Below, in pieces: positions 1-64,000 of a stretch of 64,000 nt of DNA. A program made the position numbers and the translations under genes. Under the pieces are notes generated by a model. It saw nothing but the letters and a program-made list of their open reading frames with translations. It was not told where the DNA came from and ran no database searches. The number at the start of each line of letters is the position of its first letter. The stretch's first letter is position 1. Source of the DNA: a virus; IMG/VR virus record IMGVR_UViG_3300009503_001360, positions 1 through 64,000 of that record; one strand, given 5' to 3'.

Positions 1-1593
1 GTGGCTGATAGATCTAACAATAAATCCAATATTTTTTCTTTGCTAAAGAAGCTAATTAGAAGAACTCCGCAGCAGCAGGCAGTTACTACTGTCATAGAAG
101 ACCAGTTAGCTGCAGCTAGTACTTTATGGGGAGCTTTAGGTGACGAAGCTGCGCTTACTCATCCTGCTGCAGCGCTCTATCATCGTCTGCTTAATCCAGC
201 TTATGCTAGAATAGTACGGTATGCAGATTACGAGTTCATGGAGCTTTGTTCTCCAGAAGTTGCTCATGCATTAAATATTTTCTCTGGGGAGGCAGTTCTC
301 GGAACATTGGACCCTTCAACGTACTTTAAATGTTTCAGTGAATCTCCAGACTTCAACTCAGAAGTCGAAAAGCTTTTACAGATCTGGATCGAAAAGACCG
401 AAGAGCTTACTGGGATGACGTTTCCCGCGTTAGTTCGTCGGTTCTTAAAAATGGGAGACATCTTCTTAGTTCCTGTCTTCTTACGAGAAGATACAGAAAG
501 ACAACGGGCTGTTGGATATCAGATTCTCCCTGAAGAGCAAGTTGCTCGAGTTTTTGTTTTGGAGAACAAAAAAGAATATTTCATCTTAGATCCAACTCAG
601 AAAAAACTCCCTCCAGTAGCAACATTAGCTTCAGTTCAAACTCCAGTCACCGGGCTAGAAGGGCTCGCTGATCCCTGGGCAACTCCCATAAAAGACTTTC
701 ATGATCTAGAAGTAAAAGTCAGATCAAGAAACGGGATGATTCTAGAGTTGGAAGATGTTCTGCATTTCAGGCTTCAGCCAGATATGTTCTTTCCGCTAGG
801 GACTTCAATTTTAGAGAGAGCTCGGCTTCCCTGGAGACAGCTTCGACTGTTAGAGGACTCATTGGTAGTTTACAGGATCGTAAGAGCGCCAGAAAGATTA
901 GTTTTCAAAGTTCAAACTGGCAAGATGCCTCCTAAAGAGCAAGAAGCTTATCTACAGATGGTTCGAAAAAGCTTGAGAAAATCTTTGATGGCTAAGCCTG
1001 ATTCTGAACTGAATCTGAGCGCTTCTCCTTTAGTTTTAGGTATCATTGAGGATTTGTTCATCCCAGTTAGAGAAGGCTTTGATATTAGTGTTGAGAGTCT
1101 CGCAAAGGGAGGGACTGTCGGGGAGATTGACGATGTCTTAATGTTCAGGGACAAATTAGCCCAAGCTTTAGGACTCCCAAAAGAGCTGATTTATGGCGAA
1201 GCAAGCGCAGAAGTCGCAAAAGCAATGGTTTTCCAAGATCTGAGATTCGCAACTCAAGTTAAAGCAATTCAAACAGCTTTATGTGCAGAGTTCACAAGAG
1301 CAGTTAAACTTCATTATGCGAGACTCGGAAGGTCTACTCCAGTCTTTCGCCTCTCTTTAGCTTCTCCATTAGGTACTGAAGAAGCTACAAAGCTTGAAGC
1401 AATGAGAGGTAGGTTTGATCTAGTCTCAGCGATAAGAGGCTTGAATATAGAGGGATATGAAGTTAACCCGTCTTGGCTAGTCTCATTTTTGAATCTCCCT
1501 AGCGAAGCTTTGAGGCCAGTCCAAAGCAAATCGAGCTCGTTAGAAGCACCAGAGCCTACTCTCTCAGCTGGAGAGAGCACTGAGACTATTTAG
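1..1593 (+). CDS. Portal protein (T4 gp20-like)
   Basis: Forms the dodecameric ring at the head vertex through which DNA enters and leaves, and on which prohead assembly starts. The 530 residues match the gp20 length (about 520). The segment LLEDSLVVYRIVRAPER (about residues 280-296) followed by KMPPKEQEAYLQ is the typical gp20 core. A later block with EDLFIPVREG and then GGTVGEIDDVLMFRDKL matches the gp20 stretch leading into the clip/stem region. The GTG start is the first base of the window, so a longer N-terminus cannot be excluded, although the length fits. The next gene starts 15 bases downstream. In T4 the portal gene is followed by the protease gene, but here that gene lies about 14 kb away. 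Confidence 0.92.
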   Translation: MADRSNNKSNIFSLLKKLIRRTPQQQAVTTVIEDQLAAASTLWGALGDEAALTHPAAALYHRLLNPAYARIVRYADYEFMELCSPEVAHALNIFSGEAVLGTLDPSTYFKCFSESPDFNSEVEKLLQIWIEKTEELTGMTFPALVRRFLKMGDIFLVPVFLREDTERQRAVGYQILPEEQVARVFVLENKKEYFILDPTQKKLPPVATLASVQTPVTGLEGLADPWATPIKDFHDLEVKVRSRNGMILELEDVLHFRLQPDMFFPLGTSILERARLPWRQLRLLEDSLVVYRIVRAPERLVFKVQTGKMPPKEQEAYLQMVRKSLRKSLMAKPDSELNLSASPLVLGIIEDLFIPVREGFDISVESLAKGGTVGEIDDVLMFRDKLAQALGLPKELIYGEASAEVAKAMVFQDLRFATQVKAIQTALCAEFTRAVKLHYARLGRSTPVFRLSLASPLGTEEATKLEAMRGRFDLVSAIRGLNIEGYEVNPSWLVSFLNLPSEALRPVQSKSSSLEAPEPTLSAGESTETI

Positions 1594-1608
1594 TGACGGG
1601 AGGCAACT

Positions 1609-2382
1609 TTGGACAACACGTCAAAGCTTAAATCTCTCTTAAAGGCTTCAGAAAGCTTTTCAATCTCGCCGATTGCATTTTTTTATAGAAAAAATATCAG
1701 TCTCGCACTGAGTCGAGTTCCCGTCGAAATCGAAACAATCGGAGGGAAACAAAAAAAATTTCGTTATGTATCTTTGAATAGCGAATCTCTCTCATTTGCT
1801 GCGCAAATCTCTGATTTTAAGAGAGTCTTAGAGAACTTAGATAAGCTTTTAGACTCAGGGTATCTTGGAGATTCTCCTTCAAAGAACCGAGCTTTTATTT
1901 ATAAACTCTCTGAAGAAATGATTGCTTCAGCTTGGGATGAGGGAGTAAGAAAAAAATCCGAGCTTGTTCTTCCCGGCTCGGAGGGAATTAAGTCAACTTA
2001 TGGCTTGATTCCAGATAGGCTCTGCGGCTGGGGTAAGTTTACATTACAGTTTTTGAAAAAAGATCCGTACTCTAGAAGAAATTACTGGAGCATCTGGGAC
2101 GTTAGAGCAGATTCTTTTGCGCTGAGTGAAGACTCGATCAGAGTTCCCTGCTACATAGGGATTCAGACATACAGAAGGTCTGACTTAAAAGAAGCTTTAG
2201 AATTTGTGACTTTCTGGAGGTCTGTTGAGATTGTTAATTTCGTGAACGATCTGTACAGCTTTACGAAGCTCTTCTGCGATTTTTGTTTAAGAACGAAAGA
2301 AGAGCTAGGGACCTCTGGGGCGAGTTTTACTCATTTTATCGGCAATCTCCACGTTATTTTAGGGAGCTCGAGCTCAGCTTAG
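1609..2382 (+). CDS. Thymidylate synthase-fold protein (ThyA / dNMP hydroxymethylase family)
   Basis: Likely acts on the C5 position of a pyrimidine nucleotide, either as a dUMP methylase or as a dUMP/dCMP hydroxymethylase. Family landmarks appear in the right order: DPYSRR (152-157, the paired arginines that bind phosphate), WSIWD, VPC with the nucleophilic Cys181, WRSVE (Arg204, matching QRSVD in ThyA), VND (Asn at about the position selecting uracil over cytosine) and GNLHV (His248, matching GDAHIY). The protein stops shortly after this last motif, so roughly the last 50-60 residues of classical ThyA are absent. The N-terminal third is poorly conserved. The start is TTG with GGGAGG (1598-1603) five bases upstream. 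It sits between portal and sheath genes, an odd place for a nucleotide enzyme. Membership of the family is fairly sure. Whether it makes dTMP or a hydroxymethyl base is unknown. Confidence 0.75.
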   Translation: MDNTSKLKSLLKASESFSISPIAFFYRKNISLALSRVPVEIETIGGKQKKFRYVSLNSESLSFAAQISDFKRVLENLDKLLDSGYLGDSPSKNRAFIYKLSEEMIASAWDEGVRKKSELVLPGSEGIKSTYGLIPDRLCGWGKFTLQFLKKDPYSRRNYWSIWDVRADSFALSEDSIRVPCYIGIQTYRRSDLKEALEFVTFWRSVEIVNFVNDLYSFTKLFCDFCLRTKEELGTSGASFTHFIGNLHVILGSSSSA

Positions 2383-2412
2383 CTCGATTTCTAAAATTCA
2401 AGTTGAGGGCTG

Positions 2413-2427
2413 TGTCAACAGTTGACA
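2413..2427. promoter_or_regulatory. 15-bp palindrome upstream of the sheath gene
   Basis: TGTCAACAGTTGACA is a perfect dyad with 7-bp half sites around one central base. It lies just before the sheath ribosome binding site. It contains TTGACA, which could be a -35 box with TATGCA 17 bases later, but that -10 match is poor. It could be an operator, or in RNA a small hairpin (TGTCA/TGACA). No function can be assigned. Confidence 0.3.
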
Positions 2428-2449
2428 AGTGCAAGAGAGGATTTTATGC

Positions 2450-5095
2450 ATGGCTTATGAAGACCTTGCTAGAGTTGAGATAAAAGAAGTAGATAAATCT
2501 CTATATCTCCGGTCTGCTCTCCCTGGCTTAACTTTGTTAGTAGTTGGTCCAGCAGATAAGGGACCGCTCAGCGCTGAACTCATTACTTCTACAGATAATT
2601 TTCTAGCTGTATTTGGGCTTCCAAAGACTGATGCAGCTTTCACGGCTTATGAATATTTAGCATTAGCGAATCAAACGGTTCTGTTTAAGCGAACTTTCCA
2701 TCCGGACTTTACGGATCTTACATCAGACTCTGAGGGATCTTATTATATACCGAAAGAAATTATAGTCCCGCAGATTGCTTCAGCGCCTAAATCGGTTCCA
2801 GATCAATTAGAATCGATTTCTTTTGGAACTCGCCTGCACAGTTACTTACTGTCTCTTTCTGGCTCGACTGACGCTCTGGATACTGCTTTCAACCGAGCTA
2901 ATTTCTTAAACTATATGAAAAATGGAAACTATTGGACTTCTGGAGCAGATGGAACCTCAACTGGTCAGACGGCAAGTTGGTCGTCTTTCTTCTTGCCAGG
3001 AGTGCAGTTTAAACGAGAGAGTAGAGAAGCTTTTACTTACGTGGGAGAACCTGGAAAGTCATTAAGGAGCTATTTCTTAATTGATTTAGATTCTTTGATG
3101 ACATTTTGGGGATCTCCAGTGACGAGCTCGATTTTTAATGTAGATGATAGCTCGAATCCTTCAAGGCTATTCTATTCTGCAGAAGCACAAGGCTATTTGA
3201 TCGTCGTTGTAGATCCTTATAACCTCTTAGGAGATGAGGTTTCGCTTCTAGAGGCTTTAGGGTCAACAGATGGAAAGGGTTTATTCCAAGCTTGGAAAGG
3301 AGTCCCTCCCTCAGCACAACGAGCGAAGTACAGCAAAGCTTACACGGTCTTTAAGTCAGTGTCAGATCCAGTTAAACAGTTTGAGATTTGGGCAATCCCT
3401 GTTCGGACTTTGTTAGCTGGGTACGTTGAATGTTCTGGGTCTACTAATAATTCAGCTATACACTTTTCTGTTATCGGCTATACTGATCCAGAGGAATTCA
3501 CTCAGGACGATTATGATGATTTCCCCTTCACTTTGACTGATGTCAATGAAGCTTCTTGGCAGAATGGCTGGACACTTAAAGTGTTCAGCGCGGAGTTAGT
3601 CCTCAGGGGAGTAGATAGCGCTGCTTCGGCAAAAGTTGATTCAAATTATCTTCCCACAGATTATGACTCTTGGAACGAAGTAGGCCTCGACAGAGCTTTG
3701 ATTCACGGAGTCTACTTGCAGACTCTTCTTAAAAATTTCTGGTCAAGATCTGGGATCTTAGCTTATACTTCTGGATCAAATACTTATGATCCTGGGACTG
3801 TTTCGAGCTCGACATTACCCTGGAACGCTCATGCTTTTATTGAGTCGATTCTCACTACTGGAGAAACTAAATATATTGATACTTCAAAAGTCAGCAAGCT
3901 CCTAAATCCGCTAGAAATACTTTCGCTTTTCATGCTGGGAGATTCTGATGCAGCTTGGGCTTTTCCAGATTTTGCTGCTGGGACTGGAACTACTCTAACT
4001 CATAAAGTTATGTACTTACCAAGGAAGAATTCTTACGAAGAGCATCCGGCTTTAACTAAGCTCTATACTGAAGAGGGTACTATTACTACTCGATACTGGG
4101 GATCGCTCGGAAAGTGGTCGGTGATCTCTGCATTGCCAACAAGCTCATCTGCTACAGAGATCTATCATCTTTATGAAGATTCGGCTCATAACCCTCGGAC
4201 GTCAGGCGATACTGCCCCATCGAACGTGATTGTGGGAGTTCTTGATGAGGCGTTTGGAGGTGATAGTGAGTTAGCAGATAATACTGCAACAGATTTCTGG
4301 TTCTTAGTAGTTCCCGGAACAGGATTTGATCCCCAAGTTTACTCGGCAGCTTTAACTCTCTTAACAAAGAGAGAAGAAGACTTCTTATTCTTGCCAGAAG
4401 TCATTGCTACTACTTCTGACCCGATTTCAGAGGTCATTCAAGGTGTTCTTGGCCTCCCAGAATCTTCTTGTGCAGCAGCTTACTTCCCGTCAGTTGGAGT
4501 GATAGATCCAGTTTCAGGCGAAGAAAGATTTATGCCAGGAGCTTTTGCGGCATTGATCCAGCTCGGCTTGCTACCGAATGTCTGGCAATCGCCAGCAGGG
4601 TCAGTTCGCGGAGTTCTTAACTGGGCAACTCGAGCTCAGATGAGGATCTCAAAAACTGTAGGAGATCAGCTTTATACTAAAGCGAATATAAACCCCATTC
4701 TTCGGCCGAAACGATACTCGCCTTTGACTATCTGGGGAGCTAGAACTCTATATAAGAAAGGAACAGCAGTTAAGTCGGCATTGACTTCAGTCAATGTTAG
4801 AACTCTAGTTTTCTTCGTCAAGCGTCGAGTGAGAGACCTTCTCTGGGAATTCCCATTTGAGTTAAATTCGCCTGGCGTTCTGTTTAATAGATTTTCTAGT
4901 GTTATTACTCCATTCTTAGAGGGACTTAAGACTTCTGGGGCAGTAGATGCTTACGCAATAGTTGATAAGACAACTGACGATGATAGAAATAATGCTACTT
5001 TCCGAGTAGAAGTTCATCTCCAGCCGGCAAGAGAAGCAGAGATCATCAAGGGTACGATCGTTATTTGGAAACAGGGCGTTACTATCACATTCTAA
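2450..5095 (+). CDS. Tail sheath protein (gp18-like)
   Basis: Contractile sheath subunit that polymerises around the tail tube and shortens to drive the tube into the host. The N-terminus with LPGLTLLVVGPADKGP, then a segment setting up FLAVFGLP, is the usual start of sheath proteins. The C-terminal block with NINPI, then YSPLTIWGARTL, NVRTLVFFVKR and a final IVIWKQGV is diagnostic. At 881 residues it is longer than T4 gp18 (659), so the surface insertions between the conserved ends are large. I choose ATG 2450 because GAGAGG (2435-2440) precedes it at good distance. An in-frame GTG at 2429 would add seven residues but has no such site. A strong terminator follows. Confidence 0.92.
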   Translation: MAYEDLARVEIKEVDKSLYLRSALPGLTLLVVGPADKGPLSAELITSTDNFLAVFGLPKTDAAFTAYEYLALANQTVLFKRTFHPDFTDLTSDSEGSYYIPKEIIVPQIASAPKSVPDQLESISFGTRLHSYLLSLSGSTDALDTAFNRANFLNYMKNGNYWTSGADGTSTGQTASWSSFFLPGVQFKRESREAFTYVGEPGKSLRSYFLIDLDSLMTFWGSPVTSSIFNVDDSSNPSRLFYSAEAQGYLIVVVDPYNLLGDEVSLLEALGSTDGKGLFQAWKGVPPSAQRAKYSKAYTVFKSVSDPVKQFEIWAIPVRTLLAGYVECSGSTNNSAIHFSVIGYTDPEEFTQDDYDDFPFTLTDVNEASWQNGWTLKVFSAELVLRGVDSAASAKVDSNYLPTDYDSWNEVGLDRALIHGVYLQTLLKNFWSRSGILAYTSGSNTYDPGTVSSSTLPWNAHAFIESILTTGETKYIDTSKVSKLLNPLEILSLFMLGDSDAAWAFPDFAAGTGTTLTHKVMYLPRKNSYEEHPALTKLYTEEGTITTRYWGSLGKWSVISALPTSSSATEIYHLYEDSAHNPRTSGDTAPSNVIVGVLDEAFGGDSELADNTATDFWFLVVPGTGFDPQVYSAALTLLTKREEDFLFLPEVIATTSDPISEVIQGVLGLPESSCAAAYFPSVGVIDPVSGEERFMPGAFAALIQLGLLPNVWQSPAGSVRGVLNWATRAQMRISKTVGDQLYTKANINPILRPKRYSPLTIWGARTLYKKGTAVKSALTSVNVRTLVFFVKRRVRDLLWEFPFELNSPGVLFNRFSSVITPFLEGLKTSGAVDAYAIVDKTTDDDRNNATFRVEVHLQPAREAEIIKGTIVIWKQGVTITF

Positions 5096-5106
5096 TCAAG
5101 CGCGAT

Positions 5107-5159
5107 GAGGCTTCTTCGCTGCAGACTCTAGAATCCGTGAACGCGAAGAAGCCTCTTTT
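5107..5159 (+). terminator. Intrinsic terminator after the sheath gene
   Basis: GAGGCTTCTTCGC (5107-5119) pairs perfectly with GCGAAGAAGCCTC (5143-5155), giving a 13-bp stem with a 23-base loop, followed by TTTT. It lies 12 bases after the sheath stop codon and before the next ribosome binding site. Confidence 0.8.
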
Positions 5160-5177
5160 CAGGGAGTAAATTCAGCG

Positions 5178-5594
5178 ATGGTAAAAAGCGGACTCCTTCT
5201 AAAGGAAGTAGAGATCACTGGGACTACAACAGTGACGGTAGTTGGTGAAGTCCCAAAGAACCATCTTCTTTTTATCAAAGGCTCTGGGAGCTCAGTCAAT
5301 GTTCGAGTGGCAGTCAAGTTTTTAGTAACGCCTGATCCTCCAGTTGAGACCGAAACTGGCCGAGTCGATTCTTACGGAATTGACTTGAATGACGCTCGTT
5401 GGGATTCAAAATTTGCTTCAACGATAGATGCCCCAGATGGAATCGTGTATATTTCTTCTTTTACAAAAAACGACAATAAGTGGTATGCGGTTCTTCCAGG
5501 AGAGCCTATGCTAGAAGGACGAATTTGTAAGTTTTATGTTAGTGGAAATTCTGGCAATGGTGCAGCAATAATCTCGCTGGGTATAGGGAGCTAA
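5178..5594 (+). CDS. Hypothetical small beta-rich protein
   Basis: 138 residues, rich in Val, Thr, Gly and Ser with alternating hydrophobic residues, which suggests a beta sandwich. There is no signal peptide or membrane segment. AGGGAG (5161-5166) lies 11 bases before the ATG. It is the first gene after the sheath terminator. Position and composition fit a small virion or decoration protein, but I do not recognise the family. Confidence 0.7.
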   Translation: MVKSGLLLKEVEITGTTTVTVVGEVPKNHLLFIKGSGSSVNVRVAVKFLVTPDPPVETETGRVDSYGIDLNDARWDSKFASTIDAPDGIVYISSFTKNDNKWYAVLPGEPMLEGRICKFYVSGNSGNGAAIISLGIGS

Positions 5595-5598
5595 AAAC

Positions 5599-6432
5599 GT
5601 GCTTCAGCTCACGAGAGAGCTTCTGGTTAAGACCAAAGAAGAATTGCTTCTCTGCTCAAAAGGACTTCGTGATCTGCGTCCTCTGAACGAGCCCTTTCCT
5701 CTGTCAGAGGTTTGGAAGGGTACTAGTCCTCATCTTCTTTTATCAGCCTTGGAAAAAGCAGTAGTAGCGGCTACTAGACTAGAAACGCTGGATCAAAAAG
5801 AGCTCTCTGCTTTACGAGTTCAGCTCTTAGTTTTCAAAAAGTATGCTGAGCGAGTAGTAACAACTCTACAAGCGAAGTATATCCCTCAAGCAAAAGGATT
5901 CTTTGATAGAGTGAAAGCGATCTATCAGCGTTATCTTAATACGATGGATAATTTTTTGAGAGCTTGCTTGGGAGAATCAGCTTTACTAGATGAAAGAAAA
6001 TCTCAACAAGAAGCGCTGGAAACTGAACAGAAAAAAATCGAAGAAGCTATTTCTACCTATAAAGAAAAGCAGAGCTTAGAAGGGCTCTATAAAGAGTTCT
6101 GCACTGCAGGGTCTGGGCGCGCTTCAAAAGCTGCAAATGCGCTTGAAGACGCTTTTGCTTTACTTAACCGATTGTTTCAGGCTTTCGCAGACAATATCTC
6201 AGAAGCTGAAATACAGTCCGACCCAGAGCTAGGGAAGACATTAGTAGAGAGAATTCAAGAAGAGCGCGCTGAAGTAGAAGAAAATTGGCCGCAGCTTGTT
6301 CTTCATTCTTATAGTTTCTTTCTCGGGACTCAAGCGTATGCTGAAGTCTTGCAGGCTATTATAAAAGACTATATTGAAGACACGCTAGTCGCTATAGAGA
6401 GCGTGCTCTACAGGGCTGAGGGAGAACAATAG
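5599..6432 (+). CDS. Hypothetical helical, coiled-coil protein
   Basis: 277 residues, predicted almost entirely alpha-helical, rich in Glu, Lys, Leu and Ala, with heptad-like stretches around residues 125-165. The GTG start is 8 bases after GGGAG. It is followed after one base by the amidase gene, with a GGGAG ribosome site inside its own end. No recognisable domain. A virion assembly or structural role is possible from context only. Confidence 0.65.
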   Translation: MLQLTRELLVKTKEELLLCSKGLRDLRPLNEPFPLSEVWKGTSPHLLLSALEKAVVAATRLETLDQKELSALRVQLLVFKKYAERVVTTLQAKYIPQAKGFFDRVKAIYQRYLNTMDNFLRACLGESALLDERKSQQEALETEQKKIEEAISTYKEKQSLEGLYKEFCTAGSGRASKAANALEDAFALLNRLFQAFADNISEAEIQSDPELGKTLVERIQEERAEVEENWPQLVLHSYSFFLGTQAYAEVLQAIIKDYIEDTLVAIESVLYRAEGEQ

Positions 6433-6433
6433 A

Positions 6434-6958
6434 GTGCTTGTGGATCTAGAGTTTGATCTTGAGAAAGCTTTACAGACTATTCACTGCCATCGAGAGTTTA
6501 ATAATACTAGCTGCCCGGGAGAGAAGTTTGAGCTAGAGAGCTTCAAAGCTGTTATTCGTGAGACAGCGAAAGAACATAAATTTGATCTTTTTAAGCTTAT
6601 TCCAGAGTATCTAGTCGTTCAGCCGACTTCTAGAGTCTGGGAGGAGATTGTTATTCATCATTCAGCTTGTGATGATACCATTCTTTCAGATTGGGAGAGC
6701 ATTTGGGCTTATCATCTTAAAGACCGAGGCTGGGGTGCTATCGGATATCACTTTGGTATCGAGAAAGTAAAAGACTTATACGTAATACGCCAGGGAAGGA
6801 GCTTGGATAAAGACGGAGTTCATTGCAGAGGACATAATTCAAAAGCAGTCGGAATCGTGTTTGTAGGGAACTTCTCAAAGTATTCTCCGACTCTTGAGCA
6901 GCTCCGACTCGGAGCCAAGCTCTGTTTAATGCTTTTCTCTTTAGGGATTGTCAAGTAA
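6434..6958 (+). CDS. N-acetylmuramoyl-L-alanine amidase, circularly permuted (Amidase_2 / T7 lysozyme fold)
   Basis: Zinc amidase that cuts the bond between N-acetylmuramic acid and L-alanine in peptidoglycan, presumably the endolysin. The main part has IVIHHSA (His75, first zinc ligand), RGWGAIGYHF (Tyr105, matching Tyr46 of T7 lysozyme), GVHCRGHN, VGIVFVGNF and a final helix ending at the stop. The motif that should close the domain, HRxxxxTxCPGxxF with the second and third zinc ligands, is not at the C-terminus. It is at the N-terminus: CHREFNNTSCPGEKF (His19, Cys27). All three ligands are present but in permuted order. Length (174) is normal for a single-domain amidase. The GTG start follows GGGAG. 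There is no signal peptide, so it needs a holin or another exit route. Confidence 0.88.
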   Translation: MLVDLEFDLEKALQTIHCHREFNNTSCPGEKFELESFKAVIRETAKEHKFDLFKLIPEYLVVQPTSRVWEEIVIHHSACDDTILSDWESIWAYHLKDRGWGAIGYHFGIEKVKDLYVIRQGRSLDKDGVHCRGHNSKAVGIVFVGNFSKYSPTLEQLRLGAKLCLMLFSLGIVK

Positions 6959-6960
6959 CT

Positions 6961-7458
6961 ATGCCATCGATGGAAGAACTTATAAAGCTGACTAAATGGT
7001 TCTTATGTAATGAGCGGAGAACTTTTCGGCGAGCTTTAGAAGATGATGAGTCAGCATTTGTTATTGCTGTTGACTTCGATGGAGTGATTTTTGATCCTGA
7101 GACTTCGAAACTGATTCCTGGCGCAAAAGAAGCATTAGAGGAAATCAAGAGCCTCAAAGGAAAGATCGTTATTTTTTCTGGCAGATGCGGTCAGGGTGGA
7201 GAACTGATAAGGAAATACACTAATAAAGACCCTGACGCTGAGATGAGATCATTTCTAGAAGAAAATAAAATTCCTTACGATGAGATCTGGACCGGGACTG
7301 CTAAGCCTCTAGCAGATTGGTTCGTCGAAGATAAAGCAATTCCGCCATTTCAGGGATGGGATCACGTTTTAGAGTTTGTCAAAAAGCAGTTAGACTCATC
7401 TTTTGAGTCGATCTTAGATCGTGAGATTGAAGAAGAGAAAGAAGCAGCTAAGAAATGA
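6961..7458 (+). CDS. HAD-superfamily phosphatase
   Basis: Small HAD-fold hydrolase of 165 residues. Motif I is DFDGVIFD (Asp38, Asp40), motif II is IFSGR (Ser72), and the acidic motif is ADWFVEDKA near residue 120. There is no large cap domain. This architecture is typical of small phosphatases, including phage nucleotide or polynucleotide 3'-phosphatases, but the substrate cannot be read from the sequence. It starts two bases after the amidase stop without a clear ribosome site, so it is probably coupled. It overlaps the next gene by ATGA. Confidence 0.8.
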   Translation: MPSMEELIKLTKWFLCNERRTFRRALEDDESAFVIAVDFDGVIFDPETSKLIPGAKEALEEIKSLKGKIVIFSGRCGQGGELIRKYTNKDPDAEMRSFLEENKIPYDEIWTGTAKPLADWFVEDKAIPPFQGWDHVLEFVKKQLDSSFESILDREIEEEKEAAKK

Positions 7459-7637
7459 TTGCTTGTCCATCTTGTAAATCTTTAGAATGCGAGTGTGTAG
7501 ATTTTGATTTAATTTATACTACAGTCTACCGCTGCAGGGAGTGTGGAGTTATCTTTGCTAAAGATCAAAAAGGTGAGTTTCGAGTTCTCTATCAGGGCTC
7601 TGCACTCAACAAGGAGATGAGCAATGGGAGTCACTAA
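7455..7637 (+). CDS. Small zinc-ribbon protein
   Basis: 60 residues with CPSC at residues 4-7 and CREC about 23 residues later, a four-cysteine zinc ribbon. There is also a CEC within the first loop. The start overlaps the upstream stop as ATGA. Its last 14 bases overlap the next gene, whose ribosome site AAGGAG lies inside it. Such proteins often bind nucleic acid or a protein partner. Function unknown. Confidence 0.6.
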   Translation: MIACPSCKSLECECVDFDLIYTTVYRCRECGVIFAKDQKGEFRVLYQGSALNKEMSNGSH

Positions 7638-8079
7638 TCGAGGAAAGAAGCTAATTTTAGAGTGGGCTTTCAGACTCAATAAGCCTTCAAACTTTTACGT
7701 TCTTTTAGCAACTTCAGCGGTCACACCGACTGAAGATACTAATATCGTAAATGACATACAAGAAATCGCAGCTGGAAATGGGTATTCTAGTGGGGGACAG
7801 CAAATTCCAGCTTCAGAAATAGGATTTCCAATTTTAGTCGAAGACGACACTGCAAATCGAGGCTATATTAAAGTAGCAAATCTTTCCTGGACAGCTAGCG
7901 GAGGGAATCTTCCTCCTTCTGGACTGGGAGCTAGATATGCGATTCTCACTGATGATGCTGATCCTAATCCTATCTATCGGAATGTCATAGCTTTCTGGGA
8001 TCTGGGCTCAGATATTATTTTATCGCCAGGCCAAACTCTAGAATTGAATGGCTTGGAGCTTAGACTCAATGAGCCGTAA
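7624..8079 (+). CDS. Conserved phage structural protein
   Basis: 151 residues of a widespread phage virion protein type. It has NRGKKLILEWAFR at the start, then FYVLLATSAVTPTEDTN, EIAAGNGYSSGGQ, LSWTASGG, ARYAILTDD, VIAFWDLGS and a final LELNGLELRLN. I know this pattern from uncharacterised proteins of many environmental phages, where it is annotated as a structural or decoration protein. It is beta-rich and lacks signal or membrane segments. The ATG follows AAGGAG. Confidence 0.75.
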   Translation: MGVTNRGKKLILEWAFRLNKPSNFYVLLATSAVTPTEDTNIVNDIQEIAAGNGYSSGGQQIPASEIGFPILVEDDTANRGYIKVANLSWTASGGNLPPSGLGARYAILTDDADPNPIYRNVIAFWDLGSDIILSPGQTLELNGLELRLNEP

Positions 8080-8090
8080 GGAGGTCTAAA

Positions 8091-8462
8091 ATGAGCAATC
8101 TTTTAATTTCTTTACTCTTCTACTTTGTAGAATGCTTCGGAGAAGAGGGCATCTTCAGACTAGTTTTGATGAGCTTTTTGATGTCTCTTGGTGTTCCCGC
8201 ACTTCTCACCGTTCTGATCGCTGCAGTTTTGTACGGACTTTCTCATTTTATTTTGTTCAAGCTCAAGATGGTTTTAGCAAGCGCTGTTTTAGGAATAGTT
8301 CTTGGACTGATCTTTCTACTTTTGTCTCATAACTTAGCACTTGCTTATTTCGTATGCAGCATAGTCCACTTCTTCGCAGGGGTTTGTTCTATTCAGATAG
8401 GTTTCACGCACTCACAGATGAGAGAGGCTTTCTACGATGTCAACGGCAGCAGTGAACAATAG
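8091..8462 (+). CDS. CPBP-family (Abi/Rce1-like) intramembrane protease homologue
   Basis: 123-residue integral membrane protein with about four hydrophobic segments. The three CPBP signatures are present and well spaced: GEEGIFR (Glu18, Glu19, Arg23; the EExxxR motif), LYGLSHF (His52; the F/YxxxH motif) and SIVHFFAG (His93; the third-motif histidine). GIVLGLIFLLLSHNLALAYF between them matches the usual GLxLGxLYxxTGxL segment. Known family members cleave prenylated proteins or take part in bacteriocin immunity and membrane-protein processing. A strong AAGGAGG (8080-8086) precedes the ATG. It lies next to lysis-type genes, so membrane disruption or processing of a lysis protein is conceivable. 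It is shorter than usual (about 200), having only the catalytic core. Confidence 0.68.
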   Translation: MSNLLISLLFYFVECFGEEGIFRLVLMSFLMSLGVPALLTVLIAAVLYGLSHFILFKLKMVLASAVLGIVLGLIFLLLSHNLALAYFVCSIVHFFAGVCSIQIGFTHSQMREAFYDVNGSSEQ

Positions 8463-8895
8463 CAGTAAGAAAGTTTTCTCGGTTAAAGAGATCATAGACT
8501 CATTAAATAACGGGGGCCGACTTGATCTCTCGATGCTTTCTGAGGAGCAGATTCAGTCAGCAATTAGCTCTATTGAGAAGACGAAATCGAAAGCTGATAT
8601 TCAGAGCGCTTTATGGGAGATAGAAAAGCTGCTGCTCACAGTATTACTTTCTACGAAAGCCGCTGAGAGCCGATTTCAGTCACTTGAGAAAGAAGTAAAA
8701 GAAATGATGGTTCTTCTTAGAGGAGACCCGCTTTCTAACAGTCAGCAAGTTCAAGAAGGGCTGTTAGGAAGAATTAGAACATTAGAAAGCGACTTCGGGA
8801 GAGCGAAATCTGCAGTTCGATATCTAAGCTGGCTATTAGTGGGTACTTTAGGGTGGATTGTTCGAGAGCTCTTGAGCAAGATTCTTCATTTTTAG
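8437..8895 (+). CDS. Coiled-coil protein with C-terminal membrane anchor (XhlA-like lysis candidate)
   Basis: 152 residues. The first 120 are helical with coiled-coil heptads, for example LLGRIRTLESDFGRAKSAVR. A single hydrophobic segment, LSWLLVGTLGWIVREL, follows near the C-terminus. This design resembles XhlA/haemolysin-type phage lysis accessory proteins. The gene overlaps the upstream membrane-protein gene by 26 bases. The closeness to amidase and CPBP genes supports a membrane or lysis role, which is inference. Confidence 0.6.
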   Translation: MSTAAVNNSSKKVFSVKEIIDSLNNGGRLDLSMLSEEQIQSAISSIEKTKSKADIQSALWEIEKLLLTVLLSTKAAESRFQSLEKEVKEMMVLLRGDPLSNSQQVQEGLLGRIRTLESDFGRAKSAVRYLSWLLVGTLGWIVRELLSKILHF

Positions 8896-8911
8896 AGGTT
8901 AGAAGCAGAGC

Positions 8912-9466
8912 ATGAGTGAAGATTATAACTTAATTCACCAGACTGAAGCTCCGCTAGATACAACTGGAACGACGGAGCTCTTATTTGCTATTTTCGATAC
9001 GACAGGGAGTCCCGTGACGGGGAAGACTCAAGCTGATTTTACTATCTTAACTGCTTCTCCAGGGACTGGATATCCTTCTCCAACAGTAGTAATTTCTGAA
9101 GTGGGTGATGGAATTTATAGAGCAACTCTTACATTTAGTACGAGCTCTGGCTGGAGTGTTCCGAAGTCTTATTTTATCCGACTCACTTGCGCAGGCACGA
9201 CGTTAGACTATAGATGTAATCTGATTCTATCACCTCTGCTCTCTAAGCTAAATAGAACTTTAGGACTAGAGAATGAAAATCAGTATATAGATCAGATGAC
9301 TTGGCATACTCAGTTCAATAAGCTTACTAGTGCGAGGATCAGAGTTTATTCAAACTCCACTGATGTAGGAACTGATAATAACGTGATTGCGACGTATGAC
9401 GTTAATATTTCGTATGACTCTGTGACTGGCAGGATGACGTCATATAAAGTAACTCGAGTGAGCTAA
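8912..9466 (+). CDS. Hypothetical phage structural protein with Ig-like N-terminus
   Basis: 184 residues. The first 105 look like a beta-sandwich, with FAIFDTTGSPVTG, then DGIYRATLTF. The last 70 contain GLENENQYIDQMTW and SARIRVYSNS, a combination seen in uncharacterised proteins of many environmental phages. No signal peptide. The ATG follows a GAGG-rich stretch. Probably part of the virion. Exact role unknown. Confidence 0.65.
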   Translation: MSEDYNLIHQTEAPLDTTGTTELLFAIFDTTGSPVTGKTQADFTILTASPGTGYPSPTVVISEVGDGIYRATLTFSTSSGWSVPKSYFIRLTCAGTTLDYRCNLILSPLLSKLNRTLGLENENQYIDQMTWHTQFNKLTSARIRVYSNSTDVGTDNNVIATYDVNISYDSVTGRMTSYKVTRVS

Positions 9467-9469
9467 AAC

Positions 9470-9679
9470 ATGGGAAGAGCTCAAGAGCATTGGAATTCAA
9501 AGATTTTTTGCCCAAAGTGCCGGCAAGAAATGATCAAAGTTTGGGATCAACAGTATGGTTTTGGGATTCTTTGTGAGCTCTGCAGGATTTTGATCTGGGA
9601 TTCTGACACTTTGGAGCCGTACTTGGAAGCGACATTATTCATAGATCCCCAGCAAGAAATAAGAGCTCCTTCTCGGTAG
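9470..9679 (+). CDS. Small zinc-ribbon protein
   Basis: 69 residues with CPKC near residue 14 and CELC near residue 36, a four-cysteine zinc-binding ribbon. It starts 3 bases after the preceding stop. No further domain is visible. It precedes the terminase pair, but a link to packaging is only positional. Confidence 0.6.
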   Translation: MGRAQEHWNSKIFCPKCRQEMIKVWDQQYGFGILCELCRILIWDSDTLEPYLEATLFIDPQQEIRAPSR

Positions 9680-9714
9680 AGTTGCTTTTCTACTGCAAAG
9701 GACTACTTTGAGCT

Positions 9715-10608
9715 TTGTCAGGAAGCACTCGGTTCACGGTTATTACAGACTATTTAGGCGTCTCTGGTTTAGAGAGATATCAAGATGAAACACGCTATTG
9801 TAGATACTTAGTACTCGGGATAGACCCGGGTTTAGGGATTGGAGGCCACGCAACTGGCATAGAAGGAGTCTCTCTACGAGACGGGACTCAACTTTTAGAA
9901 TTTCGTTCTAACTCGACTTCACCAAGATCCGTAGTTGAAAAAGTTTTAACTTCAATATTTTTAGATCCCAGTTTTGAAACTGTCTTAGTTGTTATTGAAT
10001 CTAATACAATTGGAAAAGACTTGATTTCTAGATATCTAGAACTCCCGGAGTTCTGGGAGTCGAAAAAGATTTCTCTCAAACTTCCTCCTTTATATCAGAG
10101 TTTTAAGAAAGATCGACAGCCAATATACGGATTTGAAAGCTCGGCCGCTAATAAACAGATGCTAATTGCAGAAGTCCGAGAGCTGATTAAGCAAGATCCG
10201 GAGGTGATTAAAAGTCATCGTCTGGTGAATGAGCTTTTAGGCTTTCAAATTCTCCCTGGAGGAAAGCTCGGGGCTAAGCACGGATCAGCTCGAACTGATG
10301 ATCTAGTAATTGCTTACGCTTTGGCTTTGAAAGGGAGACAATACTATTTTCTCCATAGTCCGGATCCAGCCGTGCTGAGAGCGCTGGATTTTCCAGCTGC
10401 TACGGCGTCAGCTTCCGAAGCGAGTTTGCTTCCTTATTTGGGAAGAATACACTACTCTGCAAGCGAAGAGCCTTTGAGAGTTTTTGATCTTGAAAGGGCT
10501 CGGCTGAAAGAAGAAATTTGGAAAGCGATAAGAGCGGGTCAGAACCCTCTTGAGCTGAGAAAAGCTTTAGAAGATCTTAAGCCAGAAGAGAGAAGTATTG
10601 CTGAGTGA
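9715..10608 (+). CDS. Large terminase, nuclease half (gp17 C-terminal domain) as separate gene
   Basis: RNase H-fold nuclease that cuts concatemeric DNA during packaging. Acidic metal ligands are GIDPGLG (Asp37), VVIESN (Glu95) and TDDLVIAYALAL (about Asp195-Asp196). Between them are features of the gp17 nuclease domain: NTIGKDLISRYL after the Glu, AANKQMLIAEVRELIK, and an ELLGFQ segment before the final Asp pair. Nothing like a Walker motif precedes it, so the ATPase half is missing from this polypeptide. The last 80 residues are an extra charged helical tail. The start is TTG. The gene overlaps the ATPase gene by four bases (GTGA). A RuvC-like resolvase is a less likely alternative, given the motif order and the neighbour. 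Confidence 0.82.
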   Translation: MSGSTRFTVITDYLGVSGLERYQDETRYCRYLVLGIDPGLGIGGHATGIEGVSLRDGTQLLEFRSNSTSPRSVVEKVLTSIFLDPSFETVLVVIESNTIGKDLISRYLELPEFWESKKISLKLPPLYQSFKKDRQPIYGFESSAANKQMLIAEVRELIKQDPEVIKSHRLVNELLGFQILPGGKLGAKHGSARTDDLVIAYALALKGRQYYFLHSPDPAVLRALDFPAATASASEASLLPYLGRIHYSASEEPLRVFDLERARLKEEIWKAIRAGQNPLELRKALEDLKPEERSIAE

Positions 10609-11540
10609 TAGAAAATCTCTCAAGAGAAGAAATTATTGCAAGAGTTCTCAGGCTCCAGAAGTTGCCAGAGGGCTTTGAAGAGTGGTTCTCTTATGCTAGA
10701 GTTGTTCACCCATCAAAGGGACTAATAGCTCCTACGTTTTATCCGAAGTTTAAAGAAATTGTCGAAGCTTTAGTCGAAAAACATTATGTAATTATCTTAA
10801 AATCTAGGCAGTGTGGTGTCTCGACTCTTCTTTCGCTCTTCTCAATCTATGCTGCTTCGCTTTTCCCTGGCTGGAGTGCAGGAGTAATTTCTAGAAGGCG
10901 AGAAGACGCAGTTTCTTTTTTAGAAAAAGGAAGGATTGCAATTCAATATCTGCCTCTTTGGCTGAGGCCCAAGATCTCAACGTGGAATAAGCTTAGCTTG
11001 ACTTTTTCTCATGCTTCAAAGATCTTGACTTCGCCTCCCTCGAAAGATGCATTTAGGGGAGAAACACTTTCTTTGTTAGTGATTGATGAAGCTGCTGCTT
11101 GCCGTAGAATAGATGAAGTTTATACTGCAGCTTATTTAACTCTCTCAAAGAATTTTTCTTCTTTGCAAGAAGCTTCATCAAGTAGGCCAAAAATGCCCTT
11201 CGGGATAGTTATTATCTCCACTGGCGCAGTTTTAGATAATCCTTCTGCGCAATTCTTCTTTGATATGTGGGATAGAGCAATGATGGGAGCTAATAATTTT
11301 GTTCCTATCAAAATTCATTGGTCTGACGTAGGTTATACTCCAGAGTGGAAGATGGAACAAGCTAAAGCTTTAGGAGAAGATCCAGATAAAATTATGACGG
11401 AGCTCGAGTGCGGATTTGTTATAGCAAGGCAAGACGCGATGGTTTTTCCTCCAGACGTCTTAAGAAAAATTCAAACTCAAATTGCTAGAGCAGATCGTGT
11501 TCCTTATGAAAGATGGCAAGCTCAGAAAGTGGGAGTCTAA
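10605..11540 (+). CDS. Large terminase, ATPase half (gp17 N-terminal domain) as separate gene
   Basis: Motor ATPase that pumps DNA into the prohead through the portal. It has a deviant terminase-type Walker A, LKSRQCGVST (residues 65-74), where the lysine sits early (Lys66), as in lambda gpA. Walker B is LLVIDEAA (about 156-163) and the coupling motif is IIISTGA-like, near residue 200. VISRRREDAVSF matches the adenine-binding/Q-motif region seen in gp17 relatives. The 311 residues end where the nuclease domain should begin. The nuclease is encoded immediately upstream instead. The GTG start overlaps the preceding stop. The two halves presumably assemble into one motor. Confidence 0.85.
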   Translation: MIENLSREEIIARVLRLQKLPEGFEEWFSYARVVHPSKGLIAPTFYPKFKEIVEALVEKHYVIILKSRQCGVSTLLSLFSIYAASLFPGWSAGVISRRREDAVSFLEKGRIAIQYLPLWLRPKISTWNKLSLTFSHASKILTSPPSKDAFRGETLSLLVIDEAAACRRIDEVYTAAYLTLSKNFSSLQEASSSRPKMPFGIVIISTGAVLDNPSAQFFFDMWDRAMMGANNFVPIKIHWSDVGYTPEWKMEQAKALGEDPDKIMTELECGFVIARQDAMVFPPDVLRKIQTQIARADRVPYERWQAQKVGV

Positions 11541-11543
11541 ACG

Positions 11544-12983
11544 GTGCCAGAAGATACTCTTGTTCAGCTTTATCAAGAACCGATTCATGATTCTAAAGTC
11601 TCAGTTTTAGTCCCAAGTTTGACGCTTTACTTTGAGCCTCTATCTGGATCCGGAAAAGAAGAATCAATAACGGTCTTCGGCCAGTCATCTTTAGCATCAG
11701 CTTTACTCTGGAGTAGCTGGGGCGCTCCATTAGCTTTAGTTGCTAAGCAGCAGTCTCATTATGTTGAAAGATATCTCCAAGCTTTGAGTATGTTAGCTTT
11801 CTCTTCTAGAGGAGGCTATCTTCTTTTGAGAGAACTTCCACATTTTTTTAAGCAGAATACTCTGGGCTGCTTAGTTGGAGCTTTTTTAATAGGCGGCGAT
11901 CTAGAGGTCTCAGCGATCTTAGCTCAGAGACAAGCTGGCAAGTATGTCACGAGAGTTATTCTTCATTTCCCGGTTGTCAAACAAGCTCAATACGACGAGG
12001 GCGGGCTTACGGGGGAGCTTGAGATCCGAGACGTAGAGATGTCAGTGATGTTTCAAGGCTTATTCAAGACTCCTTCAAGATCTCCAGCTACGTTTAAGCC
12101 GGCTGGATCTCCAATTTCTGACTACTATCGATTAGTTTGTGTTGAGTCGAGTCTATTTTCTTCTCTTTGGTATAAGCCAGCTGTAGTGACAACTGCTGAA
12201 ACTGCTGCTTTACAAAAAATACTCAGAAGCTTAGCAGATGGGTTTAGCGGCGCATTACAATCAGAAATTACAGTTCCTATTCGGTTTTTTAAGAGTATAT
12301 TTTTCCCTCAGCAGGCTCGAAGGCTTGATGTTGTAACAGATGCTTTAGTTGAGACTGCGCTTTCTAAAGGGACTAAAGACTTTCTGCTTGCTGGTAAGTT
12401 TTCAGCGATTTCTTTTGGAACAGAAAAAGGCTTCGGCCTTTTTAAGCTTAAAGACGTTGAAGGGCTTTTAGCAGATGAGAAGAATCAAGAAGCTTTAGAT
12501 ACGCAGATCCCAGCTATATCTCCAGGAAAGATGAGTGTCTCGGCAGATAAGACTGCTATTCCAGGGACAAAATCTTATCAAGAAGGCAAAGATGCTCTAG
12601 CAGGGCCGTCTAGATTCCCAATCTTCTTTACTCGTAGCGCTGTCAAAGTTTTAGAGTACAGAGAGATTTTTGCTCAAATATCGCCAGATTTTGAAAAAAC
12701 TTCGAGTTCATTCTTTATTCTCAGACTAGAGGCTTCTCAAGCTGCTCGGCTTACTCCAGGGCGAGTACTCCACTTTATTATTTTGCCAAGAATGCTTTAT
12801 GTTAAGCTGTTTATAGTTTCTGCTGCTGTTTTATATTACAAAGTTACAGAATCTCCTATTGGAGAGATGGAGGTCATAGGGCTTGAGATCAAAAGAGAGC
12901 TGCTATCAGAGGTAGTAGATTACGAGACACTCGAGTCGATTTCTAAAGCTTTTGAGAAAGAGCTAACTGAAGAAGGGAGCTAA
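11544..12983 (+). CDS. Hypothetical large protein, probably virion
   Basis: 479 residues, mixed alpha/beta, no signal peptide. Hydrophobic stretches such as LGCLVGAFLIGG and LFIVSAAVLYY are short and probably core strands, not membrane spans. No family recognised. It begins 3 bases after the terminase gene and is followed after 3 bases by another large unknown gene, so the two are probably made together. Location between packaging and head genes suggests a structural or assembly role, but nothing in the sequence proves this. Confidence 0.6.
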   Translation: MPEDTLVQLYQEPIHDSKVSVLVPSLTLYFEPLSGSGKEESITVFGQSSLASALLWSSWGAPLALVAKQQSHYVERYLQALSMLAFSSRGGYLLLRELPHFFKQNTLGCLVGAFLIGGDLEVSAILAQRQAGKYVTRVILHFPVVKQAQYDEGGLTGELEIRDVEMSVMFQGLFKTPSRSPATFKPAGSPISDYYRLVCVESSLFSSLWYKPAVVTTAETAALQKILRSLADGFSGALQSEITVPIRFFKSIFFPQQARRLDVVTDALVETALSKGTKDFLLAGKFSAISFGTEKGFGLFKLKDVEGLLADEKNQEALDTQIPAISPGKMSVSADKTAIPGTKSYQEGKDALAGPSRFPIFFTRSAVKVLEYREIFAQISPDFEKTSSSFFILRLEASQAARLTPGRVLHFIILPRMLYVKLFIVSAAVLYYKVTESPIGEMEVIGLEIKRELLSEVVDYETLESISKAFEKELTEEGS

Positions 12984-12986
12984 AAG

Positions 12987-14471
12987 ATGCCAGGTCTTAC
13001 GGGAACTACTTCTGAGTTTTATCTCATAAACAAGGGAAAGAAATCTTCTCCCTCTGTTCAAGAAGATCAAACTACTGGGATCTTAGTCCACAAAACGATG
13101 GCAGACGAGATCATTTCGTCGATCCCTATGCCAGGCGGGTTCGAGTTCGGGAAGCTCCCAAAGATTAAGAAATCTGCTAACACTCTTCTAGACCGAGCAA
13201 AACTTTTATACATCTATTATTTGCTGCAATCTGCTCAAAGCGTTCAGCTAAACGTGTTGAATCAATGGATGAATTGGGCAAACTTCTCGATCTCCGGGAT
13301 AGGGAAAGTGATGTTTTCGACTAATCCTTTATTTTATATTTCTGAAGCAAAAAGATTAGCAGCTCTGAGCTCTAAAGGGGGAGAGTCTAGAAAAGAACCC
13401 TGGGAAGATCTCCAGCTCTGGGATAGAGAGTCAGGATTGAATATATCTGCTTTGGCTGCTGCTTTCTTAGTAGGAAAAGCGGGCAATTCTTTCAAAGCTT
13501 TCCCGTATGTTCCTCTTATGATTGCTTCAGTTGACTCAATGTCGGTTGAAGCGACAAATAAGTCACAGTTTACTTTCGATTTCTCAGACTATTTTCCTGA
13601 TGAATTTCAATTCTTAGCTATGTCGATTCAGGGCGGGAGGTTTATGAATGCTGCAGCAGAAGTCTTGAGTTTTCTAGTTAAAGCTCCTTTTTATCCCGTC
13701 GAAGCGATTGCTGGAAAAGCTGGAGAGGGACTGGTTAAGAGCGTTGGAGAAGCAGTTAAAAGGATTGTTAGAGATCCAGCTCAAATATTCACTGTGAGGG
13801 GTCCTCGTCTCTGGCGAGGTTCTTCAGAGCCTAACTATTCAATAAGCGTAACAGTTAGAATTCCGTATGTTTTAGGATTTGATGCTGATTCTCAAACAGA
13901 TCTCGTCCCTCCAGTCGCTCTTTTAGACCCTTCGAGTCGATCACAGTATTCGGAAGTAATACAACAAGCTATTTACCGAACTATAATATTACCTTTTAGA
14001 GCTCTTCTCAAATATCAGCTTTATGGAGCTTATCAGGGATTCTTGCTCTATATTGCTAGACCGGGCTCAGTCGGGGTTTCGGGTGCATTTACTAACTTAG
14101 CCGAGCTTTTCGAGCCTAAGACATCAGGCTTTTCAAATTCAGGGCTTCTTCTTTATGGGATTCCTTCTAGTCCTATCACTGTAGACTTGCAAACGAATGA
14201 TACTGCTGGGTATGCGCCGCAGAGCTTTAAGATCTCTATTCAAGGCTCACAGGCTTGGTATGCTTATCTGCCAGACTTGTCTCAGATGGCTTCAGCTTTA
14301 GCATCAGAAGAAGCTAGAAAACAATACGAAGCAGATCTTATGAAACTGCAAAAAGAAGCTCAAGCGCCTGAGAAAGTAGAAGAAGAGAAACCCAAGCAAG
14401 GAGAGCAAGAATATCCCGACCTCAGTGGAGTAAACAAAGTGCAAACTGGCGAAATTGGGAAAGCGAAATGA
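12987..14471 (+). CDS. Hypothetical large protein, probably virion
   Basis: 494 residues, unrecognised. The main body has aromatic-rich segments, for example WRGSSEPNYSISVTVRIPYV and LLYGIPSSPITVDLQ. The last 70 residues are charged (EEARKQYEADLMKLQKEA, then Pro/Glu/Lys-rich). It overlaps the next gene by ATGA. A membrane- or baseplate-associated structural role is possible, but no specific evidence was found. Confidence 0.6.
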   Translation: MPGLTGTTSEFYLINKGKKSSPSVQEDQTTGILVHKTMADEIISSIPMPGGFEFGKLPKIKKSANTLLDRAKLLYIYYLLQSAQSVQLNVLNQWMNWANFSISGIGKVMFSTNPLFYISEAKRLAALSSKGGESRKEPWEDLQLWDRESGLNISALAAAFLVGKAGNSFKAFPYVPLMIASVDSMSVEATNKSQFTFDFSDYFPDEFQFLAMSIQGGRFMNAAAEVLSFLVKAPFYPVEAIAGKAGEGLVKSVGEAVKRIVRDPAQIFTVRGPRLWRGSSEPNYSISVTVRIPYVLGFDADSQTDLVPPVALLDPSSRSQYSEVIQQAIYRTIILPFRALLKYQLYGAYQGFLLYIARPGSVGVSGAFTNLAELFEPKTSGFSNSGLLLYGIPSSPITVDLQTNDTAGYAPQSFKISIQGSQAWYAYLPDLSQMASALASEEARKQYEADLMKLQKEAQAPEKVEEEKPKQGEQEYPDLSGVNKVQTGEIGKAK

Positions 14472-15253
14472 ATCTCAAAAAGTCTGTCCAGAAAAGAGAA
14501 GAAGATTTATTCGCTAAGTTTGCTTCTCTTCTTTCTAGAAAGTCAAAGCTTTCTAAAGATAAGAAGCAGCTCTTGAAAACTCATAGAGATATTGTTAAAC
14601 AAGTCTCTAAGTCGCTCTCTAGACCGAAACTAAAGAGAAATCCTCTTCTTTTAGTCTTGTATCTTTTTTACTTGACTGCTCTGGACAATTTTGTGTCGAG
14701 TCTTTTAGGAGTTAAATCATCTCCTCCTCTTCCGAGTCTCTGGAAGAAATCTTCTAAAATCAAAACAGAAAAATTAGCGCTTGTTCTCTTAAAATGCTCC
14801 GGCTCAGAGACTCTCTCTCATATCATCCAAGAACAAAAACAAATCCGTAGTTTAGTAGAGCAAGACGAGCTGCAGAAAGAAGACTCTGAGGAAGAAGGAG
14901 AGCTTGAGCCGGAGAGAATCCCGGGCGAATTCGAGACTGCTAGTCAAGCTCTGGGAGACGAAGAAGTTCAGCGAAGCTTAGATCTAGTTCATCAAGCTGA
15001 GACAAAAATCTCGGGCGTCATAAAGCGAGGCGAGAAGCTCTTAGAAGTCTTCTCTTCTATTTTGCCATTCTTAACTGAAGAAGAATATACCACTTTTTAT
15101 GAAGCAAGAAATGAAGTTGATTCAATGATTTATTTCTTACAGAGTAAGCTAGACGCGGGTGAAGCTTTTGATGAGCTCACTCTAGAGGCTGCTAAAGAAG
15201 CTGACTTGCTCTTCTCTCAACTTGAAGAGATCTTTTCTTCTCTGGAGAGCTGA
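14468..15253 (+). CDS. Hypothetical helical protein with acidic centre
   Basis: 261 residues. The basic N-terminal helical part is rich in Lys/Ser/Leu (about 1-120). A strongly acidic linker is around residues 135-160 (EEEGELEPERIPGEFE). A helical C-terminus follows. This basic-then-acidic pattern is often seen in assembly chaperones or scaffolds. No known domain recognised. The start overlaps the preceding stop. Confidence 0.6.
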   Translation: MNLKKSVQKREEDLFAKFASLLSRKSKLSKDKKQLLKTHRDIVKQVSKSLSRPKLKRNPLLLVLYLFYLTALDNFVSSLLGVKSSPPLPSLWKKSSKIKTEKLALVLLKCSGSETLSHIIQEQKQIRSLVEQDELQKEDSEEEGELEPERIPGEFETASQALGDEEVQRSLDLVHQAETKISGVIKRGEKLLEVFSSILPFLTEEEYTTFYEARNEVDSMIYFLQSKLDAGEAFDELTLEAAKEADLLFSQLEEIFSSLES

Positions 15254-15286
15254 TTTCTAAATTTCTTAAGAAGGAGAGAGATCCCT

Positions 15287-15505
15287 ATGCGCTGGTACGA
15301 TATAGTATTTGGTGGATCTAAAGCATTCCAGTCGACTCTAGCGATGCTACTGGGGTTCATAGCATATATGGGGCTTGAATCAAGTCTTAAAGCATTACAC
15401 TTCTGGGAATTGTGTATCTTTCTCTGCGCGACAGCGGGAGTCTACGGATTTTTCCGAGTGAAAGAATATTCTGTGAGGAATGGGAATACGAACAATGGCA
15501 GCTAG
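15287..15505 (+). CDS. Small two-TM membrane protein
   Basis: 72 residues with two hydrophobic segments, TLAMLLGFIAYMGL and WELCIFLCATAGVYGFF, separated by a short loop. The C-terminus is polar. AAGGAGAG lies before the ATG. Size and topology would suit a holin or other small membrane protein, but it sits just before the head maturation genes and no family is recognised. Confidence 0.55.
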   Translation: MRWYDIVFGGSKAFQSTLAMLLGFIAYMGLESSLKALHFWELCIFLCATAGVYGFFRVKEYSVRNGNTNNGS

Positions 15506-15541
15506 TCGAAGACAACATCTATAGGGAGGGAGAGCAACAGC

Positions 15542-16312
15542 ATGGATATTCTAGTTGATTATTTCCCTGAGTTAGCTTTTAGTGGAGAATTAAGAACTAC
15601 GGAGAGTCCGACTGGTCCCAGTAAAACGCTAGTTGAAGGGCTTTCGAAAGCTTCATTGACATCAGATTTGAAGCTTTATAAAGTAGGCCCTATCACTCTC
15701 CAGCGAGCTAATGTCAGATCCGGCAACGGAAGATATTATCCAGCTTCTGTTGTTGAAAAAGCTGTTGAAGAAATCCAGCCAATAGTCAAGTCTATGCGAT
15801 GCATCGGAGAGCTCGACCACGGAAATAATCAAGAGCCCTTCCCTAAGTTGAAAGAAGCTTCACACGTTATCACTTCTTTGTGGTTTGATAAGCCATCTAA
15901 AACAGTTCGAGGGACTTTTGTTATTCTTCCTACTCCTAATGGCCAAGTTCTAAATACTCTTCTGGAAGCTGGAGTCAGCGTAGGAGTTTCAGTTCGTGGA
16001 GTAGGCTCTACGACTAAACGTTTAGTTGAAGGGCAGTCAGTAGAGTATGTCGATCAATTCAAAATCATTACGTACGAGTGTGTTTCGTGGGCTGGATTTA
16101 ATGATCTGACTATCTCGAAGGAAGATAAAAAGCTTGTTTCTACTCTGACTGAAGGGCTTAAGCTCTCAGCTCAAGATCCTTCACAGAGAGAAAAGCTAAT
16201 TGAATCATTAAAAGAAGTTCAAATGTGCTATTCGGGTCAATTACCAAAAAACCCGATGGAACGTTTGATCTTAGTCGCAAAACTTCTTACTAAAAGGAGG
16301 TTGCTTAAATGA
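15542..16312 (+). CDS. Prohead core protease (gp21-like serine protease)
   Basis: Prohead maturation protease that removes the scaffold and trims capsid proteins. Landmarks are ANVRSGNGRYYP, IGELDHG (His93, catalytic), ASHVITSLWFD, ILPTPNGQVL and GVSVRG (Ser150, catalytic), the same order as in gp21/U9-type proteases. LVEGL (Glu32) before the fold and LTEGL (Glu204) after it look like self-cleavage sites of the LxE type. The ATG follows GGGAGGGAG. It overlaps the scaffold gene by ATGA, as expected for the gp21-gp22-gp23 order. Confidence 0.9.
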   Translation: MDILVDYFPELAFSGELRTTESPTGPSKTLVEGLSKASLTSDLKLYKVGPITLQRANVRSGNGRYYPASVVEKAVEEIQPIVKSMRCIGELDHGNNQEPFPKLKEASHVITSLWFDKPSKTVRGTFVILPTPNGQVLNTLLEAGVSVGVSVRGVGSTTKRLVEGQSVEYVDQFKIITYECVSWAGFNDLTISKEDKKLVSTLTEGLKLSAQDPSQREKLIESLKEVQMCYSGQLPKNPMERLILVAKLLTKRRLLK

Positions 16313-17358
16313 ACAGGAAGATATCAGAAATTCTTTCTAACGTCCCAATCAGTCTGGCTACTCCTATAGTCTCAGAGAAAACTGATATGACTTTGCTGAA
16401 TGAGATCTCTGTTCTCCGTCAAAACTATCAAGCTCTTAGAGAAGCTTTAAGGCAGATGGGCGAAGTTATTGAAGAGTCTCAAGAACAGGCTATTGCTCCT
16501 CTTACTGATGCTGTTAAGCAGTTAGGAACAATTCAAGAGAGCGCAGAAGGCGAACTTGAAGAGCTCAAGAAACGAGTAGAAGAGCTAGAGAAAGATCAGG
16601 CTGACTTAGTCGATGCATTCCAAGATCTGTTAGATGTTTATGAAGCTAAAATCGAAGCAGATCGAGCTGCTGAAGAGGACTTGAGAGCTACGATTGAAGA
16701 GGCACTTGACTTAGAGACTGCGGTCGAGGAAGAAGAAGGCGTGAGCGACGAAGTTGTTGAGTTTGGGAACGCCGTTGTTGACGCGCTAGAAGACATCTAC
16801 TCGAAAGTAAAAGATATTTCAGATGCGATTCGGAGCCAGTTTATCGATACAAAGAAGATTATGGAAGCTGGCGAAACTGAGATCGAGACTGAAGAAAAGA
16901 AAGAAGAAGAAGAGAAAGGCGAAGAAGCTGATAAGGAAGCTATTGATGTGCTGGCTGACAAGTTCAAAAAGCTGCAGAAGCAATTGAGAGAGAAAGGCGA
17001 AAAAGAAGAGGAAGGAGAGAAAGAAGAATACGAAGATAAAGAGAAACCAGAAAGTGAAAAAGCTGACAAAGAAAAAGAAACAGACAAGAAAGAAGACGAA
17101 GATAAAGAAGAAAAAGCGAAAGAAGAAGTTCCTCCAGCTCCAGCTCCTCAGACTCAAGCGCCTGTTCCAGAAGAGACTAAGCAGAAGCCGATTTCTGAAA
17201 CCGAAGAAGAAGAGGAAGACAAGACTGGGATTGGGAAATTGATAGATCTTGCGAGGAAAGCTAAGCAAGTGAAGAAGACTCCCCAGCTCCCCCAGGGAGC
17301 AGAAGCATCTAAAGTTGAAACGAGTGGGGCAGTAGAAGAGAAGCCCTTTCGTACATAA
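16309..17358 (+). CDS. Prohead scaffolding core protein (gp22-like by position and composition)
   Basis: 349 residues, extremely rich in Glu and Lys. The helical coiled-coil N-terminal half (for example LEELKKRVEELEKDQADLVD) is followed by a low-complexity acidic region (about 190-290), then a Pro/Thr-rich part and a short C-terminal piece. It lies exactly between protease and major capsid genes, as gp22 does in T4. Primary sequence conservation is not expected for scaffolds. Assignment rests on position, length and composition. The low complexity creates long antisense open frames that are not genes. Confidence 0.72.
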   Translation: MNRKISEILSNVPISLATPIVSEKTDMTLLNEISVLRQNYQALREALRQMGEVIEESQEQAIAPLTDAVKQLGTIQESAEGELEELKKRVEELEKDQADLVDAFQDLLDVYEAKIEADRAAEEDLRATIEEALDLETAVEEEEGVSDEVVEFGNAVVDALEDIYSKVKDISDAIRSQFIDTKKIMEAGETEIETEEKKEEEEKGEEADKEAIDVLADKFKKLQKQLREKGEKEEEGEKEEYEDKEKPESEKADKEKETDKKEDEDKEEKAKEEVPPAPAPQTQAPVPEETKQKPISETEEEEEDKTGIGKLIDLARKAKQVKKTPQLPQGAEASKVETSGAVEEKPFRT

Positions 17359-17427
17359 GGGCTGGTCCATTTACGAGGCTCGTGCAAATCTTTCTTCTTT
17401 AGATGAAAGTGAGCCCCAAACTGAGAT

Positions 17428-17450
17428 GAGTCGGCTAATTGAGCTGACTC
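17428..17450 (+). promoter_or_regulatory. Hairpin in the leader of the major capsid gene
   Basis: GAGTCGGCT (17428-17436) pairs with AGCTGACTC (17442-17450) with one G-T wobble and a five-base loop AATTG. It lies in the 114-base gap before the major capsid gene, upstream of AAGGAG (17458-17463). There is no T run, so it is not an obvious terminator. It might stabilise or process the capsid mRNA. The function is unproven. Confidence 0.35.
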
Positions 17451-17472
17451 GTTCGACAAGGAGAAAAGGAAG

Positions 17473-18960
17473 ATGATTAAACTATATCCTGATAAAGTAA
17501 GTTCTTCTGAGATTAGCTCTGAAGATCGGGTGTTGATCGAAGGGCTCTTAAGAGAGAGCAAAACACTTCTGACGGAGTCTGCTCCATCGCCTCTTGCAAC
17601 GCCAAGCGCCGTTTCAGCTAAGAGGTATAACTTGAAGGTGCTTCTTGAGAATGAAGCAGCCAGCCTCAAGCTCTTAACTGAAGGCTTGACAACTGGAGCA
17701 AATATAGCTCCGTTAGAAACGTATATCTATCCGGTCTTAACTAGGGCTTTAGTTAACTTACTTGCGTATGATCTGGTCTCTGTTCAGCCAGTTACTAGTA
17801 CTTTAGCTCAAGTTCGTCTCTTAAAGTTCCGTCACGGCGTCAATCGTGGCAATATCTCTGAGGGAGCTCCAGCATTACCTTCTTTTGAAAGTAATGTTTC
17901 GTTCTCCCCATACTACAGCGGCCCGTATATAGAAGACGAACCCTGGAATCGAGACTCGGCTCAATTTACCGTGTCTGCTTCTGGAGGCACGGCATCGAAG
18001 TCAGTAGAGTATCCAATCACTGGTAATCTTACTCTTAAGGGTACTGTAGGCACAACGAGTTTTGAGCTGGATTTGACTGATGCTTTTGGTTCATCTAATA
18101 AGAAAACTATTATAACTAACATCTACGCTTATAGAGACACTGGCAACAAAGTAACAATACTCAACGATGATGACGAAGCTGCTACTTTCACGAATGTGAC
18201 GCTTTCTTACGTAACTTCGACTGAAGGCTTTCCAATTTCTCCGGAGTTTGAATTGACTCTAGAGAAATATCCGATCGAAGTAGAAGTCAGGAAGCTTCGC
18301 GCAACTGCAACGCTAGAAGCTTTGTTAGATCTTAGTTCTCATAATGTTGCATATGAGAGTGATCTAGCAGAGATTATGTCTGGAGAGTTGAGAGTAGAGC
18401 TCGACCGAACTGTTATAAGAGATCTTCTGAATGCTGCTACGAGTGCCGGCTATACGAGTACCTGGGACGGCGCGATTCCTGCTAATTGGCCAAGGCCCGT
18501 TGCAGATTACTACCGGAACTTGATAGTAGAGATTGCAAAAGCTTCAGCAAAGATCTACAGACGGACTCGTCGAGCGCCAGCAAACTGGATCGTGACTTCG
18601 CCAGATATAGCGGCTCTCTTAGAGTCTGCGCAGTTGCTAGTTATGGGTGATACAGGCATAACAGATCTCCAGGGCTACGGCTTAATTCCTCTGGGAATTG
18701 TTTCAAGGAGATGGCGTTGCTACGTAGACCCTCTTATGCCAAGGAACAAAATACTCGTAGGTCTGAAAGGGGCAAGTATTTATGATGCAGGAGCGGTATT
18801 CGCACCTTATGTTCCGGCCATTCCAGTTCTCCAGCCGATTCGAGATGTGATGGTTCCTGAATTTGCATTCCACCTTGGGGTCTATACGGCCGCGGGGTAT
18901 AAAGTCATAGATCCTGGCTTCTATCATGTGATTACAGTGAATAATCTGTACGAGGCATAA
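17473..18960 (+). CDS. Major capsid protein (gp23-like)
   Basis: HK97-fold capsid subunit forming the head shell. 495 residues (T4 gp23 has 521). Characteristic parts are PLETYIYPVLTRALVNLLAYDLVSVQP near residue 80-105, VEVRKLRATATLEALLDL followed by a block ending in ELRVELDRTVIRDL, RRAPANWIVTSPDIAALLE, and the closing VFAPYVPAIP. The N-terminal 70 residues probably form a propeptide. LTEGL at residues 68-72 is a plausible protease site. The ATG follows AAGGAG. A homing endonuclease gene follows it directly. Confidence 0.93.
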   Translation: MIKLYPDKVSSSEISSEDRVLIEGLLRESKTLLTESAPSPLATPSAVSAKRYNLKVLLENEAASLKLLTEGLTTGANIAPLETYIYPVLTRALVNLLAYDLVSVQPVTSTLAQVRLLKFRHGVNRGNISEGAPALPSFESNVSFSPYYSGPYIEDEPWNRDSAQFTVSASGGTASKSVEYPITGNLTLKGTVGTTSFELDLTDAFGSSNKKTIITNIYAYRDTGNKVTILNDDDEAATFTNVTLSYVTSTEGFPISPEFELTLEKYPIEVEVRKLRATATLEALLDLSSHNVAYESDLAEIMSGELRVELDRTVIRDLLNAATSAGYTSTWDGAIPANWPRPVADYYRNLIVEIAKASAKIYRRTRRAPANWIVTSPDIAALLESAQLLVMGDTGITDLQGYGLIPLGIVSRRWRCYVDPLMPRNKILVGLKGASIYDAGAVFAPYVPAIPVLQPIRDVMVPEFAFHLGVYTAAGYKVIDPGFYHVITVNNLYEA

Positions 18961-18979
18961 TAAAAGAGTAGTTAAAGCG

Positions 18980-19924
18980 ATGGTAGAGCTCGTTTGCTCG
19001 GTTTGCGGCAAGACTTATAGACGTAGGCCGAGTCATGTAGCAGGGAGCAAGTACTGTTCTGTTGAGTGCAAAAGAAAGGGCCTCTCAAAGATCATAACTC
19101 GAATCTGCCAGTACTGTGGAAAAGAGTACTCTGGGACTGCTCACGAGCTCAGCAGAAATCGTTTAAAATTCTGCTCAGCTCGTTGCGCGGCTCTTGCTCG
19201 TAAAGATCAAAGAGTCATAACTAGGGTTTGTCAGCATTGTGGGAAAGAATACTCTGGCTCTCCGTACCAGATGAAATTTCGCAAGAAGTTCTGTTCAGTA
19301 GAGTGCATGACTGCAGCACTCTCAAAGCCCAGAGTGTGCCAGCGATGCGGACAGCTGCTAGAAAAGACTAGAGGAAAGAAGATCAGGCGAAAATATTGCG
19401 ATTCGTGTCGGCGAGAAGTTCTTAAGGAAAACGGAAAACGAAATGGAGCTTTAGCTCATGCTAAAGCACTCAATCTCCGTCGTACTCGAATATGCCGTCG
19501 ATGCGGAAAAGAGTTTGTGCTTCCTCCTTTAGTCCAATGCCACAAGCGCTATTGTGATGACTGCCGTCGGATAGTTCACCGAGAGAACGGCGCTAAAGGA
19601 AATCTGGTTCTTGCTAAGAGAGGCAAAAGAACTTCAGCTGAGCTTCAAGCTAGGGAGTTCTTAGCATCTCTTGGGCTCCAGTTCGACGAGCAAGTGCAGA
19701 TCGGTCCTTACGTCGCTGACTTTGTATTAAAAGATCAAAAAACGATAATCGAAGTCGACGGCGAGTACTGGCATTCTAGACAAGATGCAAAAGAGGCCGA
19801 TACAGAAAAAGAGCAGTATTTAAGCTCTCTGGGCTATCGAGTCTTTCGTCTAGCTCAGAGCGCTAATCGTCCCTACGTCTTGACAGAATCGAGCAAACGA
19901 GCTCTGCTTGAAGCTTTAGCTTAA
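18980..19924 (+). mobile_element. Free-standing homing endonuclease: zinc-finger array plus Vsr/DUF559-like nuclease
   Basis: 314 residues in two parts. Residues 1-200 hold five cysteine zinc-finger modules of the form CxxC...CxxxC or CxxC...CxxC (CSVCGKTY, CQYCGKEY, CQHCGKEY, CQRCGQLL, CRRCGKEF). The first three are visibly related repeats. The last 100 residues are a PD-(D/E)xK/Vsr-type nuclease, with TSAELQAREFL, VADFVL, IIEVDGEYWH and then LSSLGYRVFRL. Fingers fused to such a nuclease right behind a conserved capsid gene are typical of a selfish homing endonuclease that cuts the same gene in endonuclease-free relatives. It is a coding gene starting at ATG 18980, 19 bases after the capsid stop. 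Confidence 0.78.
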
Positions 19925-19940
19925 TTAGAGGAACAAGAAA

Positions 19941-20258
19941 ATGAGGACTTTTAAGCTCTATATAGAAAAAGATGGCACTCCGACTCAGAACTTCAAACTC
20001 TGGATTGATGGAAAGCTTAAGCTCAACTTAACTCCGACTGAAGTAGGTAGCGGTGTTACTAAAGAAGTCAGTTGCTATCGCGATGGTCATTTCTTCAGCT
20101 TCCCTAACTGCACTCATAATCTGAATGCCGGCTTTATGGGTTCTTCTCCAGTTTATACAATCATGACTCAGTATCCTTCTCGCAAATGGCTGTCTTATAT
20201 TCCTCATAGAGATGCTGCTGGATATAAAGTTGAAGTTGTGAGTGTCGTAGAGTCTTAA
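19941..20258 (+). CDS. Hypothetical small protein
   Basis: 105 residues, beta-rich, no signal or TM. The ATG follows AGAGGAAC. It lies directly after the capsid-endonuclease pair and before a terminator, so it was probably next to the capsid gene before the endonuclease arrived. A head decoration role is possible from position and size alone. Confidence 0.6.
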   Translation: MRTFKLYIEKDGTPTQNFKLWIDGKLKLNLTPTEVGSGVTKEVSCYRDGHFFSFPNCTHNLNAGFMGSSPVYTIMTQYPSRKWLSYIPHRDAAGYKVEVVSVVES

Positions 20259-20282
20259 ACTGTAAGTTAATCTTACGCTGAG

Positions 20283-20323
20283 AAGAGGGAGTTTGTAGCG
20301 AGAGCTGCAGCTTCCTCTTTTCT
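20283..20323 (+). terminator. Intrinsic terminator ending the head gene cluster
   Basis: AAGAGGGAG (20283-20291) pairs with CTTCCTCTT (20311-20319, one G-T). An inner TGTAGC/GCTGCA stem is closed by a GAGA loop. TTTTCTTGTT follows. This gives a long stem with a T-rich tail 24 bases after the preceding stop codon. Confidence 0.8.
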
Positions 20324-20338
20324 TGTTAAAATGTTAAT

Positions 20339-20845
20339 GTGCTTAGAGCTTCAATCATCTCAGAAGAGCTACGTCAGACTCTCTTAAAGCTTCTTCAGTC
20401 AAAGCTCCCACTCGAAGCTCGACTCGATCTCCCTCCTTTAGTTTTTTCTAAATCAATATCAAATTTCCGATCTACTGTTTCAAAAGAACTCAAAAAGAGC
20501 GAGCTCTATTTGAGATATCGATTCGTCTTTGATCAGTTAGCTGAGCAGATCTTTGAGACTGATAAGTCTGGCGGGCTTAACTTTTTCCCTCTTTTAATAG
20601 AAGTAGTTTCAGGAGATCCAAGACTCGAGCTAGCTGATTTCTGCGCTCGAGGGAGAGCTGCTGCGATAACTCTTGCTCCAAACAAATTTAATCATTGTAT
20701 ACTGAAATTGGGCTCTTTAGAAGCTTTATTCATTTATTCTATTACTCCAGGGTGGAGAGTCGGGAGATTTTTCTACTCTAAAAATCCAGGGGGCTTTTTG
20801 TGCTTTTGGGTAGCTCTAAAAGCTAAAAAAGCAAGAGCTAAATAA
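20339..20845 (+). CDS. Hypothetical protein
   Basis: 168 residues, GTG start without a convincing ribosome site. The N-terminal third is helical (LRQTLLKLLQSKLPLEARL). The rest is mixed with aromatic residues and a basic C-terminus (LKAKKARAK). First gene after the head terminator. No family recognised. Confidence 0.5.
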   Translation: MLRASIISEELRQTLLKLLQSKLPLEARLDLPPLVFSKSISNFRSTVSKELKKSELYLRYRFVFDQLAEQIFETDKSGGLNFFPLLIEVVSGDPRLELADFCARGRAAAITLAPNKFNHCILKLGSLEALFIYSITPGWRVGRFFYSKNPGGFLCFWVALKAKKARAK

Positions 20846-20888
20846 GCATCGGACTCTCTGCTCTCAGTGCGTGCTAAAATAACTAGAG

Positions 20889-21167
20889 ATGGCAAGGACT
20901 TCTTATCGATCAGCTCTGCTTCCAGTAGAGTTTAAAAGAGTCTGGCATCTGCCACTAGTTAGAATGAAAGGCTTGAGTTTGATGCCATCGAATCCGTTTT
21001 CGGTGATCAGGGGACCTTTCTTTGGCATGAAGCTAGCTAAATCCCGATCAGCAGACACTATGAGTCTCTTCTGGAAATTTGACTCTTCTATTTCCGAACT
21101 CGGCGACGTCTATGCTTCAATTCTGCCTCGGAGGAGAACAAATATTTCTGTAGAGAAGCTTAACTAA
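20889..21167 (+). CDS. Hypothetical small basic protein
   Basis: 92 residues, rich in Arg, Lys and Ser. No recognisable motif, signal or membrane segment. It is separated from the next gene by two bases, which supports it being translated. Function unknown. Confidence 0.45.
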   Translation: MARTSYRSALLPVEFKRVWHLPLVRMKGLSLMPSNPFSVIRGPFFGMKLAKSRSADTMSLFWKFDSSISELGDVYASILPRRRTNISVEKLN

Positions 21168-21169
21168 TT

Positions 21170-21577
21170 ATGTCTCGTTGGTCTTCAAAAAGTGATGTCT
21201 TAAATGTAGAAGCTTTAGAAGAGATTTTTTCAGAAGTCAAAGCTCTTTCTGAAGCTGTTACAAAAGTTGACGACGAAATCAAGTCTGCTGTTGAGACTCT
21301 TACGAAAGCAATCGAAGAAGGAGCTTGGAAAGAGCTGCAACTCCCGGGTGTTTCATCGTTATTCAGAGACTTAGCAGATTTATTAGCTTCTAGAGAAAAG
21401 CTAGCTGGCTCTAAAAGAGCAGCTTTAGAATTAGCAGCAGAGCTGATTTTGCGTTTTAGAGAGCTCCAGCTAGAAGAGAAAAAATTAGAAAAAGATTCTG
21501 GATTAGACTTATCAGCACTCTTATCTGCTCAGTCTGATCAGGAGTCTGAAAAACCAATAAAAGTTTTGAAAGATTAA
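21170..21577 (+). CDS. Hypothetical helical coiled-coil protein
   Basis: 135 residues, nearly all helical, rich in Glu, Ala, Leu and Lys (for example LEEIFSEVKALSEAVTKVDD). No cysteine cluster or known domain. It lies immediately before the tube protein, so it may be a tail assembly factor, but this is only positional. Confidence 0.55.
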   Translation: MSRWSSKSDVLNVEALEEIFSEVKALSEAVTKVDDEIKSAVETLTKAIEEGAWKELQLPGVSSLFRDLADLLASREKLAGSKRAALELAAELILRFRELQLEEKKLEKDSGLDLSALLSAQSDQESEKPIKVLKD

Positions 21578-21593
21578 GAGAGGGTGATTTAAG

Positions 21594-22163
21594 ATGGCTA
21601 AAGATGTAATGCCAGAGTCTTGGCTTCCGTTTTATGGCGAGAGCGAATTACCCAGTAAGCACCGTGAGCCTTTTCGTCAAAATCTATTCATCTTAGAACT
21701 CTATCCGAAGACTTCTTCTCCTACAGAAGATAATTTAAAACTGAAAATTTTCGGAAGGACGGCGTCTCTTCCTTCGATGACAGTCGCGGAGGTCGAGGAT
21801 AACGTACTTACGCAGAGATATTATCTGCAAGGGACTAAATATACTCCTGGAGAGCTCCGAGTTGACTTTCTTACTCAAATGAACCCAGAAGGGGGTAGAG
21901 GCACTTTTGACATTCTCTTCGAGTGGCTCCAGAAAGCAGTCCAATGGGTTTACCCTTGGGCAGCTGGATGGGCTCATAATTATTCTACTCACGGCTATAT
22001 TTACTTGCTCGATTACAGCTTAACTCCAGTCTTCGCATATGAGCTCTTTCGCTTGTGGCCAACTACTGCTGCGGATATCGCTCTAGATTATGCAACGGGA
22101 GAAATAATTCGGATCAGCACAACTTTCAGGTGCGACCGGTTTTTAGTACACCCTGTTGACTAA
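21594..22163 (+). CDS. Tail tube protein (gp19-like)
   Basis: 189 residues of the gp19/gp54 tube family. It forms hexameric rings stacked inside the sheath. LPSMTVAEVEDN and TKYTPGELRVDFL match the family's early strands. The end, FRLWPTTAADIALDY followed by IIRISTTFRCD, is the hallmark C-terminal pattern (LxGxxPxxIxxxxLDY...ixeisvtF). GAGAGGG lies upstream of the ATG. The gene is far from the sheath gene, unlike T4, where the two are adjacent. A baseplate-tube initiator is an alternative member of the same family. Confidence 0.8.
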   Translation: MAKDVMPESWLPFYGESELPSKHREPFRQNLFILELYPKTSSPTEDNLKLKIFGRTASLPSMTVAEVEDNVLTQRYYLQGTKYTPGELRVDFLTQMNPEGGRGTFDILFEWLQKAVQWVYPWAAGWAHNYSTHGYIYLLDYSLTPVFAYELFRLWPTTAADIALDYATGEIIRISTTFRCDRFLVHPVD

Positions 22164-22173
22164 TTAGACTTCT

Positions 22174-22494
22174 ATGCCCTGGACGGATGCTAGCGCTTCA
22201 GATGTTATATCTCGAGCGCTAAAGTCAAGAAAATATAAGTCAGGATCAGATGAAATCAGCTTAGATGGGACCGTCTTGAGGTATCTTATCTATGGAAATG
22301 AAGTCGTCTCTTATGACTTAAGATCAAAGCTTCTTAAAGTTCAGCTTCCGGTCTATATAGGAGACAAAGCTTCGGTTTCTACAGAAAGAAAGAAGAAACA
22401 TTTTGTTCAGGGGCTTGTGCTTTTAGGATATTCACTCAAGCCCGCAGATAATTATACTGCGTCATTTCTAGAGCGTTTCATAAAGAGAGGCTAA
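22174..22494 (+). CDS. Hypothetical small protein
   Basis: 106 residues, mixed alpha/beta with Lys/Tyr-rich segments, no motif recognised. It lies between tube and tape-measure genes. In many myoviruses this interval holds tail completion and tape-measure chaperone genes, so a tail assembly role is plausible. Confidence 0.5.
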   Translation: MPWTDASASDVISRALKSRKYKSGSDEISLDGTVLRYLIYGNEVVSYDLRSKLLKVQLPVYIGDKASVSTERKKKHFVQGLVLLGYSLKPADNYTASFLERFIKRG

Positions 22495-22499
22495 TAAGA

Positions 22500-23084
22500 A
22501 TGAAAGGATTGAGAGAAAACGGGATTGCAATTTCTCCCGAAGGGTTTGGTTTGAAACATCAATGGGGCTCTAGAGGGATCGCTAACCCCAGTCGTAAAAC
22601 ATTTGTATGTCCGAAGTGTCAAACTCGAGTTAGTGTATGTACTCCAGCGAAGCCGATAATTGCTGGCGTTAAAGAAGAAGCTAAAGCAGTCGAGACTTTT
22701 GAGTGTCCTGTTTGCGGCACTCAGCTTTCATCGACATCTCTGAAAGAGCGCTTAGAAAGAATTAAGCAGCTTTCTAATGTCAGCATTTCAGAGAAAGAAG
22801 AGCCAGTAAAATTTGCTCAAGCTTCGATTAAGCAGATGGAAAAGAAAGGCACAATAGGAGCTTTAGGCAGACAGCTAAAGATCCCTGAAGGAAAAGATAT
22901 TACTGATGTCTATTCCCCCGAAGAACTCGTTTCTAAAGTTTATGAACCAGGTCGAGTCAGAACTCGGAGAAGGATTCTCTGGGCTGCAGCTCTGAATAAG
23001 AATAGGAGCCCATTCTGGGCGAAAGTTCTTTCTTTGATCAAGAAAGTTACGAAAAAAGAGAAGCGAGAAGAAGAGACAAAATAA
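22500..23084 (+). CDS. Zinc-ribbon protein (possible tail or baseplate assembly factor)
   Basis: 194 residues. VCPKC (about 37-41) and, after a 36-residue insert, ECPVCG (about 73-78) form a four-cysteine zinc ribbon. The C-terminal part is helical and basic, ending in a KKVTKKEKREEETK-like tail. The ATG is 5 bases after the preceding stop. No specific family recognised. Confidence 0.55.
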   Translation: MKGLRENGIAISPEGFGLKHQWGSRGIANPSRKTFVCPKCQTRVSVCTPAKPIIAGVKEEAKAVETFECPVCGTQLSSTSLKERLERIKQLSNVSISEKEEPVKFAQASIKQMEKKGTIGALGRQLKIPEGKDITDVYSPEELVSKVYEPGRVRTRRRILWAAALNKNRSPFWAKVLSLIKKVTKKEKREEETK

Positions 23085-23086
23085 GC

Positions 23087-23788
23087 GTGTCTAACAAGAT
23101 CAAAAGGCTTTTCGAGTCGCTTCAACGTCTTCGTCGCAAAGTTATCCAAGAAGACAATCAAGAAACAGGTCAAGAAATAAGCCCAAGCGAGTTCTATACA
23201 CAGGAGGCAAAAAAAGAGCTCGATACTCGAGCGAAGGGCTTTCTCACGATGTCGAAGCGAGCTCTTAAAGAATTTATGCAAGATCCAGACACAACAGATC
23301 CTGATACTTACGGCTTGGGATCGGTCTTAGCACAGCACGATGATCCAGAATTATGGAAAGTCTGGGCTTCTAGACCCTGGGCGTTAGAGTGGATTGCAGC
23401 AGATTCATTAGTTGACTATCACGGAGGAGGACCGATCGGAATTGGCGAGACTGGTATTTCAGCTCTTATTCCGGAGCCAATCAAGAAAGAGGCTGTAAGA
23501 AAAAATAAGTTGAAATTCATAGAAATTTTGAAAGACGCCGTTATACCAACAATCCACGTTGCTCGTTTTGACTTAAAAGAAGTAGGAGTGCCAGACGAGT
23601 TAGCTGACAAGCTCAAAGCTTACGCACAGCATCACGAAGGCGGATGGGTAGATCTCAAAGATCCAAGATTTGTTTCAATTACTCGAATAGACTCGGCAAC
23701 TCGAGCAAAATATAAGATCCCTGGTTCAATCAAAAGCTTTTTTGACTTTTTATTAGAATGGATCTTTTCAAAAGTTCAAAAGTTGTAA
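23087..23788 (+). CDS. Hypothetical protein
   Basis: 233 residues with GTG start, charged helical N-terminus (about 1-75) and a mixed domain with DPELWKVWASRPWALEWIA and a Gly-rich turn. Its last 31 bases overlap the start of the next gene. No family recognised. It belongs to the run of tail-region genes between tube and tape measure. Confidence 0.5.
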   Translation: MSNKIKRLFESLQRLRRKVIQEDNQETGQEISPSEFYTQEAKKELDTRAKGFLTMSKRALKEFMQDPDTTDPDTYGLGSVLAQHDDPELWKVWASRPWALEWIAADSLVDYHGGGPIGIGETGISALIPEPIKKEAVRKNKLKFIEILKDAVIPTIHVARFDLKEVGVPDELADKLKAYAQHHEGGWVDLKDPRFVSITRIDSATRAKYKIPGSIKSFFDFLLEWIFSKVQKL

Positions 23789-24111
23789 AGAGCCGAAAAG
23801 CCAGACTACAAGAAATCAGAAAGATTTTGGAGTCTTTGTCTTCTAGCGGAGGGATTGCTCCTTTAGAATCTCCACTCCCAAGACCTGTCACACCACCGCT
23901 TTCAAGGCCTCCACTCAGAGCATTTGGCTCATCGAAAGCTCCACGAGCTTCAGTCCGAGGTTCTTTGTTGGCTAGATTTCAAGCAAACTTAGCTTTGATT
24001 GATGATTGGCTTTCGAGAGCATCAGCTGTTGATGAAACTAAATTCAATTTGCCCTCAGAATCAAAGAGAGTCTATATCCCTCTCTGGGCCGAGCTAGAGC
24101 TAGCAGAGTAG
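23758..24111 (+). CDS. Hypothetical small proline-rich protein
   Basis: 117 residues. A helical start is followed by a Pro/Ser/Arg-rich linker (SPLPRPVTPPLSRPP) and a second helix. It overlaps the previous gene by 31 bases in another frame. No known domain. Confidence 0.45.
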   Translation: MDLFKSSKVVKSRKARLQEIRKILESLSSSGGIAPLESPLPRPVTPPLSRPPLRAFGSSKAPRASVRGSLLARFQANLALIDDWLSRASAVDETKFNLPSESKRVYIPLWAELELAE

Positions 24112-24138
24112 CTCGCCGCAGAGCTATTCTTATAAGTG

Positions 24139-24642
24139 ATGAGGAAAGTGGATGAGCTTGATTTATTAGTTCGAGAGCTCAACCAAACTCTGTGGCAGAT
24201 TCAGGTCCTTTCTAACATCTTCAAAGCGCACCCTGAGAAACATCCCGAAAAAGCTTTAGATTCGTTGAGTTCTACCAGCAGAGTCTTGCTGGACTTCTTA
24301 GCAAAATTAGGGTGGGTTCGTCTCTCTGAAGTCTCTGATTCTGATCGCGAAGCATTTTGGATCTGGCATACAAGAAAGCAAAGAGAAATAACTTTAGTTC
24401 CTGGAGAAGTTTCAAAGGTCTACGACCTTGAAAGAGCTTCCGTTGTTGAAGCGTTCCCTTCGATGTTGGTTAAGAAGTCAGGCCAGAAACTGACAGAGTC
24501 TGAGATGAAAGCCGTTACCGAGTCCATTAAACAGCAGCTTCGTGGTCATAAAGAATCTCCAAAAGAGTCTCTAAAAGGATCTCTGAAGCATCGAGCTGAA
24601 AAGAGAGCCCAAGAAAAGTCACGGCGGTCTGACGATGGCTGA
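24139..24642 (+). CDS. Hypothetical helical protein
   Basis: 167 residues, with a mainly helical N-terminal half (LDLLVRELNQTLWQIQVLSN) and a basic tail (KEKSRRSDDG-like). The start is ATG 24139 or the GTG three bases earlier, with no clear ribosome site for either. The end overlaps the next gene by 8 bases. Small helical proteins before the tape measure can be tail chaperones, but no homology was recognised. Confidence 0.5.
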   Translation: MRKVDELDLLVRELNQTLWQIQVLSNIFKAHPEKHPEKALDSLSSTSRVLLDFLAKLGWVRLSEVSDSDREAFWIWHTRKQREITLVPGEVSKVYDLERASVVEAFPSMLVKKSGQKLTESEMKAVTESIKQQLRGHKESPKESLKGSLKHRAEKRAQEKSRRSDDG

Positions 24643-24907
24643 GAACTTTTTCTTGCAAGATCTTTACATCGCCTATTGTATGCTGATGTCTCTAGGGTTG
24701 AGCTTTGAAGAAGCAAGGAAATTGACGCCGTCTCAGAGACGGATTCTTCTCAAAGAATATGAGAAGAAAGTCGCAGAAGAAACTGGCAAGAGCACTGCAG
24801 AAAGCGCTTCTACTGAGACTTTTGTTCTTCCAGAAGAGGTTAGAAAGAAGGTCGAAGCTTCGATAGAAAAAATTAAACAAAAGAGCATAATGGGAGGAAA
24901 GTTATGA
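24635..24907 (+). CDS. Hypothetical helical protein (possible tape-measure chaperone)
   Basis: 90 residues, helical. LYIAYCMLMSLGLSFEEARKL followed by TPSQRRILLKEYEKK resembles the short, cytoplasmic helical proteins that precede tape measures in contractile phages. That resemblance is general only. It overlaps both neighbours (8 bases upstream, ATGA downstream). Confidence 0.5.
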   Translation: MAENFFLQDLYIAYCMLMSLGLSFEEARKLTPSQRRILLKEYEKKVAEETGKSTAESASTETFVLPEEVRKKVEASIEKIKQKSIMGGKL

Positions 24908-25179
24908 GAAAAGTTATCTGGATAGATCTCACGGGCTTTTCTTTCTGGATTCGTAAATATGACGGCTTCCCAGCTCATCAAATTGTCGCTGCTGGCAAGC
25001 GGGGTGAGAAGATAATGATTAAGCTTCTTAATCCCGCTACGCAGAGGACTTTTGGTGTGGATTCAGTAAATTTAGTTAGGTGGGAAGCTGGATCAAAGCC
25101 AGAAGGGCCCTTTGACCAGACCGCTCTGACTGTAATAGAAAAAATAAAAGAAGAGGTCGCTAAGAGCGCGCCACATTAG
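24904..25179 (+). CDS. Hypothetical small protein
   Basis: 91 residues, beta-rich first half (VIWIDLTGFSFWIRKYDG) and helical end. ATGA overlap with the preceding gene and GGAGG inside that gene's end support translation. No family recognised. Confidence 0.5.
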   Translation: MRKVIWIDLTGFSFWIRKYDGFPAHQIVAAGKRGEKIMIKLLNPATQRTFGVDSVNLVRWEAGSKPEGPFDQTALTVIEKIKEEVAKSAPH

Positions 25180-25228
25180 TCTGTTCTAGAGGATCAGCTA
25201 AAACGGAGTACTACCCGTATAATCAGTC

Positions 25229-25263
25229 GAGCGTAGCTTTGTACTTGCAGAGCTACGCTCTTT
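25229..25263 (+). terminator. Intrinsic terminator, preceded by a TATAAT box
   Basis: GAGCGTAGCT (25229-25238) pairs perfectly with AGCTACGCTC (25251-25260), with a 12-base loop, followed by TTT and soon after by TTTTT. It covers the proposed start of the next gene. TATAAT at 25218-25223 lies only 5 bases before the stem, without a -35 box, so I do not call a promoter. Confidence 0.6.
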
Positions 25264-26033
25264 CTCGCTTTTTATTCAGAAGATTCGGCGAGTTTATTCA
25301 GAACGATGCAAGACGAGTCGTTTTTCGATCTGGAATGAAAAGATTCGTCCCTCATTTTGATATTCCCGCTCTAATTCTAGTCTGGGATGGGTTTGATACG
25401 GACGAAGATGTTGGGGTCTGGTCTTATCTGCCATTTAGAATTTCTTCCGAGTCTGGCGAATGCTTAGTTAGAGTTTCTGTCGAATTTCTCCACGATACTC
25501 CTACTGAATTGCTAGCTACACGATCGCCAACGAGCCGAGCTATGGTTTCGGATCTCTTTGTCTTTCCCAATCTTCCACTCCCTGAAGAACTAGCTCATTT
25601 CATTGCGCCGCTTGAGAGCTCGACAGGAGATACGAGTGCGCGGTTTGTGTGGTCTACTTATCAATATGTTTCTAATAAATTTCGTATAGAATATATTACT
25701 AAAGTTTTAGATCCTTTTGCTAAAGGGTTTTCAGCTTTAGATTTTGCTTCTTCTTTGAAGGGGTATTTCCCTTTTCAGAGGTTCTTTTTGATCCCTATTG
25801 GAAAAGTCCCATTCCCTCTCCCTTCTTCTCCAGATAAAGTTGTCGTTTTTGATTTTTCTGCTTCTCAGTATTTTCTTTTTAGAATCAATGCTATTGATTT
25901 TGGTAATTCAATATATGAGACTGCAGAAACATCTGGCGAGAGATGGCTTCAAGTCACGGTCTCTGCTGAAACTCGCCAGCCTTTTCTCTCTTTCTTTCAT
26001 CCTAACTGGGAAGCTTTTAGGAGAACTCAATAA
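25239..26033 (+). CDS. Hypothetical protein, start uncertain
   Basis: Up to 264 residues, beta-rich with many aromatic residues (VWSYLPFRISSESGE, then VSVEFLHDTPTELL). The longest frame opens at TTG 25239, inside a terminator hairpin and without a ribosome site, so the real start may be further in, for example ATG 25335. It ends with a TAATG overlap onto the large downstream gene. Unknown, probably a tail component. Confidence 0.55.
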   Translation: MYLQSYALSRFLFRRFGEFIQNDARRVVFRSGMKRFVPHFDIPALILVWDGFDTDEDVGVWSYLPFRISSESGECLVRVSVEFLHDTPTELLATRSPTSRAMVSDLFVFPNLPLPEELAHFIAPLESSTGDTSARFVWSTYQYVSNKFRIEYITKVLDPFAKGFSALDFASSLKGYFPFQRFFLIPIGKVPFPLPSSPDKVVVFDFSASQYFLFRINAIDFGNSIYETAETSGERWLQVTVSAETRQPFLSFFHPNWEAFRRTQ

Positions 26034-28936
26034 TGCCTGATCCCGAAGATACGATCCGAGCTGACAGCTCTGAAGAAGAAAAACTGAAAGAAAGATTAGA
26101 AGCTCTTAAAGCTGCCGCAGCGGCAGCTAAAGCTCGTGGGGCGAAGGAAGCTTGGAAGTTTTTAGAAGAAGAGTTCCAAAGAACTGCTAAAGCTCTAGCA
26201 GGACTCCGAAAGGAGATCAAAGAAACTGAGGCAGCAGCTGCAGCGGCAAAAGCAGACCCTAAGCAAGTGAGAGAGTTTACTGCAGGAATAACTGAGAGCT
26301 TAGTTGGAGGATTTAAACAAGTTCGAAAGCATCTAGAAGAAAGAATCGCATGGCTGAGTGAAGAAGAAAAAGCACGAGCAAGAGTCTCATACGAAAAATT
26401 TGTTCAATCAATAGAAAAAATATTCGCTCCTCCAGAAAAAGCTCCACCAGCTCTCAAAGAGATAAGAGCTGCTTTTGAGAAAGGCAAAATTCCGACTCTC
26501 TTACAAACTGTTAGTTCAGTGATTGGCGCGAAAGAGCTCAAGAAGCTTCTTTGGCAGTTTGCAGAAAGCGCAGAAAAACTAGAGAAGCTACCTAAAGAAA
26601 CTGCCGCTGCTTTACAGGGACCTCTGCAAGATCTTACTAAGATCTTTCATACACTCTTGAAGCAAGTTGCTTGGGAGCCGGGAGCAGCTCCCAGAGAGTT
26701 AGCTAAATTGGTCGAGCGGGGAAAGATTAAAGGCCTCCCGAGAATCCCGAGGGGTGAGTTTCCAGCTTCAGAAGCTCTGAAATACCAAAAGTCGTTTTTA
26801 GCTGATTTAGAAGAGACTCTCGAAACCGCAGCTACAATTCGGGAAAAAGCGATAAGAGAAGCATTAAAGCCTCAAGCCGAAGCTATGGAAGCTTTCACTC
26901 GATTAGAAGCACCAGCTAAACTCGAAGACTTAAGAACACTCGCTGAAGAATTAGTAGGACATGCTAAAGAGCTTCCGTTACTACGACAAGCTGCTGTTGA
27001 GCAGGCAAAAACTGGAGAGATTAGCCTGTCAACACTTGAATCGACTCTCTCAACGATCGAAGCCCAGAAATCGGCGCTGACTTCTCTGAGAGCTCTCTTA
27101 GAGGAATATTTCCCAGGCTTCAAAGAGCTCTTTGCAGCTCAGTATGAAGCACTCGGAAAAGAAAAAGCGCCGGCGATAGAGCGAATCTTCAAGCTCTGGC
27201 CAGTCAGTCGACTTGGAGGGTTTCTTAAAGGATTGTTTAAAGTTGCTTTTCCGGGCTTCGAAGCTATGGGGAAAGTTTTCGCGAGATTAGGAGTACCGAG
27301 TTTCGCTACAGCATCGACTTGGCTCTGGAAGAAGATTTTCTCAGCCAAAGCAAAAACCGAAGAAGAAAGAGAGAGGCTAGCATTTGAGAAATCACTAGAA
27401 CTCTATTTCAAAGAGCCTGGCCCTTTAAGAAAGATCTTGCAAAAGATTTTCCTTCCTACGCCTCGACTTGGAAAAGAAGAAAAAGCAAAATACGAGGAGT
27501 ATCTAAAGTTATTAGTCGAAGCTGAAAAAGAGCGAGCTGCAAAAGAAGTTCCAATCGTGAAAGAAGGAGAAACTGCTGAGACATATACGGAGAAGAAATA
27601 TCAGCGAGGGAGAAAGCGAAGAGGAGTAAAAGAAGCAGAAGAGAAAGTTGAAGAAGCGCTTTCAAAGAAGAAAGCCGAAGCCGAAGCTGAGAAGCCAGCA
27701 GAGCCGAAGAAGAAGCCAGCAGCAGAGCCGAAGAAGAAGCCAGCAGCAGAGCCGAAGAAGAAAGCCGAAGCCGAAGCTGAGAAGCCAGCAGAGCCGAAGA
27801 AGAAGCCAGCAGCAGAGCCGAAGAAGAAGCCAGCAGCAGAGCCGAAGAAGAGAGAGAAGCCGACAGAAGAAGAAGTTGAAGCAGAAGAAGCAGCTAAGCC
27901 GAAGAGGAGAGAGCAGCTGAAGCCGACAGAAGAAGAAGCAGCTAAGCCGAAGAAGAGAGAGCAGCTGAAGCCGACAGAAGAAGAAGTTGAAGCAAAAGAA
28001 GCAGTAGAGCCATTAGTTGAGAGCCAGGCTGAAGCGCTTTCAAAACTCTGTGCTCTAATTAGAGAAATAGTAAAAGGAGTATGTCAGTGTGTTCGAGAAT
28101 CTACTGCACAGCTCACTGATGAGCTTCTTGATTTAGAGGCTAGAGAAAAAGAAGAAACTCAAGCCGAAGCTGAGAAGCCAACAAAAGAGGAAGGAGCGAA
28201 AGAAGAAAGAGAGCAAGAAAGCAAAGCTAAAAAAGAGGGAAGCTTGTTAGAAAAAGCGCTTAGTGGAGTCAAGAACCTTCTCGGTGGACTGAGAAAAGTA
28301 GGTGAGATTCCTGCTTTATTAGGAGGCGGGCTTCTCAAGGCGATTCCCAGCTTGCTAGGGCTTGGAGCTGGGGGAGCAGGGGGACTCGGAGCTGCTTTAG
28401 CAACAGCAGCGCCGATAGCACTCGGAGCAGTTGGTGTAGGCTTAGCTGGGTGGACAGCAGTAGAAGGCATTAGAGCACTTAAAGCTTCAGCTCAAGCAAA
28501 AGAGCACGAAAAAGCTCTTAAGCAACAGCAGAAACAATGGCTAGAGTCAATTAAATCAAGGTATGGAGAAGAAATAGCTCGAAAAGCTGCTCCCTTGATA
28601 GCTGCAGGACAGTATCAAGAGGTAAGAAAACTGCTCCAGCTCCCTATTACAGCGCCGAAAAGAGAAGAACACAGAGTGAAGCGAGAAATCATAGCTCCTC
28701 AGAAGCCGCAGCAGATGCTTAGAACTACAGAGAAAGCGCCTGCTCCAAAAGTAATTCTTAATCAAGAGTCAGTCGTTTCGGAATTAAGAGATGTTAAGAC
28801 TTATCTAAAAAATCTGGTAGAAGTCTCCCAAGCAGGGCAGAAGCTGAAAGAGAGAGTTGTTGATCAAGCTGCCAGAAATGAGAAATTCAGGGATATTTAT
28901 GGGAGTTCAAGCTTTACTGAAACGGCGCTTCTGTGA
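26033..28936 (+). CDS. Tape-measure protein candidate
   Basis: 967 residues, the longest of the tail-region genes. A long helical N-terminus is rich in Ala, Glu and Lys (1-540). A Lys/Pro/Glu/Ala low-complexity repeat spans about 547-660. Next comes a short cysteine-bearing helix, then a Gly/Ala/Leu hydrophobic stretch (about 760-820, with GGGLLKAIPSLLGLGAGG), and a helical C-terminus. Long helical proteins with a hydrophobic Gly-rich segment, downstream of tube genes, are usually the ruler that sets tail length and helps DNA entry. No sequence-specific match was seen. The repeat could act as a length-variable spacer. It overlaps both neighbours. Confidence 0.62.
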   Translation: MPDPEDTIRADSSEEEKLKERLEALKAAAAAAKARGAKEAWKFLEEEFQRTAKALAGLRKEIKETEAAAAAAKADPKQVREFTAGITESLVGGFKQVRKHLEERIAWLSEEEKARARVSYEKFVQSIEKIFAPPEKAPPALKEIRAAFEKGKIPTLLQTVSSVIGAKELKKLLWQFAESAEKLEKLPKETAAALQGPLQDLTKIFHTLLKQVAWEPGAAPRELAKLVERGKIKGLPRIPRGEFPASEALKYQKSFLADLEETLETAATIREKAIREALKPQAEAMEAFTRLEAPAKLEDLRTLAEELVGHAKELPLLRQAAVEQAKTGEISLSTLESTLSTIEAQKSALTSLRALLEEYFPGFKELFAAQYEALGKEKAPAIERIFKLWPVSRLGGFLKGLFKVAFPGFEAMGKVFARLGVPSFATASTWLWKKIFSAKAKTEEERERLAFEKSLELYFKEPGPLRKILQKIFLPTPRLGKEEKAKYEEYLKLLVEAEKERAAKEVPIVKEGETAETYTEKKYQRGRKRRGVKEAEEKVEEALSKKKAEAEAEKPAEPKKKPAAEPKKKPAAEPKKKAEAEAEKPAEPKKKPAAEPKKKPAAEPKKREKPTEEEVEAEEAAKPKRREQLKPTEEEAAKPKKREQLKPTEEEVEAKEAVEPLVESQAEALSKLCALIREIVKGVCQCVRESTAQLTDELLDLEAREKEETQAEAEKPTKEEGAKEEREQESKAKKEGSLLEKALSGVKNLLGGLRKVGEIPALLGGGLLKAIPSLLGLGAGGAGGLGAALATAAPIALGAVGVGLAGWTAVEGIRALKASAQAKEHEKALKQQQKQWLESIKSRYGEEIARKAAPLIAAGQYQEVRKLLQLPITAPKREEHRVKREIIAPQKPQQMLRTTEKAPAPKVILNQESVVSELRDVKTYLKNLVEVSQAGQKLKERVVDQAARNEKFRDIYGSSSFTETALL
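27671..27850 (+). repeat. Exact tandem duplication, 2 x 90 bp, in the tape-measure gene
   Basis: Bases 27671-27760 are repeated identically as 27761-27850. Each 90-bp unit encodes 30 residues built from smaller KKPAAEP steps. A second, looser repeat follows (27859-27990), with copies of a KPTEEE...AAKPKKREQL unit. The absence of any substitution between the two 90-bp copies points to recent duplication or continuing homogenisation. Confidence 0.95.
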
Positions 28937-29304
28937 AGCTAGACATTAAAGTTCCAGCTGAAGCCGAGCTTTTTATTTCATTTATTAGAGGAAATCGAGT
29001 AGTCTCGAATTGGTATATCGCTGCTCTTAATCTAGAGTTTCGAGATAAAAACTCTTTTGTTCCCACAAGACTTGAGCTCGTTGAAGAAACAGCTTCAAAA
29101 AGGCAAATTCTTTTGTGGAAAGAGCTAATTAGATTGTTTAGAGCAAAAAGATTAGAAGTTACTCTCTGGCACCAGAAAACGAAAGCTTCGACGCTTTTGA
29201 CTCCTTCGGAGCTTTTAAAATATCTTTTAGCTCTCAGTGATTTCAAAGCGAAAAAGCTTGTGGGTACTGTTGTGGTCAGTAGTGAAACAAAGAGCGTAGC
29301 TTGA
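28933..29304 (+). CDS. Hypothetical small protein
   Basis: 123 residues, GTG start overlapping the tape-measure stop as GTGA. Mixed beta/alpha with a basic helical middle (LLWKELIRLFRAKRLEV). Its end overlaps the next gene by four bases. Probably a tail component from context. Family not recognised. Confidence 0.5.
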   Translation: MKLDIKVPAEAELFISFIRGNRVVSNWYIAALNLEFRDKNSFVPTRLELVEETASKRQILLWKELIRLFRAKRLEVTLWHQKTKASTLLTPSELLKYLLALSDFKAKKLVGTVVVSSETKSVA

Positions 29305-29945
29305 TATTTCCACTAGCAATCTCTATCCCTAAACAATATCAAGTTCTGACCGAGAAGAGAGCAGTTCAACACTCTTGGGACGTCATTGGCGTTTCTATAG
29401 TTCCCTCAAAAGCAATAGGACAAACTCGAGTCCAAGCGATCAAAATCGCCAGATTCTGGGCTTCTTTTCAAAGGACTTTTTATTCGGAGCTCTTATTGGA
29501 GAAGACGATTGCAAGAAAATGGAAATTTTTTGACAAAACGCAAAATTGCTTCTTAACTTTTCAAGAGTTCGAAGCTGGAATATACCGCTTGACTCGAGTC
29601 GCGCTACAATCTCGACAACTGCATTCGAAGGGCCGAGTCATATTTAATAAGCTCTGGGCTTCAGGGAGAAAGCCGCTTATTTTAGCTTCAAAAGATCAGA
29701 CTATTGAGTTTGTAGTAGCTGGAGTAGAATTTACTGTTAAACCGACTCAGTTTATTCAATTAAGCGGGATTTTCTTAGCTCAAAAAGAAGGAGATGCTCG
29801 ATTACAAAACTTAGCTCTAGTAACTTTTGAAGACTTTATTAAGAGCATAAGTTTAGGAGAGTCGTTTTTGAAGAGCTCCAGTCTTCTTTCTCCTCAAGAT
29901 CTTCTGATGAAACTCATCGCAGATACTGCGCTTGTAGAGAGTTGA
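29301..29945 (+). CDS. Hypothetical protein
   Basis: 214 residues with TTG start overlapping the previous stop (TTGA). Mixed alpha/beta, with a basic helical first half and no cysteine clusters or signal. Unknown. Coupled translation with the preceding gene is likely. Confidence 0.5.
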   Translation: MIFPLAISIPKQYQVLTEKRAVQHSWDVIGVSIVPSKAIGQTRVQAIKIARFWASFQRTFYSELLLEKTIARKWKFFDKTQNCFLTFQEFEAGIYRLTRVALQSRQLHSKGRVIFNKLWASGRKPLILASKDQTIEFVVAGVEFTVKPTQFIQLSGIFLAQKEGDARLQNLALVTFEDFIKSISLGESFLKSSSLLSPQDLLMKLIADTALVES

Positions 29946-29954
29946 GTTCACCGT

Positions 29955-29976
29955 CTATCTACTATATAGATGATAG
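29955..29976 (+). promoter_or_regulatory. Hairpin over the DNA polymerase start codon
   Basis: Two alternative stems cover the ATG (29970-29972): ATCTA (29957-29961) with TAGAT (29967-29971), or CTATC (29955-29959) with GATAG (29972-29976). No ribosome binding site is visible upstream. T4 polymerase gp43 represses its own translation by binding a hairpin at its start. A similar autoregulation here is speculation. Confidence 0.3.
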
Positions 29977-32750
29977 TTTTGATTGATCGTCACAAGGCTA
30001 TCACCCGAGGCGAAGCTCAACTGCTTTTTTCTTTGATTCCAGAAGAACATCGTCCGGACTCTCAGCTCTTCTGTGTTCTGCCAGAAGGGAGGAGTTTAGA
30101 AGACTTTAAAGAAGCTAGCAAAAAAGTCTGGGAGAAACTAGATACTTATCTAACTCCCGAGCAAGTCATAGTCGCTTTCGGTAGTGCATCGAAATCAATC
30201 GTTCCTCAATGGAAAGCAGCTCCTTTTTCAGTTTCGAAAATCACTAAAGGCTCAAAAACATTCGCGCTCATTGGGATGCCAGCATCAGCAGATGTCATTC
30301 CCGGGTGGGGAATAGAATGTTATTATTCTGCAAAGAATATCTCCGAATACCTGAGAGAAATAATCAGAAAAGCCAGATCTGGCGAGCTCAAAGATCATTT
30401 CAAGCTCCAGATAGAAGAAGAAAGCATCGAAGTTGTTAATCAAGGAACCGAGCTCCCCAGACTGGCGGTTTCTGTGGGTCCAGAAGCTCTGAGAGATTTT
30501 CTGAAAGCTGTTGATTTTTCACGTCCTTTGAGCTTAGACTTAGAGACTACTGGTTTACTTTTTTATAAAGCTAAAATTCTTTCAATCGCTCTCTCTCAAA
30601 GAAAAGACTCTGGAGAGATCGTATCGGTATTTACTCATTGGGATCAAACTACAAAAGAACTGATGAAAGATTTCTTAGAAAGAGCGCCAGAAACACTCTT
30701 GATCCTGGGAGCGAACTTAAAATTCGACTTTTTAGCTCTAGCGTGGGAGTGGAGAGCTCAAAAGGATCAAATGATCGATCTTTTTACTAAGTTTCGGTGG
30801 GGAGATGTAATTCTTCGTTTCATTTCGCAAGATACTTCTCGAGTTCGAGCGAAAAGTTTAAAATATCTGGCAGCTCGGTATCTTTACTGGCCAGATTATA
30901 CTTTAGCTGTGACTCAGTCAGATTCTTCTCGTCAGACTCTACACGGATTCTTCGCAAAGCAAGAAGCTGGATCAGACACAGAATCTTACCTGACTTATAA
31001 TGTATTAGATACAATTGCTCCTATTCTCCTGTGGGAAATAGCTGAGCAAGACCCTTCTTTATCAAGCTATGAGATTAGTTCAATCTATTGGATCATTCTA
31101 GAAAGGATTTCGAAGCTTCTTTTTGCCGTCTCACTAAAAGGAGTTCATATCGACTGGGCGAAATGTCAAGCGTGGGGGGACATCTTAAAGCAAGGCTTAG
31201 AAGAGAAAAAAGCTGAGATTCAAAAACTGAGCTCGATCACAAATCCTAACTCGACAAAACAGGTCGTTCCTGTTTTGAAAGCGCTGGGCGTTGATCTTTC
31301 TTCTCTTAAAAGAACTGATTCGGGTGAATTGTCAATTAACGCTGAGAATTTAGAAGCGCTTCTAGAGAAATTAGACCCTAACTCAAAAGAGTATACTCTA
31401 ATTCAGGCGTTATATCAATATAGATCAGGTCGTCACTTACTGGCGAATTTCTTAGACCCTGAAGTCTGGAAGCGGTATTCTGACGACGAAGGGATTCTTC
31501 ATAGTGATTATAATCAGCATCAAGTTTCAAGCGGGAGGCTTTCTTCTTCGTCTCCCAACTTACAACAAGTAGGAGCTTTAAGAGTCATTTTCAAAGCTGG
31601 AAGACTCGCATTTGATGCTTACGATAAAGTCAAAAATATCCGAGAGCTCTTTATCCCTCCGAGCCCTTCTGAGAAGGTTGGGGAGATCGACGGCTCTCAG
31701 ATGGAGCTCAGAATTTTTGCTCTCTTAATGCAAGACCCTGAGCTTTTGTCCAGATTCAGAGCTCAAGAAGATCTATATAAGAGCTTAGCTTCGTTAGTTC
31801 ATAATAAGCCGATGGATCAAATCACAACAGAAGAAAGAAGCTGGGTTAAGACCATGACTTTAGGCGCTCTGTACGGAGTCTCTCTGAGAAGAGCGATCGC
31901 TTTAATAAAAAACGCTGATCCCGAAAGCATAAAGAGAACGTATTTCTTATTGCATTCAAAAGTAAAAGGGATCGATGAGTTAGCTCAGTGGGGAGAACAT
32001 CAGGTCGCTTCTAGAGCAAATACTCCAGAGCGCTGGAGTGATCCAGTACGAGGAGTTACGAGAGAGAGAGTTCTTTTAGCTTTAGAGGGCTTCGTTTATA
32101 CTCCAGACAGGTTCAAACGAGTCTTCTATGATCTTAAGTCTTCTATACTTAATTTCCCTGTTCAGGGCTTCGCATCAGACGTGATGCTTCAGATGGCTTG
32201 GGGCGCTTGGAAGAATTGGAGGAAAGCTGGACTCTCGATTTTTAATGTCGTTCACGACTCTTTTTTGTTTTCTGGAACAAAAGAGCTATTAGAAGAGTTC
32301 AAAGATTGGGCTGTTAGATATCTGCCTGAAGTTTTAACAACGAGATGCCAATTCTTAACAAAAGAAGATCTAGAGTTTTTCTATAGAAGACTTCTAAAGT
32401 ATTTCCCTTCGAAAGACGGATTTTATGAGATCCCGAGGATAGAGATTGACTTCGGGATGGGCTCTAATTGGGGAACAGTCCAAAAAAGCGTTCAGTCTTC
32501 TGCTCTAGCTAGGGGATTGGTAGTCCCAGATAATCTCAGGCTTCTCAGCTCATCTTTTTATAGGATTCTTCCGATCTTAGAAGTAGACGACGCTCTAGCT
32601 GTAGGCTCTCATATTTTAATCCAGCAATCTAGAGTCTTAGTACCGGTCTCGGTCTTCTCTCAGCTAAAAACTCAATGCCGCTCTGGACTTAATTGGATAG
32701 GGACTAGACTGACGCCAGAGCCGAGTTTTGAGCTGCTTTCGAGAGGATGA
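29970..32750 (+). CDS. DNA polymerase, family A, with 3'-5' exonuclease
   Basis: Replicative polymerase of 926 residues. There is an N-terminal 180-residue extension of uncertain type (it contains VIVAFGSA and a later ALIGMPAS, loosely like an inactive uracil-DNA-glycosylase-like domain). Next is the proofreading domain, with SLDLETTG (Asp190, Glu192). Then comes the palm: motif A EIDGSQMELR (Asp574), motif B RSWVKTMTLGALYG (Leu631 where Pol I has Phe762), NFPVQG, and motif C VVHDSFL (Asp763), where the usual Glu is Ser764. The 5'-3' exonuclease is a separate gene at 54482. The ATG has no Shine-Dalgarno and lies in a potential hairpin. The gene sits among tail genes, far from the other replication genes. 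Confidence 0.93.
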   Translation: MIVLIDRHKAITRGEAQLLFSLIPEEHRPDSQLFCVLPEGRSLEDFKEASKKVWEKLDTYLTPEQVIVAFGSASKSIVPQWKAAPFSVSKITKGSKTFALIGMPASADVIPGWGIECYYSAKNISEYLREIIRKARSGELKDHFKLQIEEESIEVVNQGTELPRLAVSVGPEALRDFLKAVDFSRPLSLDLETTGLLFYKAKILSIALSQRKDSGEIVSVFTHWDQTTKELMKDFLERAPETLLILGANLKFDFLALAWEWRAQKDQMIDLFTKFRWGDVILRFISQDTSRVRAKSLKYLAARYLYWPDYTLAVTQSDSSRQTLHGFFAKQEAGSDTESYLTYNVLDTIAPILLWEIAEQDPSLSSYEISSIYWIILERISKLLFAVSLKGVHIDWAKCQAWGDILKQGLEEKKAEIQKLSSITNPNSTKQVVPVLKALGVDLSSLKRTDSGELSINAENLEALLEKLDPNSKEYTLIQALYQYRSGRHLLANFLDPEVWKRYSDDEGILHSDYNQHQVSSGRLSSSSPNLQQVGALRVIFKAGRLAFDAYDKVKNIRELFIPPSPSEKVGEIDGSQMELRIFALLMQDPELLSRFRAQEDLYKSLASLVHNKPMDQITTEERSWVKTMTLGALYGVSLRRAIALIKNADPESIKRTYFLLHSKVKGIDELAQWGEHQVASRANTPERWSDPVRGVTRERVLLALEGFVYTPDRFKRVFYDLKSSILNFPVQGFASDVMLQMAWGAWKNWRKAGLSIFNVVHDSFLFSGTKELLEEFKDWAVRYLPEVLTTRCQFLTKEDLEFFYRRLLKYFPSKDGFYEIPRIEIDFGMGSNWGTVQKSVQSSALARGLVVPDNLRLLSSSFYRILPILEVDDALAVGSHILIQQSRVLVPVSVFSQLKTQCRSGLNWIGTRLTPEPSFELLSRG

Positions 32751-32756
32751 GACTCA

Positions 32757-33332
32757 ATGAAAGATATTTTAAGAGCAGTGATAGTAGGAGTATTTTGCGG
32801 ACTTACTTTGTTCGCTTTTGAAAGAACTTTTCTTCACACTCAGATAGAAGCTAAAGAGGCTTCAGAAAGAACTCTCAGCTCTGTTCTTCTTCATTCAGCG
32901 CTTGAGAGATCTATCTTAGATTCAACAAAAGCCTTTATTTATAGAGTTAATCCAAACGTGCGTCCCGCAGTTGCTGACTCAATAGCTTTCTGGGCGCTGT
33001 ACTGGAGTAAATATTATGGGGTCCCTCTCTGGAGCTTGGTCTCAATTATAGCTGCAGAGAGTGAGTTCGTTCCTGATGCAAAAGGAAAAGCTTTAGAGAT
33101 CGGATTATGCCAGATTCACCCAAAGACTGCTCAGCTCTTCTTAAAAGAAATGAAAAAGAATCCTAAAGATTTTTCTAGAGCGCAGCTTGAAAGGATTGAT
33201 CTGAACATTCGGCTCGGAGCATATCATCTTTGGAGGAGCAATTTTTTCTCTGCAATAGAATACTCTCAATACAATCGCGCAAAGAAATACAGACGCTTCG
33301 TCTTCGAGCGCATAGTGGCAGCTGGGCAGTGA
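32757..33332 (+). CDS. Lytic transglycosylase (SLT-type) with N-terminal membrane anchor
   Basis: Cleaves the glycan strand of peptidoglycan. After a short Lys start there is a hydrophobic segment (IVGVFCGLTLFAFE, residues 9-22), a signal anchor. The SLT domain follows: WSLVSIIAAESEF (catalytic Glu101), then EIGLCQIHP (matching the GLMQI motif), and NIRLGAYHL (matching NI..G..YL). 191 residues. It may be a virion-associated enzyme that locally opens the cell wall during DNA entry, or a second lysis enzyme. The anchor argues for action in the periplasm from inside the cell. Confidence 0.83.
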   Translation: MKDILRAVIVGVFCGLTLFAFERTFLHTQIEAKEASERTLSSVLLHSALERSILDSTKAFIYRVNPNVRPAVADSIAFWALYWSKYYGVPLWSLVSIIAAESEFVPDAKGKALEIGLCQIHPKTAQLFLKEMKKNPKDFSRAQLERIDLNIRLGAYHLWRSNFFSAIEYSQYNRAKKYRRFVFERIVAAGQ

Positions 33333-33370
33333 TTGAATTGAAAAATAAGAATGAGAAGCTTTAAGTCATA

Positions 33371-35413
33371 ATGCCAGCCTCGAAAGATCTTGATTTACTC
33401 AGCAGCCCAGTTATGCGAGTGAAAGAATCGTTTCGTCGATTTCAAGAGCTCGGGGAGAGATATGACTCACCAGGGACTTACGGTTATATCGCATTGAATC
33501 TAACAAGTCGGGCTCTAGAGTCGGGAGATTTGATTTATACTACTTATTCTAACTTCACCGGGCAAGCTAAAGTCGTAGAGATTCAATATGCAGAGTCAAG
33601 TCCGTCTTCAGCTACGATTCGGCTTGCAGAAATTCAGGGTCAGTTCCATAAAGATGGCCAAGTCTACAAAGACTCGACTTTTGTTGGAGTGATAACGAGT
33701 GATGGAGTATTTAACAAAAATTTAGCTTGGTTTCTTACTTTAGTTGAGGAATTCAGAGAAGCTTCTTCACATCTTCTTTTTAGCCCGACAGGGATAATCT
33801 TCTGGATCTTTTACTGGGAAGCTGAGACGCTAGAGACTCTCGGAGTTCATAAAGCTCGAGCTTTAACAGATCAGAATAAAGATTTTGTAGTTTCTCCTAT
33901 ATACTCTTCTCAGAGTCCAGACGATCCTACTTTTTACAAACTAGAGCTAACTGTTAATGATACTACTGTAGAAGTTCCGCTTTCATCATTAGACTCGATT
34001 TTAGTTTATGACTCTGGCGAGCTCAAAGCTCGAGTCCCTTCTATAACAGCTTCAGCAGATTATACTGTAAGAGATTATGCTTCTGCGTTTAGAGCTATTA
34101 CAGATCTCATAAGCTTAACAGACCCTGATTTAGCTAAGCTCCTTGGTGCTCCTGGCTCTGCAGATTCTTTGCTTTTAGATGTTTTAGCATATCTATATGA
34201 CAGGCTTCAATTCTACGTTGATTTATCAAACTCTTCTTGGGATATAGAATCAGCTTCAGGCGAACTGCTAGATATTTTAGCTAGAAATCTGGGCTACGAG
34301 CCAGTTCCTCCTCTTCCATCTAAGCTTCGAATTTATGTCTCATTTCGCCCAGAATTTACTTCTCAAGTTGCCGCATATCTCTTAACAAAACTTCCTATGA
34401 CTGACTCTGAGAAGCTGACGCTTGTTGATGCTTATAATTCCCCAGATTTGAGCGTGAAGCTTTCAGCTCCAGCTTGGGCAGGGCTCGCTGAAGCTCTACC
34501 CAAAAAGATCACGCTAGAAGGCTTTTCTTTTTATCCGGAGTCTTCATCTGATGAACTGTCTAGAGAGCTCTCTGTATCTTTAACTTCTAGCCGAGCTTAT
34601 CGCGTGGTTGGTTCAGAGGTTCCCAGAGTCTATGTACAGAGAGTTCCAGTTTCAGAAGTTGTTCATATTGATTTAGCATTGAGCAAATCAAGAGAAGTTT
34701 CTCTACAATACGTCCCGGTTGATCCTTCGTCGATCAAGCTCTCCTCTCCAGAAAATTCTTTTGTGGAGTTCGTTTTAATCACTGGCGCTTCAGATCTAAT
34801 GGCAGCTTTCCACGATATAGCTCTGTCATATCAATCTGATCCTTCAAAGATCAAAGTTCCAGTCTTCGTTTCAATAAATCGAGCTGGGAAAGCAACTTTA
34901 ACTTTCTTAGCGCCTATCACTGGGTCTTTTGCTCCATCTTCTTTGGCAGTAGAGGTTTCTTACGCGACTCACGACGCAGAAAGAGCAAACGCTATGTTCC
35001 CAGAGGGTTCAGTTTTTGTTCCGATTGATTCACAAGGGCTATCGAGCTTGACCGTCTCTTATGGCAAGAGCAGAAAAGTAATCACGATGTCAGAATTACT
35101 GGACTCGGGATTTTGGTCAGCATCTCCCGTAGCTTATTGGAGGATCGATCCAGACTACTCAACTTATGGGGGCTATTCTGGCGATACCGATCAACTAGTT
35201 CGAGCAGCAATTCGAGAGTATGTTTCGGGAGTAAAAGCTTCTACTCTGTCTCCAGTGAAGTTCTTACAGAGAGCAGTAGTTGAAGAAGACTACGAGCTGC
35301 TTTTGAAGTCTTGGAATAAACAAAAGATTCTGGATGTAAAAGTCGTCCCTCGGGCTAGACAGATTAGATTAGTTATCCCGGAGAAAGAAAAACAAGAGGT
35401 TACGACGTCATAA
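33371..35413 (+). CDS. Baseplate wedge protein (gp6 / baseplate J-like)
   Basis: 680 residues (T4 gp6: 660). The central segment DYASAFRAITDLISLTDPDL then DSLLLDVLAYLYDRLQFYVD, followed by ELLDILARNLGYEP, is the gp6-type pattern (FdxI...W.DF...D.ll.llAY...N.y.). The C-terminus has VRAAIREYVSGVKAST, as in baseplate wedge proteins. Gp6 dimers join the wedges into a ring around the hub. No signal. The ATG lacks a strong ribosome site. It ends with a TAATG overlap onto the next gene. Confidence 0.82.
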   Translation: MPASKDLDLLSSPVMRVKESFRRFQELGERYDSPGTYGYIALNLTSRALESGDLIYTTYSNFTGQAKVVEIQYAESSPSSATIRLAEIQGQFHKDGQVYKDSTFVGVITSDGVFNKNLAWFLTLVEEFREASSHLLFSPTGIIFWIFYWEAETLETLGVHKARALTDQNKDFVVSPIYSSQSPDDPTFYKLELTVNDTTVEVPLSSLDSILVYDSGELKARVPSITASADYTVRDYASAFRAITDLISLTDPDLAKLLGAPGSADSLLLDVLAYLYDRLQFYVDLSNSSWDIESASGELLDILARNLGYEPVPPLPSKLRIYVSFRPEFTSQVAAYLLTKLPMTDSEKLTLVDAYNSPDLSVKLSAPAWAGLAEALPKKITLEGFSFYPESSSDELSRELSVSLTSSRAYRVVGSEVPRVYVQRVPVSEVVHIDLALSKSREVSLQYVPVDPSSIKLSSPENSFVEFVLITGASDLMAAFHDIALSYQSDPSKIKVPVFVSINRAGKATLTFLAPITGSFAPSSLAVEVSYATHDAERANAMFPEGSVFVPIDSQGLSSLTVSYGKSRKVITMSELLDSGFWSASPVAYWRIDPDYSTYGGYSGDTDQLVRAAIREYVSGVKASTLSPVKFLQRAVVEEDYELLLKSWNKQKILDVKVVPRARQIRLVIPEKEKQEVTTS

Positions 35414-36072
35414 TGCCACTGGCTTCTTCTGTCCAAGTCACAACTTTTCCTTTCTTCTTGGACGTCTATATAGTCCCGATCGGGACTAAATTAGTTAAGC
35501 TTCAAATCGGAGGCAAAGAAAAGAAGTTTTTTGTAAATGTTCCTTTTCAATTCAGCTCTTCAGACCCTTTAGCATCATCTATTTATGAGTATTTATCTAA
35601 ATATCGCTTAATGCATCAATATTTAAGAGTTTTATCGGCTACTTTAGTTCCTATTAGAATTCGAGGGAAGATCTATGCTGATGATCAAGATGCGTGTTTA
35701 GCAGCTTTAATGGATGCTCAGTCTCGGTTTCTGGACGAAGCTAAAATAGGGAAAGTTCCAGTGCCTTCTGACGCTTTCAAAGCTCTGACAGCTTCTAAAA
35801 AGTTTACAGCAGTATTTCAGTTAGATTGGACGGAAGTTTTAGCTGAAGTTGCTCAACTGTCAAAGCGCTCGGATCTTGACTCTTGCTTTGCGTTTTTTAC
35901 GATTTTAGATGCAAATGATGCTCTGACTGTTACTATCAAGCCTCTGTCTGAAGCTGCAGCAGCAGAAGATACGACTCAGATGCGAGAGCTGCCAGTACTC
36001 TTCGAAATTCCGCTTGAGAGCGCTGAAGGACTCGTAATTCCGCCATCAGAACCACAACAATCGACGGAGTAG
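35413..36072 (+). CDS. Baseplate-associated protein (weak baseplate J-like)
   Basis: 219 residues. The segment RVLSATLVPIRIRGKIYADD, followed by a helix and a VPVPSDAFKAL turn, loosely resembles the C-terminal part of J-like baseplate proteins, but the match is weak. It is translationally coupled to the gp6-like gene (TAATG). The acidic, Pro/Gln-rich C-terminus looks flexible. A wedge component is the best guess. Confidence 0.5.
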   Translation: MPLASSVQVTTFPFFLDVYIVPIGTKLVKLQIGGKEKKFFVNVPFQFSSSDPLASSIYEYLSKYRLMHQYLRVLSATLVPIRIRGKIYADDQDACLAALMDAQSRFLDEAKIGKVPVPSDAFKALTASKKFTAVFQLDWTEVLAEVAQLSKRSDLDSCFAFFTILDANDALTVTIKPLSEAAAAEDTTQMRELPVLFEIPLESAEGLVIPPSEPQQSTE

Positions 36073-36118
36073 TCGAGTCTACTCTCCAGAAGACTATCCT
36101 TACTTTTGAGGAGGCAGT

Positions 36119-37024
36119 TTGCAAAAGTTAGTTGTCATAGGAAATGCGTTGTCGGGACTTACTTGGCTTTGGAGAGTAAGTCGCCAGTACCCTGATGTTC
36201 TTAAATCTAGAAAAATTCAAGTCTTCGGAAAGCCATTTGTTCCGACAACTTATGCGCCTCTGGTCTCAGATGGCGTCTTTCAATTTCTTCTGAGCCAAGG
36301 GCTCGATTCTGTTAAGCTTCGCAAGCTCAAATATACCTATTGGGACGGCAAGCAGTTTATATCGGCTAAAGAAGGGAAAGAAGCATATCTAAAGAAGTTT
36401 CCTTCAAACGCTGATACTTCTCTCCGTGGCTCGGCAGTGGTTAAAAGAGAAGGTGACTTCATCTTAGCTGACGATTCTTTGTTCGTAGCATTAGAGAGAT
36501 TCCGGAGCGAATTAAAAGACTGTTTCAACGCGGAGTTTATCCCTAGAGTTCTTCTATCAAAAGCTGACTGGGAAGAGATCACTGAGGACTCAGACTTGAT
36601 AGTCTGGGCGACTGCTATTCGGAGCTTATTTGAATGGTTATGTGATGAAGATCGTTGGTTTAAAGAAATTTTAGACGAAATTGATAGAGCATTACTTCCT
36701 ATAACAGTTGTGGGAACTGAAGGGCTGGAGAGCGAATGTTTGAGCCTCTTCGAGACCGAGTATGATTATATTTACGATGCTAGAGAAGCTTCTCGGTATT
36801 ATCGATTCTGGCCGCAGTATAAAGCAGCTGAAATCAGGCCCGAGACGCAATCGCTTTCTGATAAAGTTTTGTTTAAAGGAGACAAAAATTTATTCGAGCT
36901 CTGGCTGAAACCTTTTATATGGAGAGATAAGCGAGTGATCCCATTCGCTCGTGGAGCGTTAATCGCTCAAATAGTATGGCGAGATCTTTTTGAAATTGAT
37001 CTCGGGCTCTACGAAGGAGGATAA
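36119..37024 (+). CDS. FAD-dependent oxidoreductase (amine oxidase / UDP-galactopyranose mutase-like)
   Basis: 301 residues. The N-terminus KLVVIGNALSGLTWLWRV is a Rossmann dinucleotide-binding turn of the GxGLSGLT type used by amine oxidases and UDP-galactopyranose mutases, here with GN in place of GA. The end (PFARGALIAQIVWRDLFE) fits the second FAD-contact region. A segment YDYIYDAREASRYYRFWP resembles the central part of the mutase-like family. TTG start with GAGGAGG (36109-36115). It is followed directly by the ThyX-like gene, another FAD enzyme family, and the two are probably co-translated. Substrate unknown. A role in base or sugar modification is inference. Confidence 0.65.
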   Translation: MQKLVVIGNALSGLTWLWRVSRQYPDVLKSRKIQVFGKPFVPTTYAPLVSDGVFQFLLSQGLDSVKLRKLKYTYWDGKQFISAKEGKEAYLKKFPSNADTSLRGSAVVKREGDFILADDSLFVALERFRSELKDCFNAEFIPRVLLSKADWEEITEDSDLIVWATAIRSLFEWLCDEDRWFKEILDEIDRALLPITVVGTEGLESECLSLFETEYDYIYDAREASRYYRFWPQYKAAEIRPETQSLSDKVLFKGDKNLFELWLKPFIWRDKRVIPFARGALIAQIVWRDLFEIDLGLYEGG

Positions 37025-37025
37025 C

Positions 37026-39179
37026 TTGAGAGAAGATATTAAAAAAGAGAGACATAAGCTTGGATCTTTGCCCTTCGGAGACTGGCTAGATGAGAAATTA
37101 AAGCCGACTGAAGTTCGCTTAATACGAGGGGCTTCGAAACTCGAGCTAGAGTGCATCTCAAGGCCAGAAGATACTTTTTATCGAGGCATGTTTGATATGG
37201 CTCTAGCAACTTGGGGGACTAATGAATTCCCTAATAAGTGGAATCAGTCAGACCCTCTTACTCGATTCAAAGTGATCTGGGACGTTTTACACGGGAAAGT
37301 AGGAGGACATGCTTTAGAATCGCCTTCTTGGTCATTTATTGTTAGAGGAATGCCCAGGCACGGGTTCTGTGTAGCTCCAGGGACTCTGATTCAGCTTGCT
37401 TCTGGCGCAGTAAAGCCCATTGAAGAAGTCACTAGAGGAGAGAAAGTTCTAACTGTAGAGGGCTTTCAAGCAGTTGAAGAAACTCTATATAGAGATGTTA
37501 AAGAAGAGCCGATGATAAAAATATCTCTTTTTGGAGTTCCCCAAGCTCCGATCTTTGTGACTTCTGATCACTCAGTTCTGGCTTTCCGTCCGAAGCTTAG
37601 AACGATCGAAGAGCTGATATCTGCTGATCAGAGTGATTTCGACTGGATTCCAGCAAAAGATATTCGACCGGGCGATTATCTAGCTCAGCGACTCCCAGAT
37701 TTTCCCGAAGAAGATATTCAGATTGACTTCTCAAGATACGAATCGCCGACAATTGGAAGAAATCAATACGGAATAACACATCACGCAGTTAGATTTGATG
37801 ATAAAGATCGTCTGGGAAAGCGGACGATCGATGAAGATCTGTGCAGAATAATTGGATGGTATCTAGCTGAAGGATGGGTGCCTAAAACTTCCCGTAAGAG
37901 ACAACGCGTTTGTTTCTCTCTAGGGCGCTCGGATTTATATGCTCAAAAGTTAAAAGACTCCGTCTTAAAAGTTTTCCCTTCAGACGCTAGATTCCCTGTA
38001 AATGCTTTGACTAAAAAGCTCTCTCATGGGTTTGAGATCCAAAATAACGCTTTTGCGAAGTTCTTAAGTGAACAATTCGGACGGACTGAGATAGAGAAAC
38101 GCCTCCCTTCTTGGGTATATTCTTTGAAGAAGCCTCTAGCTAAAGTTCTTTTAGAAGCATATCTCGAAGGCGATGGCTGGAAGTCTAAACACGGATGGAA
38201 AGCTTGCAGCATTTCACTCGAACTTATCTTGGGAATGAAGACTCTGGCGGAAAAGCTTGGTTTATCTACTCGGTTTAGAATACTCCGAGCTCAAGCGTCA
38301 AAGAGATATAGAAACCCGCATGATCAAGGTTGGTTAATATTGCATGATACTACTGAAGATCTAAATGAAGTACCCAATCTTTATCCAGCGCAAAAGAAAG
38401 TAATTCGAGTCGGAGACTTCTTGCTTCGTCTTGTTAGGAAGACTGAACAAGTCTTATATACTGGGCGAGTTTTTAATTTAGAAGTTCCAAGAGGGAATAG
38501 CTATACAACTCTCGGCGCGACGATTCATAACTGCCAAGATCGTACTTCGCGAGTGGGTAGTGTTTTTGGGAGTTCTGGATGTAGGGACAATGCGAGAGGA
38601 CTCGATTGCGATTTTATTTTATACCCCAGCTTGTATGATGATCCAGAGATTCGAAAGAAGCTTGAGAAACATTTTAAAGAAGTTCGAAAGCTGTATCATT
38701 GGCTAATCACAAAGAAGCTGCTCTCGTACCAAGATGCAAGAAGCATACTCCCGATGTCATATCATCATCCCTATACAGTTCAGAGAAATCTTCGAGCTTG
38801 GTTAGCATTTTTCTCTGGAAGAGCCTGTTTCGGCGAAGAATTCGCTATAAATTCTATGTCGTGGCGACTCCGTCAGTTTATGATCGATGAGGGATGGTAT
38901 ATGATAGCAGATGTGATGAGACCAAGATGCGATTATGCTAAGAAATGCTTATCGACGAACCCTTATTATGCAGCACTTTTCCAGGGCTGTGGAAGATGGC
39001 CTATGCCAGAAGAAAGTAAAGATGCTGCATCTTTTCCTTTCCCAAATACTAGTAAGAGGATCCAAGAAGAATGTCTGGGGTTTAAAATCCCTGCGCCAAA
39101 CGAGTATCTAGACATTACTCGAGATGAAGCAGGATTTGAGAAAATAAGCAAGAAAGAAAAAGAAGTTTTCTGCAGTTAA
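37026..39179 (+). CDS. ThyX-like flavin-dependent thymidylate synthase homologue containing an intein
   Basis: The precursor is 717 residues. After removal of a 388-residue intein, a 329-residue protein remains. In the spliced form, GHALESPSWSFIVRGMPRHGF joins CQDRTSRVGSVFGSS, matching the ThyX pattern GH.S..EHxxFTF.i.GxSR...HQ..RHR..S. Later, ARSILPMSYHH and NLRAWLAFFSGRAC...AINSMSWRLRQF match the second conserved ThyX block. The signature RHRxxS appears as TSRVGS, so it is altered. Authentic ThyX makes dTMP from dUMP with FAD. This divergent copy could have another pyrimidine substrate. The start is TTG 37026, five bases after AAGGAGG (37014-37020). The longer frame at 36990 lacks such a site. 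Confidence 0.72.
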   Translation: MREDIKKERHKLGSLPFGDWLDEKLKPTEVRLIRGASKLELECISRPEDTFYRGMFDMALATWGTNEFPNKWNQSDPLTRFKVIWDVLHGKVGGHALESPSWSFIVRGMPRHGFCVAPGTLIQLASGAVKPIEEVTRGEKVLTVEGFQAVEETLYRDVKEEPMIKISLFGVPQAPIFVTSDHSVLAFRPKLRTIEELISADQSDFDWIPAKDIRPGDYLAQRLPDFPEEDIQIDFSRYESPTIGRNQYGITHHAVRFDDKDRLGKRTIDEDLCRIIGWYLAEGWVPKTSRKRQRVCFSLGRSDLYAQKLKDSVLKVFPSDARFPVNALTKKLSHGFEIQNNAFAKFLSEQFGRTEIEKRLPSWVYSLKKPLAKVLLEAYLEGDGWKSKHGWKACSISLELILGMKTLAEKLGLSTRFRILRAQASKRYRNPHDQGWLILHDTTEDLNEVPNLYPAQKKVIRVGDFLLRLVRKTEQVLYTGRVFNLEVPRGNSYTTLGATIHNCQDRTSRVGSVFGSSGCRDNARGLDCDFILYPSLYDDPEIRKKLEKHFKEVRKLYHWLITKKLLSYQDARSILPMSYHHPYTVQRNLRAWLAFFSGRACFGEEFAINSMSWRLRQFMIDEGWYMIADVMRPRCDYAKKCLSTNPYYAALFQGCGRWPMPEESKDAASFPFPNTSKRIQEECLGFKIPAPNEYLDITRDEAGFEKISKKEKEVFCS
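37368..38531 (+). mobile_element. Intein with LAGLIDADG homing endonuclease inside the ThyX-like gene
   Basis: 388-residue intein. First residue Cys in CVAPGTLIQLASGAV (splicing block A). VTSDHSVLAF supplies the block B T/SxxH. CRIIGWYLAEGW and LLEAYLEGDGW are the two LAGLIDADG helices. FNLEVPRGNSYTTLG and ATIHN at the end are blocks F and G. The next residue is Cys+1. All splicing residues and both endonuclease aspartate/glutamate positions are present, so both activities look intact. It enters just beside the substrate-binding signature of the host protein, as inteins usually do. Confidence 0.9.
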
Positions 39180-39198
39180 AGTTTCAAGGAGGCAAGAA

Positions 39199-39591
39199 AT
39201 GCCATATTATTATCCAAACAGAAGAGGTAACCAGCTTCCGCTGGATTCAAGTCAGCAGCAAGGTGCTCAGCACCAGTCTGATATAACTTGGGTTGCTAGA
39301 ATCCCTAAGAACTTCAGGCAGTACTTAGCAATAGGAACAAGGTCTTATAAAGGGCAGATTTATATCTGTCTAGCAGTAGTTGATCAAGCAACAGATAGAA
39401 TCAGACGAATGATAAATCTGACGCCTCAGCAGGCTCTGGACGTAAGCACAGCGTTGTCAAGGACAGCAAGCAGCTTCCCTGCTCAGGGCTCTCAACAGCC
39501 AGTCCCTCCAGCTTCTCCCGTCACACAAGCTCCGCAAAATCCCCCAGCTCAGCAATCTGGCTCGCCTGGAGGATCTTATGGAAGATTCTGA
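39199..39591 (+). CDS. Hypothetical protein with Pro/Gln-rich tail
   Basis: 130 residues. The central 65-residue beta/alpha domain (ITWVARIPKNFRQYLAIGTR, then LTPQQALDVSTALSRTA) is flanked by Gln-rich ends and a C-terminal Pro/Gln/Gly-rich tail. A small nucleic-acid-binding domain of the PC4/SSB kind is conceivable, but the acidic tip of an SSB is absent. AAGGAGG precedes the ATG. Confidence 0.5.
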   Translation: MPYYYPNRRGNQLPLDSSQQQGAQHQSDITWVARIPKNFRQYLAIGTRSYKGQIYICLAVVDQATDRIRRMINLTPQQALDVSTALSRTASSFPAQGSQQPVPPASPVTQAPQNPPAQQSGSPGGSYGRF

Positions 39592-40162
39592 AGCCACTTT
39601 TGAAGATGTAAAAAAGCTCCTTGAAAAGGCTGCTTCTCTGCCTTTGCTAGAGAAAGAGAGCGTTTATCGAGTCGATGAGCATGCTTTTGCTCCTTTAGTG
39701 TTCGAGATTCACTCTAGTAACTTCAATCAAGAATTCAAAACTCTAGCTCGTCTCTTAGAGCCATACTCTTTCCGATCTCATTTTAATGCAGAACTAGTCC
39801 AGTATCGGGCTTTCATTGCTCTCTTATCTGCCCAGATCGAAACTCTTAAATACTTCTTCGGACAGATAGGAAGAAAATTAGTAGTAGCGCGCCCTGATGA
39901 ATGTATATCTTTGATTCAGATCTCGTATGACGACGCAATAGCAGTGACTTCAGCTCATCTCCGGTCTTCTTCTTTAGAGCTCTTTGCTTCAGATCTCTTA
40001 TTCTTGTTTTCTGTCCCTCATCTTCTGGACTTAAAGAGCTCTATCTGGGTTTATCAGATTTCTGTTAATAATCTTCATCGAGGGGTACGAGCAGCTCTTC
40101 CAAAGGAGCAGCCAAAGGCTTTTTCCATAAAAGACTTCGAAAAAGCAAAGAAGCAAAAGTGA
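39578..40162 (+). CDS. Hypothetical protein
   Basis: 194 residues, largely helical with a basic C-terminus (IKDFEKAKKQK). It overlaps the previous gene by 14 bases, with GGAGG inside the preceding gene's end. No known domain recognised. Confidence 0.5.
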   Translation: MEDSEATFEDVKKLLEKAASLPLLEKESVYRVDEHAFAPLVFEIHSSNFNQEFKTLARLLEPYSFRSHFNAELVQYRAFIALLSAQIETLKYFFGQIGRKLVVARPDECISLIQISYDDAIAVTSAHLRSSSLELFASDLLFLFSVPHLLDLKSSIWVYQISVNNLHRGVRAALPKEQPKAFSIKDFEKAKKQK

Positions 40163-40203
40163 GTTAGCAAGTCTCTACTGCGGCGATCTTAAAATCAATA
40201 GAA

Positions 40204-40437
40204 ATGGGAAAAACGTCTTGGGCTGAAGAAAATGGCTTGTTTAAGTGGGGAGCAGCAGTCTATCTGCGTCCCGGAGAGACTCAAGAGCATTTGCTCAAAA
40301 GGTTTAGCAAAAAAGTCTGGAAGCTCGGAATTCTTAAAGCCGTGCATGCGAAAGAATATTATCAAAAGCCCTCTGAAAAAAGAAAGCAGAAGCAATTTCG
40401 AGCGAGGAAAAGAGCAGAAGCTCTGTTAAATGGATGA
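40204..40437 (+). CDS. Ribosomal protein bS21 homologue
   Basis: 77 residues. AAVYLRPGETQEHLLKRFSK followed by GILKAVHAKEYYQKPSEKRK and KQFRARKRAEALL reproduces the full bS21 pattern (V.V...E..E..LRRFKR...K.GIL.E.R.R.YYEKPSERRKRK...A.KR), including the basic tail. bS21 sits on the 30S platform near the anti-Shine-Dalgarno end of 16S rRNA. Phage copies are thought to replace host bS21 and steer translation to phage mRNA. The start has no clear Shine-Dalgarno. The gene overlaps the next by ATGA. Confidence 0.88.
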   Translation: MGKTSWAEENGLFKWGAAVYLRPGETQEHLLKRFSKKVWKLGILKAVHAKEYYQKPSEKRKQKQFRARKRAEALLNG

Positions 40438-40775
40438 AAAAGACTCTATATCCATACAAGCAGAAGACTGCGGGAGAATTTTTTACTAAGTCGTTAGTGA
40501 TCTTACTAACGGGCGAAGACTTGGTGCTACTCAGGGAGTCTTTGGGCTATAAGTCGATTTTTTCTAGAACGGAAGTAGCTGCTTGGCTCCAAGCTAATTG
40601 GAGTAGAGTATGGGGATTTTCAGCTCTTGGAGAAGCTAAAATTACAGCTCTTAAGTCTGATGATCCCACTGTTCAAGAATTTAGAATCGATATTGAGCTG
40701 CCTGAAGACTCCCCATTTAGATCACCCGAGACAGAAACTACTATAAAAGTAAAAGTTCCAGTCGAAGTCGAGTAA
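40434..40775 (+). CDS. Hypothetical small protein
   Basis: 113 residues, mixed alpha then beta, with an acidic C-terminus. ATGA overlap with the bS21 gene means it is probably translated by re-initiation. Family not recognised. Confidence 0.5.
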   Translation: MKKTLYPYKQKTAGEFFTKSLVILLTGEDLVLLRESLGYKSIFSRTEVAAWLQANWSRVWGFSALGEAKITALKSDDPTVQEFRIDIELPEDSPFRSPETETTIKVKVPVEVE

Positions 40776-40781
40776 GGTTCT

Positions 40782-41495
40782 ATGCCTTCTACTAAAGATC
40801 AAGTTCTAAACATCAAGAAGCCCCGAGGACCCAAGAAAGACTGGTGGCTCAAGAACCGTGAAGATTACTGGAATTTATGGCTGATAAACAGCGCTCTGTT
40901 ATGGGGAGTAACAATAAGATACTATCTTCTCTGCGCTCGATTTAACCTGGGAAGACTTGTTTCTCCTACTCCAACCGAAAAAGAAAACTTAGATCTACCG
41001 ACGTCTCCTCGAGAGTTCTTCAGAGAGGAGTTTGTAGCTGGCTCGATCAAAGAAGAAAAAGAAGCAAATGTCCCTTCTAAGTTCTGGGTGTTTGAGACAA
41101 AAGCTTTCTATCGAGAGGAGCCGACTAGCTTGGAGCTAGCGGTCTTTGGGATCAGTGAGAAAAGAAATCTCTTGATAGGGATCCCTCTTGATTCTTGGAG
41201 AGCAGATGCTAAGCAAGTGATTGATCAAAACAGCTCTTTTTTTAGAGATCCTTTCATGCCTTTACCTTTAGATTTCGTAGAAGTTCAGCCCTTTGGCTAC
41301 TTAGACTCGAGTTTTGAGGATGTTACTCGAGAGTCACAATACTATGCTTATTATCCGGGAAGCAGATTTTATAGAATAACAGAAGCTCTTCCCGTGGCTG
41401 GGACGCTTGTTGGACCCTCTTTAGGATGTGTTCTGACAGCAGTTTTTGATCTTGAACATAGAAAGCTCTTAACTCTCAACAGAGTGCCAGATTAA
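40782..41495 (+). CDS. Hypothetical protein
   Basis: 237 residues, with a basic start (MPSTKDQVLNIKKPRGPKKD), aromatic-rich, mixed structure. It lies 6 bases after its neighbour and 2 before the next gene. First of a run of probable baseplate, fibre or adhesin genes (40782-46751). No specific domain seen. Confidence 0.5.
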   Translation: MPSTKDQVLNIKKPRGPKKDWWLKNREDYWNLWLINSALLWGVTIRYYLLCARFNLGRLVSPTPTEKENLDLPTSPREFFREEFVAGSIKEEKEANVPSKFWVFETKAFYREEPTSLELAVFGISEKRNLLIGIPLDSWRADAKQVIDQNSSFFRDPFMPLPLDFVEVQPFGYLDSSFEDVTRESQYYAYYPGSRFYRITEALPVAGTLVGPSLGCVLTAVFDLEHRKLLTLNRVPD

Positions 41496-41497
41496 CT

Positions 41498-43042
41498 ATG
41501 TCTCTGCTTTTTAACGAGCTCCTTCTTAGGTATCGTGATCTGAATTTTGATATCATCCCAGATGATGAAACTTCAGAAGTTTTAATCACTGGGTTTTGGA
41601 GTCTCTATCTTTTCTTAAGAGACCAGATCTTCAAAGAAAGAGTTGTAGATCCGAGCTCTTCTGAGCTGCTTCTTCTTCGGAGAGGCGAGCTTGTCCCAAT
41701 ACACAACGAGCTAAGAGGCGCGACTTCAAAAGTTTTTCCTTCTATTGTGAGATCGCATCTCCGTTTGAGTTCTCAAGCAGCGAAGGGCTGTTTAGAATCG
41801 ATCTTTGCTAAAGCTGCTTTAGCTGGAGTTTATTTGAAAGAAGTCTATCATCAATTCTATAATTTAAATACTGAGCAGCTAGAAGATATTTTAGTATTTG
41901 ATTCTAAGTCTAGAGATCGAGCTCGAGACTTAGCTTTTAAAGACTCTCTAGTCCCTACGAATTTCTTCAAATTCAAGTTCGGATTTTTCTACTCGCAGAA
42001 CCCTTCTGTGTGGCTTCCGTATCCAGTTGGTGGTTCTAAAGTTTCATTTATTCCGATGGTTAGAAGATTTCTTCGGGCAAATACTCCGGCCGAAGTCTGG
42101 TATGACTTTTCTTTTCTTATCGGAGAGCCACTCCCTCGAATAGATTTAATCAAAAGCCGATTTAATTCTCTTAAGCAGCTTGATTATATAGAGTTTCCTG
42201 AAGAACTTTCAACTAGCTACGCTCTGAAGTTTGATGGCATAGATGATTATGCTAACTGCGGAAACGACTCAAGCTTGAGGCCTCAGGATTTAACGATCGA
42301 GCTACGAGTTAAGCCGGCTGTCGTTGATGAAAATATGTATGGCATCATCGTGAATGGCGGGCAGTGGGGAGGATTTAGTTATGGCTGGAGAATCTGGCAG
42401 GGTGGTAGTAGAATGTCAAAAAGACTGGGGATTCAGATGAATTTTGGAGACCCGGGCCCAAGGAGTATCGATGACTGGGATGCGTTAAGTGAAGGCGCAA
42501 ATGTTTGGTATCAGATTGCAGTAACTTATGATCACCATTATTTACGACTCTATGTTAATGGCGTCGAAAAAGGAAGACTTGCTGAGACAAGAGATATTAA
42601 CTATTCGTCTGAAGATTTATTGATCGGACGAGCTCAGTGGTTTTATAACGGAGAAATAGCTGAAGTGAGAATTCATAACCGAGCTCTAGATCCGACAGAG
42701 ATCGCCTATAATTGTCTTCATTCTACTCCATATTCAACAGAGAGCTTAGTGCTCTGGCTGAGACTGAAGGAAGGGTCGGGAACGATAGCTTATGATGCTT
42801 CTGGGCATGATAATAATGCAACTCTCAGTGGAGCAACTTGGGTACAAGAATCGCTCCCTTGGCTAGCGAGGACTCATTTTAAGCTTCAAGTCCCGACTTT
42901 AAAAGCAGTGGAGTTTGATGAGCACTTGCTTCTTAAGGGTCCAGCTAGCGTTGAAACTTCAACTGGAGTAGAATTAGTGAGAGTCGCGATCCGGCCTACA
43001 CCAGCTCCAGCAGAAAGCTCGGCAGAGTCTGCTATGGGCTAA
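41498..43042 (+). CDS. Tail protein with LamG/concanavalin-like domain
   Basis: 514 residues. The first 240 are unrecognised. Residues about 243-465 form a LamG-type jelly roll: ALKFDGIDDYANCGN, LTIELRVKP, WYQIAVTYDHHYLRLYVNG, GEIAEVRIHNRALDPTEI, then a second strand set (LVLWLRLKEGSG, AYDASGHDNNATLSGATW). A short C-terminal part rejoins the host fold (HFKLQVPTLKAVEFDEH). LamG domains bind glycans, so a receptor- or surface-binding role is likely. The layout looks like a binding domain inserted into a baseplate protein. Confidence 0.72.
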   Translation: MSLLFNELLLRYRDLNFDIIPDDETSEVLITGFWSLYLFLRDQIFKERVVDPSSSELLLLRRGELVPIHNELRGATSKVFPSIVRSHLRLSSQAAKGCLESIFAKAALAGVYLKEVYHQFYNLNTEQLEDILVFDSKSRDRARDLAFKDSLVPTNFFKFKFGFFYSQNPSVWLPYPVGGSKVSFIPMVRRFLRANTPAEVWYDFSFLIGEPLPRIDLIKSRFNSLKQLDYIEFPEELSTSYALKFDGIDDYANCGNDSSLRPQDLTIELRVKPAVVDENMYGIIVNGGQWGGFSYGWRIWQGGSRMSKRLGIQMNFGDPGPRSIDDWDALSEGANVWYQIAVTYDHHYLRLYVNGVEKGRLAETRDINYSSEDLLIGRAQWFYNGEIAEVRIHNRALDPTEIAYNCLHSTPYSTESLVLWLRLKEGSGTIAYDASGHDNNATLSGATWVQESLPWLARTHFKLQVPTLKAVEFDEHLLLKGPASVETSTGVELVRVAIRPTPAPAESSAESAMG

Positions 43043-43066
43043 AATAAACGAGAGAGGACAGAGGAC

Positions 43067-43630
43067 TTGGCTTTTTGTGTTCCAACAGACAGATTTCATC
43101 AAATATTAGTCACTTCACTCAAGACTGGAGGATCAGCTGATCGCTTATTGCAGCGTCTTAAGCTGGGATACGACTCTAGCTTCTGGGATTCAACTGAACT
43201 AGTCCCTAAAATTCCCAATCCTTTTGTCGCTTCTGAGACTGGAAACGACAGAGATATCGAGACTCCTTATCTCACGATAAATTTAGAGTCTTCTTGGCTT
43301 TTAACTATACAAAAATTATATAAAGCTTACAATCCTGATCCTGTCGAATCAAAGCTCACAACTGTTGGGCTTATCTTGCCACTCCGTCTTTTAGGAGGGT
43401 CTGCTAACTCGTATCAATATAATTCCCAAACTCAGAAGCTAGAAATCACTCTTGCAGTTCCTTCGCCGGGCTCTTTAACAATAAATGCTTTTTCATTCTC
43501 ATTTTTGAGTGGCTCATATTATAGAACTCTTTTCTTGATTTCAACGCCTTTGATCAATCTAGAGACTGATACTGATGCTTATTTAGATCTGAATCTAGAG
43601 TTTGGGTTCTCAGGAGGCGAAGAACAGTAA
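43067..43630 (+). CDS. Hypothetical tail-region protein
   Basis: 187 residues, TTG start after AGAGGA. Beta-rich, with Ser/Leu/Tyr segments. Its stop overlaps the next start as TAATG. Unknown. Neighbourhood suggests baseplate or fibre. Confidence 0.5.
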   Translation: MAFCVPTDRFHQILVTSLKTGGSADRLLQRLKLGYDSSFWDSTELVPKIPNPFVASETGNDRDIETPYLTINLESSWLLTIQKLYKAYNPDPVESKLTTVGLILPLRLLGGSANSYQYNSQTQKLEITLAVPSPGSLTINAFSFSFLSGSYYRTLFLISTPLINLETDTDAYLDLNLEFGFSGGEEQ

Positions 43631-44607
43631 TGAGCGCTCCTACTTGGACGCCTTACTATTTTGACAGCTCAAGAAAAGGACTCAGAGTTTTGCAGTTTTT
43701 GCCGCTTTCTGGCTATCCGACTGATCAACTAGCTGCCAGAATTGCGAGTGCTCAGAGAGGCTCTTTAGGGATAGAGTCAGGTTTTCTCTTAGCAGGTCTT
43801 TATCCAGGAGTCGCTGGATCGAGCTACGATATTTCTGCCCAAATTCCGCTTACTTCGTGCTCGATCGTCCAACTCAGTTCTATAAATGATGGCGGGATAG
43901 AGCGAATCAATCAAGTAATTTCGACTTTTGGATCTTATTTTATAGAAATTCCTCTTTGCGGATTGGGAGGCGAATCTCTAGAAATGCCAGGAGGAGAGTC
44001 AGAATCTAATATTCATACTGCTATTGTTCCAGCTTACGTCTCAAACAGCAGAGGAGATGAGATCTTAAAAGGATATTATACAGTTTATATGCTTGAGAAT
44101 CCGAAGATCTATGTTCCAGCAACAGCTCAAACTAGACCCAGATATTTTGGAGTATTTCTAAAAGCCTGTCAGCGGCAGTCAGCTCTTGCAACTTACGCTT
44201 CTTCTTTAACCGTTAAAATTGGAGTAGCAGAGTATGATCCTACTGAGGGTGACTGGTCTTCTTTAGAAGAAGATGAAACTAAGGCAATTAGCCCTTGGTA
44301 TACAGATTTCTCTTTAGTAAGAATAGGAACAGTAATAGTAAGTGCTTCGAATGTTTCTGGCCAGACGTCGTCAAGTGGATCAATCTTAGGGCTGGACGCT
44401 CATTTGAAGCCATACTTTGCTTTCTTAGAAGAAGAAACTTTATCATCACTGAATGTAAAAATTTCTTATGCTCTTAGAGATGAGCGTCAAGAAATCGTTC
44501 AATCTCTATTAGAAGAGCTAGACTTAGCAATACGATCCTTGAGCAATGCGATTGCTCTGTTTGAGCTTTTGTTGGGACTAGGGTCTAGAGAGGAGACAAC
44601 GACATAA
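43630..44607 (+). CDS. Hypothetical tail-region protein
   Basis: 325 residues, beta-rich through residue 280 with a C-terminal helix (LEELDLAIRSLSNAIALFELLL) that could trimerise or dock. It is coupled to both neighbours by TAATG overlaps, so three consecutive genes probably make parts of one assembly. No family recognised. Confidence 0.55.
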   Translation: MSAPTWTPYYFDSSRKGLRVLQFLPLSGYPTDQLAARIASAQRGSLGIESGFLLAGLYPGVAGSSYDISAQIPLTSCSIVQLSSINDGGIERINQVISTFGSYFIEIPLCGLGGESLEMPGGESESNIHTAIVPAYVSNSRGDEILKGYYTVYMLENPKIYVPATAQTRPRYFGVFLKACQRQSALATYASSLTVKIGVAEYDPTEGDWSSLEEDETKAISPWYTDFSLVRIGTVIVSASNVSGQTSSSGSILGLDAHLKPYFAFLEEETLSSLNVKISYALRDERQEIVQSLLEELDLAIRSLSNAIALFELLLGLGSREETTT

Positions 44608-46751
44608 TGAGTTTGAGAATTACTACTCTTTTACAAGATTTAGCTAATAAGCTAAAAGATCTAGAATCAAAGCTCACTGTAACATTACAGTGGCTCCCGT
44701 ATATTGTTCAAGAAATCTGGGGTCTTACGATGTCTCAAGCTTCGCCTACATCTCCTTCTAGAATAGACAATGCGGTGAGTGACATATCAAATCTATCTTC
44801 TAGCTTCGACTCTCACACGAAGTATCCCTCAGGGTCTTCTCCAGCTCCAGCTTCTCACTGGGCTGCAGCAGTTAAAATCTCTGGCACTTACCCTGGATTA
44901 GTTCCTTATAATTCTAATCCGACGAGTGAGACTTTAGCGCAATTCTTAGATTTTCATAGAAGAGCAAATTCTTTCGGTGGGTCATCGATAAGCTACACAG
45001 AGGTCGGAGCGAATGGGCCTCAGCACTGGGCTAACGCAATCTCGTTGAGTGATGGGACTTCTGTTGAAGCTAGAATCTCTTGGCTTTTAGATCAAATCAG
45101 CAACGCTTGGGCGATCAAAGAAATCTATCTGACTACTGACGTAGGATCTGGGGGCGCAGAGAACGTTTACTCTACTCTAAAAGATGCTATCAATGCTGTC
45201 AATCAAGCTCCAGCTACGGCAGCAGTGATCGTTTATGTTGGAAGAGGAACGTTTTCTGCGAACGAGCCTTTGGCATTGAGAAAAGACAATGTCGCTTTTG
45301 TTAGTTTAGGCGATTCTTCAAAGCTAGATTTTTCTGGCGGGCTGAGTTTATCTAACTGCTCGAATATAATGTTTGAAAACTTAAGATTCTTAGTGACGTC
45401 CACTAGTGAGCAGATCACGGGGTCAAACGTAAAGAATTTAGTCTTCCTCCGATGTATTCTCCCTGCTTATACAGGCGAGTTCTCAAACGGAGAAGGAGCT
45501 TTCTTGGATTTAACAAATTCAGAAAAGATCTGGATTCAAGATTGCTACTCTGATGCTGCAGCTGGGAGGCTGCTTTTAACTTTCGACGCTTCAGAAGTTG
45601 TTATTTTAAGCTCAAAACTTCCTTTAGCTGAAGTTAGATTCAAGAGAGACGAGACTTCTCTTGCAGTAAGAAAAGATATCTTGATTCAGTCGTCATCGTT
45701 AAAATCTGTCAGCTTCGCTCTTCGCTATACTAAATTTCATAATATTCAGATTCTAGATAATGATCTCCAGAGCTTGAAATGGACAATCGATGAAGCACTT
45801 TATACAAATTATCCCGCTAGTTGTATTCAAGTTATTGGGAACAGAATTATAGATCTTGCAAGCTCAATCGAAATTACTGTTAACGGCTTAATTTTCTCTA
45901 AAAACTTCATAAAAGCTAGTCCCTCTATTTCTACTAACCTCTTCGCGGGATCTTTCGGAAAAAAGTTCCTCGAAAATCCCTCATACATTGAAGCAGACTT
46001 AGCAAATCTGATAAGCGAGAATACAATAGTTAGAGAGGGAACTTCCAACTCTTACTTAGTTTCTGTTATCTTATGCAGAGGAGCAGACCCAAATCGTTAT
46101 GATGCAAATCTAGCAAATTACTTGCAACTGCGCGCAGAGCAGAGCTATGAGCTTGTGCCGTTGCGTTTACAACTTTTAGGCAACAAAATCATCTGGAAAG
46201 GAGCTCTAAGAGAGCCCAGCGCAATTGGGAGCACAAATCTTGTTGTTCCGTTGATAGATCTTGCAGGGACTCGAATTGAGGTCGCAGAGAACAGCTTTTA
46301 TATCTACGTTAGAGAATACCAGGGAACTACGGGATCAACGTCATTTGACGTGATCTCTCTAACTGGCTACGACTCTAGAATTGAAAATAATTTGTTCTTG
46401 ATTGAGGGAGATACTACTACTAGACGCAGTGATCCCGAAAGCGGTTATTATCGAGGCTTCTTGCGAAGAATAATCCACACGAAAGGGTTGTTCTTAGGAG
46501 TAAATAGCAATTATCTAACAATCGGAGGTCCAAGCACAGTACAATTTCCTTCATCTGGCGGGTACGGAATCTTAGCAGAGCCAGGAAGCTTCACAACAGG
46601 GACTCCTATGCACGCTTTTGTTATGATTCAATCAAACATAGCTTCAGATCGATATCAGCCGACGACAGCTTTAGCAATCGATGAAACGTTAAGTACAAAT
46701 GGCTTCGATGCTTACTTGCTCACAGATAACTTAAATTATAGCGCACCATGA
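44607..46751 (+). CDS. Tail fibre/spike protein with right-handed beta-helix
   Basis: 714 residues. The N-terminal helix (TLLQDLANKLKDLESKL) is probably for attachment. Next come a linker and then a parallel beta-helix (about 180-650), recognisable from STLKDAINAVNQAPATAAVIVYVGRGTF and repeats of short strands with Asn/Asp turns (LSNCSNIMFENLRF, SEKIWIQDCYSD, IQILDNDLQSLKW). Such helices carry receptor-binding or polysaccharide-degrading sites in phage spikes. Catalytic residues cannot be placed by eye. It ends with ATGA onto the spike gene. Confidence 0.75.
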   Translation: MSLRITTLLQDLANKLKDLESKLTVTLQWLPYIVQEIWGLTMSQASPTSPSRIDNAVSDISNLSSSFDSHTKYPSGSSPAPASHWAAAVKISGTYPGLVPYNSNPTSETLAQFLDFHRRANSFGGSSISYTEVGANGPQHWANAISLSDGTSVEARISWLLDQISNAWAIKEIYLTTDVGSGGAENVYSTLKDAINAVNQAPATAAVIVYVGRGTFSANEPLALRKDNVAFVSLGDSSKLDFSGGLSLSNCSNIMFENLRFLVTSTSEQITGSNVKNLVFLRCILPAYTGEFSNGEGAFLDLTNSEKIWIQDCYSDAAAGRLLLTFDASEVVILSSKLPLAEVRFKRDETSLAVRKDILIQSSSLKSVSFALRYTKFHNIQILDNDLQSLKWTIDEALYTNYPASCIQVIGNRIIDLASSIEITVNGLIFSKNFIKASPSISTNLFAGSFGKKFLENPSYIEADLANLISENTIVREGTSNSYLVSVILCRGADPNRYDANLANYLQLRAEQSYELVPLRLQLLGNKIIWKGALREPSAIGSTNLVVPLIDLAGTRIEVAENSFYIYVREYQGTTGSTSFDVISLTGYDSRIENNLFLIEGDTTTRRSDPESGYYRGFLRRIIHTKGLFLGVNSNYLTIGGPSTVQFPSSGGYGILAEPGSFTTGTPMHAFVMIQSNIASDRYQPTTALAIDETLSTNGFDAYLLTDNLNYSAP

Positions 46752-47227
46752 TCTACTCTGCAAAAGTCGTAGAAGTGACAAGCGATGATGTGGTAGTAGA
46801 TGTTAAAGAGCTTGGTTTAGAGTCGCTTCGAGTAGAATATATCTTGATTCCCGGACAACTCCCTTCTGAGACGGGTCTTTTGAATATCCTCCCTAAAAAG
46901 GGCGATGACGTAATGATCTTTTTAGAGGGAGGAGAGCTTCACAGAGCAGTTCTTTTGCCAGCTAAAGTAAGGATTAAAGATCTTAAAGAAGACTCTCTGA
47001 AATTGAAGACTCCCACAGATACGATTTTGATGGACTCAGCTGGAATCAAAATCGGCTCGGAATCAGCTTCGCAACCTCTAGTTTTAGGATATCAGCTCTT
47101 ATCTTATTTAGCAAAGATCTACTCTTATCTTCAAGTTGTAGGCTCTATAATTGGTGTTCCTCCGTCTCCGATGTTTGTCAGCCCTCCGAATAAGTCTTTG
47201 CTTTCTTCCCGACATAAAACTTGTTAA
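46748..47227 (+). CDS. Baseplate central spike (gpV/gp5 OB-fold-like)
   Basis: 159 residues. An N-terminal OB-fold-like barrel (IYSAKVVEVTSDDVVVDV, then LLNILPKKGDDVMIFLEGG, ELHRAVLLPAKV) is followed by SLKLKTPTDTILMDSAGIKIG, the strand repeat that begins the triangular spike beta-helix. This is the gpV/gp5 architecture without the lysozyme domain of T4 gp5. It forms the trimeric puncturing tip. ATG overlaps the fibre stop. Confidence 0.72.
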   Translation: MIYSAKVVEVTSDDVVVDVKELGLESLRVEYILIPGQLPSETGLLNILPKKGDDVMIFLEGGELHRAVLLPAKVRIKDLKEDSLKLKTPTDTILMDSAGIKIGSESASQPLVLGYQLLSYLAKIYSYLQVVGSIIGVPPSPMFVSPPNKSLLSSRHKTC

Positions 47228-47240
47228 GGAGATTGCTTTT

Positions 47241-47486
47241 ATGATGAACGGAGCTTTATTAGCTCAGCAGATAAAAAATCAATTACCCAAAACCGTCTCA
47301 TCTACAGAAATAGATCCCGAGACTGGCCAAGAAACTACTGTTACGAAGACCGTTCCTGCTCCAGCTGGATTGATAGACATTTTAGCAGAGCAGATTGTTC
47401 TTCATATTAAAACTGCAGCTCAAGCTACTGGAATTGGAGGAGCAATTCCTGGACCCGTAACTATCCCTCCGGGAGGAATCCAATAG
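47241..47486 (+). CDS. Hypothetical small protein
   Basis: 81 residues from ATG 47241, chosen because AAGGAG (47225-47230) precedes it. A longer frame from GTG 47151 would overlap the spike gene deeply. It contains ALLAQQIKNQLP and a Gly/Pro-rich end (GPVTIPPGG). In T4-type phages a PAAR-like tip often follows the spike, but no PAAR signature is evident. Confidence 0.5.
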   Translation: MMNGALLAQQIKNQLPKTVSSTEIDPETGQETTVTKTVPAPAGLIDILAEQIVLHIKTAAQATGIGGAIPGPVTIPPGGIQ

Positions 47487-47490
47487 AACG

Positions 47491-47826
47491 ATGGCTAGAA
47501 CTCCTATAACAAAAGAAGAAGTTGCTCAGTTTATTAAAACTTATGCCGGTCAGAGCCCAGATCAAGTAATTAAAGATTCTTTAAAAGAAGGAGGGACTGC
47601 TTGGAATGCTGATTATGATGACGGAGTCTTTTCTATCTGCGAAGCAATAGCAAAAGCAATAAATCAAGAGCTAGATGAAGAGCACAGTATAATTCAAGCA
47701 AAAATTGATATTTTAAAGAATAAAATCAACCAGCTGATAAGCGCTTATAATCAGCTCAGATCTGATTATAACAATGCGATCGTTCCAACTTCAGCTCCTG
47801 AAGTGACTTTGCTAGGAGAAGTCTAA
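47491..47826 (+). CDS. Hypothetical small helical protein
   Basis: 111 residues, helical, with a coiled-coil-like C-terminal half (DILKNKINQLISAYNQLRSD). It starts 4 bases after its neighbour. Likely part of the baseplate gene run. Unrecognised. Confidence 0.5.
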   Translation: MARTPITKEEVAQFIKTYAGQSPDQVIKDSLKEGGTAWNADYDDGVFSICEAIAKAINQELDEEHSIIQAKIDILKNKINQLISAYNQLRSDYNNAIVPTSAPEVTLLGEV

Positions 47827-47843
47827 GAAGAGGGCAACAAGCT

Positions 47844-48119
47844 ATGAATAAGTCTGATGTTGAAAAAGCAATTAAGAAATATAAAGAAAAGTGGGCAGAG
47901 ATTCCGGGATTTTTAAATGCTTATGCAGTTAAAATTGATCTTAACGGGTTTAAATGGGCGATTTTGCTTCAGATAAAGAAAAGCTATTATCCAGAGACTT
48001 CTGGACTCTATCCTGATTCAGTCGATGGAATTCCAGTAGTCTTAGAGCTAGTCTCGGGATTGAAAGCGCTTAAAGCAAGGCTTTCAGCTGCTAAAAGAGA
48101 AGGAGAAAGTGAGCAATGA
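47844..48119 (+). CDS. Hypothetical small protein
   Basis: 91 residues, alpha/beta, with GFKWAILLQIKKSYYPE and a basic helical end. GAGGG lies upstream. It overlaps the next small membrane-protein gene by ATGA. No family recognised. Confidence 0.5.
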   Translation: MNKSDVEKAIKKYKEKWAEIPGFLNAYAVKIDLNGFKWAILLQIKKSYYPETSGLYPDSVDGIPVVLELVSGLKALKARLSAAKREGESEQ

Positions 48120-48277
48120 CTCTTTTAGGGATTTTTATAAAAGTCTTCGTTGTTGCTTTTGCTTGGTTCTCGGCTCTGTCTTGGGTTCTTGATCCTGCAT
48201 ATAAAACACAATGGAAAATCTTTGTCTCGGCTTGCGCGGCTCTAGTGACTTTCTTCATGCTTTCAAGTCTCAGATAA
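48116..48277 (+). CDS. Small two-TM membrane protein (holin-like topology)
   Basis: 53-residue frame beginning at ATG 48116, whose start overlaps the preceding stop (ATGA), with GGAG about 10 bases upstream. Two hydrophobic segments, LGIFIKVFVVAFAWFSALSW and FVSACAALVTFFMLSSL, are separated by a short polar loop, and the protein ends in Leu-Arg. Size and topology suit a holin or other membrane-active peptide, but this is not proof. Confidence 0.5.
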   Translation: MTLLGIFIKVFVVAFAWFSALSWVLDPAYKTQWKIFVSACAALVTFFMLSSLR

Positions 48278-48304
48278 TAACTTTGAGAGAGGGATCTTTT
48301 CTTC

Positions 48305-48694
48305 ATGAAAAAGCTCTTTGCATTACTTTTGTTATCTTCTTTGATCTTTGGAGGAGAGCAGCTTCTTTCAAGGGGAGAAGAAAAACAGATCTTCAGCTTC
48401 TCTACTCCCACGACAGATACTCTTTCTGATACTTTGAGGCTTTCTCCTTTAGTAGAGGGATACTTTTCTGTTCTGAGTGATAATGATCTGACTGCTGGCT
48501 CTGTGATTCTTTACGGTTCTTATTCGTATAACAAAAGCTTGTAGTCTGGCTGGGACTCGCTAGCTGTTTTTGCTTCTGGAGACAGCAATAAAATGGTCGG
48601 ACTAGATATCCCTGTCTGTAATTATCTGCGCTTCAGAATACACTTAAGCGCAGATGCATCAGGGTCTTTCAAAGCTCAAGTTTTTGCTAAGTGA
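48305..48694 (+). pseudogene. Exported beta-rich protein interrupted by an in-frame amber codon
   Basis: The frame starts at ATG 48305 with a clear signal peptide (MKKLFALLLLSSLIFGG). It continues through a beta-type sequence to TAG at 48542-48544 (79 residues). It then runs on without another stop for 49 codons to TGA 48692-48694. The second part (GWDSLAVFASGDSNK, NYLRFRIHLSADASG, KAQVFAK) completes a typical small beta-sandwich, so the two parts belong together. It may be a nonsense mutation, a read-through gene or a sequencing error. TAG is used as a normal stop in many genes here, so it is not reassigned. GAGAGGGA precedes the ATG. Confidence 0.6.
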
Positions 48695-48710
48695 AAAAAG
48701 GAGATTTAGC

Positions 48711-48974
48711 ATGTTACGTACTAGATTGTTACTCGCAGCTCTCTTATTGAGTTTTTTCTTGGTTTCAAGTCCGAGTCTTGATCAGAAGCAACCAGTCCCT
48801 CTTCCCTGGGATACTGCGAAAAGACTTTCTCAAAGTAGCGGTGGTAGTAGTAGTAGTGGTAACTTCTGGCGGACAGATGTAGTGGATACAGCAGCAGCAA
48901 ATGGTGATACAATAGTGACTTTTGATAATTCGTATCCTGCGGTTTTGATCATTTTTTTGCTGCGAGGTGGCTAA
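48711..48974 (+). CDS. Exported protein N-terminal part, possibly frameshifted into the next gene
   Basis: 87 residues from ATG 48711, with AAGGAG 11 bases upstream. Signal peptide RTRLLLAALLLSFFLVSSPS, a Ser/Gly linker (SSGGSSSSGN) and a few beta strands up to the stop. The frame ends 13 bases after a T7 run. A -1 shift at T_TTT_TTG (48953-48959) would continue directly into the 467-residue gene downstream and complete the beta domain. Termination and re-start through the TAATG overlap is the alternative. Confidence 0.55.
   Translation: MLRTRLLLAALLLSFFLVSSPSLDQKQPVPLPWDTAKRLSQSSGGSSSSGNFWRTDVVDTAAANGDTIVTFDNSYPAVLIIFLLRGG
48953..48959 (+). promoter_or_regulatory. Candidate -1 slippery site (T_TTT_TTG)
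   Basis: A run of seven T (48952-48958) followed by G fits the X_XXY_YYZ rule in the reading frame of the upstream gene. A -1 shift gives ...AVLIIFFAARWLMNFVEL..., joining both frames. The same run is prone to replication slippage, so it could equally be a phase-variable or mutated tract. Confidence 0.4.
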
Positions 48975-50377
48975 TGAACTTTGTTGAACTCCCTCTTGAC
49001 CAAAGTGTCTGCTATGGAAATGTCGAATTAAAACCTGCTTCTGGGACTCTCCCTCAAAGACTGACGATAGAGAAGTTAGTGAAAAGATACGTCATCAGCG
49101 GATCTTATGATACATTTTATGTTTTTCTTGAAGGAAACAGAATGTGGATGACTCGTAGTAGAACTGGCGGGACTTATCCCTGGTTAGTAGAAGTTGATCC
49201 GGAGACTCTAAATATCCTTCAGCAAAGAACAGACAACGAGTTAGCAAATTACCAAATTTTCGGAAAAGATGCCAGCTATTTGTATTTATGGAGTGGTAAT
49301 TACATCAAGAAAGTCCGCCTGTCAGATTTCGGGACAGAGCTGACTTCTGCAGCAGTGGTAGGTAATGTCTATTGCCCTCCATTTTTGGCTTTAAATGCTA
49401 TATATTGTGGAACGGGTTGGCCAGGGATACTACGGAAAATCAGTAAGGCAGATTTAAGCATCATAGAAGACTTTGGAAGTGTGTTAAACTACCGGATTAG
49501 TAATATTTACACTGAAGATGAAGACATATTCTGGGCCTGGAGATACATAGAATTCGCGAAGTACTCTAAGAGTTCAGACAAGATATTATGGTCCAAGAAG
49601 CAGTATGGGGAGACTGATGACTTAGCAAACTCTAACTTTTACTTCAGCAGCTCTCCCCCTGATTTTCTTATGTTGAGGAAGAAGTTTGATGGTAACTTCT
49701 GTATCGTCGCTGGGCTAAAGATACTATTCTATGATGCTGAGACTTGTGAGAACAGAAAACTCATAATTCTTCCTTCGAAGGTAGGTCGTTTTGATGGATA
49801 TGAGGGAGTCCCCAGCAGTTACTGTTTATCTTTTGATATGAGTGAGAGTTATATAGCATACTTTCCATTCAAAGGTATTTGGGGTTACTACACTCAAGAG
49901 CCGATTTTTGTTATTCGTTGGGGTGATAATACTTTTTCGAATTCTTATGCCGAGTTCACCAAAGACCTTTTACCGGGCTCGGTCTTAAAGAAGATCATCG
50001 TTGAAGGTGGTTTCAGCAAGGGCTACAGTGATTCTTATGCAGATGCTCAGCAAATAAGAGTCCAATACTGGGATGGGACTGGCTGGGTTGAATATGATCT
50101 TGATGCTCTGCCTGACATAAATCTCCAGACCAATCAAGTAAAGATCCGAATCGGCTTGCAAGATCGGTATCTGGCGTCAGATCGCTTCCCTTATGTGAGT
50201 AAAGTTGGTATTCTCTATGACCCTCCGTATGACACTACGCCCCCGGCAAAACCCGAAGGGATATCAGTAGATCTACCTCCGTCAAGACCCACAGGGCTTA
50301 ACATAGAAGAAGCATCAGACGGAGGCGGACTACTTCCACCTCCTCAACCTCCACTTCCACCTCTACCAAAAAGATAA
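48974..50377 (+). CDS. Large beta-rich protein, propeller-like, possible adhesin
   Basis: 467 residues from ATG 48974 (TAATG overlap). Repeated 40-50-residue units with aromatic strands (YDTFYVFLEGNRMWMTRS, ASYLYLWSGNYIKKV, DIFWAWRYIEFAKYS) suggest a beta-propeller. A Pro-rich C-terminal tail (PPLPPLPKR) follows. It has no signal peptide of its own and its first residues look like the middle of a strand, so it may be the second half of the frameshifted upstream gene. It probably binds an external target. Codon choice looks somewhat different from the neighbours, which hints at separate origin. Confidence 0.6.
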   Translation: MNFVELPLDQSVCYGNVELKPASGTLPQRLTIEKLVKRYVISGSYDTFYVFLEGNRMWMTRSRTGGTYPWLVEVDPETLNILQQRTDNELANYQIFGKDASYLYLWSGNYIKKVRLSDFGTELTSAAVVGNVYCPPFLALNAIYCGTGWPGILRKISKADLSIIEDFGSVLNYRISNIYTEDEDIFWAWRYIEFAKYSKSSDKILWSKKQYGETDDLANSNFYFSSSPPDFLMLRKKFDGNFCIVAGLKILFYDAETCENRKLIILPSKVGRFDGYEGVPSSYCLSFDMSESYIAYFPFKGIWGYYTQEPIFVIRWGDNTFSNSYAEFTKDLLPGSVLKKIIVEGGFSKGYSDSYADAQQIRVQYWDGTGWVEYDLDALPDINLQTNQVKIRIGLQDRYLASDRFPYVSKVGILYDPPYDTTPPAKPEGISVDLPPSRPTGLNIEEASDGGGLLPPPQPPLPPLPKR

Positions 50378-50389
50378 TGAGGAGCAACT

Positions 50390-50902
50390 ATGAGTGTTAG
50401 AATCTATTGGACACCAAACTCCGAGCCCGACATCAGCAAATACAACATCTATCGCCAGGACATAAAAACTGGCGAAATTACCAGAATTGATGAAGTTATG
50501 CATCCAACTTGCGAGTATATTGATACGAATGGCTCGAGTGATTATCGATATTTCGTCAGTGCTGTCGATGAAGCCGGCAATGAAAGCCCGCTTGCTGGTC
50601 CAGTTCGTCTTCCTCCTGACAATACAACTTGTCAGATTTATGATAGCTTTAAGATGCCATCTGGGAGTCCAGCTTCGGGAAGAACAATTCTTTTTAAGAT
50701 CATTTCTTTGCCCTATAATTATGCCGGGAGCTGCTGGAGCGGTCAAGTCATAACTTGCGTAACTGACTCTGATGGGAATCTAGAAGTGTTTTTGCCACGG
50801 GGAGCGAAAGTTCAAGTTACTTCTAGCGAGTTTGGTTTTTCTTCTATAATAACAATTCCAGATGCTGCGACTAGTCGACTAGCCGATTTGTTAGGGAGCT
50901 AG
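50390..50902 (+). CDS. Fibronectin type III domain protein
   Basis: 170 residues. The first 75 form an Fn3 domain (VRIYWTPNSEPDISKYNIYR, ITRIDEV, YRYFVSAVDEAGNES). The remaining 95 form a beta domain, with GQVITCVTDSDGNLEVFLPRG, like a carboxypeptidase-regulatory or phage adhesion fold. Fn3 modules often decorate virions and help weak surface binding. GGAG lies upstream of the ATG. It follows the Pro-rich tail of the propeller-like gene, and the two may act together. Confidence 0.7.
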   Translation: MSVRIYWTPNSEPDISKYNIYRQDIKTGEITRIDEVMHPTCEYIDTNGSSDYRYFVSAVDEAGNESPLAGPVRLPPDNTTCQIYDSFKMPSGSPASGRTILFKIISLPYNYAGSCWSGQVITCVTDSDGNLEVFLPRGAKVQVTSSEFGFSSIITIPDAATSRLADLLGS

Positions 50903-50928
50903 TTGAGAGAGAGAGGAATCAGCTACAA

Positions 50929-51198
50929 ATGCTCTCAGAAGCAATTTATTCGGGGATGTTAGGAGCTACAGAGCTCGTTAAGTTCTATCAAAAAGCTAAC
51001 GAAGCAGAAATTAAAGAGTTTGAAGAACTTCTTTTTAAGAAGAAAGATGTCAAGGGCGCTCTTTCAATAGTTCAAAAGACTTTGAAGCTCTCTGACAGAG
51101 ACATCGAGACTTGGCTTGCATCGATGAAAGTAGCAGAGCGTCTAGAGAACATAAGAACGAAGCTCCGGATGATTTCGGAGAGGAAGAAGTCTCAATGA
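50929..51198 (+). CDS. Hypothetical small helical protein
   Basis: 89 residues, helical and charged (ELVKFYQKANEAEIKEFEEL), with a basic end. GAGAGAGAGG lies upstream of the ATG. It overlaps the next gene by ATGA. Unknown. Confidence 0.5.
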   Translation: MLSEAIYSGMLGATELVKFYQKANEAEIKEFEELLFKKKDVKGALSIVQKTLKLSDRDIETWLASMKVAERLENIRTKLRMISERKKSQ

Positions 51199-51563
51199 AG
51201 ACTCTTTTATCTGAAACTCGAGTTATTTTGAAAGATCCTGACAAAAATGAGTCGATTTTTTGTTTTAGCAATACGGAGTCAATAAGCACTACAGGAGAGA
51301 CTCGATACGAATCTTTCGTCGAAACGCTAGCTACTGGAGAGACTAGATCACACGAGTTTTCTTTTCCGATCAGAAGAATTTACCTCAAAACTACTCAGCC
51401 TCTAAAAATTGAGATCGGTCAAGAGGGCACTCCAGATGATGTAATTTATGTGAGCTCTAGTCTTTTGATCTCTCTGCAAGAACCCTCGAGATATCTAGTT
51501 TCGATAACTAATCAATCTGCAAGCCAAACAGCAACGGTCGAGGTCTTAGTTTCAGAAAACTAA
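51195..51563 (+). CDS. Hypothetical beta-rich protein, last gene of the structural block
   Basis: 122 residues from ATG 51195, which overlaps the preceding TGA and follows GGAGAGG (51178-51184). A longer frame from 51111 would lie within the upstream gene. Beta-rich, Thr/Ser/Glu-rich, no motif recognised. Followed by the largest non-coding gap of the window. Confidence 0.55.
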   Translation: MKTLLSETRVILKDPDKNESIFCFSNTESISTTGETRYESFVETLATGETRSHEFSFPIRRIYLKTTQPLKIEIGQEGTPDDVIYVSSSLLISLQEPSRYLVSITNQSASQTATVEVLVSEN

Positions 51564-51845
51564 TGCCCGTCTCTCCCGCTCTCTCTAGAGCGCTCTCTTA
51601 GGGAAAGCCTTAGAAGCCACGTTTCTGCATTTAGCCCTAGATAAACCCTTATCTCCCTCTAGAAATCCCTATGAGCTTTTTCGAGGTCGAAAAAAGTGCT
51701 GATTTTCTAAGGAGATTTCGAGCCCATTTTTGGCCGAAATCCAGAAAATCCCCCTTTTATTGCGGATTTTCGGATTCTCGGAAATCTGGGTTTTCTCCCC
51801 CTCTCGAAGGGAGTTTGCGAAAAGCTATTTTAATCAAAAGGAGTT
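51564..51845 (+). promoter_or_regulatory. 282-base non-coding structured leader between structural and replication blocks
   Basis: No credible gene. It begins with a CTCT-rich stretch containing TAGAGCGCTCTCTTAG (51586-51601). The stem TTTTTCG/CGAAAAA (51677-51683 with 51688-51694) follows. Next come two mutually exclusive hairpins: CCGAAATCC (51734-51742) with GGATTTTCGG (51764-51773), or GATTTTC (51765-51771) with GGAAATC (51780-51786). A third stem is CTCCC (51795-51799) with GGGAG (51809-51813). AAAAGGAG precedes the downstream ATG. Competing stems in a leader suggest a regulated 5' UTR. No consensus promoter was found. Confidence 0.45.
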
Positions 51846-52727
51846 ATGATGAGACTTCAAGACACTTGGACTTATGAAGAACTTTTGAAAGAAGATCAAA
51901 AAGAAGAAGCTCTCATAAACGAGAGAGCGAAGTCTAGACCAGCTGCTCTCTCAGAGTGGAGGTTAGAAAGATTCGACTCTTTACTAAATCTAATAGTTTC
52001 AGATCCACAAGCAAGATCTTTAGGCGTTGCTTTGATCCCTCTTCCAAACGAATACCCCTACCCTTGGGTTAAAAGACCAGTTCATTTTATCTTAAAAAGG
52101 ATCAAAAATCCTACTCTGATGAATTCTCCAGTAGCAAAATTGATAACTGACAAATCTCAGCCACCTTGCTTGGGCGCTCTGAAATATGGGTTCCCAAAAG
52201 CTAACGTCCCTCCCCATCTTGGAGACCTGTGTCCAATCTGTGAGATTGATCCCGTGCCATTTACTCTATATCATTTCTTAGCAGTCAAGCTTCAGTGGAT
52301 AGATGTTTCAGGAAAGCTCACTGTCTCTCCAGCGGGAGATCCTTTCTTAGCGTCGCTCAATACACCCGAAAAAAGCAAATTACTCCGATCTGGGCAGTTT
52401 ATTTCGCCTGAGACTAACCAGACTCATCCGGTAGCATTTTTCTCTTCTAGCATCAACGTCCCTCAAGCTTTAAACTGGAGTCAGGGAATTTCTTTCAAAG
52501 CAATAAGCCCCGCAGCAGAGTTGAGAGCTCAAGTTCTATCTAGTATTGAAGTACTTCGAGCTAAAGATCCTGCTTCGTTGATGAGGTCGATTCTTTTTGG
52601 GCCTTTTAGAGATCTGCTTTATTCTCCTAACTTCTACCAAGAAGTCGCGATTTTCTACGCTCAAGCAGCTAGAGCGTTTTTAGCGCAAGAACCACAGAAT
52701 GGAGCTCAACTCCAAACAGCAGTCTAA
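51846..52727 (+). CDS. Zinc-binding protein, possible gp32-like single-stranded DNA-binding protein
   Basis: 293 residues. PPCLGALKYGF then HLGDLCPICEI gives a Cys-His-Cys-Cys set (about residues 104-127), like the zinc site of T4 gp32 (HGDYDSCPVC). This is followed by beta segments of an OB-like core (TLYHFLAVKLQWIDVSGK). The gene opens the replication block directly before the UvsX-like recombinase, where an SSB would be expected. The C-terminus is not acidic, unlike gp32, and overall similarity is too low to be certain. The ATG follows AAAAGGAG and the structured leader. Confidence 0.5.
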   Translation: MMRLQDTWTYEELLKEDQKEEALINERAKSRPAALSEWRLERFDSLLNLIVSDPQARSLGVALIPLPNEYPYPWVKRPVHFILKRIKNPTLMNSPVAKLITDKSQPPCLGALKYGFPKANVPPHLGDLCPICEIDPVPFTLYHFLAVKLQWIDVSGKLTVSPAGDPFLASLNTPEKSKLLRSGQFISPETNQTHPVAFFSSSINVPQALNWSQGISFKAISPAAELRAQVLSSIEVLRAKDPASLMRSILFGPFRDLLYSPNFYQEVAIFYAQAARAFLAQEPQNGAQLQTAV

Positions 52728-52743
52728 TAGGAGACACTAGCTT

Positions 52744-53766
52744 ATGTTTTCACCAATAGAGCAAGCTTCAGAAGGAAATCTTATTCCTACAGGGATTACT
52801 CTGCTCGATTATCTTCTTAATGGAGGGTTAAGAAGCGGAGCGTTTCAAGTCTTCTCTGGATTCCCTGGTGGTGGGAAGTCTACGCTCGCCGCAAATTTGA
52901 TATCTGCAGTTATAAAAGCTAAGCAAGTTCCACTCTTTATAGATTCAGAATGCTCGATGAGCAAAGATCGGCTAGAAGCTTTAGGAAAGAGCAAAGACAT
53001 CTGGATCCTGAAACCAACTTCATTAGAAGAAGTTTTAGAGGCGATCATTATCATTTTGATGACTAGCAGAAAAAGAAGAAAGCCGGAAGAGGCTCTAGAA
53101 AAGCTCGGGCTCCCTAAAGAAATCTTTGAATCGCCTATTGTTATCATCTGGGATTCAATAGCAGCAAGCCCTTTATCTCTTGAGCTAGAAGCTTTAGAGA
53201 ATGTTTTTTCAGCGAAGAAACCAGAGTTTAATAGAAAATTAGTCCCTGTGGGACTGAATGCTCAAGTCATGTCGATCGCGTTAAGAAACTTGGTTCCTCT
53301 CATGGATCAAGAGCCAAGGGTAACACTGATAGCTACTAATCAATATAGAGGAAAACTTGACTTGGATATGTACTCTCCTCTCCCGAAGTCTTTCTATGGA
53401 GAAAGAGGAGAGATGCCAGGAGGATATGCTGTAAAACACTGGGCTTATCAGCTCTTGGAATTGTCAAGTCTCAAAAGAGAAGAAGACGGTCAGTGGGTTG
53501 ATTTACGAGTACTGAAGAACAAACATGGGCCTCTCAGGAGAGGAAAAATCTTTTTCGATTATGAAAGAGGATTTGAAGACATCGCTTCTTTTACTCGCCC
53601 GGCTTTCAAGCTCATAGGAACTCCCAGGATCCCATTCGAAGGGAAAAACTATCTGAGAAGCGAACTAGTAGAGCTCTTTAGACAAGCTCCAGAAGCTTTT
53701 GAAACATTCAAAAATTCTATCTTACAAACTCATTCTTTACAAGATCTATTAGACGTCGGAATCTAA
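52744..53766 (+). CDS. RecA/UvsX-type recombinase
   Basis: Strand-exchange ATPase for recombination-dependent replication and repair. 340 residues. ITLLDYLLNGGLRSGAFQ leads into Walker A GFPGGGKST (about 39-47). FIDSE supplies the catalytic acid. Walker B is VIIWDSIAA, and LIATNQYRGK matches the RecA/UvsX L2-side motif. A conserved Gly-rich loop (EMPGGYAVKHWA) is as in UvsX. GGAG lies upstream of the ATG. Confidence 0.9.
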   Translation: MFSPIEQASEGNLIPTGITLLDYLLNGGLRSGAFQVFSGFPGGGKSTLAANLISAVIKAKQVPLFIDSECSMSKDRLEALGKSKDIWILKPTSLEEVLEAIIIILMTSRKRRKPEEALEKLGLPKEIFESPIVIIWDSIAASPLSLELEALENVFSAKKPEFNRKLVPVGLNAQVMSIALRNLVPLMDQEPRVTLIATNQYRGKLDLDMYSPLPKSFYGERGEMPGGYAVKHWAYQLLELSSLKREEDGQWVDLRVLKNKHGPLRRGKIFFDYERGFEDIASFTRPAFKLIGTPRIPFEGKNYLRSELVELFRQAPEAFETFKNSILQTHSLQDLLDVGI

Positions 53767-53768
53767 AT

Positions 53769-54500
53769 GTGTTTAGAGTCCGAAGAACTACTCTCAAGCA
53801 GCTTTTTTCGAAAAAAGCTCAGTCTTCTCACGAAGACGAAACTATTTTAGATACTCCGCTAGAAGTTTTGTTAAGGGATCGAGCTCTTTTAGAGAGAGCG
53901 TTGAGAGCTGCTCTGCTTCAAGACGGATTTGCTAAGAGCGAGCTCATCTGGGCTTGGTTAGAACAAACTTCAAAAAGAATCAAAGTCACTCGAGGGTATC
54001 TACGTCGAGAGGACCGAGAAGAGATAGTATCAGAAGCTTTTTTCGCAATTATCAATTCAAAAGCAAGATACGACCCTTCTCAAAAGCCTTCTTCTTGGCT
54101 GATCAAGATCTTTCAGAATACGACTCGAAATTACTTGAAAAGAGCTTATTATACAGACTTGAAATTAACTGATCATGAGTCAGAGTCTTCATCATCTCGA
54201 AATGAGAGACGACGAGTCTCAACGGTCTTTTTAATTAACCAGATCATAGCTGCTCTAAAAAAGCACCGAGTTCAGACTGCTCTAGATCAAATGCCAGCAG
54301 AAAAAGTTCTAAAGATTTATGATCTTGTTGAAAAAGCTCTTTTTGACGATCCGGGAGATTTTCAGCTTGATGTGACGAAGACCTACTCTGGAGAAGCTAT
54401 TTTAGATAGAGTGCTCAGAGTGCTAGCAGAGAAAACGAAAGACGACACTTTTTTGATAGTAGATCGAAAGGAGCTCTTAAAATGGATTCGGAAAAAGTAG
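53769..54500 (+). CDS. Sigma factor-like protein (sigma-70 region 2)
   Basis: 243 residues. YLRREDREEIVSEAFFAI, a DPSQKPSSWLIKIFQNT segment and RNYLKRAY (about 77-125) match region 2 of sigma-70/ECF factors, which binds core polymerase and the -10 element. A clear region 4 was not recognised in the C-terminal half. This is comparable in idea to T4 gp55, a minimal phage sigma for late promoters. GTG start. It overlaps the exonuclease gene by 19 bases. No consensus late promoters were found to test it. Confidence 0.68.
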   Translation: MFRVRRTTLKQLFSKKAQSSHEDETILDTPLEVLLRDRALLERALRAALLQDGFAKSELIWAWLEQTSKRIKVTRGYLRREDREEIVSEAFFAIINSKARYDPSQKPSSWLIKIFQNTTRNYLKRAYYTDLKLTDHESESSSSRNERRRVSTVFLINQIIAALKKHRVQTALDQMPAEKVLKIYDLVEKALFDDPGDFQLDVTKTYSGEAILDRVLRVLAEKTKDDTFLIVDRKELLKWIRKK

Positions 54501-55582
54501 TTATCTGGGATTTTGGTGATTTTTATACTCGAGCATTAACTACTAGTCAATCTCTTGCTTCCGAATATTTTTTATGGAATTCGATGCGAAGACTCCTGGG
54601 ACTCGGGATCTCCTTGACTCGAGGAGCTCCAGCAGTTTGGATATTAGCTTTAGATTCTCCAGATCCGGACTATTGGAGAACAAAAGTCTATCCTGACTAC
54701 AAAAAAGGAAGATCTCTAGCTCGACAGAAGCTCGTTCAGAAGCTTGCTGATAATTTAAAAGCTATGGGTTACGAGATAGATACTCTCGAAAAGCTCATAA
54801 GCCAGCATCGAGAAACTGCTTGTAAAGTCTTTCGAGAATGCGGAGGCTATGTGATATCTCAACCAAAGCTTGAAGCTGATGATATAATTTCTTTAGCTCT
54901 TGAGAAGCTCTTAAGCCAGGGTTTTGAATCTATCTCTATAGTTGCTGGAGACAGCGATCTTCTACAGCTTCTGACCAGAAAAGACAAAGATATTTCGTAC
55001 TTGAGACTAGCACCATTTGGGTCTGGAGTTTGGTATAGATCAAAAAACACCGAGCAGCTCTATGCTCAGCTTGGGCAGCTTCTAACAAAAAAAGTCGGAG
55101 TAAATTTCAGCCCGGCAGTTATTCCAGTATGGAAAGCAACCGTCGGAGATCCATCAGACAACATCCCTGGCGTAAAGGGAATTGGACCGAAATTTTTCTA
55201 CGAAGTAATGAAAACCTCGGGAGATGAATTTCTTAAAATGAGTGCTAAAGAAGCTTTTTCTCATCTTCAAGCGCTAGCTACGAAAAATGTAGTTTCTACT
55301 AAATTCAAATCTAAGCTCAAAGCTCTTCAAGAGTTCCCGGAAGCTTCTTGGATTCTATTTTATAATATAGTGAATTTGAGGCCAGATCATCTCAGAGCTA
55401 TGAGCTCTGAGGCTCGCAGCTTAGTTCTCCCAACTTTCTCGCCAGATTCTAAAATAGCAGAGAGAGCGAAGGAAAAACTTCTCCAGCTCAGAGAGCAAAA
55501 GATTTCTGCTGAGCTTGATCGATTCTCACTCCGAGAGCTGGAGATCCAAGAAGCTAATTCACCAGTTGTTGACTTGATTTAA
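54482..55582 (+). CDS. 5'-3' exonuclease / flap endonuclease (RNase H-type)
   Basis: 366 residues with PIN-like FEN domain. VVIWDFGDFYTRAL supplies the first Asp. ILALDSPDPDYWRTKVYPDYK and KLEADDIISLAL give further ligands. SIVAGDSDLLQLL and ATVGDPSDNIPGVKGIGPK form the helix-hairpin-helix (H3TH) that grips duplex DNA. It removes RNA primers and flaps. In cellular Pol I this activity is fused to the polymerase, but here it is separate from the polymerase at 29970. Confidence 0.9.
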   Translation: MDSEKVVIWDFGDFYTRALTTSQSLASEYFLWNSMRRLLGLGISLTRGAPAVWILALDSPDPDYWRTKVYPDYKKGRSLARQKLVQKLADNLKAMGYEIDTLEKLISQHRETACKVFRECGGYVISQPKLEADDIISLALEKLLSQGFESISIVAGDSDLLQLLTRKDKDISYLRLAPFGSGVWYRSKNTEQLYAQLGQLLTKKVGVNFSPAVIPVWKATVGDPSDNIPGVKGIGPKFFYEVMKTSGDEFLKMSAKEAFSHLQALATKNVVSTKFKSKLKALQEFPEASWILFYNIVNLRPDHLRAMSSEARSLVLPTFSPDSKIAERAKEKLLQLREQKISAELDRFSLRELEIQEANSPVVDLI

Positions 55583-55587
55583 TTCTG

Positions 55588-56607
55588 ATGCTACTAGACT
55601 TCATCAAATCTAGAGTAGAATTCAGAGAGAGCGTAAAAGATCTCAATATTAGATGTCCGTTCTGCGACCCTGAGCAAGTCAGAGACTTCCATCTGGGGAT
55701 CAGGAAAGCTGACGGAGTATGGCATTGTTTCCGATGCGGGCGGAGTGGGAGATCTTTAAGAAGCCTAGAGCGCGCTTTAGGAAGGTTCTCGGCAAATACT
55801 ACTAAAAAGCTCTCGATTATAAAGAAAAATCAGCTCTCAGTTTACGACGGGCTCTCTGTTTATTCAGACTCGACTTTTGATAAAGAAGCGATTCGTCGAC
55901 TGACAGCTTTCTTTAGTTCTAAAAATTATCGTCCGGAGTATATTCCCTGGGCTCTTGAGACTGCTGAGTCTTTATTTAGAATACAAAGTATTGCTCTTAC
56001 TCCGATTAGATTAGAGAAGTTCAAAATATTTGAGAATCGTTTAGTCTTCTGGTCAAGAGATAAGCTTTGGGGGACAGGAAGAACTCTAGACTCAGCTTCT
56101 CCCAAATTTTTAACAGCATATCATCCGCAGAGCAAGAGAGAAGATCGAATCTTTGAGATCGGCTCGCTGCAGTCAGCTCAGAGAGTATTTGCCACTGAAG
56201 GCCCTTTAGATGCTTTCGTCTTTTATACTTTAGCTAAAAAATTCTATCCAGACCAGACTTCAAATATTGGAGTAGTTTCTCCCGGAGGAGTAGGAGCTCT
56301 ATTCAAGTTGATAGAGTCTCTGAGTAAAGAAAAAACTCTGACATTAGTTTTAGATACAGATCTCAAATTCTCTACTTACAAAAAACTCTTGAGTCTCAAG
56401 CATCACTTTTTTATCTCGTTAGTTCTTTTTAAGACTCGATTTTTTCAGAAAGGGAAAGATTTACAAGACTTAACTCGAGTTGAATTAAAAGAAGCTAAAG
56501 AAGTTATAGGCAAGATCTTAGATCTCAAGCTGAGCGCTGAAGTTCGTCCTATTTCTTATATAAAGAATATTTCTGCGTTCTGGAAGGAGCTTTATGAACA
56601 ATCGTAA
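55588..56607 (+). CDS. DNA primase (DnaG-type, zinc finger plus TOPRIM)
   Basis: 339 residues. CHC2-type zinc finger CPFC (Cys23, Cys26), then CFRCGRSG (Cys47, Cys50). TOPRIM domain with FATEGPLDAFVFYTL (Glu of motif I) and LVLDTDLKF (DxD). It makes RNA primers for lagging-strand synthesis with the DnaB-like helicase at 57965. It overlaps the RusA gene by 14 bases. Confidence 0.9.
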   Translation: MLLDFIKSRVEFRESVKDLNIRCPFCDPEQVRDFHLGIRKADGVWHCFRCGRSGRSLRSLERALGRFSANTTKKLSIIKKNQLSVYDGLSVYSDSTFDKEAIRRLTAFFSSKNYRPEYIPWALETAESLFRIQSIALTPIRLEKFKIFENRLVFWSRDKLWGTGRTLDSASPKFLTAYHPQSKREDRIFEIGSLQSAQRVFATEGPLDAFVFYTLAKKFYPDQTSNIGVVSPGGVGALFKLIESLSKEKTLTLVLDTDLKFSTYKKLLSLKHHFFISLVLFKTRFFQKGKDLQDLTRVELKEAKEVIGKILDLKLSAEVRPISYIKNISAFWKELYEQS

Positions 56608-57220
56608 AACTAAGAAGAAGCCGAGCAAGCAGCTCGCAGTCTATGTTTTGAGCGCAAAAGAGCTAGAGCCCAAAAAAGCTTACAAGCTTGAGATCTTTAC
56701 ACCGAAGATCCCTTCTGTCAATGTCAGGTTAATCCCGATTAGAAGCGGAAAGCGTTGGGCGCTTCATCCTGTCTACCGGACTATGAAAGAAGCTTTTAAG
56801 CAAGCTATAATGAAGCTTGATCTCCCTACTTATAGCCCTCAAGACTTTACTAGCTTGTGGCACTTCAGAGTATATATTGCATGCTTCTATAAAGATCAGC
56901 GCGCTCTCCGACGAGATCCCGACAATTTCTTAAAAATAATTCAAGATGGCGTCTGCGTTTCGCTACTCCAAAAGCTCTTTCAGACGGGCGATGATAAGAA
57001 TCTGAGAAATCTCGCTCTCACTTTAGAAGAGTTTCCTCTGATTAAAGATGACACTAGCTTAAATCAAGCAATTGATTCAATAAAGTCGGACTTGCCTTCT
57101 TCTTTTGAAGAAGAAGATCAGCTCAGAGCGCACTTAATCGCTCGAATTCAGGCTTCTTCAAAACAAGAAAAGCTTTTGGGGGCTTACTTAAATCTCGCTT
57201 TAGTTGCTATAAGGAGATAA
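56594..57220 (+). CDS. RusA-family Holliday junction resolvase
   Basis: 208 residues with a basic start. RRDPDNFLKIIQDG (Asp108, Asp110) and the later TGDDKNL (about Asp134-135) are the acidic residues of RusA, which resolves four-way junctions. An insertion and C-terminal helical extension make it longer than RusA (120). Good fit with UvsX and gp46/47-type recombination and with branch removal before packaging. GAAGG lies upstream of the ATG. Confidence 0.8.
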   Translation: MNNRKTKKKPSKQLAVYVLSAKELEPKKAYKLEIFTPKIPSVNVRLIPIRSGKRWALHPVYRTMKEAFKQAIMKLDLPTYSPQDFTSLWHFRVYIACFYKDQRALRRDPDNFLKIIQDGVCVSLLQKLFQTGDDKNLRNLALTLEEFPLIKDDTSLNQAIDSIKSDLPSSFEEEDQLRAHLIARIQASSKQEKLLGAYLNLALVAIRR

Positions 57221-57222
57221 CT

Positions 57223-57945
57223 ATGGGAAGAATCGTAGCAATTTCTGGACCTGCTGGGGTAGGGAAATCTTCTATCTTGAAAAGAGTCTCTGAAGCTCCC
57301 GAGATGGGGAAAGTTCTTGTCATCGATGAAGCGATAAGAGAAGTCTTCCAAAACTATCAGTCAGAGAAAGTAAAGTCAGTGAGTGATTTGTTAGATTCCA
57401 GTCTAGAAGGGAGTCTCTTATATCTGAGTCTTTCAGCAGAGTTAGCAGAGAGGATCTATTCTAAGCTTAAAGAAGCTGACGAAAGGAGATTAGAGTACGA
57501 TCTTATCTTATGTGATCGACACCCTCTAGATATTCTGATGTTTTTAGTTTTTAATGCCGGGAAGATCACTGCGCCAGTCGGAGTAGCTTATTTATCTTCT
57601 TTGACTCAGAAGATTGTAAAAGCTTCGGCTTTCATCGATCATATAATTTATGCTGAATTTCCCAGAAAGCTCTTATTAGAGATTTCTAAATATGAAGCTT
57701 CAGCTGAGAAGCCAGAGTGGCTCAAGAGCGTTTTAGAAGATTCTTTCAGATATTCAGAACTCTTGACAGTTTGGGGGATTCTGAGACAGACAGCTACTTG
57801 GATCGGAGTCTATCGTCTGGTTTCCAATCAAGTAAAAGCTCCGGTTTCTTTTGTTAGAAGCCAGACTAGGGAAGATCTCATAGAGAAGATTCTAAATCTC
57901 CTGAGCTCGATAAAAACTGGAGAGTACTACAAAGAGTCATCTTAA
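57223..57945 (+). CDS. P-loop nucleoside/nucleotide kinase-like protein
   Basis: 240 residues. Walker A GPAGVGKSS (9-17), VIDEAIRE after the first helix, ILCDRHPLDILMF (DRH motif near residue 98) as in deoxynucleoside and thymidylate kinases and NadR-like ATPases, and a helical lid region. The substrate could be a nucleoside, a nucleotide or a modified base. In hypermodified-DNA phages a P-loop kinase phosphorylates 5-hydroxymethyl-dU in DNA. This assignment would be speculative. GGAG upstream, TAACT ATG junction. Confidence 0.7.
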   Translation: MGRIVAISGPAGVGKSSILKRVSEAPEMGKVLVIDEAIREVFQNYQSEKVKSVSDLLDSSLEGSLLYLSLSAELAERIYSKLKEADERRLEYDLILCDRHPLDILMFLVFNAGKITAPVGVAYLSSLTQKIVKASAFIDHIIYAEFPRKLLLEISKYEASAEKPEWLKSVLEDSFRYSELLTVWGILRQTATWIGVYRLVSNQVKAPVSFVRSQTREDLIEKILNLLSSIKTGEYYKESS

Positions 57946-57964
57946 CAATTAGGAGAATTCTAAT

Positions 57965-59314
57965 ATGCTCCAAGTGCAACAGAAAAATGATGCTTTAGAT
58001 TTGATAAAGAGCACGCTACGTCTTTTGATTAGTTTAGATCCGAATAATCCTGAGAGCTGGGAGCTAGTGAGGCTTCTCATCTTAGGGCAGAAATATTTTT
58101 ATGCTGTAGATGAAAAGCTCCCTTCAGGTTTATCTTGGGGAGAAATCTTGGGAGAGAGTATCAAGTTCTTCTCTCAAAGCATCAAACAATCTAAAGAGCT
58201 CATCACGCCCGGAGTAGATGTAGAGATGCTCCTCAAGAAGTTGGGAATTTTGGATGAGATCAATCAGTTAGAGCTGCCAGAGCTCAAAAGGACGATCGCT
58301 AGAGTTCGATATTACATTCAGAGCGAACAAGTCAAAGAAGCAGCTTCATCTATAGTGCAAGCGACTATGGACACAGAGTTTCCGTTGGAGAAAGTCAAAC
58401 AGACATTAGATTTATTGCAAACTTCTTTGAAGCTAACTTACGAGCCAGAAATAAGAGAGATCTCTCTGGGCTCAGTTAAAGAGACTGATCCTGTGTGGGA
58501 ATCAGAAACTAAGTTTGAGAGCCCTATACCCGATCTAATAAATTATTTTGGAACAAGACGATTCTACATCATCGCTGGAACTTGGGGAGAGGGAAAATCT
58601 TTCTTTGCATCTAATTTAGGATATTTTTTCGCCAAGCAGAATCATCGAGTTCTGCACTTGACTCTAGAGATCCCTTTGCAAGAAGTAGTTATTCGATATC
58701 TAGCTCTGGCTACAGGCGCTGAACTCGATGAAGTCGCATCTTGGCCTAAAGAAAAAGTTATCTCAACCCTGAATTCTCTCCAGGGAATAGGGTGTCTTTC
58801 GATCGTCGACGCAGCTGGGATAGATGTCGCTTGGCTTAAGTCGTACTTAGCAGCACGCCGATTTGATATTGTTTTAATTGACTATCTAGATCTAGTTTCT
58901 CCAGATACGACGTCTCTTGGGGGCGGGAGCTTATTTAGAGATTATGCAAAGATCGCTGCAGATCTTTATAATTTAGCTAAAGAAGAAAAGATCTGCTTAA
59001 TCGCGACTTCTCAATTAAATCGAGCAGCAGCTCTAACTCCGGATCCAACTGGAGCGAATCTTTCAAGATCAATAGGAAAAGCTGAAGCTGCAGATGGAAT
59101 CATCATCTTAAAACAGGTCTCTTCCAATGGAATGAATTATCTTAAACTCTATACTGATAAGCTCAGATATTGGAAAAGAGGCCAAACAGTATACGTTCCG
59201 ATCGACTTCTCTAGAGGACGCATAATGTTTTCTAAAGCAGTAAAACTAGTCGACTCAGCTCTATTGAAGAAGAGCTCAGACTCGGAAGTCTTAGCAGAGA
59301 CCAAGCTTCTTTAA
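57965..59314 (+). CDS. Replicative helicase, DnaB-like (gp41 type)
   Basis: 449 residues. A helical N-terminal domain (1-180) is followed by the RecA-like motor: Walker A GTWGEGKSF (about 205-213), LHLTLEIPLQEV, Walker B VLIDYLDLVSP, and LIATSQLNRAA (sensor/H4). Unwinds the fork as a hexamer with the primase encoded upstream. AGGAG lies upstream of the ATG. Confidence 0.92.
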   Translation: MLQVQQKNDALDLIKSTLRLLISLDPNNPESWELVRLLILGQKYFYAVDEKLPSGLSWGEILGESIKFFSQSIKQSKELITPGVDVEMLLKKLGILDEINQLELPELKRTIARVRYYIQSEQVKEAASSIVQATMDTEFPLEKVKQTLDLLQTSLKLTYEPEIREISLGSVKETDPVWESETKFESPIPDLINYFGTRRFYIIAGTWGEGKSFFASNLGYFFAKQNHRVLHLTLEIPLQEVVIRYLALATGAELDEVASWPKEKVISTLNSLQGIGCLSIVDAAGIDVAWLKSYLAARRFDIVLIDYLDLVSPDTTSLGGGSLFRDYAKIAADLYNLAKEEKICLIATSQLNRAAALTPDPTGANLSRSIGKAEAADGIIILKQVSSNGMNYLKLYTDKLRYWKRGQTVYVPIDFSRGRIMFSKAVKLVDSALLKKSSDSEVLAETKLL

Positions 59315-59345
59315 GAGAGGAGAGACGAAAGCTGAGAGTTCACCG

Positions 59346-59867
59346 GTGACTACGTGCATTGATCTTAAAAACTTAGAAGACTTTACAAAGAAAGTCAAAG
59401 AGCAGACTGATCTAGATAAGCACTTCGGGATTCTTCTTGGTATTGCGCTGGGTAAAGAGAAGGGATTAGAAATTGGAACCGGCTGGGGAACTTCAACACT
59501 AGCTTTATCTGCTGGGCTCTCGCTTTCTCAGGGTGTATTATTTACTTGTGATCCAGTAAACAGACTCACAATCAAACTCCCAAGCAACGTTATCTTCTAT
59601 AATATGACCTCACAGCAATTAGCAAGCAGCTGGAAAGAAACGATTGACTTTCTCTTCATCGACGGAGATCATTCTTACGAGGGAGTCAAATTTGATTACT
59701 CGACTTTTTCTAAATGGGTCAAGCTCGGTGGCATAATCGCTATTCACGACATTGCTCACCCGGCTTTTCCAGGGGTGTCTGAGTTCTGGCAAGAGCTAAA
59801 AAGCTTGCAGAATTCAGTTGAGATGTTAGAGTTCCCTGGATTAGGGATTCTTCAAATAAAACAATGA
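59346..59867 (+). CDS. SAM-dependent methyltransferase (class I, Methyltransf_24-like)
   Basis: 173 residues. KGLEIGTGWGTSTLALS (about 39-55) is the SAM-binding glycine loop. IDFLFIDGDHSYEGVKFD (about 100-117) and GGIIAIHDI match the small-molecule or sugar O-methyltransferase group 24. No DNA methyltransferase motif (DPPY/PCQ) is present, so it is probably not a base methylase of restriction type. GTG start. It overlaps the GT2 gene by four bases, so both may modify the same glycan or sugar. Confidence 0.8.
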   Translation: MTTCIDLKNLEDFTKKVKEQTDLDKHFGILLGIALGKEKGLEIGTGWGTSTLALSAGLSLSQGVLFTCDPVNRLTIKLPSNVIFYNMTSQQLASSWKETIDFLFIDGDHSYEGVKFDYSTFSKWVKLGGIIAIHDIAHPAFPGVSEFWQELKSLQNSVEMLEFPGLGILQIKQ

Positions 59868-60496
59868 TCGAAGCAAGAATTTTCGTATTCTCTCCTGAAG
59901 CTCGCATAGATATCCCGCATCCTGAGAGCATCCCTCTTGTTCATATCAAGACCGAATTTTCGCCAAGCTTCTCTCACTCAAAAGAGCTAAATAAGATACT
60001 CCCAAGCATAGACACGCCTTATTTCTTTTTAGCAGATGACGATATCATTGTTCAAGACAAAGATCTTTGGCTCTCTCTTTTAGAGGTCTTAAAGCGCGAC
60101 CCAACAATAGGAGCTGTAGCTCCAGTACTGTACGAAGCTGATGGTGAGACGATTCGAGAAGCAGGGAAAAATCACATTTTCGGTCCCAGAGGGCAGTACA
60201 CTTTTATAATTAACTTAAAGCTTAATCTGCCTTATAATGCTCTCTGCGGTGCGTGTATGGGCTTGAATACTTCTATCGCTCGTCAAGTAGGCCCTTTTGA
60301 CGAAGCTTTAGAGTGGTATTTTTTAGACGACGACTACTGTCTTCGGATCTTAGAGCAGGGATTTAAGATATTCTTAGCACAAGATCTGAAATGCATTCAT
60401 AATCAAGCACAGGGAAAGAAGCGGAAGCTCGATTTTCTAGCTAAATACTCAAAAGACGCTGCTCGCTTTAGACAAAAACATTTTAGAGAGCAGTAA
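59864..60496 (+). CDS. Glycosyltransferase family 2
   Basis: 210 residues. FFLADDDIIV (Asp58-60, the DxD metal/nucleotide-sugar motif), ALCGACMGL, PFDEALEWYFLDDDYCLRI (general base region of GT2) and a C-terminal HNQAQGKKR. It is short and lacks the usual first strand-turn of GT-A folds, so the sugar donor cannot be guessed. Coupled to the methyltransferase by ATGA. It may glycosylate phage DNA bases, virion proteins or host surface. Confidence 0.8.
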   Translation: MIEARIFVFSPEARIDIPHPESIPLVHIKTEFSPSFSHSKELNKILPSIDTPYFFLADDDIIVQDKDLWLSLLEVLKRDPTIGAVAPVLYEADGETIREAGKNHIFGPRGQYTFIINLKLNLPYNALCGACMGLNTSIARQVGPFDEALEWYFLDDDYCLRILEQGFKIFLAQDLKCIHNQAQGKKRKLDFLAKYSKDAARFRQKHFREQ

Positions 60497-60511
60497 AGGA
60501 GTCATAACCAA

Positions 60512-61639
60512 TTGAAGATCGCCGCAGTCGGAGATCTCCATTTCGGGCATCTGCCATATTTTATAGCTTCAGTTAAAAGCAGAGCTGACAAAGTAGAGAA
60601 GAAGCGAATAGAGATGATCAAAGAGATTGTTTCTGCAGTTACGGGATACGACAAGATCATTTTACTGGGAGATCTTTTGCATAAGGGCGCTCAGTCTACT
60701 CTAACTGTGACGTCTGTAGGGTCTTTGATTTATCTGACAAAATCTCTCTCTAAAGAACTTGATAATGTAAGAGTGATCTTAGGAAACCACGACTTAGACT
60801 CAGAAGCTATTTTGAAGCTGCTTTATCCTAAAGTCATCACCGAGATAACTTTTGAAGATGAAGAAAATTTTCAGATAGTCTATATGCCGTATGGCGAGAA
60901 ATTCAGCACACTGATCTCAAAGCTAGATCCGAAAGATCAGAGGCCTCTATTCTTGTTTATGCATATTGATTTACAAGAATATTGGAATCAGCCGATGATC
61001 GGAGAGTCTTGGCTGAGCTTTTTATCAGTCATAAAACCAAGACGAGCTCTGGGGATCAATGGGCATCTTCATACCAGAAGACTCTTACGAAGCTGTATCG
61101 TAGTCGGAGCGCCATTTGATCTTACTTTTAATAGCTCGATTCCGATAACTCCCGTCACAAACGTCCAAGTCTTAGACGCTCTCTTAATGGGCGGAGTTGA
61201 ACTCATAGATACCGAGCAACAAGTTCGAAAGAGCTTGATCTTAAAAACGAAGCCCTTATTCTTAACAGCAGACTGCACGAGCATACCGTCGAGCTGGATA
61301 GAAAATAAGCTCGAAGAGATCCGTGATAAATATCCAGAGAGATTGATCTTTTTAGAAGTGATTTTCAGTGAAAAGACCTATCAAGAGTTCTCTACAGAAC
61401 TAGTAGATGGACTCCGAGTCAGAGTAGTTGCAGAAGACGCTAAAGACTCCGGATCGAGCATCAAAACTCTCCAGGACTTCTCAAAAACTGATATTCTGGA
61501 GGAGTTTAAGAACGCTCTTAAAAATAAAGTTCAGTCTGCTGAAGCTAAAGCTGCCGTCGAAAAGCTCTTCTCTGATGAAGCAAAGACTGCTATCTTGAAG
61601 AGTTCTTTTGCTCCCGAAGAAGAGGGCAGCTCTCTGTAA
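60512..61639 (+). CDS. Mre11/SbcD-type nuclease (gp47)
   Basis: 375 residues. Metallophosphoesterase motifs in order: AAVGDLHFGH (Asp8, His10), IILLGDLLHKG, VILGNHDLD, LFMHID, GINGHLHTRR. Works with the gp46/SbcC partner encoded directly downstream to process double-strand ends. TTG start after AAAGGAG. Its stop overlaps the partner start as TAATG. Confidence 0.9.
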   Translation: MKIAAVGDLHFGHLPYFIASVKSRADKVEKKRIEMIKEIVSAVTGYDKIILLGDLLHKGAQSTLTVTSVGSLIYLTKSLSKELDNVRVILGNHDLDSEAILKLLYPKVITEITFEDEENFQIVYMPYGEKFSTLISKLDPKDQRPLFLFMHIDLQEYWNQPMIGESWLSFLSVIKPRRALGINGHLHTRRLLRSCIVVGAPFDLTFNSSIPITPVTNVQVLDALLMGGVELIDTEQQVRKSLILKTKPLFLTADCTSIPSSWIENKLEEIRDKYPERLIFLEVIFSEKTYQEFSTELVDGLRVRVVAEDAKDSGSSIKTLQDFSKTDILEEFKNALKNKVQSAEAKAAVEKLFSDEAKTAILKSSFAPEEEGSSL

Positions 61640-63243
61640 TGGCAACGATCAAATCTTGCAAGCTTAAGAACTTTCTATGCTTCGACTTCTTAGAGCTTGA
61701 TCTGTCCTCTAGAATCACTTGTATAACTGGAGCTTCTGGAGCTGGAAAGACAGCAATAGAAGAAGCGATTCTTTTTACGCTATTTAACGCATCTCCCAGA
61801 TCAGTTCTTCCGAGAAAGGGACCCTCATCTTTAGTCAAAAGTGGAGAAAAAACAATGAGCGCTGAGCTTGTCATTGATACTGAGACGAATGGAGTTATCA
61901 TTGTTCGAAGGATTCGAGACTCTAAATCAACTCGTCTGGAGATCAAAACTCTTACAGAAGAATTATCTTTTACTAACTTAACTAGAGGAGAGCAGAAGCT
62001 GCGAGACTTATTGAATTTTCCTTTTCCCTTAACAGCGAAGTTTCTTCCTTTAGTCTTCTTTTCACATCAATCTTTGAAGTCTGGGCTAGTGAGTGAGCTA
62101 GAAAAAGTCTGGCTAGAGGCTATTTATAAATCTTTGAAAGAACTTTTGAAATCTTATATGGCTGACGCAGAGAGCGCTGAGCAGGAAAAAGCTCGACTCG
62201 TCTATCAGTTGAGAGGTATGATTTCTAAACTAGAAGAACAGTATGAGTCAGTGAAAAGCTTAAAGCCCAAAGAAGAGCTCCAAAAGATCCATTCTGAGCT
62301 CCAGGAAGTGAATCAGGAGCTTCAGAGATTTGAGGGCCAGCTGAACGAGAGATCTACAGCTTATACCGAACTAAGAAAACAGATTATCTCTACTCAGCAG
62401 CAGATCTCTGCTGCTCAGAAACTTCTAGCTTTAGATCGATGCCCAGTCTGTACTCAAGCTATTCCGAGAACTCTAAAAGAATCTCAACTTAAGATCATTG
62501 AAGATTTAACTGCTTCTTTAAAAGATTCTGAAACTCGGGGAGACTCTCTAGAAGAGGAGATCAAATCACTTCGTCAAGCTCTTGATAAGCTCCGTCAGAA
62601 GCAAGTTTCGCTTTCAGCAGATCTTGCTGTTAGTGCAAGAACTCTGAAAGGATTCGAAGAGCTCGACGCTGAGATAAAAGAAAAGCAAGTCATCTTAAGA
62701 GCTTATGAAGAAGACTTAAAGAGAGCTTCTGCAGAAAAGACGGGGCTCTTAGAAGTCCGAGACGCTCTGGGAGATGCTTACTTAGACCTCTTGAAGAAAA
62801 TTTACGATTCTTATATCATAGCTTTGATGACGAAGTGGTCTCCCAGACTTTTTTCTTCTCCAATTAAATTGACTACTCAAAAGACTACTAATCAAATAGC
62901 GCTTAAAGTTACTCTGCAAGATAAAACGGAGAGAGACTACGAGCTCTTCTCTACTGGAGAAAAGATCCGGCTACAGCTCTTGCTGAAATTAGCTGTCTCT
63001 AAGTTTCTAGCTGACTTCTCAGCTTCTCCTATATTAGTATTTGATGAGATTATTGATTCTTTAGATCTAGAAAATGCTAAGTCAGTCTTAGAGCTTCTCT
63101 TAGAAGAGTTCCCTGCTCAAGTAATCTTGACTTCCCATCGCCCAGATTTAGCAGCATCTTCAGATGAGATCAAAGTCTTGAAGCTTGAAGATCGGAGAAT
63201 CGTGAGTTCAGCTGTCAGTGAGCATCAAGAGTTTGAGCTATGA
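61639..63243 (+). CDS. Rad50/SbcC-type ATPase (gp46)
   Basis: 534 residues. ITGASGAGKTA Walker A (about 29-39). Coiled-coil arms meet at a zinc hook CPVC (about 268-271). LFSTGEKIRLQLLLKLAV is the ABC signature. LVFDEIIDSLD is Walker B and VILTSHRPD the H-loop. Partner of the gp47-like nuclease. A single hook and short arms are as in T4 gp46. Confidence 0.92.
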   Translation: MATIKSCKLKNFLCFDFLELDLSSRITCITGASGAGKTAIEEAILFTLFNASPRSVLPRKGPSSLVKSGEKTMSAELVIDTETNGVIIVRRIRDSKSTRLEIKTLTEELSFTNLTRGEQKLRDLLNFPFPLTAKFLPLVFFSHQSLKSGLVSELEKVWLEAIYKSLKELLKSYMADAESAEQEKARLVYQLRGMISKLEEQYESVKSLKPKEELQKIHSELQEVNQELQRFEGQLNERSTAYTELRKQIISTQQQISAAQKLLALDRCPVCTQAIPRTLKESQLKIIEDLTASLKDSETRGDSLEEEIKSLRQALDKLRQKQVSLSADLAVSARTLKGFEELDAEIKEKQVILRAYEEDLKRASAEKTGLLEVRDALGDAYLDLLKKIYDSYIIALMTKWSPRLFSSPIKLTTQKTTNQIALKVTLQDKTERDYELFSTGEKIRLQLLLKLAVSKFLADFSASPILVFDEIIDSLDLENAKSVLELLLEEFPAQVILTSHRPDLAASSDEIKVLKLEDRRIVSSAVSEHQEFEL

Positions 63244-63244
63244 T

Positions 63245-63287
63245 GCGGCTCTCTCCGGTCTTTAGAGCTCTCTAAGAGCTGCGTTTT
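63245..63287 (+). terminator. Probable intrinsic terminator after the SbcC-type gene
   Basis: GCGGCTCT (63245-63252) pairs with AGAGCTGC (63275-63282, one G-T), followed by G and TTTT. An inner TTAGA/TCTAA stem competes with part of it. It lies just after the stop codon of the SbcC-type gene. Confidence 0.55.
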
Positions 63288-63312
63288 GGGATTATAGTGA
63301 GAGAAGGGACAA

Positions 63313-63579
63313 GTGAAGAAACGATACTTTTTATGGATTGTTGAAGAGGGAATAATGGATCCTCGATACAGTGGGTTTGCTGGGGGCAGAATAGAAGTTC
63401 ATGATGCAGACCGGCAATTTGCTATCGATGAAATCAGATTTTTTCTTCCTCGAAGACTTTTTGAGCCGCTAAGAGAAGTTTGGGATGGCGCTGAGCTCTC
63501 AGCGAAAGAGCTAAAGAACTTTCTATTAGTTTTTAGAGGAGAAGAGATCTTAAAAGAAGAAAACGAGCAAGGAGGCTAA
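63313..63579 (+). CDS. Hypothetical small protein
   Basis: 88 residues, GTG start after GAAGGGAC. Mixed alpha/beta with EVHDADRQFAIDEIRFF and an acidic C-terminus. No known domain. It ends with AAGGAGG, which serves the following start. Confidence 0.5.
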   Translation: MKKRYFLWIVEEGIMDPRYSGFAGGRIEVHDADRQFAIDEIRFFLPRRLFEPLREVWDGAELSAKELKNFLLVFRGEEILKEENEQGG

Positions 63580-63580
63580 C

Positions 63581-63616
63581 TTGCAATTGATCAAGCTCGT
63601 TCGAATCGCTGAATAG
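63581..63616 (+). other. 11-codon upstream frame in phase with the glycosyltransferase
   Basis: TTG 63581 follows a perfect AAGGAGG (63570-63576). Reading gives 11 residues (MQLIKLVRIAE) and then TAG. The codons after TAG (KLAELK) continue in frame into the ATG of the GT4 gene. It may be a leader peptide with re-initiation, or an amber-interrupted N-terminus. Confidence 0.4.
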
Positions 63617-63634
63617 AAGCTAGCCGAGCTGAAG

Positions 63635-64000
63635 ATGACGACTTTCAAAGCGGTCATTTACGATTATATGATACATAAGCTAGGGGGAGGTCAGAAAGTT
63701 GCTTGCTTTATTGCTTCTATCTTAGCTGAGCAGAATGACGTTTATCTTGTCGTAGAAGATAATACTTTAATTCCTTTTTTAGAAAAAAGTTATTCTGTTG
63801 ATCTAAGCCGAGTGAAGACAGTTAGCTTGAGTAAAGTAAGTTCTATTGGTGATATAGACTTATTTTTTAACGCTGAACATGCTTACTGGGTGTCTCCTCC
63901 TAAGCGATCAATTAGAAAGCTAATGTATTGCCAATTTCCGCTGCCTTTAACTCGCCCTTCTGCTCTCAATGAGTATGAGAAGATCTTTGCTAATTCTACT
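63635..64000 (+). CDS. Glycosyltransferase family 4 (GT-B), partial, runs off the window
   Basis: 122 residues visible from ATG 63635. YDYMIHKLGGGQKVACFIAS then ILAEQNDVYLVVED is the N-terminal GT4 pattern (LGGGExVvxxLAxxLaxxGhdVxlv). The donor-binding C-terminal half lies beyond the window. A weak ribosome site (GAGCTGAAG) precedes it, and an 11-codon in-phase frame with a strong ribosome site lies just upstream. Together with the GT2 and methyltransferase genes it suggests a glycan or DNA-sugar function. Confidence 0.68.
   Translation, partial: MTTFKAVIYDYMIHKLGGGQKVACFIASILAEQNDVYLVVEDNTLIPFLEKSYSVDLSRVKTVSLSKVSSIGDIDLFFNAEHAYWVSPPKRSIRKLMYCQFPLPLTRPSALNEYEKIFANST

Follow-up and report, generated by a model that had tools for sequence, protein, structure and literature searches.

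The viral record IMGVR_UViG_3300009503_001360 (73,042 bp) is a fragment of a T4-superfamily phage genome, and it is incomplete, with one ORF running off the contig end. The window, that is, the whole stretch of DNA analysed here, comprises the first 64,000 bases of this record. Genes for the large terminase subunit (TerL) were found inside the virion gene cluster, between the tail sheath and head maturation protease genes. A T4-type portal (3.7e-38), a major head protein and a tail tube are also encoded around them, which gives the locus a head/tail gene setting of the T4 type. The features of the terminase locus are as follows.

9715 to 10608, plus strand: stand-alone TerL nuclease gene, 297 aa, TTG start, TGA stop; RNase H-fold domain at about residues 31–215, then about 80 C-terminal residues
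9823 to 9825, plus strand: nuclease motif I, Asp37 (LGIDPG), aligned with T4 gp17 D401; invariant in 54 sequences
9997 to 9999, plus strand: nuclease motif II, Glu95 (VVIESNTIG), aligned with T4 gp17 E458; invariant in 54 sequences
10297 to 10302, plus strand: nuclease motif III, Asp195-Asp196 (RTDDLVIAYAL), aligned with T4 gp17 D541-D542; D196 invariant, D195 nearly so
10602 to 10608, plus strand: nuclease/ATPase gene junction; TGA (10602–10604) in the ATPase frame, then GTGA (10605–10608), the ATPase start over the nuclease stop
10605 to 11540, plus strand: stand-alone TerL ATPase gene, 311 aa, GTG start, TAA stop; ends at the normal interdomain hinge
10803 to 10826, plus strand: Walker-A-like P-loop SRQCGVST, placed by alignments; Val at the position of the lysine in T4 SRQLGKTT
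11073 to 11096, plus strand: Walker B and catalytic Glu, LLVIDEAA (D161, E162); D161/E162 invariant in 27 sequences
11214 to 11225, plus strand: ATPase coupling motif ISTG (S205, T206), aligned with T4 TTP

The nuclease and ATPase genes share four nucleotides (GTGA, 10605–10608), and the initial annotation, which had described separate genes, nuclease then ATPase, with a four-base overlap, was exact in its coordinates. The nuclease frame closes with TGA at 10606–10608, and the stop-to-stop ORF of the ATPase frame opens at 10605. Based on codon usage, the annotated frame scores highest for both ORFs. Since there are stops in both frames, a fused nuclease–ATPase product is ruled out. A frameshift fusion of the two ORFs was also rejected, given the TGA directly before the ATPase start and the lack of a slippery heptamer. 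By inspection, no intein fragment lies at the new ends of either gene, as had been stated initially, and trans-splicing of the halves by a split intein was discarded because the ATPase tail and the 30-residue leader of the nuclease are too short or carry no intein motifs. A six-frame search with the TerL profile described below revealed no remnants of the missing halves beside either gene, and neither gene encodes the domain of the other. Together the two proteins measure 608 aa, against 604–631 aa for the single-chain TerLs of the closest clade, so little is missing from the pair. The overlap suggests coupled production of the two proteins, and the genes are probably translationally coupled.

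T4-type TerL is a single polypeptide with the ATPase at its N-terminus; here there are two ORFs, the nuclease first. The initial annotation had spoken of a reversed domain order, and this is correct for the order of the genes. It does not apply to the order of residues in one chain, as two polypeptides are encoded. For the same reason, the reversal need not change the machine.

A TerL profile was built from ten full-length T4-type TerLs, with the window sequences left out, and it confirmed the gp17-type identities that had been assigned to both proteins. It matched the nuclease ORF with E=3.8e-15 over residues 34–205, nearly the whole nuclease domain. The alignment of 54 nuclease sequences contains six invariant columns, D37, E95, G100 and D196 among them. 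The catalytic residues first proposed (Asp37, Glu95 and Asp195/196) were all placed correctly, and the alignment refines them to the invariant acids D37, E95 and D196, with D195 nearly invariant. The triad of the T4 gp17 nuclease is D401/E458/D542 (PMC3012670), and the window protein has the same RNase H fold with an Asp-Glu-Asp triad. The AlphaFold model of the nuclease (pLDDT 72) matched eleven PDB structures at E<=0.001, all of them TerL nucleases, the best being those of T4 gp17, G20c, RB49 and P74-26. Single-sequence searches gave less: no Pfam family at E<=1, a weak PHROG match (phrog_24361 'terminase', 0.022) and eleven phage records by tblastn, of which the best was an uncultured 595-kb phage (E=4e-4), where the matched ORF is a full TerL. 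Comparison of the C-terminal tail with the C-termini of single-chain TerLs (1–19% of shuffles reach the score) is suggestive only of possible homology. By profile, motif and fold, the product of 9715–10608 is a complete T4-type TerL nuclease domain. Without a Pfam match, such a protein would be labelled hypothetical in annotation.

The same profile matched the ATPase ORF with E=3.8e-46 over residues 29–272. In addition, Pfam Terminase_6N was found above its cut-off, phrog_5989 (terminase large subunit) matched with 6.6e-24, and the sequence matched T4 gp17 in the PDB with 4e-13. The AlphaFold model (pLDDT 84) matched the fold of the T4 gp17 ATPase domain with E=1e-19. The N-terminus resembles the start of single-chain TerLs in the closest clade. 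The two motifs first named for it, LKSRQCGVST and LLVIDEAA, were placed by alignment as the P-loop and Walker B, and with the coupling motif they belong to an ASCE ATPase with the Walker B Asp-Glu pair. Profile, motif and fold all identify the product of 10605–11540 as a complete ATPase of the gp17 type. The canonical P-loop lysine is absent from it. It is also absent from close single-chain relatives, whose P-loops read SRQLGIST, SRQIGMST and ARQMGIST, so its loss is a trait of the clade and is not diagnostic of lost function. It should be noted that this T4-type clade, which includes our loci L015, L095–L099 and L119–L122, lacks the lysine as a whole (SRQxG[VIM]ST) and keeps the preceding Arg-Gln.

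To place the pair among its relatives, ATPase, nuclease and portal alignments were scanned against IMG/VR and GTDB contigs, and GenBank phages were added; the survey is a sample. At least 196 TerL ORFs with both domains were found, at least 133 of them non-redundant after removal of those >=90% identical. As the initial annotation had said of normal terminases, the ATPase precedes the nuclease in a single frame (196 of 196 TerL ORFs among the matches listed). The search for relatives with the same split, which it had proposed, yielded no second instance of nuclease-first order among these at least 196 listed ORFs. The exceptions to an uninterrupted TerL frame were contig-end truncations, the intron-bearing AR9 gene and loci L181, L203 and L208, where the frame is broken, apparently by a frameshift or an interruption, and the order is still canonical. 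The nearest ATPases among the matches listed are about 35–38% identical to that of the window, with 37–38% for the closest, and occur in single-chain TerLs, so the phage is without a close relative in these collections. No close relative came up either when IMG/VR was scanned with single proteins of the window (ATPase, nuclease or DNA polymerase). In the domain trees, both halves lie on long branches, and the placement of the nuclease has weak support (52–53%). We infer a common origin of the two halves in one TerL, which goes beyond what these trees prove. In two of the related loci, TnpB-like transposon-associated ORFs were noticed by eye directly upstream of the terminase gene (L015:564–1643 and L099:3514–4791), and L015 also has a TnpA-like ORF (by eye).

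The window TerL can be compared with several known systems. It is like T4 gp17 (Terminase_6N, PF03237, plus an RNase H-fold nuclease) in both domains, their motifs and folds, and in the nearby portal, sheath, protease and capsid genes. It differs in being two polypeptides with the nuclease gene first and in having Val for the P-loop lysine. The closest ATPases among the matches listed, those of the IMG/VR loci named above, nevertheless belong to single-chain TerLs of 604–631 aa, ATPase then nuclease. Two genes also make up the large terminase of Arthrobacter cluster AY phages (BillyTP, BlueShadow and RadFad) (PMC11920828, PMC12820723), where, as in the window, the ATPase and nuclease genes follow each other and overlap. 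However, their order is canonical: in BillyTP, the ATPase gene (600–1679) precedes and overlaps the nuclease gene (1663–2259). The T4-type nuclease and ATPase profiles had no match in the BillyTP terminase locus (L106), which indicates that cluster AY has a different TerL family. The natural occurrence of a two-gene TerL in these phages implies that splitting is compatible with viability. In Bacillus phage AR9/PBS1 (L006), the TerL coding sequence is also interrupted and the nuclease is weakly similar to that of the window, but the annotation gives this TerL as a single CDS of five joined exons, with the domains in canonical order. No report of a nuclease-first TerL or of a T4-type split TerL was found in the open-licence literature. 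A split TerL as such is therefore already known, in canonical order, from cluster AY, whereas the nuclease-first order is without precedent found in that literature.

Published work on the T4 motor bears directly on such a split. Translocation by gp17 is ascribed to its ATPase and nuclease domains together, and the complementary surface between the two exceeds 1000 square angstroms (PMC3012670, PMC9958956). The hinge between them is considered essential for translocation in reviews of the motor. When gp17 is cut at the linker, ATPase and nuclease activities are retained and translocation is abolished; the separated domains are enzymatically active, and packaging is lost (PMC3012670, PMC9958956). 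Mutants of the nuclease site still package linear DNA (PMC3012670).

Based on the above results, we consider it probable that the locus encodes a T4-type TerL made of two polypeptides, in which an ancestral TerL was broken at the hinge and its halves, now in opposite gene order, reassemble non-covalently. From these data we infer the co-assembly of the motor, its stoichiometry and function, and its evolutionary route, and we suggest the following scheme. The ancestor would have had an ordinary TerL (ATPase, hinge, nuclease), which was broken at the hinge; the halves then came to lie in opposite gene order, possibly by a tandem duplication, after which the first ATPase half and the last nuclease half were lost. 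Coupled translation of the overlapping genes would help balance the amounts of nuclease and ATPase, which would reassemble non-covalently via the inherited ATPase–nuclease interface. The ATPase ring would dock on the gp20-type portal and pump DNA, and the nuclease would perform the initiating and terminating cuts. Given the effect of the linker cut in T4 gp17, non-covalent reassembly is not trivial, and set against that result the natural split makes the window TerL a testable exception. The TTG start and poorly placed ribosome-binding site of the nuclease gene count against this two-polypeptide model. In its broader form, a T4-type motor that lacks a covalent ATPase–nuclease link, may have an independent nuclease:ATPase ratio and arose by permuting the halves of one gene, we give the proposal an even chance.

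The reassembled motor has to be weighed against other readings of the same pair. One of them, which we regard as unlikely, is that the ATPase ring alone pumps DNA, its function having moved towards motors of the phi29 type, and that the free nuclease is recruited only for the initiation and headful-termination cuts, with no stoichiometric part in the motor. The very separation of the genes speaks for it, as do the packaging of linear DNA by the T4 nuclease-site mutants and a weak match of the ATPase model to the phi28 gp11 packaging motor. Set against these are the joint role of both domains in T4 translocation, the gene overlap with the coupled production it suggests, and the membership of both the nuclease and ATPase domains in the T4-type family. 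It could also be asked whether the pair has only relic or accessory status, with a normal full-length TerL in the part of the genome that the contig lacks. The contig of 73 kb is indeed a fragment. However, the catalytic residues are intact in both proteins, the pair is embedded in the virion gene cluster, and no second TerL nuclease, ATPase or full-length TerL was found elsewhere in the 73,042-bp record, so that the full-length terminase which the initial annotation had named as a refuting find is absent as far as this fragment reaches; we hold this reading to be very improbable.

Equally improbable, in our estimation, is an artefact of assembly or binning, in which misjoined metagenomic contigs produced the nuclease-first order. 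The arrangement is known from a single metagenomic contig with no second instance found. A single misjoin would be insufficient, because the nuclease begins and the ATPase ends cleanly at a domain boundary and another gene follows the ATPase; two errors would be needed at those boundaries, leaving clean start and stop codons. Moreover, there are no suspicious repeats at 8400–13000, and the G+C content and codon usage of the pair match those of its neighbours. The least credible reading, to which we assign next to no weight, takes the first protein for a RuvC-type Holliday-junction resolvase or another RNase H-fold nuclease and supposes that the motor nuclease has been lost. Its first motif, LGIDPGLG, is RuvC-like, and the RNase H fold is common to TerL nucleases, but neither Pfam (at E<=1) nor NCBIfam gave a RuvC match, the TerL-nuclease profile match takes in the E-x-N-x-x-G and DDLV motifs, and every PDB match at the above threshold was a TerL nuclease. 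A RuvC identity, which the initial annotation had named as an outcome that would overturn it, is thus largely refuted by Pfam, NCBIfam and the fold matches.

As a naturally split T4-type enzyme, the window TerL offers a direct test of the need for covalent coupling, of the forces that hold the domains together and of the freedom of nuclease stoichiometry. Among two-gene TerLs it is an independent second case, and in this analysis the first to have the nuclease gene in front.

Several other genes of the window were also noted. Neither Pfam nor PHROG matched the products (479 and 494 aa) of two large genes downstream of the ATPase gene (11544–14471), and a tblastn search of GenBank phages with the 479-aa protein was likewise negative. 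The major head protein gene is immediately followed by a free-standing homing-type endonuclease (18980–19924) that combines zinc-finger repeats with a nuclease domain of the Vsr/DUF559 kind. A thymidylate synthase-like protein of the ThyA/pyrimidine hydroxymethylase type (1609–2382; phrog_160, 3.4e-9) adjoins the portal gene, and at 36990–39179 a ThyX-type thymidylate synthase (Thy1, 1.5e-9) is broken by an insertion that resembles an intein and shows Hint and LAGLIDADG signals. The phage appears to have both ThyA-like and ThyX-like genes.
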